A stretch of DNA of 64,000 nucleotides from Procambarus clarkii (Eukaryota > Arthropoda > Malacostraca > Decapoda > Cambaridae), in assembly GCF_040958095.1 (NCBI RefSeq), contig NC_091228.1, forward strand, positions 6,737,700 through 6,801,699. Reading direction: 5' to 3'. Positions 1 through 64,000 of this stretch are shown here, piece by piece; position 1 is the first letter of the stretch, and each line of letters opens with the position of its first letter. The position numbers were made by a program, and so were the translations under genes. The notes beneath the pieces were generated by a model, which searched no databases, was not told where the DNA came from, and saw only the letters and a list, made by a program, of their open reading frames with translations.

Positions 1-379
1 AAGAGCATCAGAGTTACGGGGCGTTAGGTAACGGGGCTCTCTTTCAGCTGGGCATCCAGCTGTGGTGAGGCTCCTCTTGATGATGTCGTTAACTTCACTG
101 TGCCTAGAGTGCCATCCCCCTGTGCTGTGGCAGAGTAGGCCATGGTGGCCGTACCTGTCAGCCACCACCTCGCCGCAAATACACCTATATCTGGTGTGGA
201 TTGGGGCAGCAAGGCGGAGGGCCACAGCAATTCGGAGGGCGTGTGGTGTGAGACGCGTGCCAGTTGCCGACATTGGGGTTGCTAGCAGGAAATCCCCTGC
301 ATGTGGGGCTGCTACTGCTGTGAGGCGAGCAATGTCGTGTTGTGTTGCTACAGCACCCAGGTACTCTGCAGCAGCTTGG

Positions 380-383
<4 letters not shown>
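1..383. other. Unique-looking sequence without recognised feature
   Basis: I recognise no gene, RNA or element here. A 68-codon minus frame (24-230) and a plus frame from 62 that runs on into the AT repeat are open, but neither shows a family motif. The stretch ends at the (AT)n tract. Confidence 0.4.

Positions 384-468
<85 letters not shown>
384..468. repeat. (AT)n microsatellite, 85 bp
   Basis: An uninterrupted TA dinucleotide run. It abuts the 3' (body) end of the SINE-like element at 469-602, an arrangement that recurs in this window. The open frames giving Ile-Tyr repeats are artefacts of the dinucleotide. Confidence 0.97.
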
Positions 469-470
<2 letters not shown>

Positions 471-602
471 ATCCCAGGTACCTATTTACTGCTAGGTGAA
501 CCGAGGCATTAGGTGAAAGTAAATGTACCCAACCATTTCTGTCCTATCCCAGGATCCTCGATTATGAGTCAAGAGTGAAGCCAACTGAACTACGACCTCT
601 GC
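469..602 (-). mobile_element. tRNA-derived SINE copy, diverged
   Basis: Read on the minus strand, the element starts with a tRNA-like segment containing TAGTTCAGTTGG (box A type). A body follows with the window-wide SINE signature: ttcacctaatgcctc, then cacctagcagtaaatagg and tacctggga. The box B region is degraded. The (AT)n tract follows its 3' end. Confidence 0.65.
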
Positions 603-715
603 ACCTGATGGCCTAGACGACACCACCCACAATGTCCCCGACTACAACAATAATGCTCATTATAAAACCCCAAAACAAACGCCTAGGAGAGGAGGACAGG
701 GGTAGAGGATCATGA

Positions 716-800
716 TAAGGATATGGGATGGGACGGGGGAGGAAAGGAATGGTGCCCAACCACTTTCGTAGATAGGGGGGAGGGGACTCGTACAATTGAT
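716..800 (-). mobile_element. SINE-2 body fragment
   Basis: It contains gataaggatatgggatggg followed by aaggaatggtgcccaacc and acttt, matching the body of the better copies at 53605-53793 and 63385-63574. The tRNA-like head is unrecognisable or lost here. The sequence on either side (603-920) shows no other feature. Confidence 0.6.
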
Positions 801-920
801 ATGCTTAAGCTCTTTCAGGCGGCCCTGGCTGTACCAAGGGGAGGTGTGATGTGGTTCATGTGGACTGTGAAACCTCTGGCAATGACCTCAATTCTCACAC
901 ACGCTCATTCTTCACGTAGA

Positions 921-983
921 GTAGATGAGCTGGTTGAGTAGATGAGCTGGTTGAGTAGATGAGCTGGTTGAGTAGATGAGCTG
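921..983. repeat. 17-bp minisatellite, ~3.7 copies
   Basis: The unit gtagatgagctggttga repeats head to tail with no mismatch in the first three copies. It runs straight into the duplicated block that follows. Confidence 0.9.
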
Positions 984-984
984 G

Positions 985-1262
985 TGGTGGGCCCCAAGAC
1001 ACTTGGGGCCCACCACTTCTAGCTTCAAGTCTGCCTCTGGGCGCACAGGATGAGTTATATATATTAGATACGACGGTGGTGAAAGGCTAATTGGGGCTTC
1101 AGACTTGAAGCTAGAAGTGGTGGGCACTTGGGGCTTCAGACTTGAAGCTAGAAGTGGTGGGCCCCAAGACACTTGGGGCCCACCACTTCTAGCTTCAAGT
1201 CTGCCTCTGGGCGCACAGGACGAGTTATATATATTAGATACGACGGTGGTGAAAGGCTAATT
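985..1262. repeat. Direct and inverted duplication of a ~110-bp block
   Basis: The block from gtgggccccaagac through tagatacgacggtggtg to gaaaggctaatt (about 985-1093) recurs directly at about 1156-1262. Between the two copies, its segment cacttctagcttcaagtctg appears twice as the reverse complement. GGGCCCCAAG...CTTGGGGCCC makes a near-perfect local palindrome in both copies. No coding or RNA function is visible. Confidence 0.8.
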
Positions 1263-1382
1263 AAACTTCGTGCTCCGTAAGGAAGATGACTGCAACATAT
1301 ACTCTTCACTGAATATGCGCTATACTCTGCATATAGGGAGAGTCACATCTCCTAGAGAGGAGGGATACATTTTTTGTTCATC

Positions 1383-1766
1383 TGGGGCCAGATTCACGAA
1401 AGAACTTACGCAAGCACTTGCGAACCTGTCCATCTTTTTTCAATCTTTGGCGGCTTTGTTTTCAATTATTAAACAGTTAATGAGCTCCGAAGCACCAGGA
1501 GGCTGTTTATAACAATAACAACAGTTGATTGGCAAGTTTTCATGCTTGTAAACTGTTTAATAAATGTAACCAAAGCCGTCAAAGATTGAGGAAAGATGTA
1601 CACAAGCATGAAAACTTGCCAATCAACTGTTGTTATTGTTATAAACAGCCTCCTGGTGCTTCGGAGCTCATTAACTGTTTAATAATTGTAAACAAAGCCG
1701 CCAAAGATTGAGAAAAGATGTACAGATTCGTAAGTGTTTGCGTAACTACTTCGTGAATCTAGCCCC
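1383..1766. mobile_element. Inverted-repeat (MITE-like) element, foldback dimer
   Basis: The left end tggggccagattcacgaa and the right end ttcgtgaatctagcccca are inverted repeats. Internal segments such as caatctttggcggctttg and acagttaatgagctccg occur once forward and once reverse-complemented (about 1428-1545 against 1605-1722), so the copy is a near-palindrome. A simpler, ~215-bp version without the inverted duplication lies at 55346-55560, showing this copy is rearranged. No transposase is present. Confidence 0.8.
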
Positions 1767-2583
1767 AGGTTCGTAAGTGCTTGCGTAACTGCTTCGTGAA
1801 TTTAGCCCCAGGTTCGTAAGTGCTTGCGTAACTGCTTCGTGAATCTAGCCCCAGGTTCGTAAGTGCTTGCGTAACTGCTTCGTGAATCTAGCCCCAGGTT
1901 CGTAAGTGCTTGCGTAACTGCTTCGTGAATCTAGCCCCAGGTTCGTAAGTGCTTGCGTAACTGCTTCGTGAATCTAGCCCCAGGTTCGTAAGTGCTTGCG
2001 TAACTGCTTCGTGAATCTAGCCCCAGGTTCGTAAGTGCTTGCGTAACTGCTTCGTGAATCTAGCCCCAGGTTCGTAAGTGCTTGCGTAACTGCTTCGTGA
2101 ATCTAGCCCCAGGTTCGTAAGTGCTTGCGTAACTGCTTCGTGAATCAAGCCCCAGGTTCGTAAGTGCTTGCGTAACTGCTTCGTGAATCAAGCCCCAGGT
2201 TCGTAAGTGCTTGCGTAACTGCTTCGTGAATCTAGCCCCAGGTTCGTAAGTGCTTGCGTAACTGCTTCGTGAATCAAGCCCCAGGTTCGTAAGTGCTTGC
2301 GTAACTGCTTCGTGAATCTAGCCCCAGGTTCGTAAGTGCTTGCGTAACTGCTTCGTGAATCTAGCCCCAGGTTCGTAAGTGCTTGCGTAACTGCTTCGTG
2401 AATCTAGCCCCAGGTTCGTAAGTGCTTGCGTAACTGCTTCGTGAATCTAGCCCCAGGTTCGTAAGTGCTTGCGTAACTGCTTCGTGAATCTAGCCCCAGG
2501 TTCGTAAGTGCTTGCGTAACTGCTTCGTGAATCTAGCCCCAGGTTCGTAAGTGCTTGCGTAACTGCTTCGTGAATCTAGCCCC
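1767..2583. repeat. 43-bp tandem array, 19 copies, derived from an element end
   Basis: The span is exactly 19 x 43 bp. Units are almost identical, alternating only between gaatctagcccc and gaatcaagcccc. Each unit is the terminal inverted repeat of the adjacent element: aggttcgtaagtgcttgc, gtaactgcttcgtgaa, tctagcccc. Within a unit, ttcgtaagtgcttgcg and its partner form a weak dyad. The related element at 55346 has three copies of a homologous 44-bp unit. Confidence 0.95.
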
Positions 2584-2719
2584 TAGCCCCTATGTTTCAA
2601 CTATTTTCTCCCCCCCCCCCTTCACCAAATGGGCACCTTTTCTTTATGTGAATTGAATCGTTATCAAGGTTGCAACAGATATCATCCCCAGCTATTGCGC
2701 AAATGTCACGGTCGTAAAG

Positions 2720-2820
2720 GCTATGAGAAAAACCCGTAGGAGCCGTGATAAGGATTCGAACCCATGCTCCGGGTACTCCCAAGCACAGCTTAGATTTTCT
2801 CAATAATGTGATCTCTGTGT
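2720..2820 (-). mobile_element. tRNA-like (SINE head) fragment
   Basis: On the minus strand, gcatgggttcgaatccttat is a good box B / T-arm. It is preceded by gcttgggagtacccgg and followed by cacggctcctacgg. The 5' half is too diverged to fold as a complete tRNA, so I call it a SINE or tRNA pseudogene fragment. Confidence 0.5.
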
Positions 2821-2904
2821 GTATCATAAATTCTATGATAAAAATCTAAAAAAAAAAAAAACTTATGCAAATAAGTTACTAAACATGAGAAAGAAATTCA
2901 TCTC

Positions 2905-2968
2905 TTTTTTTCTACCACAGACGTGGCCACACATTTACAATGCTAACCAGCCTATATACATTTTCTTC
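2905..2968. repeat. Dispersed repeat, copy 1
   Basis: The segments ttctaccacagacgtggcc, tttacaatgctaacca and cattttcttct also occur in the same order at 52168-52230. Two related copies 49 kb apart imply a dispersed element of unknown type. Confidence 0.65.
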
Positions 2969-3149
2969 TTTAAGTCAGTGATCAAGACGGTAATATGAAA
3001 CAAGATGGTTCTCCTAACTATCACTAAGTCGCGCGTCGACGCCCTTCAAGCTTTCCTTATCACAGGGAAGCTAGCATCCAGCAGAATGGATTAAGACAGC
3101 TACAATTCACTCTGAATGTATCAGATTCACATGTCTGTGAATCTGGTGG

Positions 3150-3735
3150 TTCATTACTACATATTAGTACTTTCTGGTGGTCCATCATTCCATATCGGTA
3201 TTTTCTGGTGGTCCATCATTACATATCGGTACTTTCTGGTGGTCCATCATTACATATCGGTACTTTCTGGTGGTCCATCATTACATATCGGTACTTTCTG
3301 GTGGTCCATCATTCCATATCGGTATTTTCTGGTGGTCCATCATTCCATATCGGTATTTTCTGGTGGTCCATCATTACATATCGGTATTTTCTGGTGGTTC
3401 ATCATTACATATCGGTACTTTCTGGTGGTCCATCATTACATATTGGTACTTTCTGGTGGTTCATCACTACATATTGGTACTTTCTGGTGGTTCATCACTA
3501 CATATTGGTACTTTCTGGTGGTTCATCACTACATATTGGTAGTTTCTGGTGGTTCATCACTACATATTGGTACTTTCTGGTGATCCATCACTATATATTG
3601 GTACTTTCTGGTGGTCCATCACTACATATTGGTACTTTCTGGTGGCTCATAACTACATATTGGTACTTTCTGGTGATCCATCACTATATATTGGTACTTT
3701 CTGGTGATCCATTACTAAACATTAATACTTTCTGC
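3150..3735. repeat. 31-bp minisatellite, ~19 copies
   Basis: The unit is ggtggtccatcattacatat followed by cggtactttct. The first half of the array carries 'tccatcatt...cgg' and the second half 'ttcatcacta...ttgg', so the array has two homogenised blocks. Because 31 is not a multiple of three, all three plus frames stay open; the predicted peptides are repeat artefacts. Confidence 0.95.
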
Positions 3736-3903
3736 TGAACTTTCAAAGTTCCCTCACCAATAATAGTACAAATTTCACAAGTTCATTTTGTTATATCATG
3801 AGAAATTGAGATATAACACAATTTCTCTCTCATGTTTCTCACTTAATCTGTTCCTCTCTTTGTCTCTTTGTCTCTTGTCTTTCTACCTGTCTGTTGACCA
3901 GTC

Positions 3904-4023
3904 CACACACTAGAAGTTGAAGGGACGACGACGTTTCGGTCCGTCCTGGACCATTCTCAAGTCGATTGTGATGAGGAGGTAGGGTCAGGCAATAAATAGG
4001 CAAGCGAGAGCTGAGGAGGAAAG
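3904..4023 (+). mobile_element. Single-arm GACGACG element, alternative tail
   Basis: It starts ttgaccagtccacacac, contains gggacgacgacgtttcgg and tccgtcctggaccattct, then departs from the hairpin copies after gtcgattgtgatgagg into a private tail (gtagggtcaggcaataaa...). Perfect 12-bp direct repeats tctacctgtctg flank it at 3892-3903 and 4024-4035, consistent with a target-site duplication. Confidence 0.75.
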
Positions 4024-4035
4024 TCTACCTGTCTG

Positions 4036-4373
4036 TCTCATCCTGTCTCTCTGTCTCGCTCCCTCTGATATACCGTAGATGTTCTTATTAGCATATCTCA
4101 GTGAGTATACCTGCGTCTCCGTCTGCATTGTTGCCGCCATTGGGAACAAGGTCGGTCAGTCATTTGCATCCTATGACACGTCGCTACGCCTCAGTTGACG
4201 AGAATTGGAAATTGAGGCTTCTTGGAGCCAAAGTGCTGACGCCTATCTCCAAATTATAATCTTCCATGTCTCACTTTCTGCTCCCAGGGCCACCCCCGTG
4301 TGGAAGATGGTGAGGTCGAGGTAACGAGGATTGACTGGGAACTACACTACAACCGCCGTCTGCCTCTGACGGG
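4036..4373. other. No recognised feature
   Basis: Mixed-composition sequence with no open frame of note, no tandem repeat and no similarity to other parts of the window that I can detect. Confidence 0.4.
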
Positions 4374-5028
4374 TGCAACCCGTTCTCGCACTTGCTTATA
4401 GTCAATATTGGCTTATTTAATAAGTGCGTATGTGACATAGTAATTGATTGTGAATGTTTTAGTTTACCTTGAAAAGCTTCATAGAAAACACCGACCTCAC
4501 CTAACCTTCTTAGTATGTTAAGATAAGCATCTTATTGCTTCTTAATTACAATTATTACTTAACCTATCAACGGTATAGGTTAAGTAATAACTGTAAATAA
4601 GAAGCAATAAGATGCTTATCTTAATATACTAAGAAGGTTAGGTGAGGTCGGAGAGCCGGTCGGCCGAGCGGACAGCACGCTGGACTTGTGATCCTGTGGT
4701 CCTGGGTTCGATCCCAGGCGCCGGCGAGAAACAATGGGCAGAGTTTCTTTCACCCTATGTCCCTGTTACCTAGCAGTAAAATAGGTACCTGGATGTTAGT
4801 CAGCTGTCACGGGCTGCTTCCTGGGGGTGGAGGCCTGGTCGAGGACCGGGCCGCGGGGACACTAAAAAAAGCCCCGAAATCATCTCAAGATAACCTCAAG
4901 AAGGTCGGTGTTTTCTATGAAGCTTTTCAAGGTAAACTAAAATATTCACAATCAATTAGTATGTCACATATGCAATTATTAAATAAGCCAATATTGACTA
5001 TAAGCAAGTGCGAGAACGGGTTGCCGGG
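4374..5028. mobile_element. Palindromic (foldback) element split by a SINE
   Basis: The left arm begins caacccgttctcgcacttgc and the right arm ends gcaagtgcgagaacgggttg. The arms match through tatagtcaatattgg, aaaagcttcatagaaaac and acctcacctaaccttctt, with a hairpin centre near 4570. The right arm is interrupted at 4652-4903 by a SINE-1 copy. A SINE-free relative lies at 32016-32345 and shows what the element looked like before that insertion. Confidence 0.88.
4652..4903 (+). mobile_element. SINE-1, full-length, inside foldback element
   Basis: The tRNA-Thr-like head (gagcggacagcacgctgg; anticodon-loop sequence cttgtga, i.e. TGT; box B gggttcgatccc) is followed by the body: agaaacaatgggcagagttt, ttacctagcagtaaaatagg, gctgtcacgggctgcttcc, ggcctggtcgaggaccgg. 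The 3' end is atcatctcaagataacctc. The host sequence aggtcgg occurs on both sides, giving a 7-bp target-site duplication. Confidence 0.92.
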
Positions 5029-5367
5029 TTAACAAGACACATTACACAAATACTGTCTGGAGAAACAGCTAAAGATAACCCCAAATATATAACAATAAAC
5101 ACTAATAATTTTATACAATATATAAATTTAATTAAAATTCAAATTCATTAAAGTCTTCCTGTTTCACTATCTTCTTCCTTATTGGCTGTGGGTGGATAAG
5201 TAACCATTTAAGTCTTCCTCGGTCAGTTTCAGAAACCTTGGGCTAATCAATTGATATTCTCCTACACGCGGCGCTAACATGCCTCTCATACTCCTCCCCC
5301 GCAATCCTCTCCACCATCCTCCCTCTCCCCTCACCACAACAATCATATATTCTCCATTCTTCCTTAT
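5029..5367. other. No recognised feature
   Basis: AT-rich then pyrimidine-rich sequence. I see no element signature and no meaningful open frame. Confidence 0.4.
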
Positions 5368-5368
5368 T

Positions 5369-5680
5369 CTGTGGCTCCTACAGCTGTAACTTCACTCATT
5401 CTGTGGCTCCTACAGCTGTAACTTCACTCTTCCTGTGGCTCCTACAGCTGTAACTTCACTCATTCTGTGGCTCCTACAGCTGTAACTTCACTCTTCATGT
5501 GGCTCCTACAGCTGTAACTTCACTCATTCTGTGGCTCCTACAGCTGTAACTTCACTCTTCCTGTGGCTCCTACAGCTGTAACTCTTCCTCATCCTGTGGC
5601 TCCTACAGCTGTAACTTCACTCTTCCTGTGGCTCCTACAACTGTAACTTCACTCTTCCTCATCCTGTGGCTCCTACAACT
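5369..5680. repeat. 32-bp minisatellite, ~9.5 copies
   Basis: The unit is ctgtggctcctacagctgta followed by acttcactcatt, with cattc/cttcc variants alternating. Each unit carries the 8-bp palindrome acagctgt. The last copies lose bases and end in a degenerate edge near 5690. Confidence 0.93.
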
Positions 5681-5826
5681 GGCTCCTCCAACAGGGGCTC
5701 TTCCTCATCACCTGCACATTCTCTCGTTCTCTTCACAATCCTCCATTACTCTTCATTGTATATAAATAATTGCTATTCAACATGACCAGCGACGCAGACC
5801 TTGTCCACCTTCTTCCTGGACGCGTT

Positions 5827-6715
5827 GGGGTGGGTCGCAGGTGTGGGTCGCAGGTGTGGGTTGGAGGTGTGGGTCGGAGGTGTGGGTTGGAGGTGTGGGT
5901 CGGAGGTGTGGGTCGCAGGTGTGGGTCGCAGGTGTGGGTTGGAGGTGTGGGTTGGAGGTGTGGGTCGGAGGTGTGGGTCGGAGGTGTGGGTCGGAGGTGT
6001 GGGTCGGAGGTGTGGGTCGGAGGTGTGGGTCGCAGGTGTGGGTCGCAGGTGTGGGTCGGAGCTGTGGGTCGGAGCTGTGGGTCGGAGGTGTGGGTCGCAG
6101 GTGTGGGTCGCAGGTGTGGGTCGCAGGTGTGGGTCGGAGCTGTGGGTCGGAGGTGTGGGTCGCAGGTGTGGGTCGCAGGTGTGGGTTGGAGGTGTGGGTC
6201 GGAGGTGTGGGTCGCAGGTGTGGGTCGGAGGTGTGGGTCGCAGGTGTGGGTCGGAGGTGTGGGTCGCAGGTGTGGGTCGCAGGTGTGGGTTGGAGGTGTG
6301 GGTCGCAGGTGTGGGTCGCAGGTGTGGGTCGCAGGTGTGGGTCGGAGGTGTGGGTCGCAGGTGTGGGTCGCAGGTGTGGGTCGGAGCTGTGGGTCGGAGG
6401 TGTGGGTCGCAGGTGTGGGTCGCAGGTGTGGGTCGGAGGTGTGGGTCGCAGGTGTGGGTCGCAGGTGTGGGTCGGAGGTGTGGGTCGGAGGTGTGGGTCG
6501 CAGGTGTGGGTCGCAGGTGTGGGTCGCAGGTGTGGGTCGCAGGTGTGGGTTGGAGGTGTGGGTCGCAGGTGTGGGTCGGAGGTGTGGGTCGGAGGTGTGG
6601 GTTGGAGGTGTGGGTCGGAGGTGTGGGTCGCAGGTGTGGGTCGGAGGTGTGGGTCGCAGGTGTGGGTCGGAGGTGTGGGTCGCAGGTGTGGGTCGGAGGT
6701 GTGGGTCGCAGGTGT
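5827..6715. repeat. 13-bp minisatellite, ~68 copies
   Basis: The unit is gtgtgggtcgcag, with gtcggag, gttggag and gtcggagct variants in an irregular order. It is G-rich on the plus strand. All three plus frames remain open (317-334 codons) only because no stop occurs in the unit, so these are not proteins. Confidence 0.96.
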
Positions 6716-6749
6716 CTATGTGTTTATATAGTTATTCCTATAAAAAATT

Positions 6750-6923
6750 GTTGACCAGACCACACACACACTAGAAGGTGAAGGGACGACGACGTTTCGG
6801 TCCGTCCTGGACCCTTCTCAAGTCGATTGTAATGGTCTAGGATGGACGGAAACGTCGTCGTCCCTTCAACTTCTAGTGTGTGGTCTGGTCAACATACTTC
6901 AGCCACGTTATTGTGACTCATCG
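6750..6923 (+). mobile_element. GACGACG hairpin element, full copy
   Basis: The left arm ttgaccagaccacacac, gaaggtgaagggacgacg, acgtttcggtccgtcctgg is mirrored in the right arm ending tagtgtgtggtctggtcaac. An unpaired tail catacttcagccacg, ttattgtgactcatcg follows. Direct repeats cctataaaaaatt (6737-6749) and cctatcaaaaatt (6924-6936), 12 of 13 identical, flank it. Confidence 0.87.
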
Positions 6924-6936
6924 CCTATCAAAAATT

Positions 6937-7099
6937 ACTTCTCCCGAATTACCGAAAACTACTTCTCCCAAAGTACTTGTTATCTAGTACTGGAAACGAG
7001 GGAAATAATCTGAACCACACCCTCGTGCGCGCGCGCATGCGAGCACCATGACAGCTGCTTCAAGAGATGACGCTGAATCGGACTCTAGTTTAATCCCCG
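6937..7099. other. No recognised feature
   Basis: Unique-looking sequence with a short alternating purine-pyrimidine stretch (gtgcgcgcgcgcatgcg, about 7025-7041) that could adopt Z-DNA. Nothing else is visible. Confidence 0.4.
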
Positions 7100-7298
7100 C
7101 CAAACACACACCGAAACTACGACGTTGGTACAACGTTCGAACAAGTTTTAACACCTCCTAACCAGTTATAACAACCAATATAGCAAGTTGTAGCAACGTT
7201 CCAATACGTCATAAACACGTTAAGCCAAGATGTAATAACTTTATTACAAGTTGTAACAAGCGGAAAATAGAGACAGTTTCGGTTTGTGTTTCCAGGGA
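7100..7298 (+). mobile_element. ~200-bp inverted-terminal-repeat element, copy 1
   Basis: The ends are ccaaacacacaccgaaac on the left and, read in reverse complement from the right, tccctggaaacacaaaccg. Internal markers are tacgacgttggtacaacg, ccagttataacaaccaat and aacacgttaagccaagatg. Three further copies lie at 34397, 58563 (inverted) and 60072. It has no coding capacity, so it resembles a non-autonomous DNA element; no target duplication is obvious. Confidence 0.85.
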
Positions 7299-7424
7299 CG
7301 GCACCTCCACTATGACAGCTCTGTAAACATTTCTCGGGGGCTGTTAGTTGCCTCATAATGGCTTGTTAGCCTTTCCAAGTAGTGATTAAGGAGGAGACCA
7401 TCAATACCAGTCAGAGAGAACTTA

Positions 7425-7540
7425 ATAAGGGGAAAGAGAGAGGGAATGAGAAGGGGAGAGAATGAGAGAGGGAATGAGAGGGGGAGAGAATGAGAGAGGG
7501 AATGAGAGGGGGAGAGAATGAGAGAGAGGGAGAGAAAATA
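7425..7540. repeat. Purine-rich 28-bp repeat block
   Basis: A block built from gagagagggaatgag and agggggagagaat units repeats about three times, degenerate at the edges. It is strongly strand-asymmetric (A/G only). Confidence 0.75.
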
Positions 7541-7840
7541 TAAATCTCTATTGCCTCGTACATTAAAACATTTAAATTTTCGCAGCCATGCCTGATTGCG
7601 CTTCTCTAAGAGATCATCCGCGTACAGCCAGACTGTTGCTGCTGGCATTCCTCAAGCTCACATAAACCCGTCACAACCCAACTGTTTATACCCACTTCTT
7701 TCAGGAACTTCTCAGCTTCACGGAAGCTAATATAGGCCCTTTTTGAGATGATTGACTTACCAAGACGAAACTCAGACTTTCCTGTAAGCTAACCTCCAAG
7801 TCACGCTGCAGAGTTCCTTTGAAACAAGTACGGTAACCTT

Positions 7841-8048
7841 GTTGACCAGACCACACAGTAGAAGGTGAAGGAACGACGACGTTTCGGTCCGTTCTGGACC
7901 ATTCTCAAGTCGATTGTGAGAATGGTCAGTGAGAGAATCACAATCGACTTGAGACTGGCCCAGGACGGACCGAAACGTCGTCGTCCCTTCACCTTCTAGT
8001 GTGTGGTCTGGTCAACATACTTTAGCCACGTTATTGTGACTCGTCGTC
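7841..8048 (+). mobile_element. GACGACG hairpin element, full copy
   Basis: It runs from gttgaccagaccacacag, through gaacgacgacgtttcggt and an extended loop, to the mirrored arm and the tail acatactttagccacg, ttattgtgactcgtcg. The arms carry several substitutions, so it looks older than the copies at 43581 and 60755. I found no clear flanking duplication. Confidence 0.83.
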
Positions 8049-9012
8049 AGTCATCTGTGTGCAGTCTGCATCATTTTTGTTCATTGCTGTTCATAATTGG
8101 TTCAAACATCTGCTGTTCTATCACAAAATACACCTTGTCATGTGTTCTTATTTCACTGACATGTCATCAGAATATCATCGGGACTCGTGAAGAACTAGCC
8201 GGAGAGTATACATCATTGGTATATACACCGAGAAGTGCAGGCATATATAATTTCTCGGTATATACACAGCGAAATATATATATTTTTTTTTGGGGGGGGG
8301 GTGGTTCTGAACATATGCCTAAGACTAAATTTGTATATTAACTGGTTGGTCAATAAGCAATTGTGGTGCCCTTAACAGCCCTCTCGTGGTTGACGGAGCC
8401 TTAAGCCCAACACCAGACAAGAGGCTGGTTGATCATACTACTGTTTTGGGTTGATGAATGTGGTTGAACATGTCTGGCTCTTTACCTCCATCAGGTGTGT
8501 GGTTCTTCACCTATATGAAGTATATGATGACTCCGAGAGTGGCTCCCACGGGCCACGAACCCCCCCACACACACTCCCCCATCATGATCTGAGGTTTAGT
8601 TCCCAAAGATATCAAAGAAAACACACTTGTCGTTAATGGCGGTCATAAAGCGAGTCTAAACGAGCACCAGCTGCTGCTCTGACACCTCCATCATTCGCTT
8701 TATGAATGCTATGACCGTGAAAAATACTGGTAATAGGTTCCTTCTTGTGACTCTAAATGGCATCGTTACCTTCCGTAACCAGTGGGTATGGGCACATCAT
8801 CACATAGCATCACTATTCTTTATAAACAACATGAACAGGCTCAAGAATGTTTCCTCTGGGACGGTAACAGGAGAAATATTCCACACGACAACAGGTAAAG
8901 CAGTCGGAAGTCAAGTCCCAAAATTGGCGCCATAGATTGAAAACTAACAAGATTGTGAAATTCTGGCAGATGTACGATATTCCCAAAGAGATATTCCCGA
9001 TATTCCCATCAC
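8049..9012. other. No recognised gene or element
   Basis: It contains a local inverted repeat (tatacaccgagaa...ttctcggtatata near 8220-8265), a short poly-G run at 8290-8301 and small frames of under 115 codons without recognisable motifs. Confidence 0.35.
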
Positions 9013-9036
9013 CATCTAGTGTGTGGTCTGGTCAAC
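9013..9036 (-). mobile_element. GACGACG element remnant
   Basis: Only the end segment atctagtgtgtggtctggtc plus aaca survives, matching the terminal 24 bases of the hairpin family. Confidence 0.6.
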
Positions 9037-9719
9037 AGATGACTGGATCTGAGCCTCGGGAAACAAGATGATGGATGATCTTGGCAGCCATCTGAAGACA
9101 CAGTATTGAATCTTCATCCCTGCATCGCTGTTGTTATAACCAAAACACAACACGTATTGAATCAGCAGCCCGGACTCACCCACACACAGCTCGACGGTCA
9201 AGGAAATGACACAGAACTTTTGCTACAGTGAGACAAAGAAGTCAGCGTAATGATATTCTATGTAACCACATGTTCGAAGTTGTATTTATCGACCCTTAGA
9301 ACTGTGTCAGTGGACGAGCAGACACCAAAGGTGACCTCGCTCATCATTCCCAGTCGAGTTTCACCAGTCAGAGAACATGAGAAATAACGGGTCTGACGAA
9401 ATCTTGGAGTGACGGCATTGACATCATCATTTTCTACAGTGACCAAAGGTGACAACGGTGGTCACACTGTACAAACGCCACCACAATAACAGAGGAGGGT
9501 TAAGATACAAGAGAGGGGCGGGGAAAGTGATATCTTGTGAGGGGGACACAAGGATGTCTCTCTCACAAGATATTAATCTTGCCATCTAAGGGAAGATATA
9601 TCACGCTTCTACAGAGTCATGATGTACAGCCAGAGAACACTGCAAATTGTTGCAAAGGAAGAAATACTTCCTTTAAATACTTCTAAAAGGAAGTATTTGG
9701 AGAGGTGCGACTCGAACAC
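9037..9719. other. No recognised feature
   Basis: No element signatures or convincing frames. Small inverted repeats are present (cacaagatat/atatcttgtg around 9525-9572). Confidence 0.35.
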
Positions 9720-9885
9720 AGGAAGAGAACGAAGCACTCCCCCAGCGACTTGGCTTGGGTTAGAGTCCTGGCCAGGGAGAATTGTCTAGGCACCAATCCT
9801 TAAAAAACTGTATGCCCCTCTTCACCCAGCAGTAATTGGAGACGTGGTTTGCTAACCAATTACCGGGCCGTGTTCCAGGAAAAGC
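9720..9885 (+). mobile_element. Degenerate SINE-like fragment
   Basis: cgacttggcttgggttagag and tcctggccagggaga resemble a tRNA T-arm region. Next, atgcccctcttcacccagc and agtaattgga parallel the SINE-1 body (atgcccctgttacctagcagtaaatagg). The 96-codon frame starting at 9836 begins inside this element, so I do not treat it as a gene. Confidence 0.4.
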
Positions 9886-10774
9886 TACTAAGGGTAAGAC
9901 TTACCATGAGCAATGGGAAATGAAAAATTTCTCTCTGCCTGCAAACAGGAGTCAGACGTCACCTGTTCCTGTACACAAACTGTCAAAACAAAACAGGCCC
10001 AGCAAACGTTCACTCTCATACTTTAACCTCGAGGAAGCCACAAGTATGATCCCTTCTGAGAAGACCAAACTTCTTAGGAAGTTAACTATAATCCCAGAAA
10101 CGGTAACCGAGAGAAAATGCAGTTAAAGATAAACCCGTTTCGAACTTCAAACGAATTGTCCCACGTTTGCACCAAGCCAGACGTCACGAAACAATTCAAT
10201 GGAGTCTATAGAAGTCATTTAAAAACTGGGAAGGAGTTATAGCCGGAGATAGAGACAGTAGGGGCTGACACAGCTTCCTATTAGTTAATTAGTTAATTAA
10301 TAGTTAATAAGTCCTATTAACTAATACCACGTGCTTGGTACGTTGTGTAACCAGAATACCAAATACAACGTCCTATGAAATTAGCGACTCATCAAATATC
10401 CTTGTTTTCTGTGCATCGGTTGGTTAGGTTAGGTGGGTGGCTTGGGTTGATGCGTTTCTGGTTATGTTAGGACGTCGGATTTTGTTCGTTGTGGCAATTC
10501 GAGAGAACGTGATGGATATTTAGAGTTTATGAGAGGCAGGTACTGAGAGGCAAGAGACAGCAGAGGCAGGTTCTGGGAAGCAGAGGCAGTAGAGCAGAGT
10601 GACAAAGAAAGACGTGTAAACAAGATAAACAAGAACAGAACCAAACAGAAACACAGACACAAAATAGACAAGGAATATAATTTACACAGGGAATCATTTC
10701 AGAAAACAACCAAGAGCTGGAAAGGCGGAGTCCAAGAGCTGAAGCTCGATTATGCTGGCACAAAAAAAATTGTT

Positions 10775-10775
<1 letters not shown>
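9886..10775. other. No recognised feature
   Basis: It contains tttaatta-type AT-rich inverted repeats (10280-10325) and ggttggttaggttaggtggg near 10420, but no gene-like frame or known element. Confidence 0.35.
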
Positions 10776-10857
<82 letters not shown>

Positions 10858-10871
10858 ACACACACACACAC
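10776..10871. repeat. (AC)n microsatellite, ~96 bp
   Basis: A nearly pure CA run with one CAGA interruption near 10852. Cys/Val or Thr/His peptides predicted here are artefacts. Confidence 0.97.
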
Positions 10872-11309
10872 TCGCAGCTACGTCTCAGCATGACAGCTGT
10901 CAAACTTATCAAAAAGGTCATCCAAGAACTCGTTCCCACGTGAGCTTACAGAGTGGCATGGTGACGTACACAAAGGGGCAGGACGTTCCTCAACCACCAC
11001 CAAGGCTGTGTGGACACCCAGGCCACCAACTCAAACCTCTAAATACCAATTGTCGTAACTAAGGAATTGTCTATTAATGTCACAAGAAATAATAGGTAGC
11101 GGACCTCGCCATGGGTCTTCAGTTCAGACCCGCCCACCTGAAGGTCCAAAGTCTTAGGTCTTAAGGCTTTTTAGCTGCAGTTGTTTAGGATATCATTTTA
11201 AAGATGAAACTACCAAGAATTGGGGACCGCAGCTGCATGATAATTTTCTCCCAGGCTCACAACTAAACTGTCGCGAGAAACATCAGAAGGAGAGTGCGTG
11301 AAGAAAACT
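10872..11309. other. No recognised feature
   Basis: Unique-looking spacer between the CA run and the 31-bp array. No convincing frame. Confidence 0.35.
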
Positions 11310-11694
11310 TGCTATCATAACCCAGCACTAGGCTGTGACACGCTATCATAACCCAGCACTAGGCTGTACCACGCTATCATAACCCAGCACTAGGCTGTGA
11401 CACGCTATCATAACCCAGTACTAGGCTGTACCACGCTATCATAACCCAGCACTAGGCTGTGACACGCTATCATAACCCAGCACTAGGCTGTGACACGCTA
11501 TCATAACCCAGCACTAGGCTGTGACACGCTATCATAACCCAGCACTAGGCTGTGACACGCTATCATAACCCAGCACTAGGGCTGTGACACGCTATCATAA
11601 CCCAGCACTAGGCTGTACCACGCTATCATAACCCAGCACTAGGCTGTACCACGCTATCATAACCCAGCACTAGGCTGTACCACGCTATCATAAC
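11310..11694. repeat. 31-bp minisatellite, ~12.5 copies
   Basis: The unit is cgctatcataacccagcact followed by aggctgtgaca, with a gta/gtg variant (ctgtacca versus ctgtgaca) distributed in blocks. One copy has an extra G (actagggctg). Confidence 0.95.
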
Positions 11695-12232
11695 TCCTAG
11701 AAAAGCTACATCGCTACACGAGTTATTCCACAGCACATTTAAATCAATGTCTACAAGTGACAATGTCTGTTTCGCTGGCCAAGAATGGAGGCTAAGAACC
11801 TTGGGGTTAGCTTCAACCACCTTTGCAGCGGGAATGGTCTGGGGTACAGGACGTGCATAGGCTAATCAAGGGGTCGCCAGAATCCACGAGGAAATAGCGT
11901 GCTAAGGGATCACATTCTGACTCTTATTCTGATATTTTCTTATCGTAATATAAACCATTATTTACCGATTTTTTTTGGAAAAAAATAACTTAAATGTCCC
12001 GCTATTCAAACTTTGGCCATACTACCATAAAACAAATACGATCCTCCAATAGCTTTTGAGATTTTCTCAAGCCCCGCCCCCCTAAATAGCAAACGGAGTA
12101 ACTATTATGTTTTTAAATAGTTCTCACTGCTAGGACCATCCCACCGGACGACCACTCACACGCCAGTATAGACTACTATATTTTCTCTATAAGGAAGAGG
12201 TAGAGACGAATATAGTAATAGAAAGCATAGAC
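11695..12232. other. No recognised feature
   Basis: AT-rich spacer with a small poly-T/poly-A inverted pair near 11970-11985. No gene-like frame or element signature. Confidence 0.35.
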
Positions 12233-12797
12233 ACACCCAGCACAATGCACACCCAAGCACAGTGCACACCCAGCACAATGCACACCCAGCACTGAGCACA
12301 CCCAAGCACAGTGCACACCCAGCACAGTGCACACCCAGCACAGTGCACACCCAGCACAGTGCACACCCAGCACAGTGCACACCCAAGCACAGTGCACACC
12401 CAGCACAGTGCACACCCAAGCACAGTGCACACCCAAGCACAATGCACACCCAGCACAATGCACACCCAGCACAGTGCACACCCAGCACAGTGCACACCCA
12501 AGCACAGTGCACACCCAAGCACAGTGCACACCCAGCACAGTGCACACCCAGCACAGTGCACACCCAGCACAGTGCACACCCAAGCACAGTGCACACCCAG
12601 CACAGTGCACACCCAAGCACAGTGCACACCCAAGCACAATGCACACCCAGCACAATGCACACCCAGCACAGTGCACACCCAGCACAGTGCACACCCAAGC
12701 ACAGTGCACACCCCAGCACAGTGCACACCCAGCACAGTGCACACCCAGCACAGTGCACACCCAGCACAATGCACACCCAGCACAGTGCACACCCAGC
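12233..12797. repeat. 16/17-bp minisatellite, ~34 copies
   Basis: The unit cacagtgcacacccag alternates with a 17-bp form with cccaag. Every unit holds the palindrome GTGCAC or the variant ATGCAC. The mixed 16/17 lengths shift the frame repeatedly, yet frames on both strands remain open; these are artefacts. Confidence 0.95.
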
Positions 12798-12984
12798 AGA
12801 GAACAAGAAAACACAAGAGGAGCAATGAATCAAGACCACAGAACAACAACAGAGCGCCCCATGTTCCACCGGGAGAGGCAGCGGTCCTCGGGTGCCAGGT
12901 GGAGGCAGTAAATCATGGTGCCATCACCGAGACACATCACCAGACGTATATTGGCTGGTGACGTCCCTTGCTTCGTGTCTCTCC

Positions 12985-13427
12985 CCCACCATTGGGTCAC
13001 CATGATGGGGTGACAGTCCCATGGTCCGTGTCCCCCAACCCTTGGGATCACCATGATGGTGTGACAGTCCCATGGTCCGTGTCCCCCAAACCCTTGGGGT
13101 CACCATGATGGGGTGACAGTCCCATGGCCCGTGTCCCCCAACCCTTGGGGTCACCATAATGGGGTGACAGTCCCATGGTCCGTGTCCCCCAACCCTTGGG
13201 ATCACCATGATGGTGTGACAGTCCCATGGTCCGTGTCCCCCAAACCCTTGGGGTCACCATGATGGGGTGACAGTCCCATGGCCCGTGTCCCCCAACCCTT
13301 GGGGTCACCATAATGGGGTGACAGTCCTATGATCCGTGTCCCCCAAACCCTTGGGATCACCATGATGATGTGACAGTCCCATGGTCCGTGTCTCCCAAAC
13401 CCTTGGAGTCACCATGATGGGGTGACG
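12985..13427. repeat. 51/52-bp minisatellite, ~8.5 copies
   Basis: The unit is caccatgatggggtgacagt, cccatggtccgtgtccccc, aacccttggggt. Variants (atgatggtg, ataatgggg, cccgtg) recur in the order A-B-C-A-B-C, suggesting a higher-order period of about three to four units. Confidence 0.93.
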
Positions 13428-14404
13428 AAGCCTGAAAGAGTCTCAAGAGTCCCCTTAGGGGACGCCTCTTGGGGTGAGAAGTGTGACAATACATATTCAA
13501 TAACGGTAATCACGACACCGTTCACTAGATATTATTCACCGTCGACAGACAGATAGACACCGTCGTGAAGAAGCGACGGTGTAGGAGGAACGCACAAAAT
13601 TATGCATTCTTCTTCCCAAAGAAGTCGACGTTTTGTGCCACTGGTGTCAGAGAGGACCCGAAAGAGAAGAAAACAATCCCAAGTCAATGTTTCCGAAGCC
13701 TACTATATATCTTAGGTCTATAATTGTGTATATCTAGACTAATACAGATTTAGATTTACGTTGTTTCAGTATGAATAATGTATTATGGCATTGGGGTCAA
13801 CCTGGTGACCTCTTGACCCGTGTCCTAACACTTAGCGAGCCTCACCAGTGACCCTGACCTCAGCCCTGATGCGCACGTCACCAGCCAAACCAGATCACAT
13901 GAACTCCCAACACGCACCAAACGATTATCTAGCTATTATCTAAATATTTTAGGCCCCGAGGGTGTGAGTTTCAGTTTAACACGTGGGGGGCTAACGGCGC
14001 ACATTGCGTCGAGGCCTGGCGATTACGCAAGCGGCCTACGCTCTTGTGTTTACAGATGCACGCTTGAGGAGACAAGGGCACATTGCATGCACAGGCACGA
14101 AGGGCTGTCGCCGCTGACAGAGTTTAATGATGGGTATACAGTGCGTGTGTGGCCCTCATGAGGATCTGTCTGCGTGAGCAGCGGAAGGTAGAGCGAATAA
14201 GTGAGAAATATGTCAATGCTATATCTCAATGCAGAGTTCAGTCAAGAGATTCGAGTGAACGATTATCTTTCAAGGATTCGTTGGGGTTATCTCTTGAAAA
14301 TTTTGTTATAATGAATGCCAGTGGTTCTTTTCTGGGTCGTGTTCAATCAGTCTTTCATGGATGCTCTTGGTGTGGAGTGGAATAAAGTCCCTACTATGAT
14401 CCGA
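13428..14404. other. No recognised gene
   Basis: Mixed-composition sequence; frames at 13964-14161 and 14149-14385 are short and motif-free. I see no element signatures. Confidence 0.35.
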
Positions 14405-14410
14405 CACGGG

Positions 14411-14998
14411 GTTCTTGGGAGATTTTTCAAAGAATCTTGGGAGATTTTGCAAAGAATCTTGGGAGATTTTTCAAAGAATCTTGGGAGATTTTGCAAAGAA
14501 TCTTGGGAGATTTTTCAAAGAATCTTGGGAGATTTTGCAAAGAATCTTGGGAGATTTTGCAAAGAATCTTGGGAGATTTTGCAAAGAATCTTGGGAGATT
14601 TTGCAAAGAATCTTGGGAGATTTTGCAAAGAATCTTGGGAGATTTTTCAAAGAATCTTGGGAGATTTTGCAAAGAATCTTGGGAGATTTTTCAAAGAATC
14701 TTGGGAGATTTTGCAAAGAATCTTGGGAGATTTTGCAAAGAATCTTGGGAGATTTTGCAAAGAATCTTGGGAGATTTTGCAAAGAATCTTGGGAGATTTT
14801 GCAAAGAATCTTGGGAGATTTTGCAAAGAATCTTGGGAGATTTTTCAAAGAATCTTGGGAGATTTTGCAAAGAATCTTGGGAGATTTTGCAAAGAATCTT
14901 GGGAGATTTTGCAAAGAATCTTGGGAGATTTTGCAAAGAATCTTGGGAGATTTTGCAAAGAATCTTGGGAGATTTTCAAAGAATCTTGGGAGATTTTG
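14411..14998. repeat. 22-bp minisatellite, ~27 copies
   Basis: The unit is gggagattttgcaaagaatc plus tt, with a gatttttc variant interspersed every few copies. The right edge shows a one-base deletion (gattttcaaag). Open frames on both strands (up to 238 codons) result from the repeat. Confidence 0.96.
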
Positions 14999-14999
14999 T

Positions 15000-15287
15000 T
15001 TTTAAAGATAAAACTCAATTTAAAGTCGTGATCAAAATATCTTAGTATCACCTTGAAATGACAATATACAATATCTTTCCAAATCACATGGAAAACCCAC
15101 GAAGAGTATCCACACAATTGTTAAACTAATTGATAAATTTCTACCTTTAAATGATGACACTATCGAAGACAAAAACTCTACAGTTGTAGAATACATTACT
15201 GTATGGGCCCTCGCCTCCTGGGAGAGTCGCTTTATCCGGCTGGACAACACTACTGCATTGTGGAACGTTTTGACCTTTTTTTTTGTT
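15000..15287. other. No recognised feature
   Basis: AT-rich spacer between two tandem blocks, without an element signature. Confidence 0.35.
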
Positions 15288-15320
15288 TTGAACGTTTTGA
15301 ACGTTTTGAACGTTTTTGTG
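15288..15320. repeat. 10-bp tandem repeat
   Basis: gaacgttttgaacgttttga repeats about three times, ending in aacgtttttgtg. Confidence 0.85.
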
Positions 15321-15352
15321 TAAGAAGCGTCTAGCAGGATGACCAACCCTGC

Positions 15353-15682
15353 AGAAACATTGATGACCAACCACTGTAGCCACACTCCCCCTTGTGTCAG
15401 CACGCGTGACGATAAGATAACCAAGATAACTCAAGACATTGATGACCAACCACTGTAGCCACACTCTCCCTTGTGTCAGCACGAGTGACGATAAGATAAC
15501 CAAGATAACTCAAGACATTGATGACCAACCACTGTAGCCACACTCGCCCTTGTGTCAGCACTCGTGATGATAAGATAACCAAGATAACCAAGACATTGAT
15601 GACCAACCACTATAGCCACACTCGCCCTTGTGTCAGCACGAGTGACGATAAGATAACCAAGATAACTCAAGATAACCTCAAG
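15353..15682. repeat. 79-bp minisatellite, ~4 copies
   Basis: Each unit contains gacattgatgaccaaccact, gtagccacactcgcccttg, tgtcagcacgagtgacg and ataagataaccaagataac. Copies differ by a few bases; the end degenerates into repeated caagataacc. Confidence 0.92.
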
Positions 15683-15719
15683 ATAACCGCTGTGGCGTGA
15701 CACTGAAAGCTGTCCACTA

Positions 15720-15786
15720 GTCGTTAAATGTGTCATCCGTTAAATGTGTCATCCGTTAAATGTGTCATCCGTTAAATGTGTCATCT
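15720..15786. repeat. 16-bp minisatellite, ~4 copies
   Basis: The unit gttaaatgtgtcatcc is perfectly repeated, then diverges (gtcatctgtg). Confidence 0.9.
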
Positions 15787-15979
15787 GTGTCAATCGCTGG
15801 CCTCCTAAGACCGACCCTCCGATGCTCAATGAGTAACGCTGTTTTGTTGCTCTGTTGTTTTTATAGATCAACTTTCATGTTAATATATTTAGAACCTCTC
15901 TTGTGTATCGCTGGCTATATACCCTTGGAGACAGCATGCATTGAAAGGCAACAGTAAAACTAACAGAAAGCCTGAGCGA

Positions 15980-16238
15980 TTGACAGCCGACAACATCCCA
16001 ACAGGACTGACAGCCAGCAACATCCCAACAGGACTGACAGCCAGCAACATCCCAACAGGACTGACAGCCAGCAACATCCCAACAGGACTGACAGCCAGCA
16101 ACATCCCAACAGGACTGACAGCCAGCAACATCCCAACAGGACTGACAGCCAGCAACATCCCAACAGGACTGACAGCCAGCAACATCCCAACAGGACTGAC
16201 AGCCAGCAACATCCCAACAGGACTGACAGCCAGCAACA
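15980..16238. repeat. 27-bp minisatellite, ~9.6 copies
   Basis: The unit is aacatcccaacaggactgac followed by agccagc, virtually identical in every copy. Its length is a multiple of three, so a plus frame reads NIPTGLTAS repeatedly (15941-16291) and the minus strand reads MLLAVSPVG. Neither flank extends the frame into recognisable protein, so translation is not supported. Confidence 0.95.
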
Positions 16239-16321
16239 ACAACGGCTCATCCATTTTGAAGATGCTAAAAACTCATCAGTTCAGGGAATAAAAACAAACT
16301 GAAGTCTTTCATAAAAGAGCT

Positions 16322-16392
16322 GAAAGTGACTGGCTTCACTTCACCTGACTGGCTTCACTTCACCTGACTGGCTTCTCCTCATCTGACTGGTG
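16322..16392. repeat. 19-bp tandem repeat, ~3.5 copies
   Basis: Units of tgactggcttcacttcacc, the last with cttctcctcatc. Confidence 0.85.
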
Positions 16393-16532
16393 CAAACAAA
16401 ATATCTTGTCGAAGATTCAGAGCCCCGTTGTAAGTCAGCATCTCGTATGCCGCTGATTTTAAAGTATTTATGTTTGCTTTCATTCGTAGTGCTTATGTTG
16501 TATCTCTTCCCAGTATGAGAGGGAGAAGGAAG

Positions 16533-16617
16533 AAAGGAATTTTCAGGGGGAAAGCGCCAAACATTTACGACTATATAGCACTGGGAAGGGGTCAGGACAA
16601 GGATTTGGGATGGGACA
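16533..16617 (-). mobile_element. SINE-2 body fragment abutting (AG)n
   Basis: It shows aaggaattttcaggggg, actatatagcactgggaagg, ggtcaggacaaggattt and gggatgggacaggg in the usual order. The head is missing: the sequence passes straight into the (AG)n tract at 16618. Confidence 0.75.
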
Positions 16618-16619
16618 GG

Positions 16620-16651
<32 letters not shown>

Positions 16652-16660
16652 CAGAGAGTG
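16618..16660. repeat. (AG)n microsatellite
   Basis: A short AG run ending in agacagagacagagag, joined directly to the SINE-2 fragment. Confidence 0.92.
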
Positions 16661-17891
16661 TAGAAATATTGTATCTTGGAAACAGGAACTGACTCAGCGA
16701 GCATGATTAATTAAACCATTTGCATAATAGAGTGCATTATTAATATATACTCATTTTCTCAAGTCTATAATTCTCCTCCAGGTAATTAGAGTGTGAAGGT
16801 CTCTGGCGACATAAGCATGTGGCTGTGGGGAATACTAATTAGCACCTGTGGCATATGGGGTGGTCTAGTGTTGCCACCCAGGCCAGAGGGCCTCTGGTAG
16901 ACACTAGAGTTAAAAATAATCGTCTTTTGTCTATGTCTAATCTGTCTTTTGTCTGTTTTGTCTAATCCCCCAATCTTTCTGTCCTGTAATTTTGTTTCAC
17001 GCCTGGGAATTTTGTCCATATTCGTAGCTTCTTAAATCCGTTTCTGAAACTCGTCAGTTCATGCTGTTTCTCTCTATCTATTGTTTCAACTAGTGCTAGA
17101 CTTCATTGCAAACTAGCGTTGCAGTGAGCATGTTCTTAGTGAAGCTGCAAGAGTTATTGTTCTATTTCTGTTCATCTGAAGCCGCCACGAAAGACATTTA
17201 TTTAACGAGGGAATTATTTTCATCCATTAGGAATAAGCTTAATGCTAAGTTGCTAACATATATGGAGCAGGACGAGCCAGGGACCCACCAGGCGTCCGAG
17301 CCTTCACACGCTCAGTTGGCTTGATTTCACACTTGTCAGCGTCTTGAGAGAACAAGTTCCAGATGCGAGTCAGCCTACGAATGTATGATCGCTGATGAGC
17401 GATGTCCTTGAGAAAGGGACTACCAGCATGAGACTGTTGACGGCTGAGCGCCTTGCGTTACTGGTGCCAACTTCAGGCTTGTCCACGAAGTTGGGACTGG
17501 TGAGGAACTTTGAGAATATTGGCCTCGCGCATAATTCTATCTATCTATCTAGTCTATCTCTTGATAGAGTTGATAGAAGTCTATCAACTTCTCGCCGCTG
17601 TTGAAGGCTCTGATGTTCAGACCAGTTCAGAACTGGTCAAGACTTGAGATAAAACCTCCTAGCATGGTCCCCCATTTTGTTCAAAATTCTGATGAATGAT
17701 AGGAGCAGGCAGTCCAGGAGAGTAGTGCATACTAAAGAGGATCGGGTGAAGGGAAATATAAATGGGGAAATACAGTGTCAGTTATGATAGCAGGCGGACT
17801 GACCGCCTTGCTGACTCTCTCTCTGGTCGGTTGGGAGGTGATATCGCCGCTAGTTAATAGTAAACTAGTGACATATAGAAGGGGCAGCCTC
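16661..17891. other. No recognised gene
   Basis: Over 1.2 kb without tandem repeats or family signatures. The frames 16786-17019 (minus), 17106-17324 and 17395-17604 (plus) are short. A small ctatctatctatcta tract lies at 17537-17551. This is among the least repetitive parts of the window. Confidence 0.4.
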
Positions 17892-17955
17892 CAGGTAGAA
17901 GGAAGGGTTGCCAGGTAGAAGGAAGGGTTGCCTGGTAGAAGGAAGGGTTCCCTGG
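17892..17955. repeat. 20-bp tandem repeat, 3 copies
   Basis: aggtagaaggaagggttgcc, with one copy cctggtagaagg. Confidence 0.88.
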
Positions 17956-17972
17956 GAGAGGGAAGGTCATTG

Positions 17973-18512
17973 TTGTTGTTTAAGACTCGCTACTTGGAAC
18001 AAAAAAGTTCCAAGTAGCACGGGCTATGGTGAGCCCGTAGTGGACTTACCTGGCACAGGAGCGGGGCAAGTAGCCCGGGCTATGGTGAGCCCGTAGTGAA
18101 CTTACCTGGCACAGGAGCGGGGCAAGTAGCACGGGCTATGGTGAGCCCGTAGTGGACTTACCTGGCACAGGAGCGGGGCAAGTAGCCCGGGCTATGGTGA
18201 GCCCGTAGTGGACTTACCTGGCATAGGAGCGGGGCAAGTAGCCCGGGCTATGGTGAGCCCGTAGTGGACTTACCTGGCACAGGAGCGGGGCAAGTAGCAC
18301 GGGCTATGGTGAGCCCGTAGTGGACTTACCTGGCACAGGAGCGGGGCAAGTAGCCCGGGCTATGGTGAGCCCGTAGTGGACTTACCTGGCATAGGAGCGG
18401 GGCAAGTAGCCCGGGCTATGGTGAGCCCGTAGTGGACTTACCTGGCACAGGAGCGGGGCAAGTAGCATGGGCTATGGTGAGCCCGTAGTGGACTTACCTG
18501 GCACAGGAGCGG
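17973..18512 (+). repeat. 57-bp array grown from a dispersed repeat, ~9 copies
   Basis: The left edge (tgttgtttaagactcgctac, ttggaacaaaaaagttcc) matches the single-copy repeats at 19262-19374 and, inverted, at 26285-26352. Its terminal part, aagtagcacgggctatggtg, agcccgtagtggacttacc, tggcacaggagcgggg, is then repeated about nine times with small acggg/cccgg and gcacagg/gcatagg variants. Confidence 0.93.
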
Positions 18513-18981
18513 GGCTGTAACTTTGAGAGGGAAGAGTTGCCAGGGAAGACGGCAGAGGTGTCAATAAGATGGCATATGTGCCATAATTATATATCATAAC
18601 TTGGCTGGTCAAATAGTGGCTTCATGGATAGCTGGAAATTATGTTATCCCCAATTTATCATAAAATTATCCACCATTTTTCTATGTGTAGTTAAAATTAA
18701 CACGTTTTTTATGTGTAGGTGTTTTCGTTCAAGGTTTCGCGGTCAAACTTGTTTACCTCTCGTCATTTTCAAAGGGCAAAAGAACTTGTTGAGCAGCGAG
18801 AGGATTAAGAAGCGTCCGCGAACATAGGCCACTGTAACTCCAGCCATGATTTGCGCAATAAGTCTTGCCTCTGAGGAATGCGGCTGTATCTCCTAGTTCT
18901 ATTATCTCAGCCTCTTACGCGTTACAAGGGGACACGTGTGTGAGTCATATATATATATACATGCGCTACCATCAGCTTTTG
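18513..18981. other. No recognised feature
   Basis: AT-rich spacer. A 67-codon frame (18624-18827) has no recognised motif. Confidence 0.35.
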
Positions 18982-19081
18982 TCCGGTCGTGATGGTCGAG
19001 TGGATTAGGTGCCCTGTACACCAGTTGCAAAATGCTCCTGGCAGTATGGGTTCGAGTCACTTCTGAGGTGTGAGTTTTCAG
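18982..19081 (+). mobile_element. tRNA-derived SINE with (TA)n tail
   Basis: It contains gtcgtgatggtcgagtgg (box A type) and tatgggttcgagtcacttc (box B type). The ~50-base gap between them is consistent with a long variable arm (Leu/Ser type). The end, gaggtgtgagttttcagt, passes directly into the TA microsatellite. Confidence 0.72.

Positions 19082-19174
<93 letters not shown>
19082..19174. repeat. (TA)n microsatellite, 93 bp
   Basis: A pure TA run immediately 3' of the SINE, ending catacacatg. Confidence 0.97.
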
Positions 19175-19178
<4 letters not shown>

Positions 19179-19261
19179 CACATGTAACTCAAGCAGACAT
19201 ATATCATAGAAATGGGAGAAGATATCGAGTCGTCGTGATTACTATCAAGTCGCCACTGAGA

Positions 19262-19374
19262 CATACTGGCTTCTTCTTGTTTAAGATTAGCTACTGGGAA
19301 CAAAACGTTCCAAGTAGCACGGGCTATGGTGAGCCCGTAGTGGACTTACCTGGCACAGGAGCGGTGCTGTGACA
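19262..19374 (+). repeat. Dispersed repeat, single copy of the 57-bp array's parent
   Basis: tgtttaagattagctactgg, gaacaaaacgttccaagtag, cacgggctatggtgagccc, gtagtggacttacctggcac, aggagcgg. The same order starts the array at 17973. Confidence 0.85.
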
Positions 19375-20205
19375 CACTGGGAACGGGTAGGCATTATGTG
19401 ATTGTGGGAGTAGGTGAGGTGGGAAAAGAAGAAGAGGGAGAGGTATGTGAAAGAACTGAAGCCCATGTCATCCATCATTAATGCTTTCACGTCTTATTCA
19501 GATTGAATAAAACTAACATTTACAAATAACAAGCAGCGTAAAAATGACGTTTCCGTTAACAGTTTAAAAAAAGGTATATACGCTATGTCAACCAAGCCGC
19601 ACTCCTAAATGGAACTTTACATGTATATATATACCGCTCTCAAGGGGCACATATCCCTGTTGGACCATATATACATTTAAGTATATATAGCTCCACGTGC
19701 AATTGAAGCTACAGTCCGTCAACAGACATTTAATGGCTGAAAATTAGTTCTAAACCTCAAAAAGCGTTTTGCTGTCCTCAGGAACATCTTGAGAGGCTAA
19801 GAAAGATTCTAAACGTCAGTGAGGCGTCTTTAAATCTTATAAAAACAGGTTTAGCGAGACGATCCTAAAACAAGTGCAGGAGAATCTTTGCTTTGGAGTA
19901 TCTACAAAAAAATATAAGCCTTTACATTTTTCTCTTAATATGTTCTTTTCGTAACTACAGAAATCGGGGAAAAATATGCCAAAATTCGTCCTAAGTCAAT
20001 CAACAAATAACAATTGAATCTTGGGCTTAGAATCGTCTAAAGACGCCAACGGCAGTCTGCGTAGGGAAGAGCGTCTTAGCCCGAGGTTGTAGGGGGCCAG
20101 GAGTTGTTTAGAAAGACAGGCCAAGTTTACCTTGAAGCTTGAGAGGTACACGCTGACTAGCGGTTCCTAGTAGTAGGGCTGCGTCAAGCTCTGGTATACA
20201 TTATG
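19375..20205. other. No recognised gene
   Basis: AT-rich unique-looking sequence with a local tatatat inverted pair near 19625-19690. No long frame. Confidence 0.35.
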
Positions 20206-20343
20206 AAAACATGAAGCTTTCTGAAGCTGTGATGTGCACTCTGAGCTAAGCATGAAGCTTTCTGAAGCTGTGATGTGCACTCTGAGCTAAGAATGAAGCT
20301 TTCTGAAGCTGTGATGTGCACTCTGAGCTAAGCATGAAGCTTA
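20206..20343. repeat. 41-bp minisatellite, ~3.3 copies
   Basis: The unit is catgaagctttctgaagct, gtgatgtgcactctgagcta plus ag, with one aagaatg variant. Confidence 0.9.
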
Positions 20344-21195
20344 CTGTAAATAAATAAAACTCAATAAAACTGTGATTGATTCCTACGTGGATATAAATAG
20401 GATTTGAGTGGATAATAATTGGAGCTGTTTCGTGTGGGAAAATAGGCCTTCTGCAACTTATTTAATTCTTGGGCTTTTATGCACTCCATGTTGGAGGCAA
20501 ATCTGCCACTAAGCTCAAGGTTACTATAACTTATCTCAAGATATAGTTATATGTACTCCAAAGTCAATTGTATACAAAATTCAAATATACGCAGACGAAA
20601 GTCAAATATTCGTTTATATACAAAAGTCAAATATGAATACAAATTCAAATATTCGTATGAATTCCCAAATTCAAATCATTTATTAAAATTTAAATGGATA
20701 AAAAAATCATACGAATCAATATCATATGAATAAATGAATCATATCTTTATCAAAGTTGACAGTGATAAAAAGAGGAATTCTGAGAATGAAATTTCGTCTC
20801 AGAGATACGTTGAACATCCATCTACCCCCCCCCCGCTTCTGTTGTGATGAAGTCCAGTACACTCAATCCTCAACTGAACACCTGTTCACTGCAGCTTTAG
20901 CTGTTGGGCATCGTTACGAAATGATGGTTCCCAGACAGATAGATAAACTTACTTCCCAAAATCGACCACCAATACTAAACAACGCAGCGCCCTGTTCTGA
21001 CATCACACACGTATATTAATTTTGAAGTCAGAGCCCCGAAGAGGTCTCAAGGTATCGTTTACGATACGAAGCAGCATGAAGCAGCACCTTGTTTGTCAAC
21101 ACACAACACCTGGTTCATCAAGAAAATTTGATGAGAAAAATAATGACAGTTTGCAGACGTTGAGTCGCAATAACGTCGTGGGAGAGTTCATATCC
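20344..21195. other. No recognised gene
   Basis: AT-rich. Around 20570-20730, loosely repeated tcaaatat/ttcaaatcat/attcg motifs form a degenerate A/T tract. The frames at 20756-21019 and 21022-21210 are short and motif-free. Confidence 0.35.
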
Positions 21196-21199
21196 AACC

Positions 21200-21302
21200 C
21201 AGACATCTGAAAAGTAGGAAACGACGACGTTTCGGGCCGTCTCGGATCATTATCAAATCGTGTAATGCCGAAAAGTCGTCAATTCTTAATTTTCAGATGT
21301 GC
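21200..21302. mobile_element. Diverged GACGACG element remnant with inverted edges
   Basis: aaacgacgacgtttcgggcc, gtctcggatcattatcaa and atcgtg follow one arm of the family with many substitutions. The edges acatctgaaaa and ttttcagatgt form an 11-bp inverted repeat. Confidence 0.55.
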
Positions 21303-21359
21303 GAGTTGAGTATCAATTACAGATTTTTCATTAAACATTGATGAAAGTAATTTCACACC

Positions 21360-21475
21360 ACCACCGGAGGCATTTAGGAGGTACCAGGAGGAACCAAGAG
21401 GTATTAAGGAGGTATTAAGAGGTATCACGAGGTACCAGGAGGTATAAAGAGGTACCAGGAGCTACCCGAGAACCC
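21360..21475. repeat. Degenerate gaggtaccagga repeat
   Basis: Imperfect units gaggtaccaggag, gaggtattaag, gaggtatcac repeat about eight times. Confidence 0.75.
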
Positions 21476-21548
21476 ACGAACAGAAAACGGGTCCTCATGT
21501 CCATTTCGCGAGTCGCTACCCATTTTTTAGCACAGCAGTTTTTGTCCT

Positions 21549-21833
21549 TTGGGAAATTATACGTCAAAAATGCGATGTACTATTCAGGAGGATGGTTCAA
21601 CCATCACCACCACTACAGTTACGAGAGTAAGGCAAGATGCAGGACTAGAAAAAGGGGATGTTTGCGAGCCGCTACGTTTCATAGTACCCAGTATTTTATC
21701 CCCTGGGGATCATATAGCGAATACAATGCAAAGTATTATTCACAGTGAGATCAGACAGGCGTTAAGTGCCCTTAACCCGGCATCTGAGAGGTCCAGATCT
21801 TCCAAAAGTAAAAGAGCGCTCATTTCTGGGTAG
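21549..21833 (+). CDS. Hypothetical 94-aa open frame, unassigned
   Basis: I do not recognise this protein. Its composition is not repeat-like: a Thr-rich segment near residues 18-25 (STITTTTV), a mixed hydrophobic/charged middle (residues 30-70, with GDHIANTMQSIIHSEI resembling an amphipathic helix), and a basic Ser/Arg-rich C-terminus (SERSRSSKSKRAL). The last codons enter the 43-bp array, so the natural C-terminus may have been replaced by the array edge. ATGs at 21549 and 21570 are both possible starts. No promoter or splice context is evident. It may be a fragment of an element or virus-derived gene, or simply a chance frame. Confidence 0.25.
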   Translation: MGNYTSKMRCTIQEDGSTITTTTVTRVRQDAGLEKGDVCEPLRFIVPSILSPGDHIANTMQSIIHSEIRQALSALNPASERSRSSKSKRALISG

Positions 21834-22085
21834 ATAGAAACATTTCTAGGGGGTCGATACGACTTCATTTCTGGGTCGATAGAAACATTTCTAGGGTCGA
21901 TACGACCTCATTTCTGGGTCGATAGAAACATTTCTAGGGGTCGATACGACTTCATTTCTGGGTAGATAGAAACATTTCTAGGGTCGATACGACTTCATTT
22001 CTGGGTAGATAGAAACATTTCTAGGGTCGATACGACCTCATTTCTGGGTCGATAGAAACATTTCAAGGGTTGACATGACCTCATT
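21817..22085. repeat. 43-bp minisatellite, ~6 copies
   Basis: The unit is tcatttctgggtcgatagaa, acatttctagggtcgatacg plus acc; gtaga/gtcga variants alternate, and 'agggg' length variants occur. Confidence 0.93.
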
Positions 22086-22164
22086 TCAGCTGAAACATCT
22101 ATCTGAATCAAAGCTTGTTAACAAGCCTCATCAGCTCACTGGGTACACTCAGGAGCCGAGCATA

Positions 22165-22240
22165 CACACAACCGGGACCAAAGAGCCAAAGCTCAACAAC
22201 CCCTCCCCCCTACCCCCCCCAAGCACAACTAGGTGAGCAC
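22165..22240 (+). mobile_element. LINE 3'-end relic
   Basis: cgggaccaaagagccaaagc, tcaaca and, after a C-rich insertion, aagcacaactaggtgagcac follow the 3' non-coding end seen next to the reverse transcriptase at 36665 and at 46850-46968. Confidence 0.65.
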
Positions 22241-22361
22241 AATTGTTACAGCGATGGACTTGAGGTCGATCACCCCAGGGAGGGATTACCAAGGACCCCA
22301 AAACAGCTTTTTGACCAGTCAACAAGTTTACTTTTGATCTGAAAGGTCTAAAGGGCCTTTA

Positions 22362-22705
22362 CTCAAGTCAAAAGTAAACTCAGATCGAAAAGTAAACCCA
22401 GGTCAAAAAGTAAACTCGTATAAAAAGTAAACTTGAATAAAAAGTAAACGCTGGTCGAAGTAAAACCCCAAAGTAAAAAGTAAACTCTATCCCAAAGTAA
22501 ACTCGGATCGAAAAGTAAACTCAGATAAAAAAGTAAACTCAGATAAAAAAGTAAACTCAGATCAAAAAGTAAACTATGATAAAAAGTAAACTCTGGTCAA
22601 AAGTAAACTCTGGTCAAAAGTAAACTCTGGCCAAAAGTAATATTTGATCAAAAAGTAAACTCCGGTCAAAAAGTAAACTCCAGTCAAAAAAGTAAACTCA
22701 GTGTA
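22362..22705. repeat. ~17-bp minisatellite, ~20 degenerate copies
   Basis: The unit is aaaagtaaactcagatc with spacing of 15-19 bp; many point variants (ctctggtc, ctccagtc, cttgaat). Confidence 0.9.
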
Positions 22706-22936
22706 TAGACCGAGCAGAATGATACACTGTCCTCCCGAGGGCGATCCAAGTGCCACTTCCGTGGTGCCACTGGCCCCCTGCCCTTTAGAGCAAGATATTC
22801 TTATAAACATGTCAATGTGACAAAATTCACAATTGACAAATTACGCTGAACTTTACGGAGATAGAAAGTGAGAAGAGAAAGCCTTCTGGCTCGATACGGG
22901 CAGAGACCGCGGTGTTTGCGTGTGTGTGGGGAGGAG

Positions 22937-23013
22937 GAGAACGCAAGAGAGGACGCAAGAGAGAACGCAAGAGAGGACGCAAGAGAGGACGCAAGAGAGG
23001 ACGCAAGAGAGGT
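22937..23013. repeat. 12-bp minisatellite, ~6.5 copies
   Basis: The unit gacgcaagagag repeats head to tail with one gaacgc variant. Confidence 0.92.
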
Positions 23014-23147
23014 GGGACAAGAGACAGGCGGCCACGCCACAACCAACCAGGGGAAGGTTAGGTTAACCAAACTGTCTGTGAGCGTAAGGTGGAGGTGAAG
23101 CAGGCAACCTTGACTCCAGGGGACTCCACCCATGTTGATGCTCGCTT

Positions 23148-23862
23148 CCCCTACCACGTCCCAGGGTCTTCCCACCACATCCCTGCGTCCCCTACCACGT
23201 CGCTGGATCCCCTACCACGTCGCCGGATCCCCTACCACGTCGCTGGATCCCCTACCACGTTGTCGGATCCCCTACCACGTCGCTGCGTCCCCTACCACTT
23301 CGCTGGATCCCCTACCACGTCGCTGGATCCCCTACCACGTCGCTGGATCCCCTACCACGTCGCTGGATCCCCTACCACGTCGCTGGATCCCCTACCACGT
23401 TGTCGGATCCCCTACCACGTCGCTGCGTCCCCTACCACTTCGCTGGATCCCCTACCACGTCGCTGGATCCCCTACCACGTTGTCGGATCCCCTACCACGT
23501 CGCTGGATCCCCTACCACGTCGCCGGATCCCCTACCACGTCGCTGGATCCCCTACCACGTCGCTGGATCCCCTACCACGTCGCCGGATCCCCTACCACGC
23601 CGCTGGATCCTCCACCACGTCGCCGGATCCCCTACCACGTCGCCGGATCCCCTACCACGTCGCTGGATCCCCTACCACGCCGCTGGATCCCCTACCACGT
23701 CGCTGGGTCCCCTACCACGTCGCTGGATCCCCTACCACGTCGCTGGATTCCCTACCACGTCGCTGGGTCCCCTACCACGTCGCTGGATCCTCCACCACGT
23801 CGCTGGATCCCCTACCACGTCGCTGGATCCCCCAGCACGTCGCTGAGTCCCCACCCATCACG
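23148..23862. repeat. 20-bp minisatellite, ~36 copies
   Basis: The unit is cctaccacgtcgctggatcc; variants gccgg, gtcgg, gctgc and ctccacc are scattered, with a longer-range repeat of about 140-180 bp near 23250-23470. All plus frames are open because no stop occurs; not proteins. Confidence 0.96.
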
Positions 23863-24799
23863 TCGCTCGTCCCTCCCACCTCTGGATAAAGCACTACCTT
23901 ACACAAAGGCAGTAGGTTCTACTCATTCTCCATGGGCATGACCTTTGACCTCGCCGGAGGACCACCACCTTCGGCTCCCAAATCCTTCGCATCTTCCTAA
24001 GATTTGTTTGATAGTTGTCGTCGTAATCTGACTTTCACCTGATGTTCCGTTTGACTCAACCTTGGCACTATGTGACCTGTCCCCTCCCTGGCACCGTATG
24101 AGACCAAGTCCATTCTGGCACTGTATAAGACCTGGCTCTGGCACTGTACTTGACCTGGTCTTTTTGTCTATCCTCATAATTCATGCCTCTCAGCTCTAGC
24201 ACCAGTATAATGGTATGCATGAAAACTTTACTGATGACCTCTGAGGGAGGAGGTTTTCACTCTAGGTCTAATACTTCGTCTCTTCAAGAACAGAGTTTCT
24301 CCATGTCCTCGTGCATATGTGCTATGCTGCCTCACACTATTTAGTAAGATGTTAATCCTATTCCTTCATTGTATTCTCCTTGGACAGGGTCTTATCGACG
24401 ACTGATTCTCAACATTTCGAGGTAAGAAGCTCATTGTGACTTGCCTGGACCTCTCACTAGAGTTCTGTTTCCTGCAATTATCTTGATAACAAACCTTTAA
24501 CTTCCCTAAAGATTCTGCTTTAATGTGATAGTCTTTTGCTTCATGATTCTCACCCTAAGCAAGTCATTCATATTTTCCCAGATACTTAAGTTCTAGCACA
24601 CAGTTTAACTTCTAACTAGTTCATATATGAGAATATTTTTTAAAATTTTGACTCTGAAAGTTTCTCGTTTCTGCGTCCATTAGTTTAACTCTCCATGTCC
24701 CTGTAGCCTCATAGGTTGTGTAAAAGCCTGGTTTGTGCCTCGGAGAGGCTACGGGATCCAGTAAGTTCAGTAGAACTTCGGTTTCAACCCTTTTTAACC
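23863..24799. other. Mostly unrecognised; possible LINE scrap
   Basis: tcctcataattcatgcctct, cagctctagcaccagtataa and tggtatgcat (24170-24218) weakly follow the minus-strand reverse transcriptase sequence near 37055-37100. The rest shows no feature. Confidence 0.35.
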
Positions 24800-24905
24800 C
24801 TGTCGTAGCTCAGTCGATTAAGGCAGTGTCTGGGATGCTCCCGGACGCAGGTTCGAATCCTCGTCACGGCCCTTGTGGATTTGTTCGTGTGATCATAGGG
24901 TTCTC
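24800..24905 (+). mobile_element. tRNA-derived SINE fragment
   Basis: cgtagctcagtcgattaagg (box A type) and cgcaggttcgaatcctcgtc (box B type) are followed by the tail acggcccttgtggatttgtt. A second copy of the same head and tail lies at 61342-61428 inside the LINE relic. The acceptor arm is mispaired, so it is not a functional tRNA. Confidence 0.75.
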
Positions 24906-25959
24906 TTGTTCTAGATAGAAATACAGCATCTCTTTCTCTCTTTTTCTTTCATGGTAATCGTCACACTACTGCTCCTGTCACACTCACATGTCTGGTCCAT
25001 CTGTTGTTTATTGGACAATATTAAATCCCTGCTACTATTACCTAAGGTCGTTCTATTATACACAAACTCTACAGGACATGGGGCCGTTTGGCGTGATAGC
25101 GAGACGTCAGGTGGAGGTCAAGCACCCGGCATATATTTATTTACGTGTGTAGGAAGTACGTGAGTCAGTGGTCGATATCAATGTGTACAAGGTGACTTGC
25201 CACGCCCCCAGAGTCTGGACACACTCACTTGATAATTAGTATCCTCGACACTCTGCTGTCGGCGTTCTCATTTCCATATGGATCTTCATTTTAAATTCTA
25301 ATTTATGCTAATATTTCAGCAGCATGTGATAGGTATGGTCAGTAGCGGTGAAAATCATAGTAATGCTTTCCAATGCAAATTGGAAAGGCGTTCAAAGCAA
25401 ATAGTACTTTCCGTGCCATACACAGATCTTTGCCCTTAACTTAAGATGTTAAACGTTGACCTGTTTGGTCACTCCCACCTCCTCAAAAGTCTAATTTATT
25501 TCTGTCACTCGTGTCATCTACCCGGCCATCTATCCCTCTATCATCAACCCAACACCAGACGTCTTATTTCAAAATATCTTCTCCGATCCATTGTCACTAG
25601 TTCAAGACAATGCTCTTCCCTCGACACCAAGAATTGGTCTCTTTACTACCAACCCCAGCAAGTGCCAACAGAAGGAGGTCTGAATGCTCAACTATATAAA
25701 CATTTTTCATATGAAACCGACAGATTTTTTGGGTAGAAATTTTTTGGTTTGAGTGACAGACTGGTTCCTTGCACCAGGCTGCGCCTCCCTTGCGATAGCG
25801 CAGTGCCCGTTCGACTCCCCTTTCGCCTGGAGTTAGGGAGACTTTCTCTACATTTATTTAACAATGACATTTGGAAGCCCAAACTGTAATATCGAGCATA
25901 ATTTCTTGGCCTCCTGTCGATTCAATAATAAAAGACGCCAAGCTGGTGTTGCTGCTACG
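24906..25959. other. No recognised gene
   Basis: A 96-codon plus frame (25446-25736) has no repeats but also no recognisable motif. No tandem repeat or element signature is seen in this 1 kb. Confidence 0.35.
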
Positions 25960-25970
25960 CTAGACACACT

Positions 25971-26230
25971 ATCTTGAGGTTATCTTGAGATGTTTTCGGG
26001 GCTTTTTAGTGTCCCCGCGGCCCGGTCCTCGACCAGGCCTCCACCCCCAGGAAGCAGCCCGTGACAGCTGACTAACACCCAGGTACCTATTTTACTGCTA
26101 GGTAACAGGAGCATAGGGTGAAAGAAACTCTGCCCATTGTTTCTCGCCGGCGCCTGGGATCGAACCCAGGACCACAGGATCACAAGTCCAGCGTGCTGTC
26201 CGCTCGGCCGACCGGCTCCACTAGATTACA
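25971..26230 (-). mobile_element. SINE-1, full-length, with 11-bp target duplication
   Basis: On the minus strand the order is tRNA-Thr(TGT)-like head, agaaacaatgggcagagttt, ttacctagcagtaaaatagg, gctgtcacgggctgcttcc, ggcctggtcgaggaccgg, gccccgaaaacatctcaag. Identical 11-mers ctagacacact lie at 25960-25970 and 26231-26241. About 11 bases (actagattaca) separate the head from the right repeat. Confidence 0.93.
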
Positions 26231-26284
26231 CTAGACACACTTCTCAATTTACCCTTGTCACTGGTGCAGTTACTGTACGTGTGT

Positions 26285-26352
26285 GACCCCTACGGGCTCA
26301 CCATAGCCCGTGCTACTTGGAACTTTGTTCCAGGTAGCGAATCTTTAACAAC
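26285..26352 (-). repeat. Dispersed repeat, inverted copy of the 57-bp array's parent
   Basis: ctacgggctcaccatagccc, gtgctacttggaactttgtt, ccaggtagcgaatctttaac: the reverse complement of the unit at 17973 and 19262. Confidence 0.82.
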
Positions 26353-26520
26353 AACAACATACTGTACGGGGTGATAGCCCCAAGTTTTTGCTACTTAAGT
26401 GTCCGGTACGAGCCATATTGTGTTGAACTGAAATACTCTGGATACTTGTTGCAGCGTCCCATGTATTCAGCTCACACTGTAAGCCCTATATCCGGAGCTT
26501 ACTCTTCACTATCCCAGTAC

Positions 26521-26718
26521 TTTTTTTTTTTTTGAGATATATACAAGAGTTGTTACATTCTTGTACAGCCACTAGTACGCGTAGCGTTTCGGGCAAGTCC
26601 TTAATCCTATGGTCCCTGGAATACGATCCCCTGCCGCGAAGAATCGTTTTTTCATCCAAGTACACATTTTACTGTTGCGTTAAACAGAGGCTACAGTTAA
26701 GGAATTGCGCCCAGTAAC
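26521..26718 (-). mobile_element. SINE-like retroposon with poly(A) tail
   Basis: On the minus strand it reads cagtaaaatgtgtacttgg, aaaaacgattcttcgcggc, aggggatcgtattccaggg, cttgcccgaaacgctacgcg, tactagtggctgtacaagaa, then a 13-base poly(A) (T13 at 26521-26533 on the plus strand). A poly(A) end marks retroposition. The segment gcccgaaacgc...gcgtactagtggct resembles the repeat at 32463-32606. Confidence 0.75.
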
Positions 26719-27003
26719 TGTAGCCTCTGTTCCTCTATCATCTTGGACTTACTTGGACTTAGTAGTTTAAGACCTTCTTATATACAAGGACACAAGGTCC
26801 GTTAATCTACTTCCGGTTCTTGTATCAGATCGGTGGATTAAAAGAAGTCGGCTTATGGTGGTTAATTGAAATTAATCTGTCATTGTCTTGTTAATTATGA
26901 GGTAATTACTTAAAGGGGGGTGTAATGAGGCCATTGGCGCTAATTGTCGGTTGGCTGTTGTGGTAGTGAGTAGTACCAGGTGGTGTTGGTTCTTAGTGGA
27001 CCC
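26719..27003. other. No recognised feature
   Basis: Short unique-looking spacer. Confidence 0.35.
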
Positions 27004-27493
<490 letters not shown>

Positions 27494-27783
27494 GTAGGCA
27501 GCATCGCCCGATCATATGAAAGCAAGAGTGTTTGTACTCCAGTGAGATCAAGTGACCCATCACCTCCTCGTCAATCGTCAATCCATCCAAGTCCAAGGAG
27601 ATAAGAGATCCAGAACTTATTGCCAGGCAGCTTAATCCCTCTACAGCACACGCCTACCTTCCCGGGCTCCTATTTAATGAGAGGCGCCACCTTCTACTGC
27701 CTAGCACCGGCTACCTCATATAATCACTACGCTTATTTCCCAACCTGTTCCTGTTTGTCTAGGAGGTTCTTCTGGAGGTTTAG
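27494..27783. other. No recognised feature
   Basis: Unique-looking spacer upstream of the SINE-1 copy. Confidence 0.35.
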
Positions 27784-28036
27784 GGAGCCGGTCGGCCGAG
27801 CGGACAGCACACTCGACTTGTGATCCTGTGGTCCCGGGTTCGATCCCAGGCGCCGGCGAGAAACAATGGGCAGAGTTTCTTTCACCCTATGCCCCTGTTA
27901 CCTAGCAGTAAAATAGGTACCTGGGTGTTAGTCAGCTGTCACGGGCTGCTTCCTGGGGGTGGAGGCCTGGTCGAGGACCGGGCCGCGGGGACACTAAAAA
28001 GCCCCGAAATCATCTCAAGATAACCTCAAGATAACC
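27784..28036 (+). mobile_element. SINE-1, full-length
   Basis: The same head-to-tail order as the 4652 copy, with the anticodon-loop sequence cttgtga (TGT) and box B gggttcgatccc. The tail is ctcaagataacctcaagata. No convincing flanking duplication. Confidence 0.92.
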
Positions 28037-28089
28037 TCAGCCTCCTTGTTTAATGAGAGGTACAAGCCAGCGGATATGTACGCGTTGGG

Positions 28090-28175
28090 GGAAAAATATT
28101 GAAGCTGGGGCAATGGTATTGAACCGGCATACCAGAACACCCTATAAGGACGAGGGTTCGATACCCTTGTATGGT
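28090..28175 (+). mobile_element. tRNA-like SINE fragment
   Basis: caatggtattgaaccggcat and acgagggttcgatacccttg (T-arm with GTTCGA loop) lie about 30 bases apart, as in a tRNA-derived promoter. The acceptor stem does not close well. Confidence 0.45.
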
Positions 28176-28274
28176 GTGTAATGATACGTTTGTAATTACA
28201 TTGTGTATGTACTGTAGCAGGCAAATGAGACTGCTATGGGCGCTAAGTACACGGTGTCTTGTCCCAGGTTACAC

Positions 28275-28935
28275 AACTGCTTGTTTGGTAGCAAGTCGTC
28301 CTGTCTAGCTGCTTGCTTGGTAGCAGTTCGTTCTGTCTAACTGCTTGCTTGGTAGCAGTTCGTTCTGTCTAACTGCTTGCTTGGTAGCAGGTCGTCCTGT
28401 CTAACTGCTTGCTTGGTAGCAGTTCGTTCTGTCTAACTGCTTGCTTGGCAGCAGGTCGTTCTGTCTAACTGCTTGCTTGGCAGCAGGTCGTTCTGTCTAA
28501 CTGCTTGCTTGGTAGCAGGTCGTTCTGTCTAGCTGCTTGCTTGGTAGCAGGTCGTTCTGTCTAACTGCTTGCTTGGTAGCGGGTCGTCCTGTCTAGCTGC
28601 TTGCTTGGTAGCAGGTCGTTCTGTCTAGCTGCTTGCTTGGTAGCAGGTCGTTCTGTCTAACTGCTTGCTTGGTAGCGGGTCGTCCTGTCTAGCTGCTTGC
28701 TTGGTAGCAGGTCGTTCTGTCTAACTGCTTGCTTGGTAGCGGGTCGTCCTGTCTAGCTGCTTGCTTGGTAGCAGTTCGTTCTGTCTAACTGCTTGCTTGG
28801 TAGCAGGTCGTTCTGTCTAACTGCTTGCTTGGTAGCAGGTCGTTCTGTCTAACTGCTTGCTTGGTAGCAGGTCGTTCTGTCTAACTGCTTGCTCGGTAGC
28901 AGGTCGTTCTGTCTAACTGCTTGCTTGGTAGAAGA
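28275..28935. repeat. 32-bp minisatellite, ~20.6 copies
   Basis: The unit is ctgtctaactgcttgcttgg followed by tagcaggtcgtt; taact/tagct, cagg/cagt/cggg and gttc/gtcc variants recur in short blocks. Confidence 0.95.
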
Positions 28936-29786
28936 TCACCTTGTCCTCTATCAATGTACCGCGATCCACTGGCAGAGGCGGCCAGCAGCACTAGAATGAT
29001 ATGATATCGGCCTCAGGTTCTAAATGAATTTTTCCAAGGGGACTTCCTGCCTTATCTCGTAGTATTTGCTTCTCGAACCACTGGGAGACGAATAATACCA
29101 GGTTTGTGCAAATGGACTTTTGAGGAAGCGTGTTGAATGCAAGAGGGCGACGTTTGGTGTTGTGGAATGATGATTAGAAAGCCTTAACTGTCAGTGACAG
29201 CAGAGCTAAACAGCTTTAGGACACTAGGAAAAATGGGTATGAAGAGCTCGGGGTGTTTGATAAGGCTTGCAGCATTAGATTAGGGCTCATCAAGGTGGTT
29301 TATAGAGAAGTGGAACGCACCGCCTTGATTCCCTTGTTCGTGGAGGAAGAGATATCCACGAGTATGACAATCGTAAATGATTGGGAGGGATTTGGAAGGA
29401 CGACAGAGCAAAGGGAAAAGCAATCCAGGATTAGTAATCACATTTTAAGAACATAATCGTGAAGATTTCCGGGTTGTCTGGGGCATTGCTTCGAGGATTC
29501 TTATCTGCCTCTTCGATAATACTTATCTGCCCAAACACTTCAGTGTGAAGTACAGTAGAAGACAAGTGGCAGGTTTACTTTCCCAAGTGGCAATGCTACT
29601 TTTTTAAACATTAAGAGTATACAATATTGCAACAACAGCATTTCTTATGCCTACAACAGCAGCGAGATTAAAAAGTCAGAGTTGGGGTGACATTTAGAAA
29701 CTCTACAAGGAGAGGGGTGGAGGTCTGTCGAGCCGAGAGAGACAGTGTAGACTTGCGAAGGGAAATATTTATTTCTAGTATGATGC
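28936..29786. other. No recognised gene
   Basis: No tandem repeat. A 67-codon frame at 29253-29456 looks non-repetitive but has no identifiable motif. Confidence 0.35.
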
Positions 29787-30130
29787 CTCTACATCATACT
29801 CCTTCTATACAGCGGAGACTCTACATCATACTCCCTCTATACAGCGGAGCCTCTACATCATACTCCCTCTATACAGCGGAGACTCTACATCATACTCCCT
29901 CAATACACCGGAGCCGCTACATCATACTCCTTCTATACAGCGGAGACTCTACATCATACTCCCTCTATACACCGGAGCCTCTACATCATACTCCCTCAAT
30001 ACACCGGAGCCTCTACATCATACTCCTTCTATACAGCGGAGACTCTACATCATACTCCCTCTATACACCGGAGCCTCTACATCATACTCCCTCTATACAC
30101 CGGAGCCGCTACATCATACTCCCTCTACAG
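29787..30130. repeat. 32-bp minisatellite, ~10.7 copies
   Basis: The unit is ctctacatcatactccctct followed by atacagcggaga; cagcgg/caccgg and gactct/gcctct/gccgct variants alternate. The 183-codon plus frame is a repeat artefact. Confidence 0.95.
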
Positions 30131-30826
30131 TCTGGGGCTAATACAACCTTATTCCCCTACAAACTTTGGACTCGTCAGTCCGGACTCACGCTACAAACTG
30201 CTAGTCTATCCTTGACCTCTGGGAACACGGCCTTCTGACCCCCTGATCTTGTGCATGGGAAGAAAAAAAGGCTTTAACCTGGAATCTTCCTCGAGGTCAA
30301 ATTTGATACTTTATTTGTTGATGCGAGTAGAAGTTTAGGTTCAGGGTGAAAATGTTTATATTCAAGTGTATTACTACCCCGACTAGCCGTGTTAGCTTTG
30401 GGGTCAGTGTAATGTTGGGAAGCTGGGTAGCGTCGTCACTTTTGTGCAATTATAATTATTTCTACAAGATGTATATTTGTTTTAATTAATATTTTTTAAG
30501 ATTATAATAGAGGTTTATGCAAGGTTGGACTGCAGTCGCTTGGGAAAGAGCCTCACCTAATTTTTAACAGTTATTGCTCTTGGGTATGTGACTAACATGG
30601 GCGGGTAGCAGAGGGTATCAATTAAACGAATGCTACTTGACACAGTGCCAAAGCGACCACCCCCGACGAATCTTGCAATATCATTAACTCGATCTTGAAA
30701 TATTCAAAAAATAATTCCTTATAATAATGTAAAACATTAATTACTGATATCTGCAAAACTAATTTTGCAGATATCATTAATTCATAATTGTCCATCCCTC
30801 CATTCCCCTTCTCCTGTTGCCTACCG
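30131..30826. other. No recognised gene
   Basis: AT-rich. A dyad tgatatctgcaaaact/aattttgcagatatca (30745-30778) could form a perfect small hairpin. Nothing else is evident. Confidence 0.4.
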
Positions 30827-31004
<178 letters not shown>

Positions 31005-31068
31005 GCCCCCATTTTTATACAGCCATACCTTCAGACACAGACGGATGGATGTAGAAAGTGACAGACAG

Positions 31069-31071
<3 letters not shown>

Positions 31072-31150
<79 letters not shown>
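31072..31150. repeat. (AG)n microsatellite
   Basis: A pure AG run; complementary to the preceding CT tract, separated by about 68 bp of unique sequence (31004-31071). Confidence 0.96.
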
Positions 31151-31152
<2 letters not shown>

Positions 31153-31410
31153 CAGAAGCACTGACAGGGACAAAGAGCAAAGAGACTCTGAAAGACATAG
31201 ACACACAGAAAAGGAGAGACATAATGGCAGAGACACACTCTGGAAGAGAGATACATTCACAGATACAAAGAGACAGAGCGAGATACAGTGACAGAGAACA
31301 ACAGATACACAGAAAAGCAGAAACACAGACACACACACACAGACAAAGCGAGACTCAACCAGAGCTTGTGAACGCAGAGCTTCGGTTCATATTAGATGTG
31401 TTTCCCTCCA

Positions 31411-31567
31411 TACCTGATCAACCAGGCTGTGACTCATACGTCAGGCTGCGAGCAGCCGCGTCTAACAACCTGGTTGATCAGTCCAGCAACCAGGAGGCCT
31501 GGTCGACGACCGGGCCGCGGGGACACTAAGCCCCGGAAGCACCTCAAGGTAACCTCAAGGTAACCTC
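31411..31567 (+). mobile_element. Retroposon sharing the SINE-1 3' end
   Basis: tgatcaaccaggctgtgact, catacgtcaggctgcgagc, agccgcgtctaacaacctgg and ttgatcagtccagcaacc precede aggcctggtcgacgaccgg, gccgcggggacactaagccc, cacctcaaggtaacctcaag. The last three are the SINE-1 tail, but the 5' part is unrelated to a tRNA. The inverted pair tgatcaaccaggct/aacctggttgatca frames its front half. Confidence 0.75.
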
Positions 31568-32015
31568 TGTCCTTCAAGGCCTATTCACAACAATTAACCC
31601 ACCAGAACAACCATTGTAAGTTGATTAGTTACACAGTCCACGATTAAACTCCGAAGCCAACAAACATTTTAATAACCAACTTATCTCTCGAAGCAAGACA
31701 TAGATATATATGCTTAATCCGGAGGGTCAAAGTCAAAATGTTTTGATTTCCCTTTGACATTGAACTGTAGGAACATGATCAAGCTGATGGGGCTTGCTAA
31801 GCTTGCAGTAAATAGAGACAATGCGGAAAATAATCTTGGGCTCTCAAATAGAACTCTTAAAAGTGGCATTAAACGAGAACTCTTAAGATGAATTTGAAGG
31901 TCAAACAGCAACTGGCAAATTCATTCTTCATCATAATATGTTAAGACTTATGTATGGAGCAAGTAAGAAAATCATCAGACTAACAGACGTTGTCACGTTA
32001 ATTCCAATAAGGCTA
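31568..32015. other. No recognised feature
   Basis: AT-rich spacer; the short minus frame 31714-31911 has no recognised motif. Confidence 0.35.
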
Positions 32016-32345
32016 CCAACCCGTTCTTGCGATTTCGTATAGTCAATATTGACTTATTAAATGCGTACATATGTGACATACTAATTTATTGTGAATATTT
32101 TAGTTTACCTTGAAAAGCTTCATAGAAAACACCGACCTTACCTAACCTTCTTAGTATGTTAAGATAAGCATGTTATTGCTTCGTAATTACAATTATCTTT
32201 ACATACTAAGAGGGTTAGGTAAGGTCGGTGTTTTCTATGAAGCTTTTCAAGGTAAACTAAAATATTCACAATAAATTAGTATGTCACATATGCACTTATT
32301 TAATAAGTCAATATTGACTATACGAAAGTGCGAGAACGAGTTGGG
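32016..32345. mobile_element. Palindromic (foldback) element, uninterrupted copy
   Basis: The ends ccaacccgttcttgcg and cgagaacgagttgg are inverted. The arms match through tagtcaatattgac, tttaccttgaaaagcttcat, agaaaacaccgacc and ctaaccttcttagtatg, with the hairpin centre near 32195. It is the counterpart of 4374-5028 without the SINE. Confidence 0.88.
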
Positions 32346-32462
32346 ATAAGGATAAAAATTGACACTAGAACTTTACATCTTTGACTGTGAAAAAAAATTG
32401 AGCCATTTACTGATAAAATTTAAACTCACGCTGCCTGAGGTGGTAAAGAATTTTATTTTAAA

Positions 32463-32606
32463 AGATAAAATAATAATAATAATTTTTATTTAGGTAAAGG
32501 TACATACATAAAGAGATTTTACAAAGTTTGTTGGCTTTATAGATAGAGCTAGTACATACAATGCCTAAAGCCACTATTACGCAAAGCGTTTCGGGCAGGA
32601 TAATAG
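32463..32606 (-). mobile_element. Dispersed retroelement 3'-end-like repeat
   Basis: On the minus strand: cctgcccgaaacgctttgcg, taatagtggctttaggcatt, gtatgtactagctctatcta, tacctttacctaaataaaaa, then a run of tta. The end carries AATAAA. The gcccgaaacgc...tagtggct block is shared with the poly(A)-tailed element at 26521-26718. Confidence 0.7.
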
Positions 32607-32700
32607 CTATAATAATAATAGACAATAATAATAATATAATAGACAGTATAATAGTAAATAGCTGACATCCTTGCTCGGTATCCATGTTTCGCTGATAACA
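32607..32700. repeat. Degenerate (ATA/ATT)n tract
   Basis: Loose ataataataatagacaat repeats adjoining the preceding element. Confidence 0.7.
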
Positions 32701-32773
32701 GATAAGTATGAGACTAAGGGATAAGCTGCGTAGTGTGAAGACCCAGAATAATAAACAGAATGTCTACTATGAT

Positions 32774-33214
32774 CCCACTTGGGCTAGGCGGTAGAGCGAC
32801 GGTCTCGCTTCATGCAGGTCGGCGTTCAATTCCCGACTATCCGGTTATCTTGAGGTTATCTTGAGATGATTTCAGGGCTTTAGTGTCCCCGCGGCCCGGT
32901 CCTCGACCAGGCCTCCACCCCCAGGAAGCAGCCCGTGACAGCTGACTAACTTCCAGGTACCTATTTACTGCTAGGTAACAGGGGCATTCAGGGTGAAAGA
33001 AACTTTGCCCATTTGTTTCTGCCTCGTGCGGGAATCGAACCCGCGCCACAGAATTACGAGTCCTGCGCGCTATCCACCAGGCTACGAGGCCCCTGGTTGC
33101 AAGTGGTTGGGCACCATTCCTTCCCTCCGTCCCATCCCAAATCCTTAACCTGACCCGTTCCAAGTGCTATATAGTCGAAATGGTATGGCGCTTTCTCCAA
33201 ATAATTCCCTTCCC
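32774..33214 (+). mobile_element. SINE-2, interrupted by a SINE-1 insertion
   Basis: The head ccacttgggctaggcggtag, agcgacggtctcgcttcatg, caggtcggcgttcaattccc lies at 32774-32842. After the insertion the body resumes: caagtggttgggcaccattc, cttccctccgtcccatccc, aaatccttaacctgacccg, ttccaagtgctatatagtcg, ending ataattcccttccc. This is the best plus-oriented view of the SINE-2 layout. Confidence 0.85.
32843..33093 (-). mobile_element. SINE-1 with tRNA-Thr(CGT)-like head, nested in SINE-2
   Basis: On the minus strand, gcctcgtagcctggtggata opens the head; the acceptor arm GCCTCGT/ACGAGGC pairs fully, the T-arm gcgggttcgattcccgc pairs fully, and the anticodon loop ctcgtaa reads CGT. The standard SINE-1 body follows to ctcaagataacctcaagata. 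Its position inside SINE-2 makes it the younger insertion. Confidence 0.92.
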
Positions 33215-33393
33215 TGATCTCATGATACCTCATAGCTAAAGTTTTTTTTATGTATTAGCGAAAGATCCAACATCAATGTATAACAATTTATTGTAAATAC
33301 AGAAGAAACTTATGAAAAAAGCGTTACCTCTCTTAATAATTATAAAGTATGCAAATCAGATGTAACTGTTACAGTAAATGACCCAACCACAGG
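33215..33393. other. No recognised feature
   Basis: AT-rich spacer. Confidence 0.35.
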
Positions 33394-33492
33394 TCAGAAA
33401 ATGAGGAAACTATGACGTTTCGGTTCGCTTAGGAAAATGATTAAGTCGTAAGATCTTAAGATCTTAAGATCTTCAGATCTTAAGATCTGATC
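33394..33492. repeat. Diverged GACGACG arm remnant plus AGATCTTA repeats
   Basis: aaactatgacgtttcggttc, gcttaggaaaatgattaagt retains the outline of one hairpin arm. It is followed by five agatctta/agatcttc units (33450-33490), each self-complementary. Confidence 0.6.
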
Positions 33493-33540
33493 AAGACCTT
33501 TTGCGTCCTCTGTAATCTCAATTTTTTGGTCTACCGCCCA

Positions 33541-34106
33541 CTGGATGAGTATGGGTTGCACAATAAACTACCACTCACAAGATGAGTATGGGGTTCCTCA
33601 ATAAACACCTACTCATAGGATGAGTATGGGTTGCACAATAAACTACCGCTCACAAGATGAGTATGGGTTCCTCAATAAACACCTACTCATAGGTTGAGTA
33701 TGGGGTCCACAATAAACTACCGCTCACAAGATGAGTATGGGGTTCCTCAATAAACACCTACTCATAGGTTGAGTATGGGTGGCACAATAAACTACCCCTT
33801 ACAAGATGAGTATGGGATTCCTCAATAAACACCTACTCATAGGTTGAGTATGGGGTCCACAATAAACTACCGCTCACAAGATGAGTATGGGTTCCTCAAT
33901 AAACACCTACTCATAGGTTGAGTATGGGGTCCACAATAAACTACCGCTCACAAGATGAGTATGGGGTTCCTCAATAAACACCTACTCATAGGTTGAGTAT
34001 GGGTGGCACAATAAACTACCCCTTACAAGATGAGTATGGGATTCCTCAATAAACACCTACTCATAGGTTGAGTATGGGGTCCACAATAAACTACCACTCC
34101 CAGCAT
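33541..34106. repeat. ~75-bp dimeric minisatellite, ~7.5 copies
   Basis: Each unit pairs two half-units: gatgagtatggggttcctc, aataaacacctactcatagg and ttgagtatggggtccacaat, aaactaccgctcacaa. Half-units are themselves related (gagtatggg...caataaac), so an older ~37-bp repeat was duplicated. On the minus strand the core catcttgtgag...ttattgtgca resembles the 51-bp repeat at 55905. Confidence 0.93.
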
Positions 34107-34129
34107 GAATATAGATTGCACAATAGCAT

Positions 34130-34200
34130 CAATCCCCCATCCCCCCATGCCTCATCCCCCCCAAGCCCCATCCCCCCCCCTCCCCATCACTGCCAATGTA
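34130..34200. repeat. C-rich low-complexity tract
   Basis: Repeated catcccccc blocks (ccccccatgcctcatccccc). Confidence 0.8.
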
Positions 34201-34396
34201 CACAAACATATGATACAGATACTCAGAATATGCCAATGAAGCCATGACATCAGGAGCTGTCAGCTGTCACACTGTACGACTGGGTAAACAATTTCTTAAT
34301 AAATTAGGAGATTGCGTTCGACGACATGGCTTTACTTTCGTCATTAAAACTTAAACGTGTTTCAATATTATTCAGGTTATGAGTATTCACAACCCG

Positions 34397-34595
34397 CCAA
34401 ACACACACCGAAACTACGACGTTGGTACAACGTTCGAACAAGTTTTAACACCTCCTAACCAGTTATAACAACCAATATAGCAAGTTGTAACAACGTTCTA
34501 ATACGTCATAAACACGTTAAGCCGAGATGTAACATCTTTATTACAAGTTGTAACAAGCGGAAAATAGAGACAGTTTCGGTTTGTGTTTCCAGGGA
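34397..34595 (+). mobile_element. ~200-bp inverted-terminal-repeat element, copy 2
   Basis: Nearly identical to 7100-7298: ccaaacacacaccgaaacta, caacgttcgaacaagtttta, aacacgttaagccgagatg, ending ggtttgtgtttccaggga. Confidence 0.87.
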
Positions 34596-34769
34596 ATACA
34601 GTGGATTGGCAAATCTGGTGTATTATACAGTTGATTCCCTCAGAGTATTGGATCAAAGTCATACTAATGGCCAGTGTTAATGCACTTTATTCAAACTTCC
34701 TGATACGTGTGTATAGAGGCTTGTCTCTTAAGGGGATCTATACTTAACGACCTGTCTCTAATTGCTGTA
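34596..34769. other. No recognised feature
   Basis: Spacer. Confidence 0.35.
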
Positions 34770-34968
34770 TAGTCAGTGATCACTTCCCCTGAGAGCAGTA
34801 GTCAGGGAACACTTCCCCCCTGAGAGCAGTAGTCAAGGAACACTTTCCCTCTGAGAGCAGTAACCAAGAAACACTTCCCTGAGAACAGTAGCCATGGAAC
34901 ACTCCTCTTAAGAGCAGCAATGGAACACTCCTCTAAGCAGCAGCAGCAGCTGCAGCAGCAGTAGCAGT
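34770..34968. repeat. Degenerate ~33-bp repeat ending in (AGC)n
   Basis: Units built on ctgagagcagtagtcaagg and aacacttcccc repeat about five times, then a short agcagcagcagc run (34936-34966). Confidence 0.8.
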
Positions 34969-35103
34969 TTTCTCAAATTAATAAATACATCCTATATAAA
35001 TCGTGTTAAATTTTTGTTAATTTTCATCATGCATACTCATATAAAGTCATGGCTCACCGCAGAACATAATATGTTAAATTGGACACCCACAACACAAGGT
35101 ATC

Positions 35104-35150
35104 CACACACACACACACTCACACTCACACTCACACTCACACGCACACTC

Positions 35151-35196
<46 letters not shown>
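35104..35196. repeat. (AC)n compound microsatellite
   Basis: CACACT and CACACG hexamers precede a pure AC run. Confidence 0.95.
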
Positions 35197-35198
<2 letters not shown>

Positions 35199-35365
35199 TA
35201 GAACGTGGGATTACAGGAGACACTCCTCTATAAACTACATGATGCTACTCAGACTCCTAAAAGGGGCTCTGATGAGGTACAGTTATCATCATCAGTGTTT
35301 GAAATCTGCGAAAAAGGTTCGAATTTACGAATGGTTAGATTTTAAACGACGTTGGGAGGTCTCTC

Positions 35366-35790
35366 GCAGCCGCAGGTAAACAAAGTAGCACGTGTTCTGG
35401 GCTATACGTAAACAATGAAGCACGTGTTCTGAGCTAGAAGTAAACAAAGAAGAAGCACGTGTTCTGAGCTAGACGTAAACAAAGGAGAAGCACGTGTTCT
35501 GAGCTAGACGTAAACAAAGGAGAAGCACGTGTTCTGAGCTAGACGTAAACAAAGGAGAAGCACGTGTTCTGAGCTAGAAGTAAACAAAAGCCAAGCACGT
35601 GCTCCAGCCAGAAATAAACAAAAGACAAGCACGTGCTCCAGCCAGAAATAAACAAAAGACAAGCACGTGCTCCCAGCCAGAAATAAACAAAAGAAAAGCA
35701 CGTGCTCCCAGCCAGAAATAAACAAAAGCCAAGCACGTGCTCCCAGCCAGAAATAAACAAAAGCCAAGCACGTGTTCCCCGTCCTAAATA
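35366..35790. repeat. 35-bp minisatellite, ~12 copies in two blocks
   Basis: Block 1: gcacgtgttctgagctagac followed by gtaaacaaaggagaa. Block 2: gcacgtgctcccagccagaa followed by ataaacaaaagccaa. The junction near 35580 mixes both. Every unit contains CACGTG. Minus-strand Cys/Phe/Leu frames are artefacts. Confidence 0.94.
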
Positions 35791-36037
35791 AAGGCAGATC
35801 ATTCCCGTGTTGTCGAGACATCAGGTCAAGGCGTCAACAAAGTGAAAACCTGGAACATTTCCTTCTTTAATGGATCCTCAGACAGGTTTTCTCTTCTCGG
35901 GTTTTCACAGATTGTCTACGGGAAAGCATTTGATAAAATAAATCAAACTTTTCTAGTATCACCGAGATGCAGAACAGCAGCCAATGATGTACTTGAAGAT
36001 GTGCAAATACTGCATCGGATTTAATGGGTAATACATT
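35791..36037. other. No recognised feature
   Basis: A 60-codon plus frame (35842-36024) carries KTWNISFFNGSSDRFSLLGF and a later YGKAFDKINQTF. The latter is faintly like a reverse transcriptase motif A (KAFD), but with no supporting context I leave it unassigned. Confidence 0.3.
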
Positions 36038-36383
36038 AGTACTGAGCGGAACACCCTGCACACTCCCACCCAGATGCTTAGCACTCTTCCTGTCAAACTA
36101 CATTCATCCTCCAGCACCCCTGTCAATCACACCGCCAACTCCCCCAGTTGAGTATTGAGCGGAACACCCTGCACACTCCCACCCAGATGCTCAGCACTCT
36201 TCCTGTCAAACTACATTCATCCTCCAGCACCCCTGTCAATCACACCGCCAACTCCCCCAGTTGAGTATTGAGCGGAACACCCTGCACACTCCCACCCAGA
36301 TGCTTAGCACTCTTCCTGTCAAACTACATTCATCCTCCAGCACCCTGTCAATCACACCGCCAACTCCCCCAGTTGACCGACGC
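36038..36383. repeat. 113/114-bp tandem repeat, 3 copies
   Basis: Units begin gagcggaacaccctgcacac (36043, 36157, 36270) and end caccgccaactcccccagtt; nearly identical, with one-base differences (cagcaccctg versus cagcacccctg). Confidence 0.93.
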
Positions 36384-36602
36384 CCTGGTGAGCCCTCCAC
36401 CCGACAGCACCAGCCCTGAGAGAGCCGCTAGAGTAAATGTTTTAAAGAGATGGACAGATACTAGCCTGAAGGACGGTAGATAATTACATATATTAAAGGA
36501 GGCCGATATTAATGACCTTAGGAGTATGTTTTGTGAGGGGGGAAGCTAGGACGTCTATCCTCATGTAGCGACTCTATGAACCCGGACACACATGCAGAGG
36601 TG

Positions 36603-36604
<2 letters not shown>
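36384..36604. other. No recognised feature
   Basis: Spacer before the GT array and LINE. Confidence 0.35.

Positions 36605-36664
<60 letters not shown>
36605..36664. repeat. (GT)n microsatellite at LINE 3' end
   Basis: Thirty GT units joined without a gap to actcacctatttgtgcttgc, the 3' terminus (minus strand) of the adjacent LINE. Confidence 0.97.
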
Positions 36665-36667
<3 letters not shown>

Positions 36668-37812
36668 CACCTATTTGTGCTTGCGGGGGTTGAGCTCTGG
36701 CTCTTTGGTCCCGCCTCTCAACCGTCAATCAACTGGTGTACAGATTCCTGAGCCTATTGGGCTCTATCATATCTACATTTGAAACTGTGTATGGAGTCAC
36801 CCTCCACCACATCACTTCCTAATGCATTCCATTTGCTAACTACTCTGACACTGAAAAAGTTCTTTCTAACGTCTCTGTGGCTCATTTGGGTACTCAGCTT
36901 CCACCTGTGTCCCCTTGTTCGCGTCCCACCAGTGTTGAAAAGTTCATCCTTGTTTACCCGGTCGATTCCCCTGAGGATTTTGTAGGTTGTGATCATGTCC
37001 CCCCTTACTCTTCTGTCTTCCAGTGTCGTGAGGTGCATTTCCCGCAGCCTTTCCTCATAACTCATGCCTCTTAGTTCTGGGACTAGTCTAGTAGCATACC
37101 TTTGGACTTTTTCCAGCTTCGTCTTGTGCTTGACAAGGTACGGGCTCCATGCTGGGGCCGCATACTCCAGGATTGGTCTTACATATGTGGTGTACAAGAT
37201 TCTGAATGATTCCTTACACAGGTTCCTGAACGCCGTTCTGATGTTAGCCAGCCTCGCATATGCCGCAGACGTTATTCTCTTTATGTGGGCTTCAGGAGAC
37301 AGGTTTGGTGTGATATCAACTCCTAGATCTTTCTCTCTGTCTGTTTCATTAAGTACTTCATCTCCTATTCTGTATCCTGTGCCTGGCCTCCTGTTTCCAC
37401 TGCCTAGTTTCATTACTTTGCATTTACTCGGGTTGAACTTCAACAGCCATTTGTTGGACCATTCACTCAGTCTATCCAGGTCATCTTGTAGCCTCCTACT
37501 ATCATCCTCTGTTTCAATCCTCCTCATAATTTTTGCATCGTCGGCAAACATTGAGAGGAACGAATCTATACCCTCTGGGAGATCATTTACATATACCAGA
37601 AACAGTATAGGTCCAAGGACTGACCCCTGCGGGACTCCACTTGTGACGTCTCGCCAATCTGAGACCTCACCCCTCACACAGACTCGTTGTCTCCTGTTGC
37701 TTAGGTATTCCTCTATCCACCGGAGTACCTTCCCTCTCACTCCAGCCTGCATCTCCAACTTTCGCACTAGCCTCTTGTGTGGCACTGTATCAAACACAGT
37801 GTCAAACACAGT
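36665..37812 (-). mobile_element. 5'-truncated non-LTR retrotransposon
   Basis: The element holds the C-terminal part of a reverse transcriptase frame (36754-37809) and about 90 bp of 3' non-coding sequence (gctcaggaatctgtacacc, agttgattgacggttgagag, gcgggaccaaagagccagag, ctcaacccccgcaagcac), ending aataggtgagtac then (AC)n. The 5' break falls within reverse-transcriptase motif A and is bordered by the short repeat aaacacagtg. 5' truncation is typical of target-primed reverse transcription. Confidence 0.93.
36754..37809 (-). CDS. Reverse transcriptase of a LINE, 5'-truncated (351 aa)
   Basis: This is the C-terminal two thirds of an RNA-directed DNA polymerase that copies LINE RNA into DNA at the target site. 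The frame opens on motif A (FDTVPHKRL, residues 6-14; the upstream Asp-containing segment is lost). It continues with VLRWIEEYLSNRRQRV (28-43), motif B SGVPQGSVLGPILFLVY (57-73) and the catalytic FADD box (88-91). Next come LSEWSNKWLLKFNPSKC, EKDLGVDITPNLSPEAHIKR and ILEYAAPAWSPYL, and a C-terminal segment found in Jockey/CR1-like elements. The terminal RYDRAQ stop is shared with decayed copies. No endonuclease remains. The initiator ATG is fortuitous. The absence of any stop in 1,056 bp suggests a recent insertion. The clade (CR1, Rex1 or Jockey group) is inferred from motif style only. Confidence 0.9.
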   Translation of the reverse strand: MFDTVFDTVPHKRLVRKLEMQAGVRGKVLRWIEEYLSNRRQRVCVRGEVSDWRDVTSGVPQGSVLGPILFLVYVNDLPEGIDSFLSMFADDAKIMRRIETEDDSRRLQDDLDRLSEWSNKWLLKFNPSKCKVMKLGSGNRRPGTGYRIGDEVLNETDREKDLGVDITPNLSPEAHIKRITSAAYARLANIRTAFRNLCKESFRILYTTYVRPILEYAAPAWSPYLVKHKTKLEKVQRYATRLVPELRGMSYEERLREMHLTTLEDRRVRGDMITTYKILRGIDRVNKDELFNTGGTRTRGHRWKLSTQMSHRDVRKNFFSVRVVSKWNALGSDVVEGDSIHSFKCRYDRAQ

Positions 37813-37827
37813 GCCACACAGTGTGGC

Positions 37828-37830
<3 letters not shown>

Positions 37831-37906
<76 letters not shown>
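37831..37906. repeat. (GT)n microsatellite
   Basis: 38 GT units; 3' neighbour of a second LINE end at 37907. Confidence 0.97.
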
Positions 37907-37909
<3 letters not shown>

Positions 37910-37997
37910 CACCTATTTGTGCTTGCAGGATCGAGCATTGACTCTTGGATCCCGCCTTTCCAGCTATCGGTTGTTCACAGCAATGACTCCTGTCCCA

Positions 37998-38000
<3 letters not shown>
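37907..38000 (-). mobile_element. LINE 3'-end relic between two GT arrays
   Basis: actcacctatttgtgcttgc, aggatcgagcattgactctt, ggatcccgcctttccagc follow the LINE 3' end (compare 36665-36720), then ctatcggttgttcacagcaa diverges. A related but distinct 3' end. Confidence 0.8.

Positions 38001-38077
<77 letters not shown>
38001..38077. repeat. (GT)n microsatellite
   Basis: A pure GT run following tgtcccattt. Confidence 0.97.
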
Positions 38078-38078
<1 letters not shown>

Positions 38079-38158
38079 ACTCACTCCACCTCACAACTCA
38101 CTTCATCACTGCCTCACAGCAACTGCTTCACTGGCAACAGCAACTGATCCACACTCTC

Positions 38159-38221
38159 ATATTCCCAGTGCTAGATAGTCGGAATGGCTTAGCGCTTTTC
38201 CCTCTGATAATTCCCTTCCAA
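38159..38221 (+). mobile_element. SINE-2 3' fragment
   Basis: attcccagtgctagatagtc, ggaatggcttagcgctttt, ccctctgataattcccttcc: the 3' part of SINE-2 only. Confidence 0.7.
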
Positions 38222-38333
38222 CTGCCTTCAAACAACACCCAATGTTAGCGACACAAACCAAGCCAAACAAATACACACACATAGATATATCACACCAGTC
38301 AAATCACTCAAAATTACAGACATTACAGCCAGA

Positions 38334-38468
38334 GTTGAGAATGAAGTCGATTACACAATCGACTTGAGAATCGTCCAGGACGGACCGAAACGTCGTCGTC
38401 GTCCCTTCACCTTCTAGTGTGTGGTCTGGTCAACATACTTCAGCCACGTTATTGTGACTCCTCGCCTG
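38334..38468 (+). mobile_element. GACGACG element, 5'-truncated copy
   Basis: It begins in the loop (tcgattacacaatcgacttg), carries only the second arm (ggaccgaaacgtcgtcgtcg, tagtgtgtggtctggtcaac) and keeps the tail ttattgtgactcctcgcctg. Direct repeats cattacagcc at 38321-38330 and 38469-38478 flank it. Loss of the 5' side with a target duplication is what truncated reverse transcription produces. Confidence 0.82.
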
Positions 38469-38472
38469 CATT

Positions 38473-39993
38473 ACAGCCTGACGTACAGTCACTGACTACA
38501 TTCACGATCTCGTATTTAGAGAACCATTATTTATGATGATTGGTCCATTGATGACAACATCAATACTTCCTCCAATCACCACGAAAGGTATTTTAATGAT
38601 TAGTGGTTTGATGAATACAATACTCACCCCCTCCCCACTACACCCTTCCAGTGCAAAACACCAAAGAATATGCTGTGAAAAAAGATCGAATCTGACCAAT
38701 TCAACACGAGAATGTAAACAAGCAATCAGCTGTTATGTCAATAGACACTTTAAATACCATTCAAGAATTATGTGACAAGATGGACTAGTTAGTTCAATAA
38801 TTCTCCAACTCCTTCCATGGGAGAACAGAAGAAAGATATGCCTGTTCTTTAACATTACAACTGAATGAACACTTATGTGGCAGAACAGTAATCAATCCGG
38901 TATTGAACTGAACGATCCAAGGGGCACTATACTGCTTAATGATTTAGTGCAATGATCAGACATTGACGCCACTGGTGCCATTGTACAGGTGCAGTGAAAG
39001 TACTCTGACACCATTATCATCCCAAAGGGGAACAGCGAACCGTACCTAAACGATTCGACTACACTGGAATTTGACTCTTAGATAATATAGCCCCATCAGA
39101 GTCGTGAGAGTAATGACCCAATGACAAGTGACAATTTAAACAAAGTAATCTTAACACTTACTCGGTTGAGGTCTTGTTTCCCACTCCGCAGAACGTCATG
39201 GTTGCAGAGTGGGCGACGCGCCTGACCTGTCATCACCCAACATGGTCGTTGGCTGATAACGAAATGTCGCCTCGACCCACACGTTGGTACACATGGGTAG
39301 CCCCCCCCACACCGGAAGTCCTGGACTATGTTCAGCATCTAAGTAAACTTGTTGGGTACTCACTGTACACTGTTCCAGTGACCGTAATGGCCCTCCAGAG
39401 GCTGACAGACCTCAAGTCTCACACCAAAAGTAGCCACCACCACACAAGCCGTCTAAGGGTCACGGGGAGAGTGTGTTATTGACTCAAACGATTAAACATG
39501 TGACTATACCGAGCGCATCGTCAAACCTCTGACAACCATCACAATGGCTTCGTTATACAATAAATATCCTTCATCATTTACGGAGTAGAGAGAATTCAGG
39601 CATCTCATTCTGATTTATAATACAATCAAATAAATCTGAATGTAAATCTCAGGCCAATACGACAGCGGAAGTTATGTACGGAAAATGATTGAAGCGCCGG
39701 AATTTAATGGCTGCCGATATGGCATCATTGAACTTCCAGCTTACCTGCATTGTGATTGGCTGAATGGGTAGTTATGTCCGTCGAGGACACGCCCACTGTG
39801 TTGATATATTTCATCTCTATGAACATGAAGAATATGTGTTCTTTCTGAGGTGAACGAGACCTGAAAATCACAAGAGCCTGGTTATCATATTTAAGATATC
39901 AAATGGATATAAAATTAGAATTTTCTTTGGATTTTTCCTCTTTACTCAACTTCCACACATATGATAAAACTTGTATTTGTTGTAAATTCAGTC
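38473..39993. other. No recognised gene
   Basis: 1.5 kb free of tandem repeats and of families I can name. The 102-codon frame at 39174-39482 has no recognisable motif; other frames are shorter. Worth a translated search as the longest non-repetitive stretch. Confidence 0.4.
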
Positions 39994-40240
39994 ATCTTGA
40001 GGTTATCTTGAGATGATTTCGGGGCTTTAGTGTCCCCGCGGCCCGGTCCTCGACCAGGCCTCCACCCCCAGGAAGCAGCCCGTAACAGCTGACTAACTCC
40101 CAGGTACCAATTTTACTGCTAGGTAACAGGGGCATAGGGTGAAAGAAACTCTGCCCATTGTTTCTCGCCGGCGCCTGGGATCGAACCCAGGACCACAGGA
40201 TCACAAGTCCAGCGTGCTGTCCGCTCGGCCGACCGGCTTC
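39994..40240 (-). mobile_element. SINE-1, full-length
   Basis: Minus-strand order as in the 25971 copy, with anticodon TGT and the head ending at gccgaccggc. The 3' end is tcatcttgaggttatcttgag in plus reading. Confidence 0.92.
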
Positions 40241-40288
40241 CATGTGTCATGTGTTTAATTTTTGGCTAAATAAATACCATATATTTAT

Positions 40289-40472
40289 TTAGGGGAGCCT
40301 GATAGCTGAGTGGACAGCGCTTCAGATTCGTAGTCCTGAAATTCCGGGTTCGATTCCCGATGGACGCGGAAACAAATGAACAGAGGTTCTTTCACCTTAA
40401 TGCCCCTTTCACCTAGTAGTAAAAATAGGTACCTGGGAGTTAGCTAAGCCCCGAAATCATCTCAAGATAACC
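40289..40472 (+). mobile_element. SINE-1 with internal deletion and variant head
   Basis: The head gagcctgatagctgagtgg, acagcgcttcagattcgtag (loop ttcgtag, CGT), tccgggttcgattcccgatg; the body runs to ggtacctgggagttagct and then jumps to aagccccgaaatcatctcaa. The segment from cagctgtcacgggc to gcggggacac is missing. Confidence 0.87.
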
Positions 40473-40671
40473 ACCCCCTTGAGGCCACGACGATGGAAGC
40501 AGTGAGGGGGGACCAGGAGCTGAAGTCTGCACCTACAACGCAATGAACTGGTTTTTAATATTGATTCTTACAAAACCTTCTAAATAAAAACTTGAAGTGA
40601 AAAATGTATTTTCATTTTGAGGTATAAGGTATACCTTATACCTTTTGAGGCTTCAGGTATATTGACTCGCT
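40473..40671. repeat. Spacer with a perfect 24-nt palindrome
   Basis: The dyad aggtataaggta/taccttatacct (40620-40643) is exact and embedded in ttttg...tttga flanks. No other feature. Confidence 0.6.
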
Positions 40672-41276
40672 GACAATACATTGATCAATCATACTGACCC
40701 CCTTCACAATACACTGATCAGTCATGCTGACCCCCTTCACAATACACTGATCAGTCATACTGACCCCCTTCACAATACACTGATCAATCATACTGATCCC
40801 TTCACAGTACACTGATCAATCATACTGACCCCCTTCACAATACATTGATCAATCATACTGACCCCCTTCACAATACATTGATCAATCATACTGACCCCCT
40901 TCACAATACATTGATCAATCATACTGACCTCCTTCACAATACACTGATCAGTCATGCTGACCCCCTTCACAATACACTGATCAATCATACTGATCCCTTC
41001 ACAGTACACTGATCAATCATACTGACTCCCTTCACAATACACTGATCAGTCATGCTGACCCCCTTCACAATACACTGATCAATCATACTGACTCCCTTCA
41101 CAATACACTAATCAGTCATGCTGACCCCCTTCACAATACACTGATCAATCATACTGATCCCTTCACAGTACACTGATCAATCATACTGACTCCCTTCACA
41201 ATACACTGATCAGTCATGCTGACCCCTTCACAATACACTGATCAATCATACTGATCCCTTCACAGTACATTGATCA
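40672..41276. repeat. 33-bp minisatellite, ~18 copies
   Basis: The unit is cacaatacactgatcaatca followed by tactgaccccctt; cagt/caat, catgctg/catactg and a shorter gatcccttcacag form recur in a higher-order pattern of about four units (40700-40990 against 40925-41170). TGATCA occurs in nearly every unit. A minus frame reads MIDQCIVKGVS repeats. Confidence 0.95.
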
Positions 41277-41354
41277 ATGATAATGACATTATAAAACACT
41301 CATTATAGTTATCTTAATGTGTACTTTGCTGACTCCGTGTGTGGCTTTGACCTC

Positions 41355-41709
41355 CACATATGTTACTTTGACTTCCACATGTTACTTTGACCTCCACACA
41401 TGTTACTTTGACCTCCACATGTTACTTTGACTTCCACACATGTTACTTTGACCTCCACACATATTACTTTGACCTCCACATGTTACTTTGACATCCACAC
41501 ATGTTACTTTGACTTCCACACATGTTACTTTGACTTTCACACATGTTACTTTGACTTCCACACATGTTACTTTGACTTTCACACATGTTACTTTGACTTT
41601 CACACATGTTACTTTGACTTTCACACATGTTACTTTGACTTTCACACATGTTACTTTGACTTCCACACATGTTACTTTGACTTTCACACATGTTACTTTG
41701 ACCTCCACA
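41355..41709. repeat. 21-bp minisatellite, ~17 copies
   Basis: The unit cacacatgttactttgactt plus c or t; early copies are shortened to 18-19 bp (ctccacatgttactttga). The unit spans seven codons, so both strands stay open. Confidence 0.95.
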
Positions 41710-42840
41710 TGTGACCCTTCATTGGTTGTGACACCTGACTACACTCATCCATAACCTTGGTGCTTGCACTTCCTGCTCCTCCTTGGAGGTGGCACTCGAC
41801 GTCCCTGACCATGAAACTTGGCGTCCGGTAAGGTGGCACTCACCCTCATCCTTGATGAAGTCACTCATCCTCATCGAAGTCGTGCGCGTCCTGGCTACCC
41901 AGGCCTATGATGTCCCCCAGGCTTATGATGTCAGTTGCCCTTGGCTAAGGCACTTGACCATGGTCGACCTTGGCACTCAAGGAGCAGCCGGAGGGAGTAT
42001 ATACAGAGGATGGGTGGAGAGTGGGGGGGGGGGGGGATGGGTGGAGAGTGGGGTGGGATGGGGTTGTGTGTGTGTGGGGGGGGGGGGGTATGAGAGGAGT
42101 GCCTGGGTCTCTCGAGATGGGGCTGATAAGCCTCGCAGCTGTTGCTTGGTTCTATCACATGATCTTGACGCTAACTGCTTCTCACATCACCCACATTTAT
42201 AAGACCAACTCACGGATCCCTTCGCATAATAATCAATTCTAGTCTCATAATTTCTTTCACTTCTCGGGGTTTAATCATGCATCTAATCCTATAGTCTTCT
42301 GCAGGTCTGATTAATGCTTGGAAATAAACGCAGCCAAACACTGGCAATGCTCTCATATTTAACACATATGGACTTGCAACCTCCACTATCGCCATTCAAA
42401 CCTCTCGCATATCTCAACCCTCCCAAAAAATTGCACATTCCGTGCATTGCGGTTGTTGAGAAGCACACACACACACAGAAATGTCGCTGCCGGCAATATC
42501 TTATTCCGCATTCAAAATAATATGAATCCGGATTCATCTGAACGAGAGCTCAGATGAAGTCATCGCGGGCCGGCAGCTTGGGTTATCGTGGAGGGAAGAC
42601 CAGGACCTTCCCTGTTTATACTAAGGCCTCCGGGGACTGACTAGGCCATACCAAGTACCTTCCTGATGGAGTCGCTTGCGGGGGTGACGGACGTCTGCTA
42701 CCAAGGAAGTCCCTTAAAGGAACGGCAAACGGACTTTGTTTATAGGTGAATCCCAGTGCGACCCACAACGTCGACAATGACTAGGACGAGCCAGGGATTG
42801 TTTTGGTTGTGAAAACATAATATTTCATCTTTACTGCCAT
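41710..42840. other. No recognised gene; G-rich tracts
   Basis: Poly-G runs (42026-42036, 42077-42088) with gtgggatgggg and tgtgtgtgtgtg between them give strong strand asymmetry and possible quadruplex structure. Small frames have no motif. Confidence 0.4.
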
Positions 42841-43000
42841 TACTACCCACCACAACAACCCCCACCTGCCCACCACAACAACCCCCACCTGCCCACCACA
42901 ACAACCCCCACCTGCCCACCACAACAACCCTCACCTGCCCACCACAACAACCCCCACCTGCCCACCACAACAACCCCCACCTGCCCACCACAACCCCTCA
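42841..43000. repeat. 22-bp minisatellite, ~7 copies
   Basis: The unit is cccacctgcccaccacaaca plus ac; one ccctcacc variant. Confidence 0.93.
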
Positions 43001-43097
43001 CCCTCTCCCCACCTCAATCATACCAGGGTGAAGTGGAGGAATGAGGGAGCTAACCCGAATAAAAACAAAGATCCATAACCTGCAGTAGAACAGTTGA

Positions 43098-43204
<107 letters not shown>

Positions 43205-43225
43205 AAGATTGTTGATATTAATGGT

Positions 43226-43282
43226 AGAAAGTTATATGTACAACACTCCCCAATAGGAAGAAAACCCGCTGTGTTGTTCATC
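43226..43282 (-). repeat. Dispersed repeat with conserved peptide frame, copy 1
   Basis: gtacaacactccccaatagg, aagaaaacccgctgtgttgt, tcatcgtgtc. The minus frame reads MNNTAGFLPIGECCT, one substitution from the MNNPAGFLPIGECCT frame at 47590 and 56310. The 51-bp repeat seen in the other copies is missing. Confidence 0.75.
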
Positions 43283-43569
43283 GTGTCTGACGTAATCCGC
43301 TTTGCTTAGTTCTCTCCAATCTGGCACTAGTCAAGTTTGAAACCTTGACACTTTCAAGTTAAAATGTTGTTGAAATTTAGCTTCACATGATGCGGATTCC
43401 AAGCCGATACCGTATAGTTAGGTATTGCCCCCACATAAGCTGTATATATAAGTCTTCAAATAGTAATCATTTAGGTTTTCTACTTGGGTTATAAAATATA
43501 TCAGCATCTCGTATGCTGCTGATGATCTCATGTTTCAGTGTGCCTTCTCTTTATGGGGAAAATATCATC
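43283..43569. other. No recognised feature
   Basis: It contains atcagcatctcgtatgctgc (43499-43518), which also occurs as gtcagcatctcgtatgccgc at 16435-16454; the context is not conserved enough to name an element. Confidence 0.4.
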
Positions 43570-43580
43570 CAGTTTCCCAT

Positions 43581-43792
43581 GCAGGCGACGAGTCACAATA
43601 ACGTGGCTAAAGTATGTTGACCAGACCACACACTAGAAGGTGAAGGGACGACGACGTTTCGGTCCGTCCTGGACCATTCTCAAGAAGATTGTGGATACAC
43701 CGTTTTATCCATTCTCACAATCGACTTGAGAATGGTCCAGGACGGACCGAAACGTCGTCGTCCCTTCACCTTCTAGTGTGTGGTCTGGTCAA
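43581..43792 (-). mobile_element. GACGACG hairpin element, full copy with 11-bp flanking repeats
   Basis: It runs, in reverse orientation to the 6750 copy, from the tail gcaggcgacgagtcacaata, acgtggctaaagtatgttg through both arms to ggtctggtcaac. Perfect 11-mers cagtttcccat lie at 43570-43580 and 43793-43803. The loop (ggatacaccgttttatccat) is private to this copy. Confidence 0.93.
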
Positions 43793-43932
43793 CAGTTTCC
43801 CATCTCTGTCTCTGTTTACCCCCCATTCTCATTACCTTCCCCAGCTTTCTTGGGGTTGAACTCTAGTAGCCATCTGTTTGGCTGCTTCTGGAATTTATCA
43901 AGGTCTTTGTGTACGGAGGAGGAAAGGGTGGT

Positions 43933-44110
<178 letters not shown>

Positions 44111-44904
44111 ACGGTGGTGGCAGACAAGACGGTAGCACCGCTGCATCCTTGCGATGACAGCTAAGGAACTCTGCGGCTCAGGGGAGCAGAGTGAGCCATC
44201 TCTGCGTTAGCCAAACAGTGGTAAGGTCGCAGACAGCCCGAGGGAAGGGGGGCGGAAGACAGATTGTGGGGAGGGGGAAGGTAAGGGGGGGATTGTAGGG
44301 AGGGTAGGTGGAGGGGGGGAGGTAGAGGGGATAATGGGGAGAGTGGGGGGTGGTGCCAAGACGAACACCTCTGACCAAAACAATGATGACGAAGAGGTAG
44401 AACAAGCGGGAGAGAGCAGCGTAAAGAGGAGAAGCAATAACTAACGAACGAATGGGAGATAAGATGATACTAGTAACAGTAAGAATAGAGAAAGATAAGG
44501 AGAACTGAGGGGAACAACGAAGATGTAAATATTCCTAAAAGGAAGAAATAAAGAGATGGAAAAACACCAGAAAACCACAGACGATAACGAAACGATATCA
44601 CAAATAAAGAGACGGATGGGAAACAAGCAAGGAAATGAAACATAAGGAAAAGGACGTCAGAGAACTAAAGAAGGAACAAGAAATGGAGTAGGAGGAGGGA
44701 TGAAGAAGGGGGCTCACACCCCACCCCCCACACCCCCCCCCACCACCCACAGTAACTAGAGAACGCTCCCACACAGACAGACGAGACCCATGCCATCACA
44801 GATGTAGGGCCGAGTCTATACCGCAGCGCGGCGGAACGTAACAATAGCCAGAGCTGTATACTGGCTCCTCTGACGTGTGTATCATGAATTGACCTTGACC
44901 TAGA
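44111..44904. other. Purine-biased spacer, no gene
   Basis: A G/A-rich plus strand (ggaggggggaggtagagggg) to about 44700, then a C-rich block at 44715-44745. Frames on the minus strand are Pro/Ser low complexity. Confidence 0.4.
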
Positions 44905-45368
44905 GGGCCAGGTACGGGCCCTCAAGGACCACCTCCAGTGGGCCAGGTACGGCCACCAAGGACCACCTCCAGTGGGCCAGGTACGACCACCAAGGATCAC
45001 CACCAGTGGGCCAGGTACGGGCCCTCAATGACCACCTCTAGTGGGCCAGGTACGGCCACCAAGGACCACCTCCAGTGGGCCAGGTACGACCCCTCAAGGA
45101 CCACCTCCAGTGGGCCAGGTACGGCCACCAAGGACCACCTCCAGTGGGCCAGGTACGACCACCAAGGATCACCACCAGTGGGCCAGGTACGGGCCCTCAA
45201 TGACCACCTCTAGTGGGCCAGGTACGGCCACCAAGGACCACCTCCAGTGGGCCAGGTACGACCCCTCAAGGACCACCTCCAGTGGACCAGGTACGACCCC
45301 TCAAGGACCACCTCCAGTGGACCAGGTACGACTCCTCAAGGACCACCTCCAGTGGACCAGGTACGACC
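44905..45368. repeat. 34/35-bp minisatellite, ~13.5 copies
   Basis: The unit is gggccaggtacggccaccaa followed by ggaccacctccagt; variants gacccctc, gggccctcaatg and gaccaccaaggatcacca recur. A block of about 205 bp (44940-45145 against 45145-45290) is partly duplicated. Confidence 0.94.
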
Positions 45369-45438
45369 CCCCACGACCACCACAATGATCTGGAAACAAA
45401 ATAATCAGAATAATTATACAGACACACCACATAAGGAC

Positions 45439-45494
<56 letters not shown>
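45439..45494. repeat. (TAA)n microsatellite
   Basis: About 18 ATA/TAA units. Confidence 0.96.
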
Positions 45495-45496
<2 letters not shown>

Positions 45497-45792
45497 CAAA
45501 TGACAGAAAATAGAACAAAAGAATAAATGAAGCTAACACCAATAAGTCAATTACAACACAAAATACAAGACACAAGACAGACAGACAGAAATACAGTCAT
45601 TCGAAGAGACAGAGAAAGGGTGTGTAGGATGGAACCGGGGGTAAATGGGTGGGGGGGGGGTTAGGACCCCCCCTATGAGAAAATACAACTGGCCATACAC
45701 CTGTAATCACTACAGTAGCACCACTACAATAACCCCACTGTCACAATATTTTACAACACCGCTACAATAATACAGTAACATCATTTGCTCTA
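45495..45792. other. No recognised feature
   Basis: Spacer with a poly-G/poly-C pair (45651-45672). Confidence 0.35.
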
Positions 45793-45912
45793 TCGAATTA
45801 CACCTGGTCGATAAAGCAACGACCTTGCTTCATGCAGGGGTCGCGTTCGATCCCCCGAGAGGGTTAACGCGATTGGGCTTCCTGGTGTTATATAGTCATA
45901 CTGGCTTAGCTG
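45793..45912 (+). mobile_element. SINE-2-like element, diverged
   Basis: gtcgataaagcaacgacctt, gcttcatgcaggggtcgcg, ttcgatcccccgagaggg retain the SINE-2 head; ggtgttatatagtcatactg, gcttagc resembles its body, with the middle deleted. Confidence 0.6.
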
Positions 45913-46298
<386 letters not shown>

Positions 46299-46396
46299 CA
46301 AGTTCAGGTTACATCCGTTCACCTGTATTGTTCAGAACAAGTTACAGAAACAGAATAAGCAATGTTTGTAATTAACTGAGTTAGGAACGGGCAATT

Positions 46397-46457
46397 ACAC
46401 ACACACACACACACACACACACTCATTTGTAATCAGCGCTCTGATTTTTAACTTGGC

Positions 46458-46548
<91 letters not shown>

Positions 46549-46597
46549 ACACACACAAACACTCATTTGTAATCAGCGCTCTGATTTTTAACTTGGC

Positions 46598-46657
<60 letters not shown>
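46397..46657. repeat. (AC)n arrays with a duplicated 40-bp spacer
   Basis: AC runs at 46397-46422, 46461-46557 and 46601-46657 are separated by two near-identical copies of ctcatttgtaatcagcgctc, tgatttttaacttggcttta (46422 and 46562), i.e. a ~140-bp unit duplicated together with its microsatellite. Confidence 0.93.
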
Positions 46658-46658
<1 letters not shown>

Positions 46659-46741
46659 CTGAGAGGAGGGCCGAAAGAGCAGAGCTCAACCCCCGTAAGC
46701 ACAACTAGGTGAATACAACTAGGTGAGTACAACTAGGTGAG

Positions 46742-46743
<2 letters not shown>
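46658..46743 (+). mobile_element. LINE 3' end relic with duplicated terminus
   Basis: ctgagaggagggccgaaaga, gcagagctcaacccccgtaa, gcacaactaggtgaatac, then actaggtgagtacaactagg: the terminal ~15 bp occurs three times before the AC run begins. Confidence 0.85.
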
Positions 46744-46786
<43 letters not shown>

Positions 46787-46794
46787 ACACATAC
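46744..46794. repeat. (AC)n microsatellite
   Basis: A CA run with two ATAC interruptions, directly 3' of the LINE end. Confidence 0.96.
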
Positions 46795-46968
46795 ATTTTG
46801 GAGGCTGACTCCATGCACAGTTTCAAGTGTAGATATGATAGAGCCCAAAAGGCTTTGAAACCTGTACACCTGTTGATTGACGGTTGAGAGGCGGGACCAA
46901 AGAGCCAGAGCTCAACCCCCGCAAGCACAAGTAGGTGAGTACAAATAGGTGAGTACACACACAGTATG
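46795..46968 (+). mobile_element. LINE 3' end (C-terminus and UTR)
   Basis: ggaggctgactccatgcaca, gtttcaagtgtagatatgat, agagcccaaaaggctttgaa, then the UTR (gacggttgagaggcgggacc, aaagagccagagctcaaccc). Compared with 36754, the stop codon position reads aaa (AQK) rather than tag. It ends aataggtgagtacacacaca. Confidence 0.88.
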
Positions 46969-46976
46969 GGTGTGTA

Positions 46977-47153
46977 AGGGGCCGGTGGCTGAGTAGACAG
47001 CACGCTTGATACGTAGTCATGTGGACCGGGGGTTCGATTCCTGGGGCCGGCAGAAACAAAATGGGCAGAATTTCTTTCAACCCTGAAGCCCCTGTTACCT
47101 AGCAGTAAATAGGTACCTGGGAGTTAGACAGCTGTTACGGAGCTACTTCCTGG

Positions 47154-47156
<3 letters not shown>
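46977..47156 (+). mobile_element. SINE-1, 3'-truncated, with (GT)n at its end
   Basis: The head gggccggtggctgagtagac, gtggaccgggggttcgattc, ctggggccggcagaaacaaa; the body runs to gctgttacggagctacttcc, tgggt and stops where the GT run begins. The flanks tatgggtgtgt and tgggtatgtgtgt are similar, so the GT tract may stem from the target duplication. Confidence 0.85.

Positions 47157-47207
<51 letters not shown>
47157..47207. repeat. (GT)n microsatellite
   Basis: A TG run immediately following the SINE. Confidence 0.96.
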
Positions 47208-47208
<1 letters not shown>

Positions 47209-47529
47209 CTGGATAAGGCCACAGTATGAAACAGAAAAAAATATGAAGGTACAGCCACTTACTGCTCACCTAGAGAAACCATTCAAATTCCTTCCTATTC
47301 TGGCCCCCATCTAACCAAGTAGGCAGAGTCCACCTCTCTCACTACCAAGGCTGAGACCTCACATCCAACTCTCAGAAGACACTAGGAAGCTGAACACAAA
47401 TGCCTGAGTGTTACTTGAGACCTAATCCTCTCCTCCTTCTGTAATAGTGTCATGTATTCTAACGTTTCAACCTATAGATTCTGTCTCAGACCAATCAAAC
47501 CAACGATATATGTAGGTTTTTAATTTTTT
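47208..47529. other. No recognised feature
   Basis: Spacer. Confidence 0.35.
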
Positions 47530-47705
47530 TTTAAATTTTGCCCCGAGTGGCGAGTTTATTGGGCAGCGCCACTCATCTTGTGAGTGAACATACCGCCATA
47601 GCAGAATGTACAACACTCCCCAATAGGAAGAAAACCCGCTGGGTTGTTCATCCTGTCACTTGTACCCAGACACATCTGGGACTTGCTTAACTGTCTCAAG
47701 TGAAC
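47530..47705 (-). repeat. Dispersed repeat with conserved peptide frame, copy 2
   Basis: ttgccccgagtggcgagttt, attgggcagcgccactcatc, ttgtgagtgaacataccgcc, atagcagaatgtacaacact, ccccaataggaagaaaaccc, gctgggttgttcatcctgtc. The minus frame reads MCLGTSDRMNNPAGFLPIGE and continues to a single YGGMFTHKMSGAAQ unit. It is the single-unit counterpart of the array at 55905. Confidence 0.82.
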
Positions 47706-48059
47706 AGGTTTTATATTTTGGTCCACTGCCACAAAGGTGAATTGACTCTTCCGATCCCAAACACCAGCCTGTGTGTGTGTGTTCCGGCCTCCGTACCATG
47801 GCAAGGGACGTGTTTAGGTGGGATATCTCGTCCATCTCCACCCTCAATCAACAGCTTCTATCCCCCCACCCCGACCTCTCCCCCCTTCCCTTCAATTCAC
47901 TCTCCGACCTATTCACCTAGCCACATGAGATACTGGTTTTTACACGACCTGTAAAAACCTCCCCCCCCCCACCTACCCCCACCTATTCCCTTCATCCAAC
48001 ACCCTATCTTCTACCTATCCCCCCTCCCCACAATCCATCTATCATCCAGCTCTCGTCAG
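47706..48059. other. No recognised feature; C-rich
   Basis: Pyrimidine-rich sequence with several C runs (47960-47970, 48020-48027). Confidence 0.4.
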
Positions 48060-48392
48060 AGCAGTGACGATGGTTGTGGTGTTGAGGTGATGGTGATGAT
48101 TGTGGGAGTGGGAGGGAGGGGGGATTGTGGTGGTAGTTGTTAGTGTTGATGGTGATTGTGGTGGTTAAAGAGGGGAGCTGGTTATGGTGATAGGATGGGG
48201 CAAGAATTATGGTAAAAAGGTTGATAGTGATAATGATAGTGGTAGTGTTGTGTTGGAGATGTTTTTCCAGTTTTGGGATGACTGTGGTGATGGTAGATGG
48301 TGATGGTAGATGGTAGGGAGTGAGGGTGATGATAAGGGGTGATAGTGATAGTGGAGGTGATAGTGATGGTGATAGTGACGACGGAAACCCCA
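48060..48392. repeat. Low-complexity GTGATG/GTGGTT repeat
   Basis: Irregular ggtgatggtgatgattgtg, gatggtagatggtgatgg and gtgatagtgatagtgg units without a fixed period. Confidence 0.85.
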
Positions 48393-48654
48393 CACTAGAC
48401 ATCCCCGCGGCCTCTAAACGTTTTTAAAACAACAAATTATCAACTTATCCATCAAAACTCCCCCAAAAATATATTTATATGTGAGTAGATCGTCAGTACA
48501 AGAACTTCCGCCAATATTAATGTTGCTGCCGCAGTAGCAACCTTCGTCTTGGTAGAGCAACAACAACACAACTCCTGAAGAAAAAATTATTTGACAATCC
48601 CGGAAGTAATACGAAAGCTGGTGTGCGGTTTCCGTAGATTTTAATCAAACTAAC
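48393..48654. other. No recognised feature
   Basis: Spacer. Confidence 0.35.
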
Positions 48655-48748
48655 GCTTATCCCACGGGGATACTAACCATCCCACGAGAATATTAACTAT
48701 CCCACGAGGATATTAACCATCCCACGAGGTACTATAACCATCCTTCGA
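48655..48748. repeat. ~20-bp tandem repeat, ~4.5 copies
   Basis: Units of cttatcccacggggatacta, then accatcccacgagaatatta and variants. Confidence 0.88.
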
Positions 48749-48928
48749 GATGGGGATTTTGGCATCACATTATTATCTCTTGAAACAATCTATGTAATCC
48801 TTTATAATCCTTTAATCCTTCTATGGTAGCTGTATAAATGCAGATATACACATATTAATGAGAATTTAAGGCACTTTGTCGAGGAGTTTCTGTATGTACA
48901 ATGAATGGTGATGGGCAGACGATAGTGG
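48749..48928. other. No recognised feature
   Basis: Spacer. Confidence 0.35.
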
Positions 48929-49176
48929 TTATCTTGAGGTTATCTTGAGATGATTTCGGGGCTTTTTAGTGTCCCCGCGGCCCGGTCCTCGACCAGGCCT
49001 CCACCCCCAGAAAGCAGCCTGTGACAGCTGACTAACACCCAGGTACCTATTTTTACTGCTAGGTAACAGGGGCATAGGGTGAAAGAAACTCTGCCCATTG
49101 TTTCTCGCCGGCGCCCGGGATCGAACCCGGGACCACAGGTTCACAAGTCCAGCTTGCTGTCCGCTCGGCCGACCGG
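48929..49176 (-). mobile_element. SINE-1, full-length
   Basis: Head, body and tail as in the 39994 copy, with the box B region changed to a more perfect stem (gcgcccgggatcgaacccgg in plus reading) and an aaagcagcctgtgacagc body variant. Confidence 0.92.
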
Positions 49177-49204
49177 TGATGGTGTAAGACATATGGAGTT
49201 TAAG

Positions 49205-51190
<1,986 letters not shown>

Positions 51191-51194
51191 CATG

Positions 51195-51682
<488 letters not shown>

Positions 51683-51769
<87 letters not shown>
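51683..51769. repeat. (AT)n microsatellite, right of palindrome
   Basis: A pure AT run starting at the outer end of the right arm. Confidence 0.97.
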
Positions 51770-51771
<2 letters not shown>

Positions 51772-52110
51772 AGTGTTGCGAAAAAAAGGAAATACATTTG
51801 TGCACCCCATTACTTTACATTCCGTTTTCTTTAACACAATCAACCCAACTCTAGTCACATCAATAGTGAGAAATATATAATATAAACAATTTGATTTATT
51901 TGGCGTTTTTGCGTTCCTTATTTACTTTATAGATAAAGTACATAAGGTGAATTTATCAATTTACTTTATAAATGGTGAACGATTTGTGAGCTAGGACCAG
52001 AAACTGCTCACAAGACGGTATAAGGGAACAACAGAACAAGCACCTCTCTCTCCCTCTCTCTCACACACACTCTTCAAGTAGTGACACGTGTAGACACTCT
52101 CCTCACTCCC
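51770..52110. other. No recognised feature
   Basis: AT-rich; taaattgataaattcacc/gtgaatttatcaattta-type dyad near 51945-51965. Short CT and CA tracts at 52045-52070. Confidence 0.4.
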
Positions 52111-52148
52111 CCCCCCCCAGGTGGTGAGAGAGAGAGAGAGAGAGAGAA
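52111..52148. repeat. Poly-C then (GA)n tract
   Basis: cccccccccaggtggtgag followed by about ten GA units. Confidence 0.9.
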
Positions 52149-52164
52149 TATATTGTTTTTATTA

Positions 52165-52232
52165 TAATTTTCTACCACAGACGTGGCCGGGCATTTGCAA
52201 TGCTAATCAACCAACATTTTCTTCTGTCCTCC
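52165..52232. repeat. Dispersed repeat, copy 2
   Basis: ttttctaccacagacgtgg, ccgggcatttgcaatgctaa and cattttcttctgtcctcc parallel 2905-2968. Confidence 0.65.
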
Positions 52233-52443
52233 ATGGACAGGGATGTGTTGAACATATAGTTCAGGGATTTATTTAACAATCAACCACAGATATTAAGCAC
52301 TTAACCACTGAAGGTGATTGAGATGGTTTTACAAGCTCAGGTTATATAGTTATAATGGGAGGATACGAACCAGAGGCCATACGAAGAATCAGTTTGGCTG
52401 CTGTTACGTACATGTTGTACGAGACAAGTTGTACTGTGTTTCT
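52233..52443. other. No recognised feature
   Basis: A weak tRNA T-arm-like aggatacgaaccagagg (52363-52379) may mark the reverse strand of another SINE head, too diverged to assign. Confidence 0.35.
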
Positions 52444-52872
<429 letters not shown>

Positions 52873-53086
52873 TGAATACTCAGGATAGACCAGTGGATCA
52901 TGGGCTGGGTGTGGAGTGCTGGGGTTGGGGAGTCTGTGCATGCCGTTAAGGGGGAGTCGGCTGATAGATTGATATAAAGATTAAGCTGCCCAAAAGGCGG
53001 CACGGGCATGAATAACCCGTAAAAGTTAAGGAGTCTGAAATAAAATCATGATAAAGCGAAGTATATGTGCAGGTTAGATAAGAGAA

Positions 53087-53214
53087 GGGACATTTGAATC
53101 TTTTAAAAGGGACATTAAGGGAAGGGACATTTGAATCTTTTAAAAGGGACATTAAGGGAAGGGACATTTGAATCTTTTAAAAGAGACATTAAGGGAAGGG
53201 ACATTTGAATCTTT
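53087..53214. repeat. 37-bp minisatellite, ~3.5 copies
   Basis: The unit is gggacatttgaatcttttaa followed by aagggacattaaggga and a; one agagac variant. Confidence 0.92.
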
Positions 53215-53604
53215 AATATGTTATTAAAAATGAAAAATGAGCATAAATAGCTATTATACTCTCTTGTATATAAAGCAAATAATAGTTAAAAAGATTTTTT
53301 ACCTGGGAATGAAGTTAATTTTACTCTCATACGGGATCTGGAATGTTTCGCTAAGTTTAACTTAGCACCCTGAGAGGCATAGGAAATAAATGCTAAATAT
53401 TAATTGCAATATTTATAGTCTATTCAGGTGTGCTGTGAGAAGAGGTGATTACCTTGTCGAGGTGACAGGTTCATTAAATCCTATATTCTCATTGGTCGGC
53501 TGGGGAGGTGGTGGAAGACGGGTCAATTAAGCAGCATTTTCCCATTGTTCGATCCCATGGAAGGATGAACCTATGTATGATCCGGCATTTCGTAATTAGA
53601 TGAG
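53215..53604. other. No recognised feature
   Basis: Spacer. Confidence 0.35.
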
Positions 53605-53793
53605 AAAGGAAGGGAACTATCAGGAGAGAGCGCCAAGGCATTTTGACTATATAGCACTGGGAAGGGGTCAGGATAAGGATTTGGGATGGGACGGAGGGAA
53701 AGGAATGGTGCCCAACCACTTGTGGACGGTCGAGGGGATTAAACGCCGACCTGCATGAAGCGAGACCGTCGCTCTACCGTCCAGCCCAAGTGG
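53605..53793 (-). mobile_element. SINE-2, near full-length
   Basis: On the minus strand: the head ccacttgggctggacggtag, agcgacggtctcgcttcatg, caggtcggcgtttaatccc; the body caagtggttgggcaccattc, ctttccctccgtcccatccc, ttccc­agtgctatatagtc. An intact reference copy of the family. Confidence 0.88.
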
Positions 53794-53823
53794 ATGAGAG
53801 TGACTGATGTATCCACCTAATTT

Positions 53824-53968
53824 TAATTGTGGTGGTTGAGCTTCGGCTCTTTGGTCCCGCCTCTCAACTGTCAATCAACTGGTTGTACAGGTTCCTGAGC
53901 CTATTGGGCTCTAATCATATCTACATTTGAAACTGTGTATGGAGTCAGCCTCCATCACATCTAAAGTG
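53824..53968 (-). mobile_element. LINE 3'-end relic
   Basis: ggtggttgagcttcggctct, ttggtcccgcctctcaactg, tcaatcaactggttgtacag, gttcctgagcctattgggct, then ttgaaactgtgtatggagtc. It matches 36690-36805 and lacks the terminal (GT) run. Confidence 0.88.
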
Positions 53969-54552
53969 CTTTGGCTACATCTTAATTTCAAGTGATCGTT
54001 ATATCCGTCGAATTACTTCAATACCGATGATCAGGAACTTCCTGGAGGAAAAGTTAAGGTGTAGGAGGAAGTGATGTTCACTGACGCCTTCTTGTAAGAG
54101 CCCAATCAGGAATCCTAACGACCGGTGATTATTATGCCTGAATGTGCTTGTGGGGGGCGTGGGGGGGGGGGGGGGTGGCGTGGGGGGCGTGGGAGGGCGT
54201 GGGAGTCACAATCTACTCAAATACTATCTACGATATACCACAAATATCGTCAGTAGCGATATACTATCTCCATTATATATCTATATACATCATCAAATAA
54301 TATATGATGAATTAGGGAGAAATATATATATTTTTCCCCGAGTGGGTCGTTTATATATCGTCAAATTCATCATATTTTGTTGGGGGGTTATGATCTTTGA
54401 CAAGCCGCCGGCTTTCTGTCCTCGTCGAGGCTACTAGAATTAGTGGCCCCTCAGGTAAATTCGGGTAAATGATACACACACATAGGAGTGATTCCTTGTA
54501 GCGAGAGGCACATGTATGGACGGATTCATAATATTGGGGAATACATTGTGTG
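53969..54552. other. G-rich tract and dispersed-repeat scraps
   Basis: ggggggcgtggggggg blocks (54152-54205) repeat imperfectly. ttccccgagtgggtcgttta (54334-54353) resembles ttgccccgagtggcgagttt at 47537. No gene-like frame. Confidence 0.45.
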
Positions 54553-54895
54553 AGGGATGAGAAGAGAAAGTATACATAGTGTCTGGGTAGAGGAAGTATA
54601 CATAATGACTGGGAAGAGAAAGTATACATAGTGTCTGGGAGGAGGAAGTATACATAGTGTCTGGGTAGAGGAAGTATACATAGTGTCTGGGAAGAGAAAG
54701 TATACATAGTGTCTGGGAGGAGGAAGTATACATAGTGTCTGGGAAGAGGAAGTATACATAGTGTCTGGGAAGAGAAAGTATACATAGTGTCTGAGAAGAG
54801 AAAGTATACATAGTGTCTGAGAAGAGGAAGTATACATAGTGTCGGGGAAGAGGATGTATACATAGTGTCTGGGAAGAGGAAGTATACATAGAGTG
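54553..54895. repeat. 27-bp minisatellite, ~13 copies
   Basis: The unit is gggaagaggaagtatacata followed by gtgtctg; gaga/gagg and ggga/gggt variants. The 27-bp unit keeps minus frames open (LCILPLPRHYVYF-type peptides), which are artefacts. Confidence 0.95.
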
Positions 54896-54914
54896 GAGGG
54901 GAGGAGGGAGGGAG

Positions 54915-55064
54915 AGAGGGAGGGGTCTCGTAGCACAGTGGCTACGTTCTCCGTTCTCAATCAGGGAGGGGGGGGGGTTGAACACATTTTCTTTCGCCTA
55001 ATACCTCTGTTCACCTAACGATAAATAGGTACCCGGGAGTTATGTAACTGTTGTGGGGGATTGA
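54915..55064 (+). mobile_element. SINE-like element, box B degraded
   Basis: ggtctcgtagcacagtggct (box A type) and, after a G-run that disrupts box B, tttcgcctaatacctctgt, tcacctaacgataaatagg, tacccgggagttatg. The layout resembles the copy at 469-602. Confidence 0.6.
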
Positions 55065-55127
55065 ACTCTGGGAAGAATGAGTAGTTTGACCTTTGAGGAG
55101 GGGGGGGGAGGCCCTCGATATAAGCCT

Positions 55128-55131
<4 letters not shown>

Positions 55132-55216
<85 letters not shown>
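55132..55216. repeat. (AT)n microsatellite with (GT) end
   Basis: A pure TA run then gtgtgtg. Confidence 0.97.
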
Positions 55217-55239
55217 TCCTGTCTCCAACAACGGGAATT

Positions 55240-55285
55240 ATGTATCTTATTGTAGTATACATACAATAAGATACATAATGGGAAG
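55240..55285. repeat. Short palindrome
   Basis: atgtatcttattgta...tacaataagatacat: a 15-bp dyad with a gtatacata loop. Confidence 0.8.
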
Positions 55286-55345
55286 GATACATAATGTCAT
55301 ACATTCCATTCCTTGTATGGATACAATTTCCTACTATCCACCAGG

Positions 55346-55560
55346 AGCCAGATTCACGAAGCAGTTACTCAAGCACTTACGAACCTGTCCATCTTTTCTC
55401 AATCTTTGGCGGCTTTGTTTACAATTATTAAACAGTTAATGAGCTCCGAAGCACAAGGAGGCTGTTTATAACAATAACAACAGTTGATTGGCAAGTTTTC
55501 ATGCTTGTAAACTGTTTAATAAATGTAACCAAAGCCGTCAAAGACTGAGGAAAGATGTAC
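55346..55560. mobile_element. Inverted-repeat (MITE-like) element, simple copy
   Basis: The left end gccagattcacgaagcagtt, actcaagcacttacgaacct and the right unit at 55561 are inverted repeats of about 40 bp. Internal sequence (caatctttggcggctttg, gagctccgaagcacaaggag, acagttgattggcaagtttt) matches 1420-1600. It is the unrearranged relative of 1383-1766. Confidence 0.87.
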
Positions 55561-55697
55561 ACGTTCGTAAGTACTTGCGTAACTCCTTCGTAAATCTGGC
55601 CCCCAGGTTCGTAAGTACTTGCGTAACTCCTTCGTGAATCTGGCCCCCAGGTTCGTAAGTACTTGCGTAACTCCTTCGTGAATCTGGCCCCCAGGTC
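55561..55697. repeat. 44-bp tandem repeat of the element end, 3 copies
   Basis: aggttcgtaagtacttgcgt, aactccttcgtgaatctggc, ccccc: three units, the first with cgttcg and gtaaatc differences. It parallels the 19-copy array at 1767. Confidence 0.93.
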
Positions 55698-55904
55698 CTC
55701 ATTTTGTCATCTTTTTCATTTGTCTCTTACCCTCTTCCTTAACATCTTACATCTCCTCTCACCTCTTTAATCTCTCTCCTCCCATCCCTTCCTGTTCTCT
55801 CTCCTCTTTCTCTCGTTTGGACGGAGTAAATATAGCGGAGAGATAATTATATTGTGATAAGCTTAACCTGGACTATAATATATAGGATCACCTCTATATG
55901 TCAG
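55698..55904. other. Pyrimidine-rich spacer
   Basis: C/T-rich sequence (tctctcctctttctctcg) without a gene. Confidence 0.35.
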
Positions 55905-56400
55905 TATTGGGGAGTGGCACTCATCCTGTGAGTGGACACACCGCCATAGTGAGAGTATTGGGGAGTGGCACTCATCCTGTGAGTGGACACACCGCCATAG
56001 TGACAGTATTGGGCAGCGTCACTCATCCTGTGAGTGGACACACCGCCATAGTGAGAGTATTGGGCAGCGCCACTCATCCTGTGAGTGGACACACCGCCAT
56101 AGTGACAATATTGGGCAGCGCCACTCATCCTGTGAGTGGACACACCGCCATAGTGACAGTATTGGGCAGCGCCACTCATCCTGTGAGTGGACACACCGCC
56201 ATAGTGACAGTATTGGGCAGCGCCACTCATCCTGTGAGTGGACACACCGCCATAGTGACAGTATTGGGCAGCGCCACTCCTCTTGTGAGCGGACACACCG
56301 CCATAGCAGCATGTACAACACTCCCCAATAGGAAGAAAACCCGCTGGGTTGTTCATCCTGTCACTTGTACCCAGACACACCTAAGACTTGCTTTACCCCA
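55905..56400 (-). repeat. 51-bp in-frame array attached to a conserved block, ~8 copies
   Basis: The unit is cagtattgggcagcgccact, catcctgtgagtggacacac, cgccatagtga. On the minus strand it encodes a 17-residue repeat (CHYGGVSTHRMSGAAQY) following the MNNPAGFLPIGECC segment, 159 codons without a stop. The conserved part also occurs at 43226 and 47530. Whether the frame is ever translated cannot be told; the preserved reading frame in three loci is suggestive but could follow from youth. Confidence 0.85.
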
Positions 56401-56423
56401 CCTGGCTGTTTCATACGTCTAAA

Positions 56424-56490
56424 CATCACTGTATCATACAGTTTCCCATCACTGTATCATACAGCATCCCATCACTGTATCATATACACT
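56424..56490. repeat. ~22-bp tandem repeat, 3 copies
   Basis: catcactgtatcatacagtt, tccc and variants. Confidence 0.88.
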
Positions 56491-57006
56491 CACATGACCC
56501 TGGGATAGATCTGATCTACACATAACTTAAGCAAATTTAGTCACGTTACAGAAAGAAATCAGAGTCTAAATAAAGAGCCAAACTAAATAATATTAAGAAA
56601 AATAAGCAATTATATTTTTTTTAATAAAGCCATAAACAGTTCCCTGTTTTGTTTACATACAGAGTGTGGACGGAAGGCTAGACAGCGTGAGATTGAAGAG
56701 GATAGACAGAAGTGTGAGATGAAGAAAGGGGCGGATAGACAGGAAGATTAGGATAGAGAGATGAGGGAGAAGAGACTAGGACAGACAGACGAGGACATGA
56801 GTCAGTGACAGGCAAACAGGTACAGGCAGACGGGGATAGGGACGGGGGGGGGGACAGGGGATAGAAGGAGTGAGATCAGACACACAAGTGCACGATAAGT
56901 GTACCATAAAATGATTGATATAGAGAGCCATTGAACAGGCCTTATCTGGGTCATGGGCCAAGTGTTGGTCCGTGCCAGGACGAAGGCTGGTCCTTAGTGT
57001 ACACAC
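56491..57006. other. No recognised feature
   Basis: AT-rich then purine-rich spacer; poly-G at 56846-56853. Confidence 0.35.
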
Positions 57007-58303
57007 TCACTCTACACAGGACGCAAGCAGGTCCTGTGGTGTACACGCAGGACGCAGGCAGGTCCTGTGGTGTACACGTAGGACGCAGGCAGGTCCTGTG
57101 GTGTACATGTAGGACGCAGGCAGGTCCTGTGGTGTACACGTAGGACGCAGGCAGGTCCTGTGGTGTACACGTAGGACGCAGGCAGGTCCTGTGGTGTACA
57201 CGTAGGACGCAGGCAGGTCCTGTGGTGTACATGTAGGACGCAGGCAGGTCCTGTGGTGTACATGTAGGACGCAGGCAGGTCCTGTGGTGTACACACAGGA
57301 CGCAGGCAGGTCCTGTGGTGTACATGTAGGACGCAGGCAGGTCCTGTGGTGTACATGTAGGACGCAGGCAGGTCCTGTGGTGTACACGTAGGACGCAGGC
57401 AGGTCCTGTGGTGTACACGTAGGACGCAGGCAGGTCCTGTGGTGTACATGTAGGACGCAGGCAGGTCCTGTGGTGTACACACAGGACGCAAGCAGGTCCT
57501 GTGGTGTACACGTAGGACGCAGGCAGGTCCTGTGGTGTACATGTAGGACGCAGGCAGGTCCTGTGGTGTACACACAGGACGCAAGCAGGTCCTGTGGTGT
57601 ACACGTAGGACGCAAGCAGGTCCTGTGGTGTACACGTAGGACGCAGACAGGTCCTTAGTGTATACTCACTCTACACAGGACGCAAGCAGGTCCTGTGGTG
57701 TACACGTAGGACGCAGGCAGGTCCTGTGGTGTACACACAGGACGCAAGCAGGTCCTGTGGTGTACACGTAGGGCGCAAGCAGGTCCTGTGGTGTACACGT
57801 AGGACGCAAGCAGGTCCTGTGGTGTACACGTAGGACGCAGACAGGTCCTGTGGTGTACACGCAGGACGCAGGCAGGTCCTGTGGTGTACACGCAGGACGC
57901 AGGCAGGTCCTTAGTGTACACACACACTCTACACAGGACGCAAGCAGGTCCTGTGGTGTACACGCAGGACGCAGGCAGGTCCTGTGGTGTACACGCAGGA
58001 CGCAGGCAGGTCCTGTGGTGTACACGCAGGACGCAGGCAGGTCCTTAGTGTACACACACACTCTACACAGGACGCAAGCAGGTCCTGTGGTGTACACGCA
58101 GGACGCAGGCAGGTCCTGTGGTGTACACGCAGGACGCAGGCAGGTCCTGTGGTGTACACGCAGGACGCAGGCAGGTCCTTAGTGTACACACACACTCTAC
58201 ACAGGACGCAAGCAGGTCCTGTGGTGTACACGCAGGACGCAGGCAGGTCCTTAGTGTACACACATACTCTACACAGGACGCAAGCAGGTCCTGTAGTGTA
58301 CAC
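57007..58303. repeat. 31-bp minisatellite with 134-bp higher-order structure, ~41 units
   Basis: The unit is ggtcctgtggtgtacacgta followed by ggacgcaggca. A marker variant ggtccttagtgtacacac, acactctacacagg occurs at 57652, 57907, 58041, 58175 and 58247. The three middle markers are 134 bp apart, so the right half has been homogenised as a multi-unit block. Each unit carries the palindrome GTGTACAC. All frames are open artefacts. Confidence 0.96.
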
Positions 58304-58327
58304 TCTCCTAAACGGACAAATAACAAG

Positions 58328-58329
<2 letters not shown>

Positions 58330-58418
<89 letters not shown>
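58330..58418. repeat. (AC)n microsatellite, ~89 bp
   Basis: A pure AC run following acaagctc. Confidence 0.97.
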
Positions 58419-58423
<5 letters not shown>

Positions 58424-58562
58424 AGCATGTGCTAAGCAACTAAGCATGAAATCAAAGTACAGGCAACTGGAGGCCGGATAAACAATAACACAACACAGGG
58501 GAGAGAAACCCCTCATAGAACCGGACAGACAAAGGAATCAGAGCTTCACATATCCCCGAACC

Positions 58563-58766
58563 TCCCTGGAAACACAAACCGAAACTGTCTCTATTTTCCG
58601 CTTGTAACAACTTGTAATAAAGTTGTTACATCTTGGCTTAATGTGTTTATGACGTATTGGAACGTTGTTACAACTTGATATATTGGTTGTTATAACTGGT
58701 TAAGTGGTGTTAAAACTTGTTCGAACGTTGTACCAACGTCGTAGTTTCGGTGTGTGTTTGGAGGGA
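58563..58766 (-). mobile_element. ~200-bp inverted-terminal-repeat element, copy 3 (inverted)
   Basis: It starts tccctggaaacacaaaccg and ends ggtgtgtgtttggaggga. Both ends carry TCCCT, giving the clearest view of the terminal repeats: tccct, two variable bases, then aaacac...accgaaact. Confidence 0.88.
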
Positions 58767-58939
58767 CAGGTCCCCAGAAGCCCACCTCAAGCGAATATCA
58801 GCAGCAAACGGAGGGATATTAACTACCACATTTCCGGAATAAATACCAGGGAGTCGTTCAATATATCAGACCAATTCAAGGATATGTGACACCAGAATCG
58901 CTGCATCTTTGAACGTTGAATATAAATCTGAAGAACGCT
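58767..58939. other. No recognised feature
   Basis: Spacer. Confidence 0.35.
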
Positions 58940-59073
58940 CAGAGGTAGGCCCCCAGACTGGTCCCAGAGCTGAGAGGTATGAGCTACGAGTAACGACTTA
59001 AAAAAGGGATTAAAGGTTGAGAGGTGGGACTCAAGAACCTGAGCTCACCCTAGATAAGTACAACTAGGTGAAG
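58940..59073 (+). mobile_element. LINE relic, internally deleted
   Basis: tggtcccagagctgagaggt, atgagctacgag follows the reverse-transcriptase coding sequence (the LVPELRGMSYE region), then the copy jumps to the 3' UTR: gttgaggtgggactcaag with small losses, agaacctgagctcaccctag, taagtacaactaggtga. Confidence 0.72.
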
Positions 59074-59156
59074 GGACCTGAGTGTGAAGGGACCTGCTCT
59101 CCAAGCCTTGTGTCTCAGCAGCATCTTAAATTACACATATGGATCATGCATTCTTT

Positions 59157-59806
59157 TTGGTACATGTATGGGACTCAGGGTACATGTATGGGGTCCCGGG
59201 GTACATATATGGGGTCCCGGGGTACATGTATGGGGTCCCGGGGTACATGCATGGGGTCCCGGGGTACATGTATGGGGTCCCTGGGTACATATATGGGGTC
59301 CCGGGGTACATGTATGGGGTCCCAGGGTACATGTATGGGACTTAGGGTACATGTATGAGGTCCTGGGGTACATGTATGGGGTCCCAGGTACATGTATGGG
59401 GTCCCGGGGTACATGTATGGGACTTAGGGTACATGTATGGGACTTAGGGTACATGTATGGGGTCCCGGGGTACATGTATGGGGTCCTGGGGTACATGTAT
59501 GGGGTCCCGGGGTACATGTATGGGACTTCGGGTATATGTATGGGGTCCCGGAGTACATGTATGGGACTTAGGGTACATGTACGGCGTCCCCGGGTACATG
59601 TATGGGACTTAGGGTACATGTATGGGGTCCTGGGGTACATGTGTGGGGTCCCAGGGTACATGTATGGGGTCCCGGGGTACATGTATGGGGTCCCAGGGTA
59701 CATGTATGGGGTCCTGGGGTACATGTGTGGGGTCCCGGGGTACATGTATGGGGTCCCGGGGTACATGTATGGGGTCCCGGGGTACATGTATGGGATCTCA
59801 GGGTAA
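59157..59806. repeat. 22-bp minisatellite, ~30 copies
   Basis: The unit is tacatgtatggggtcccggg plus gt; a shorter variant (ggtacatgtatgggacttag) is interspersed. TACATGTA recurs in nearly every unit. A ~75-bp block tgtgtggggtc... is duplicated near 59640 and 59730. Confidence 0.96.
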
Positions 59807-59924
59807 CACAGTAGTCACTCGACACAACATAACCCAGACGCCATCACCGTCACCATCAACTGATGGTTCTCACTGTTGTGTCTCTCTCACAGTACTTGCT
59901 TCACTATAGTCTCTCCAACACCTA

Positions 59925-59995
59925 CCATGCCTCCCTCCCTCTCTCCCTCCCTCCCTCACTCTCTCCCTCCCTCCCTCACTCTCTCCCTCCATTCA
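59925..59995. repeat. (CCCT/CTCT)n low-complexity tract
   Basis: ctccctccctccctcactct is repeated three times. Confidence 0.92.
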
Positions 59996-60071
59996 TATCA
60001 TTATGAAACAGTAATAAGGGGAGCAAGAGATTAAAGTCTTAAACTCGAGGATATTAACTAACAGAAAATAA

Positions 60072-60272
60072 CCAAACACACACACCGAAACTACGACGTT
60101 GGTGCAACGTTCCAACAAGTTTTAACACCTCCTAACCAGTTATAACAACCAATATAGCAAGTTGTAACAACGTTCCAATACGTCATAAACACGTTAAGCC
60201 AAGATGTAACAACTTTATTACAAGTTGTAACAAGCGGAAAATAGAGATAGTTTCGGTTTGTGTTTCCAGGGA
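60072..60272 (+). mobile_element. ~200-bp inverted-terminal-repeat element, copy 4
   Basis: ccaaacacacacaccgaaac, gttggtgcaacgttccaac, ending gtttcggtttgtgtttccag. It has one extra AC in the left end. Confidence 0.87.
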
Positions 60273-60754
60273 AGACCCCGAAGGGGGTACTGAGACATGC
60301 AGAGTAAAACTAGTAGAGTTGGCTGACAAACACTTCTTAAACGTCATATTCCAATTATGTCGAAAGGGCAGCATGAATTAAGAAGGGGAAAAATCGATCT
60401 TAGCAAACTTGATAGAGTTCTACAAGAGGGTTACTCAAATATTTCAAGATACTAATACCTGGGTGGACTGTATTTTCCTAGACTATCAAACAGCATTTGA
60501 CACTTTTTCTCACGAAAGACAGGAAAACAAGATGGAAAAGCAGGGTGGAATAATTTTGGGAAATTTGAAGTGGATAAAGTAGTATGTAAAGGACAGAAAA
60601 CAAAGAGTCAGAAAGTGGGTTTCAAGCTGGAGAAATGTATGGAGCAAGAGGGCTTAGTTCTCAAACCATTTCTGCACCTACATTACGTGAATGACCTACT
60701 CAAGGGAGTGATCTCGTACTTGTCAATGTTCGCAGACGACACAAAGCTGTGTCG

Positions 60755-60940
60755 ACTGTTGACCAGACCACACACTAGAATTTGAAGGGACGACGACGTT
60801 TCGGTCCGTCCTGGACCATTCTCAAGTCAAGAATCGACTTGAGAATGGTCCAGGACGGACCGAAACGTCGTCGTCCCTTCAAATTCTAGTGTGTGGTCTG
60901 GTCAACATACTTCAGCCACGTTATTGTGACTCATCGCCTG
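60755..60940 (+). mobile_element. GACGACG hairpin element inserted in LINE, 13-bp target duplication
   Basis: Both arms are intact and almost perfectly complementary (gaagggacgacgacgtttcg ... cgaaacgtcgtcgtcccttc), with a very short loop (caagtcaagaatcgacttga) and the tail ttattgtgactcatcgcctg. Identical 13-mers caaagctgtgtcg lie at 60742-60754 and 60941-60953, and the LINE sequence explains the pre-insertion site. Confidence 0.95.
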
Positions 60941-60953
60941 CAAAGCTGTGTCG

Positions 60954-61112
60954 TTTGCAGACGACACAGCTTCACACGACACGACGACACGACACAGCTT
61001 CACACGACACGACGACACGACACAGCTTCACACGACACGACGACACGACACAGCTTCACACGACACGACGACACGACACAGCTTCACACGACACGACGAC
61101 ACGACACAGCTT
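60954..61112. repeat. 28-bp minisatellite built from the LINE catalytic-box codons, ~5.5 copies
   Basis: gcagacgacacagcttcaca then cgacacgacgacacgacaca. The repeated gcagacgacacagctt is a slightly altered copy of the LINE's own FADD-coding segment gcagacgacacaaagctg at 60732-60749. Confidence 0.88.
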
Positions 61113-61341
61113 TGTCGACTTCTATTTTTACTTTCTGTGGAAAGCAAAAGTAGAAGATGACTGCAGGAAGTTACAGAAGGACCTTGACCATTTCCAGGAG
61201 TAGGAAATTAAGCGATTGTTGGAATTCATTCCCCACAAGTATATGATAACGAAGATGGAAAAGATAGTAATGAGACAAGAACGTATCTACACCATAAAGG
61301 AATGCAACTAGAGGAGTCAGAAAGTGAGAAAGACTTGGGAG

Positions 61342-61428
61342 AGGACACAGTCGATTAAGGCAGCGTCTGGGATCCTCTCAGACGTAGGTTCGAATCCTCA
61401 TCACAACCCTTGTGGATTTATTCATTTA
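61342..61428 (+). mobile_element. tRNA-derived SINE inserted in the LINE relic
   Basis: cacagtcgattaaggcagcg, tctgggatcctctcagacg, taggttcgaatcctcatcac, aacccttgtggatttattc: the same family as 24800-24905. It interrupts the LINE between the codons for EKDLG and VDI; possible diverged flanks are ttggga and tttagg. Confidence 0.82.
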
Positions 61429-61976
61429 GGTGTTGATATAATTCCAACACTGACACAGGAGGCACACATAAACAGGGTAACATTTGCATCATATGAAATG
61501 CTAACAGACATTAGAACATCATTTAGAAACCTAAATCAGGATTCATTTAATGCAGTCTACACAGCATTTGTCAGACAAATAAAGGAATATGCAGCAATAG
61601 CATGGAATCCGCACTTTATGAAGTACAAAACTAAAATTGAAAAAACACAGGAGTTTGCAACACGATTTGAGCTAGAGTTAAGAATATTAAATTATGAGAA
61701 CTAATGGAACTAGACCTCACAGCTCTAGAGAAAACACAGAGTGGATATGATCTCAACATACGAGATAACGAGGGAATAGAGAAGGCGGAGAACGACAACC
61801 TGCTTAAATAGAGAGAAGAAGATATAAGGATATAAGTGGAAGCTGGAAACGCAAATCAGAGATACGTAAGGAAATATTCGTTCCCTGTACGAGTTGTCAT
61901 CAAGTGAAATACGCTGAAAAAAGAAGTTCTAGAAGCCACCTCCAACCCCAAAATTTTAAAGCTAGATTTGGACAGG

Positions 61977-62224
61977 GGGCCTCGTAGCCTGGTGGATAGC
62001 GCGCAGGACTCGTAATTCTGTGGCGCGGGTTCGATTCCCGCACGAGGCAGAAACAAATGGGCAAAAGTTTCTTTCACCCTGAATGCCTCTGTTACCTAGC
62101 AGTAAATAGGTACCTGGGAGTTAGCCAGCTGTCACGGGCTGCTTACTGGGGGTGGAGGCCTGGTCGAGGACCGGGCCGCGGGGACACTAAAAAGCCCCGA
62201 AATCATCTCAAGATAACCTCAAGA
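61977..62224 (+). mobile_element. SINE-1 with complete tRNA-Thr(CGT)-like head
   Basis: The head (61979-62049) folds as a tRNA apart from a weak D-arm: acceptor GCCTCGT/ACGAGGC, anticodon stem CAGGA/TTCTG with loop ctcgtaa, T-arm gcgggttcgattcccgc. The body continues to the usual 3' end. It lies at the codons for the LINE's terminal residues. Confidence 0.93.
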
Positions 62225-62329
62225 AGGCATTTGAACATTAGGAGAGTTAAAATATAACGGAACAAATACAACAGAACCAGTAGGCAAAGAGCTAAACCTT
62301 CCTCCTCCGTAGACACTGTTAGGCAAGTA
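62225..62329. other. No recognised feature
   Basis: Short spacer between the SINE-1 copy and the C-rich tract. Confidence 0.35.
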
Positions 62330-62560
62330 CTGATAGGTATATACACCCATCCTGTCTCCCTCCATCCCACACCCACACACCCTCTCTCCCCTACACCCAC
62401 ACACACACTCCACTCCTCTCCAACTTAAACACTCACTCTCTCACCTACCAGCACCCCCCTACCCACCCCTACTCTCCCTCCCTCTCCCCTCTCACCCCTA
62501 CTCTTCCTCCCACCCTCCCACATACCCCCTCCCACCTCCTCCCACCTTCAAGTAACAAGT
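62330..62560. repeat. C-rich low-complexity tract
   Basis: Irregular cacacccac, ctccctcc and caccccta blocks without a fixed period. Confidence 0.85.
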
Positions 62561-62677
62561 ACCGAGAGCGCTATGACCTTGAAAATTCGCCAGACTTCAT
62601 TCCTGACTGTCATAATTAACTTTCAAGTGGCTAGTCTAGCTTTTTCGTGTTACTTTTTTAACAGGCTCTTGCAGTAC

Positions 62678-62680
<3 letters not shown>

Positions 62681-62769
<89 letters not shown>
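62681..62769. repeat. (TA)n microsatellite, 89 bp
   Basis: A pure TA run, joined to the dispersed repeat at 62770. Confidence 0.97.
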
Positions 62770-62772
<3 letters not shown>

Positions 62773-63000
62773 TAACAGTCTTGTAAACATATGTTGTTGA
62801 ATATGACCGAAAGGGTAAGATTAATGATTCTAAGACGAATTTTCTCAATATTTCTTATTTTTTTTCTACACTATGTCGAGGGAAGTTGAAAAATTAACTC
62901 TCCAAAGCTCATTTTCACACTATATTTATGGTCTGACGCCTAGGGAAGCGTTTCGCAAGGCACTCCTTACATTTCCAAAGACAAATTTGCCATACTCTGC
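62770..63000. repeat. Probable dispersed repeat adjacent to (TA)n
   Basis: gttgaatatgaccgaaaggg, taagattaatgattctaaga, cgaattttctcaatatttct, tggtctgacgcctagggaag, cgtttcgcaagg. It is single-copy in this window. The gtctgacgcc...gcgtttcg block resembles conserved segments I associate with decapod repeats, but I cannot prove that here. Confidence 0.4.
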
Positions 63001-63315
63001 CAATATTTATATTCTCTTGGGCGTGAGGTGTTACAGGACATGATTGAGACGAACAAGTGGATCAATAGCACAATGGATATGCGAGGAATATCGAGTTATG
63101 CCACACATAGCTCTCTTTCTTGCTCTATAGAGGAATGAGCATGTACTCCGTCTGGAAAGGTATTGTCTAAATTCAAGTGTCGGTGGGAGAGAAATGAACA
63201 GAAACAATGAGTTCCCCAATGAGAGTGAGAGAGGAATGAGGGTCCTCCCTCACACAGTCATAGGATGGGTATTTTTAACCCTCTTTACCGGGAATGATCC
63301 AATTAGTATGTGCTT

Positions 63316-63319
<4 letters not shown>
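63001..63319. other. No recognised feature
   Basis: Spacer; the short minus frame 63031-63219 has no motif. Confidence 0.35.

Positions 63320-63383
<64 letters not shown>
63320..63383. repeat. (AG)n microsatellite, left of SINE-2
   Basis: An AG run ending gagacaagg, where the SINE-2 tail begins. Confidence 0.97.

Positions 63384-64000
<617 letters not shown>

Follow-up and report, generated by a model that had tools for sequence, protein, structure and literature searches.

The hairpin-shaped insertions in this 64,000-nucleotide stretch of the Procambarus clarkii genome (hereafter the window) are probably ORF-less insertions of a Penelope-like element (PLE), each made from two target-primed cDNAs that began at two different start sites and were joined head to head. 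As an earlier sequence-only reading of the window had stated, a near-perfect hairpin with a tail on one side is indeed present, and direct repeats lie beside all five of the copies that it listed; four of the five pairs of flank coordinates stood as given, while the left repeat of the first copy begins at 3882 and not at 3892. This first copy (c1, 3882–4035) carries the repeat TCTACCTGTCTG at 3882 and 4024 (target duplications at 3882–3893 and 4024–4035) on either side of a one-armed insertion (3894–4023, element sense on the minus strand), which has neither tail nor second arm and consists of a tail-less arm plus 54 nt of extra sequence that come from the upstream UTR of the parent element. 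The second (c2) is a two-armed hairpin with a right-hand tail (6750–6923), lying between duplications (6737–6749 and 6924–6936) that agree in 12 of 13 letters (CCTATAAAAAATT at 6737 vs CCTATCAAAAATT at 6924), and its arms differ by a single letter at the haplotype site (AGGT/AGTT). The third (c3, 38331–38468, plus strand) has one arm and a right-hand tail, a short fold-back taking the place of the second arm, and is bounded by copies of CATTACAGCC at 38321–38330 and 38469–38478. The two remaining copies are two-armed: c4 (43581–43792), with a left-hand tail, sits between copies of CAGTTTCCCAT at 43570–43580 and 43793–43803, and c5 (60755–60940), whose right-hand tail occupies about 60905–60940, between copies of CAAAGCTGTGTCG at 60742–60754 and 60941–60953. 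The duplications thus vary in length from 10 to 13 bp at the five loci, as that reading had it, and an exact repeat of at least 10 nt occurs by chance at 0.085% of 20,000 random position pairs drawn from the window outside tandem repeats. The further claim that truncation is one-sided fails, as the window contains both one-armed types, the tail arm only (38321–38478) and the tail-less arm only (3882–4035).

Comparison of the window with its own copies by BLAST revealed a sixth full hairpin that had been overlooked (c2b, 7840–8046), two-armed and with a right-hand tail, beside which no duplication adjoins. The 11-mer CAGTCATCTGT in its tail-side flank (about 8048–8058) is found again on the opposite strand at about 9035–9045, beside a fragment comprising the outer 34 bp of the arm (9004–9037), and it looks as if c2b and this fragment were one insertion split by a rearrangement of about 1 kb. 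Another hairpin, at about 21151–21310 (f21221), is old and diverged and has a similar tail at its left end; the flanking repeat found there is 7 nt at most.

The window is also rich in other repeats. A tRNA-like SINE family of about 230–250 bp, 86–98% alike, is represented at 4653–4901, 25971–26217, 27784–28013, 32866–33093, 39994–40238, 48950–49176 and 61976–62206, and a tRNA was called in two or three of these copies (ARAGORN, Rfam). A LINE reverse-transcriptase remnant lies on the minus strand at 36754–37908, with two copies of the 3' end of that LINE, bearing terminal repeats of AAATAGGTGAGTAC, at 46799–46926 and 53814–53961; c5 itself sits within a LINE remnant bearing the motif FADD. A dispersed repeat of about 200 bp with constant ends (96–98% alike) occurs at 7096–7298, 34393–34595, 58563–58765 and 60078–60272, and other long palindromic repeats, MITE-like by eye and unrelated in sequence to the PLE hairpins, at 1426–1725, 4376–4651, 32016–32344 and 55344–55562.

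Genomic copies were collected from 30 of the 40 places scored for c5, from 39 other places found with c4 as query, and from c2b, c4 and c5 in the window; the 72 parsed rows correspond to 65 distinct insertions by flank, seven rows being duplicates. Left out of the 65 were the one-armed c1 and c3, c2 (no parse anchor), f21221 (too diverged) and the long-armed L119. Since the sample consists of the best hits of two tail-containing hairpin queries, tail-free hairpins would be under-sampled in it; the words of arm-only queries were masked as too common in the genome search, and arm and tail are both absent from 18 kb of arbitrary genome positions. Each of the 65 hairpins consists of two head-to-head copies of one mRNA-sense region, the one beginning at the outer tail end (GCCTGCA/TATGG in the sense strand, the slash marking the boundary) and the other 35 nt upstream (GGTCAACA/TAC). 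On a common reference, one arm starts at position 0–6, which is the outer tail end, and the other at 30–39 (mode 35), and exactly one tail is present in 65 of 65. When the flanks of these copies were tested, target duplications of at least 8 nt, with one mismatch allowed, were found in 64 of 65 insertions (median 13 bp), a count for which the random control covered exact matches only; exact duplications of at least 8 nt were measured in 50 insertions (median 12). Their lengths are mostly 9–18 bp within a range of about 8 to 18 bp, no fixed length being seen, and such variable duplications fit the insertion by target-primed reverse transcription that the sequence-only reading had proposed.

The two arms of a hairpin resemble each other more closely than they resemble the arms of other hairpins. 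At a variable site, each arm can be assigned a main haplotype in 59 copies, and the two arms agree in 58 of them, compared with a mean of 18.2 and a maximum of 32 of 59 under 10,000 permutations; the exception is L040 (AGTT/ATTT), and the arms of L010 also differ by one letter. The arms differ on average by 1.2 letters within a copy and by 2.2 between copies, and 26 of the 65 copies have identical arms. The centres, by comparison, are nearly all different: 61 are distinct among the 65 copies, three of them recurring (in 3, 2 and 2 copies); AAG, the centre found three times, goes with the haplotypes ATTT, AATT and AGGT. With centres this diverse between nearly identical arms, and with AAG copies that differ in haplotype, the best reading is that every insertion formed a new hairpin. 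The inner ends of both arms cluster at reference GATTGTG: that of the tail-less arm lies at position 115 in 35 copies (a position that counts one letter also belonging to the fold-back) and at 107 in 14, and that of the tail arm at 111–116 in 57. The two inner ends of a hairpin lie no more than 2 nt apart in 43 of 65 copies, and at least 3 nt apart in the other 22, on which an argument from equal length is silent. Short fillers stand between the arms. The letters GAAT or AGAAT, which a fold-back of the arm would be expected to leave, come after the tail-less arm in 31 copies and after the tail arm in 5.

Sequence identity shows that the hairpin arm is the pseudo-LTR (pLTR) of a PLE present in the same genome (4.03 Gb), and that the tail is the stretch that separates this arm from the PLE start codon. 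At least 40 genomic places match the c1 query over at least 133 nt at 97–100%, so its 54-nt stretch is common to other copies, and in L006, L007, L009, L011 and L012 this stretch comes, on the opposite strand, after an open frame with a GIY-YIG-like end; the frame fragment of L007 matches Pfam GIY-YIG with an E of 2.8e-4 (21.5 bits, just under the cut-off of 22.6). When 134 aa of that frame were searched against the genome, 14,817 first-look candidates came up, and the 150 of these that were scored are 98–100% identical, some of them within open frames of 811–815 aa. The full-length order, seen in L077, L078 and L079, is UTR, arm, 35-nt tail, ATGGATACC..., 815-aa open frame, UTR and 3' arm (pLTR), the ATG of ATGGATACC being residue 19 of the 815-aa frame. 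L078 and L079 are partial tandems, the former with an additional, second tail after its 3' arm, and L077 has an inverted pLTR upstream, its fetched region stopping short of its left end. In the two 815-aa frames scanned, RVT_1 scores above the Pfam cut-off (E of 7.7e-8 and 6.1e-8) and GIY-YIG below it (E of 0.0013 and 0.0012), and we take the parent to be a PLE that carries its endonuclease at the C-terminus. It shares with the Penelope/Poseidon group a single frame with reverse transcriptase (RT) and C-terminal GIY-YIG, pLTRs in tandem (L078, L079) and/or inverted (L077), an optional 30–40-bp tail between two RT start sites, and short target duplications of variable length. Among 20 loci cut from a search with the Pfam GIY-YIG model, the arm is matched in two, L045 (86%, the tail being matched as well, both downstream) and L059 (84%); there was no arm match at the other 18, which are other families.

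A hammerhead ribozyme was not recognised by Rfam, at E up to 10, in c5, f21221 or L007. Positions 1556–1634 of L007 hold what we take to be a hammerhead-like core (UUGAGAA, stem GGUCC/GGACC, GAAAC-GUC) in which two core positions are off consensus. By eye, this degenerate core, with C3 and G8 changed, falls in the part of the arm where a hammerhead is placed in the available text on a lizard PLE (PMC11167929). CAUA is the sense-strand sequence at each of the two start sites. CACAATC, the sense counterpart of the reference GATTGTG at which the arms end, begins 28 nt after a TATA-like TATTTAT, and the 5' end of the mRNA probably lies at or near it.

We propose that the PLE endonuclease would make a staggered cut in the target, whose two 3' ends would both prime reverse transcription inside the PLE mRNA, each using a different one of the two start sites, which lie 35 nt apart. 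The two cDNAs would extend for about 80 and 115 nt to the 5' end of the mRNA near CACAAUC, and error-prone end joining would then unite their ends head to head, with short fold-backs and fillers. Short arms are expected if reverse transcription starts on the 5' pLTR of an ordinary mRNA, with about 80–115 nt then left to the 5' end; read-through transcripts could account for the longer arms of L008 and L119. If one of the cDNAs were long, the product would be a PLE copy bearing a short piece of inverted pLTR on its 5' side, and priming from one end only would yield a one-armed copy such as c1 or c3. Counting against such a two-primer model are the one-letter discordance between the arms of L040, c2 and L010, and the lack of an adjoining duplication at c2b.

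The target sites and junctions were inspected wherever an exact duplication had been measured (50 insertions). A is found in 29 of them at the second base before the duplication and likewise in 29 at the third; beyond the duplication, T occupies the second base in 27 and the third in 24 (binomial P of 1.1e-5, 2.4e-5 and 6.8e-4 against the composition of the window, weaker against a richer AT background and uncorrected for the positions viewed), a symmetry that would suit a dimeric endonuclease cutting both strands alike. An ambiguous overlap of at least 2 nt is present at 27 of the 50 tail-less junctions and 22 of the 50 tail junctions, compared with 16–17% in simulation. The fold-backs and templated fillers resemble those of polymerase-theta end joining.

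Insertions retrieved with the tail-free c1 query showed the same pairing of ends. The 29 loci used (L005–L012, L119 and L130–L149, about three quarters of the places found with c1) represent 23 distinct insertions, in which the queried arm has a tail in 8 and none in 15. A second arm can be recognised by its outer end in six (L008, L010, L119, L133, L134 and L146), and all six have one tailed and one tail-less end, with duplications of about 11–14 nt as read by eye. The flanks of L010 are found again at L145, L147, L148 and L149, and it was counted once; given identical flanks at five places, this insertion seems to be carried within another repeat or a segmental duplication. Were the two sites chosen independently at these frequencies, two tails would be expected in 21% of tailed pairs; under such independent choice, the finding of no two-tailed hairpin among the 65 has a P of 2e-7, and that of one end of each kind in six of six a P of 0.009.

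The long-armed insertions also bear on self-priming, in which the 3' end of a PLE cDNA folds back and primes a copy of that cDNA, which becomes the second arm. This is the explanation published for inverted PLE pLTRs in Adineta vaga, in the portions of that report accessible to us (PMC3846280), and the match between the arms of a copy, the fold-backs at the centres (with their bias of 31 to 5 toward the tail-less arm) and the palindromic centre of full-length L077 are all in its favour. In L133, L134, L146 and L010, however, the tail is on an arm of about 34–77 nt. The long arm begins at the tail-less site and is devoid of a tail, so the tail cannot have been copied from it. Moreover, the 43 hairpins with inner ends equal to within 2 nt leave no loop for a fold-back, and self-priming does not explain why copying should halt 35 nt early, at the very site at which one-armed copies start. 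We consider self-priming improbable as the origin of the hairpins, and prefer the joining of two cDNAs, one primed at each site.

The sequence-only reading had instead favoured a SINE-like hairpin RNA, which would arise by transcription of hairpin copies and depend on a LINE for its mobility. Variable target duplications, the potential for a stable fold and the LINE remnants in the window are compatible with this model, but we regard it as very unlikely. Mobilisation by a LINE does not fit the arm and tail, which belong to a PLE with reverse-transcriptase and GIY-YIG domains, nor does a mobile hairpin RNA fit the 61 centres that accompany near-identical arms in the 65 insertions or the three haplotypes of the AAG copies, a pattern at odds with a SINE unit inherited whole from source copies. 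The model also has to contend with one-armed copies of both kinds and with the lack of a Pol III-derived head, there being no tRNA, 5S or 7SL match at the hairpins (ARAGORN, and Rfam at gathering scores; box A/B was sought by eye only). A reading of the tail as a LINE tail was rejected along with it, LINE 3' ends and tail having been compared by eye only, and so was an miRNA reading, the Rfam miRNA matches being under gathering scores and reflecting hairpin shape. Least probable of all is a Foldback or MITE-type DNA transposon, which the long inverted arms, small size and duplications might call to mind. Against it stand duplications of about 8 to 18 bp in place of a fixed length, asymmetric ends in place of symmetric terminal inverted repeats (all 65 hairpins have a tail on one side only), duplications around one-armed copies as well, and a parent encoding reverse transcriptase.

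Akin to the crayfish parent element, the Penelope elements of Adineta vaga (Pen2a_Av etc.), in the part of their description available to us, have a single RT and GIY-YIG frame, direct and inverted pLTRs, an optional 31-bp tail at one inverted pLTR, short target duplications and palindromic junctions; unlike here, the inverted pLTR there flanks an element, and that part describes neither an ORF-less hairpin class nor a rule of one end from each start site (PMC3846280). According to the accessible text of PMC11167929, the purified lizard PLE (PAc, a Poseidon element of Anolis carolinensis) cuts and extends both target strands in vitro, reverse transcription starts inside the RNA, and two RT start sites bound the tail; a dimer is predicted and targets are AT-rich. 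The start sites of PAc lie inside the ORF, whereas those here lie upstream of the start codon, PAc has a working hammerhead, whereas none was recognised here, and hairpin insertions are not described in that text. By analogy, the hairpins resemble what the reaction seen with the purified lizard PLE would leave behind in vivo. Penelope-1_LVa and other shrimp Penelope families, which we liken by description, provide a crustacean 808-aa frame with RT and GIY-YIG, and the excerpts available describe no hairpins (PMC5055719). Metazoan retrozymes are likewise small and non-autonomous and have been proposed to be moved by PLEs, but are defined, in the portion available, by hammerhead ribozymes and circular RNA, and no hammerhead was found here (PMC7761336).

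We did not find ORF-less, one-tailed PLE hairpins announced in the titles and abstract openings of the literature searched, a body of partly accessible texts outside which most subscription journals lie. Six 18–20-mers of the arm had no match in the text of the published papers searched, and no relatives were found in phages, viral contigs or GTDB genomes. An 18-mer match in L001 was set aside as an isolated word, and L002–L004 gave no alignment to the repeat-masked window at an E of 1e-3. Known, then, are PLEs with an inverted pLTR and a tail; new is the evidence for hairpins formed de novo, with one end from each site, from two primed cDNAs.

To our knowledge, the mechanism by which PLEs insert is still unsettled. 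The hairpins act like sequenced products of the reaction, in many copies of which start sites, template end, cut stagger, target preference and joining scars are legible to the base. We regard it as quite possible, if somewhat short of probable, that one mRNA bound by an endonuclease/RT dimer at two neighbouring CAUA sites and copied twice, with one site for each target 3' end, is the normal first step of Penelope insertion, and that hairpins are the by-product when copying starts on the 5' pLTR. That two start sites are each used once on the same kind of template is a testable proposal, which fits the Anolis in vitro data as far as these are available to us (PMC11167929). There is a risk that hairpins of this kind are annotated wrongly as SINEs, MITEs or miRNA precursors and, more speculatively, if the proposal is true, perfect inverted repeats of the mRNA 5' end could feed RNA interference against the parent element.
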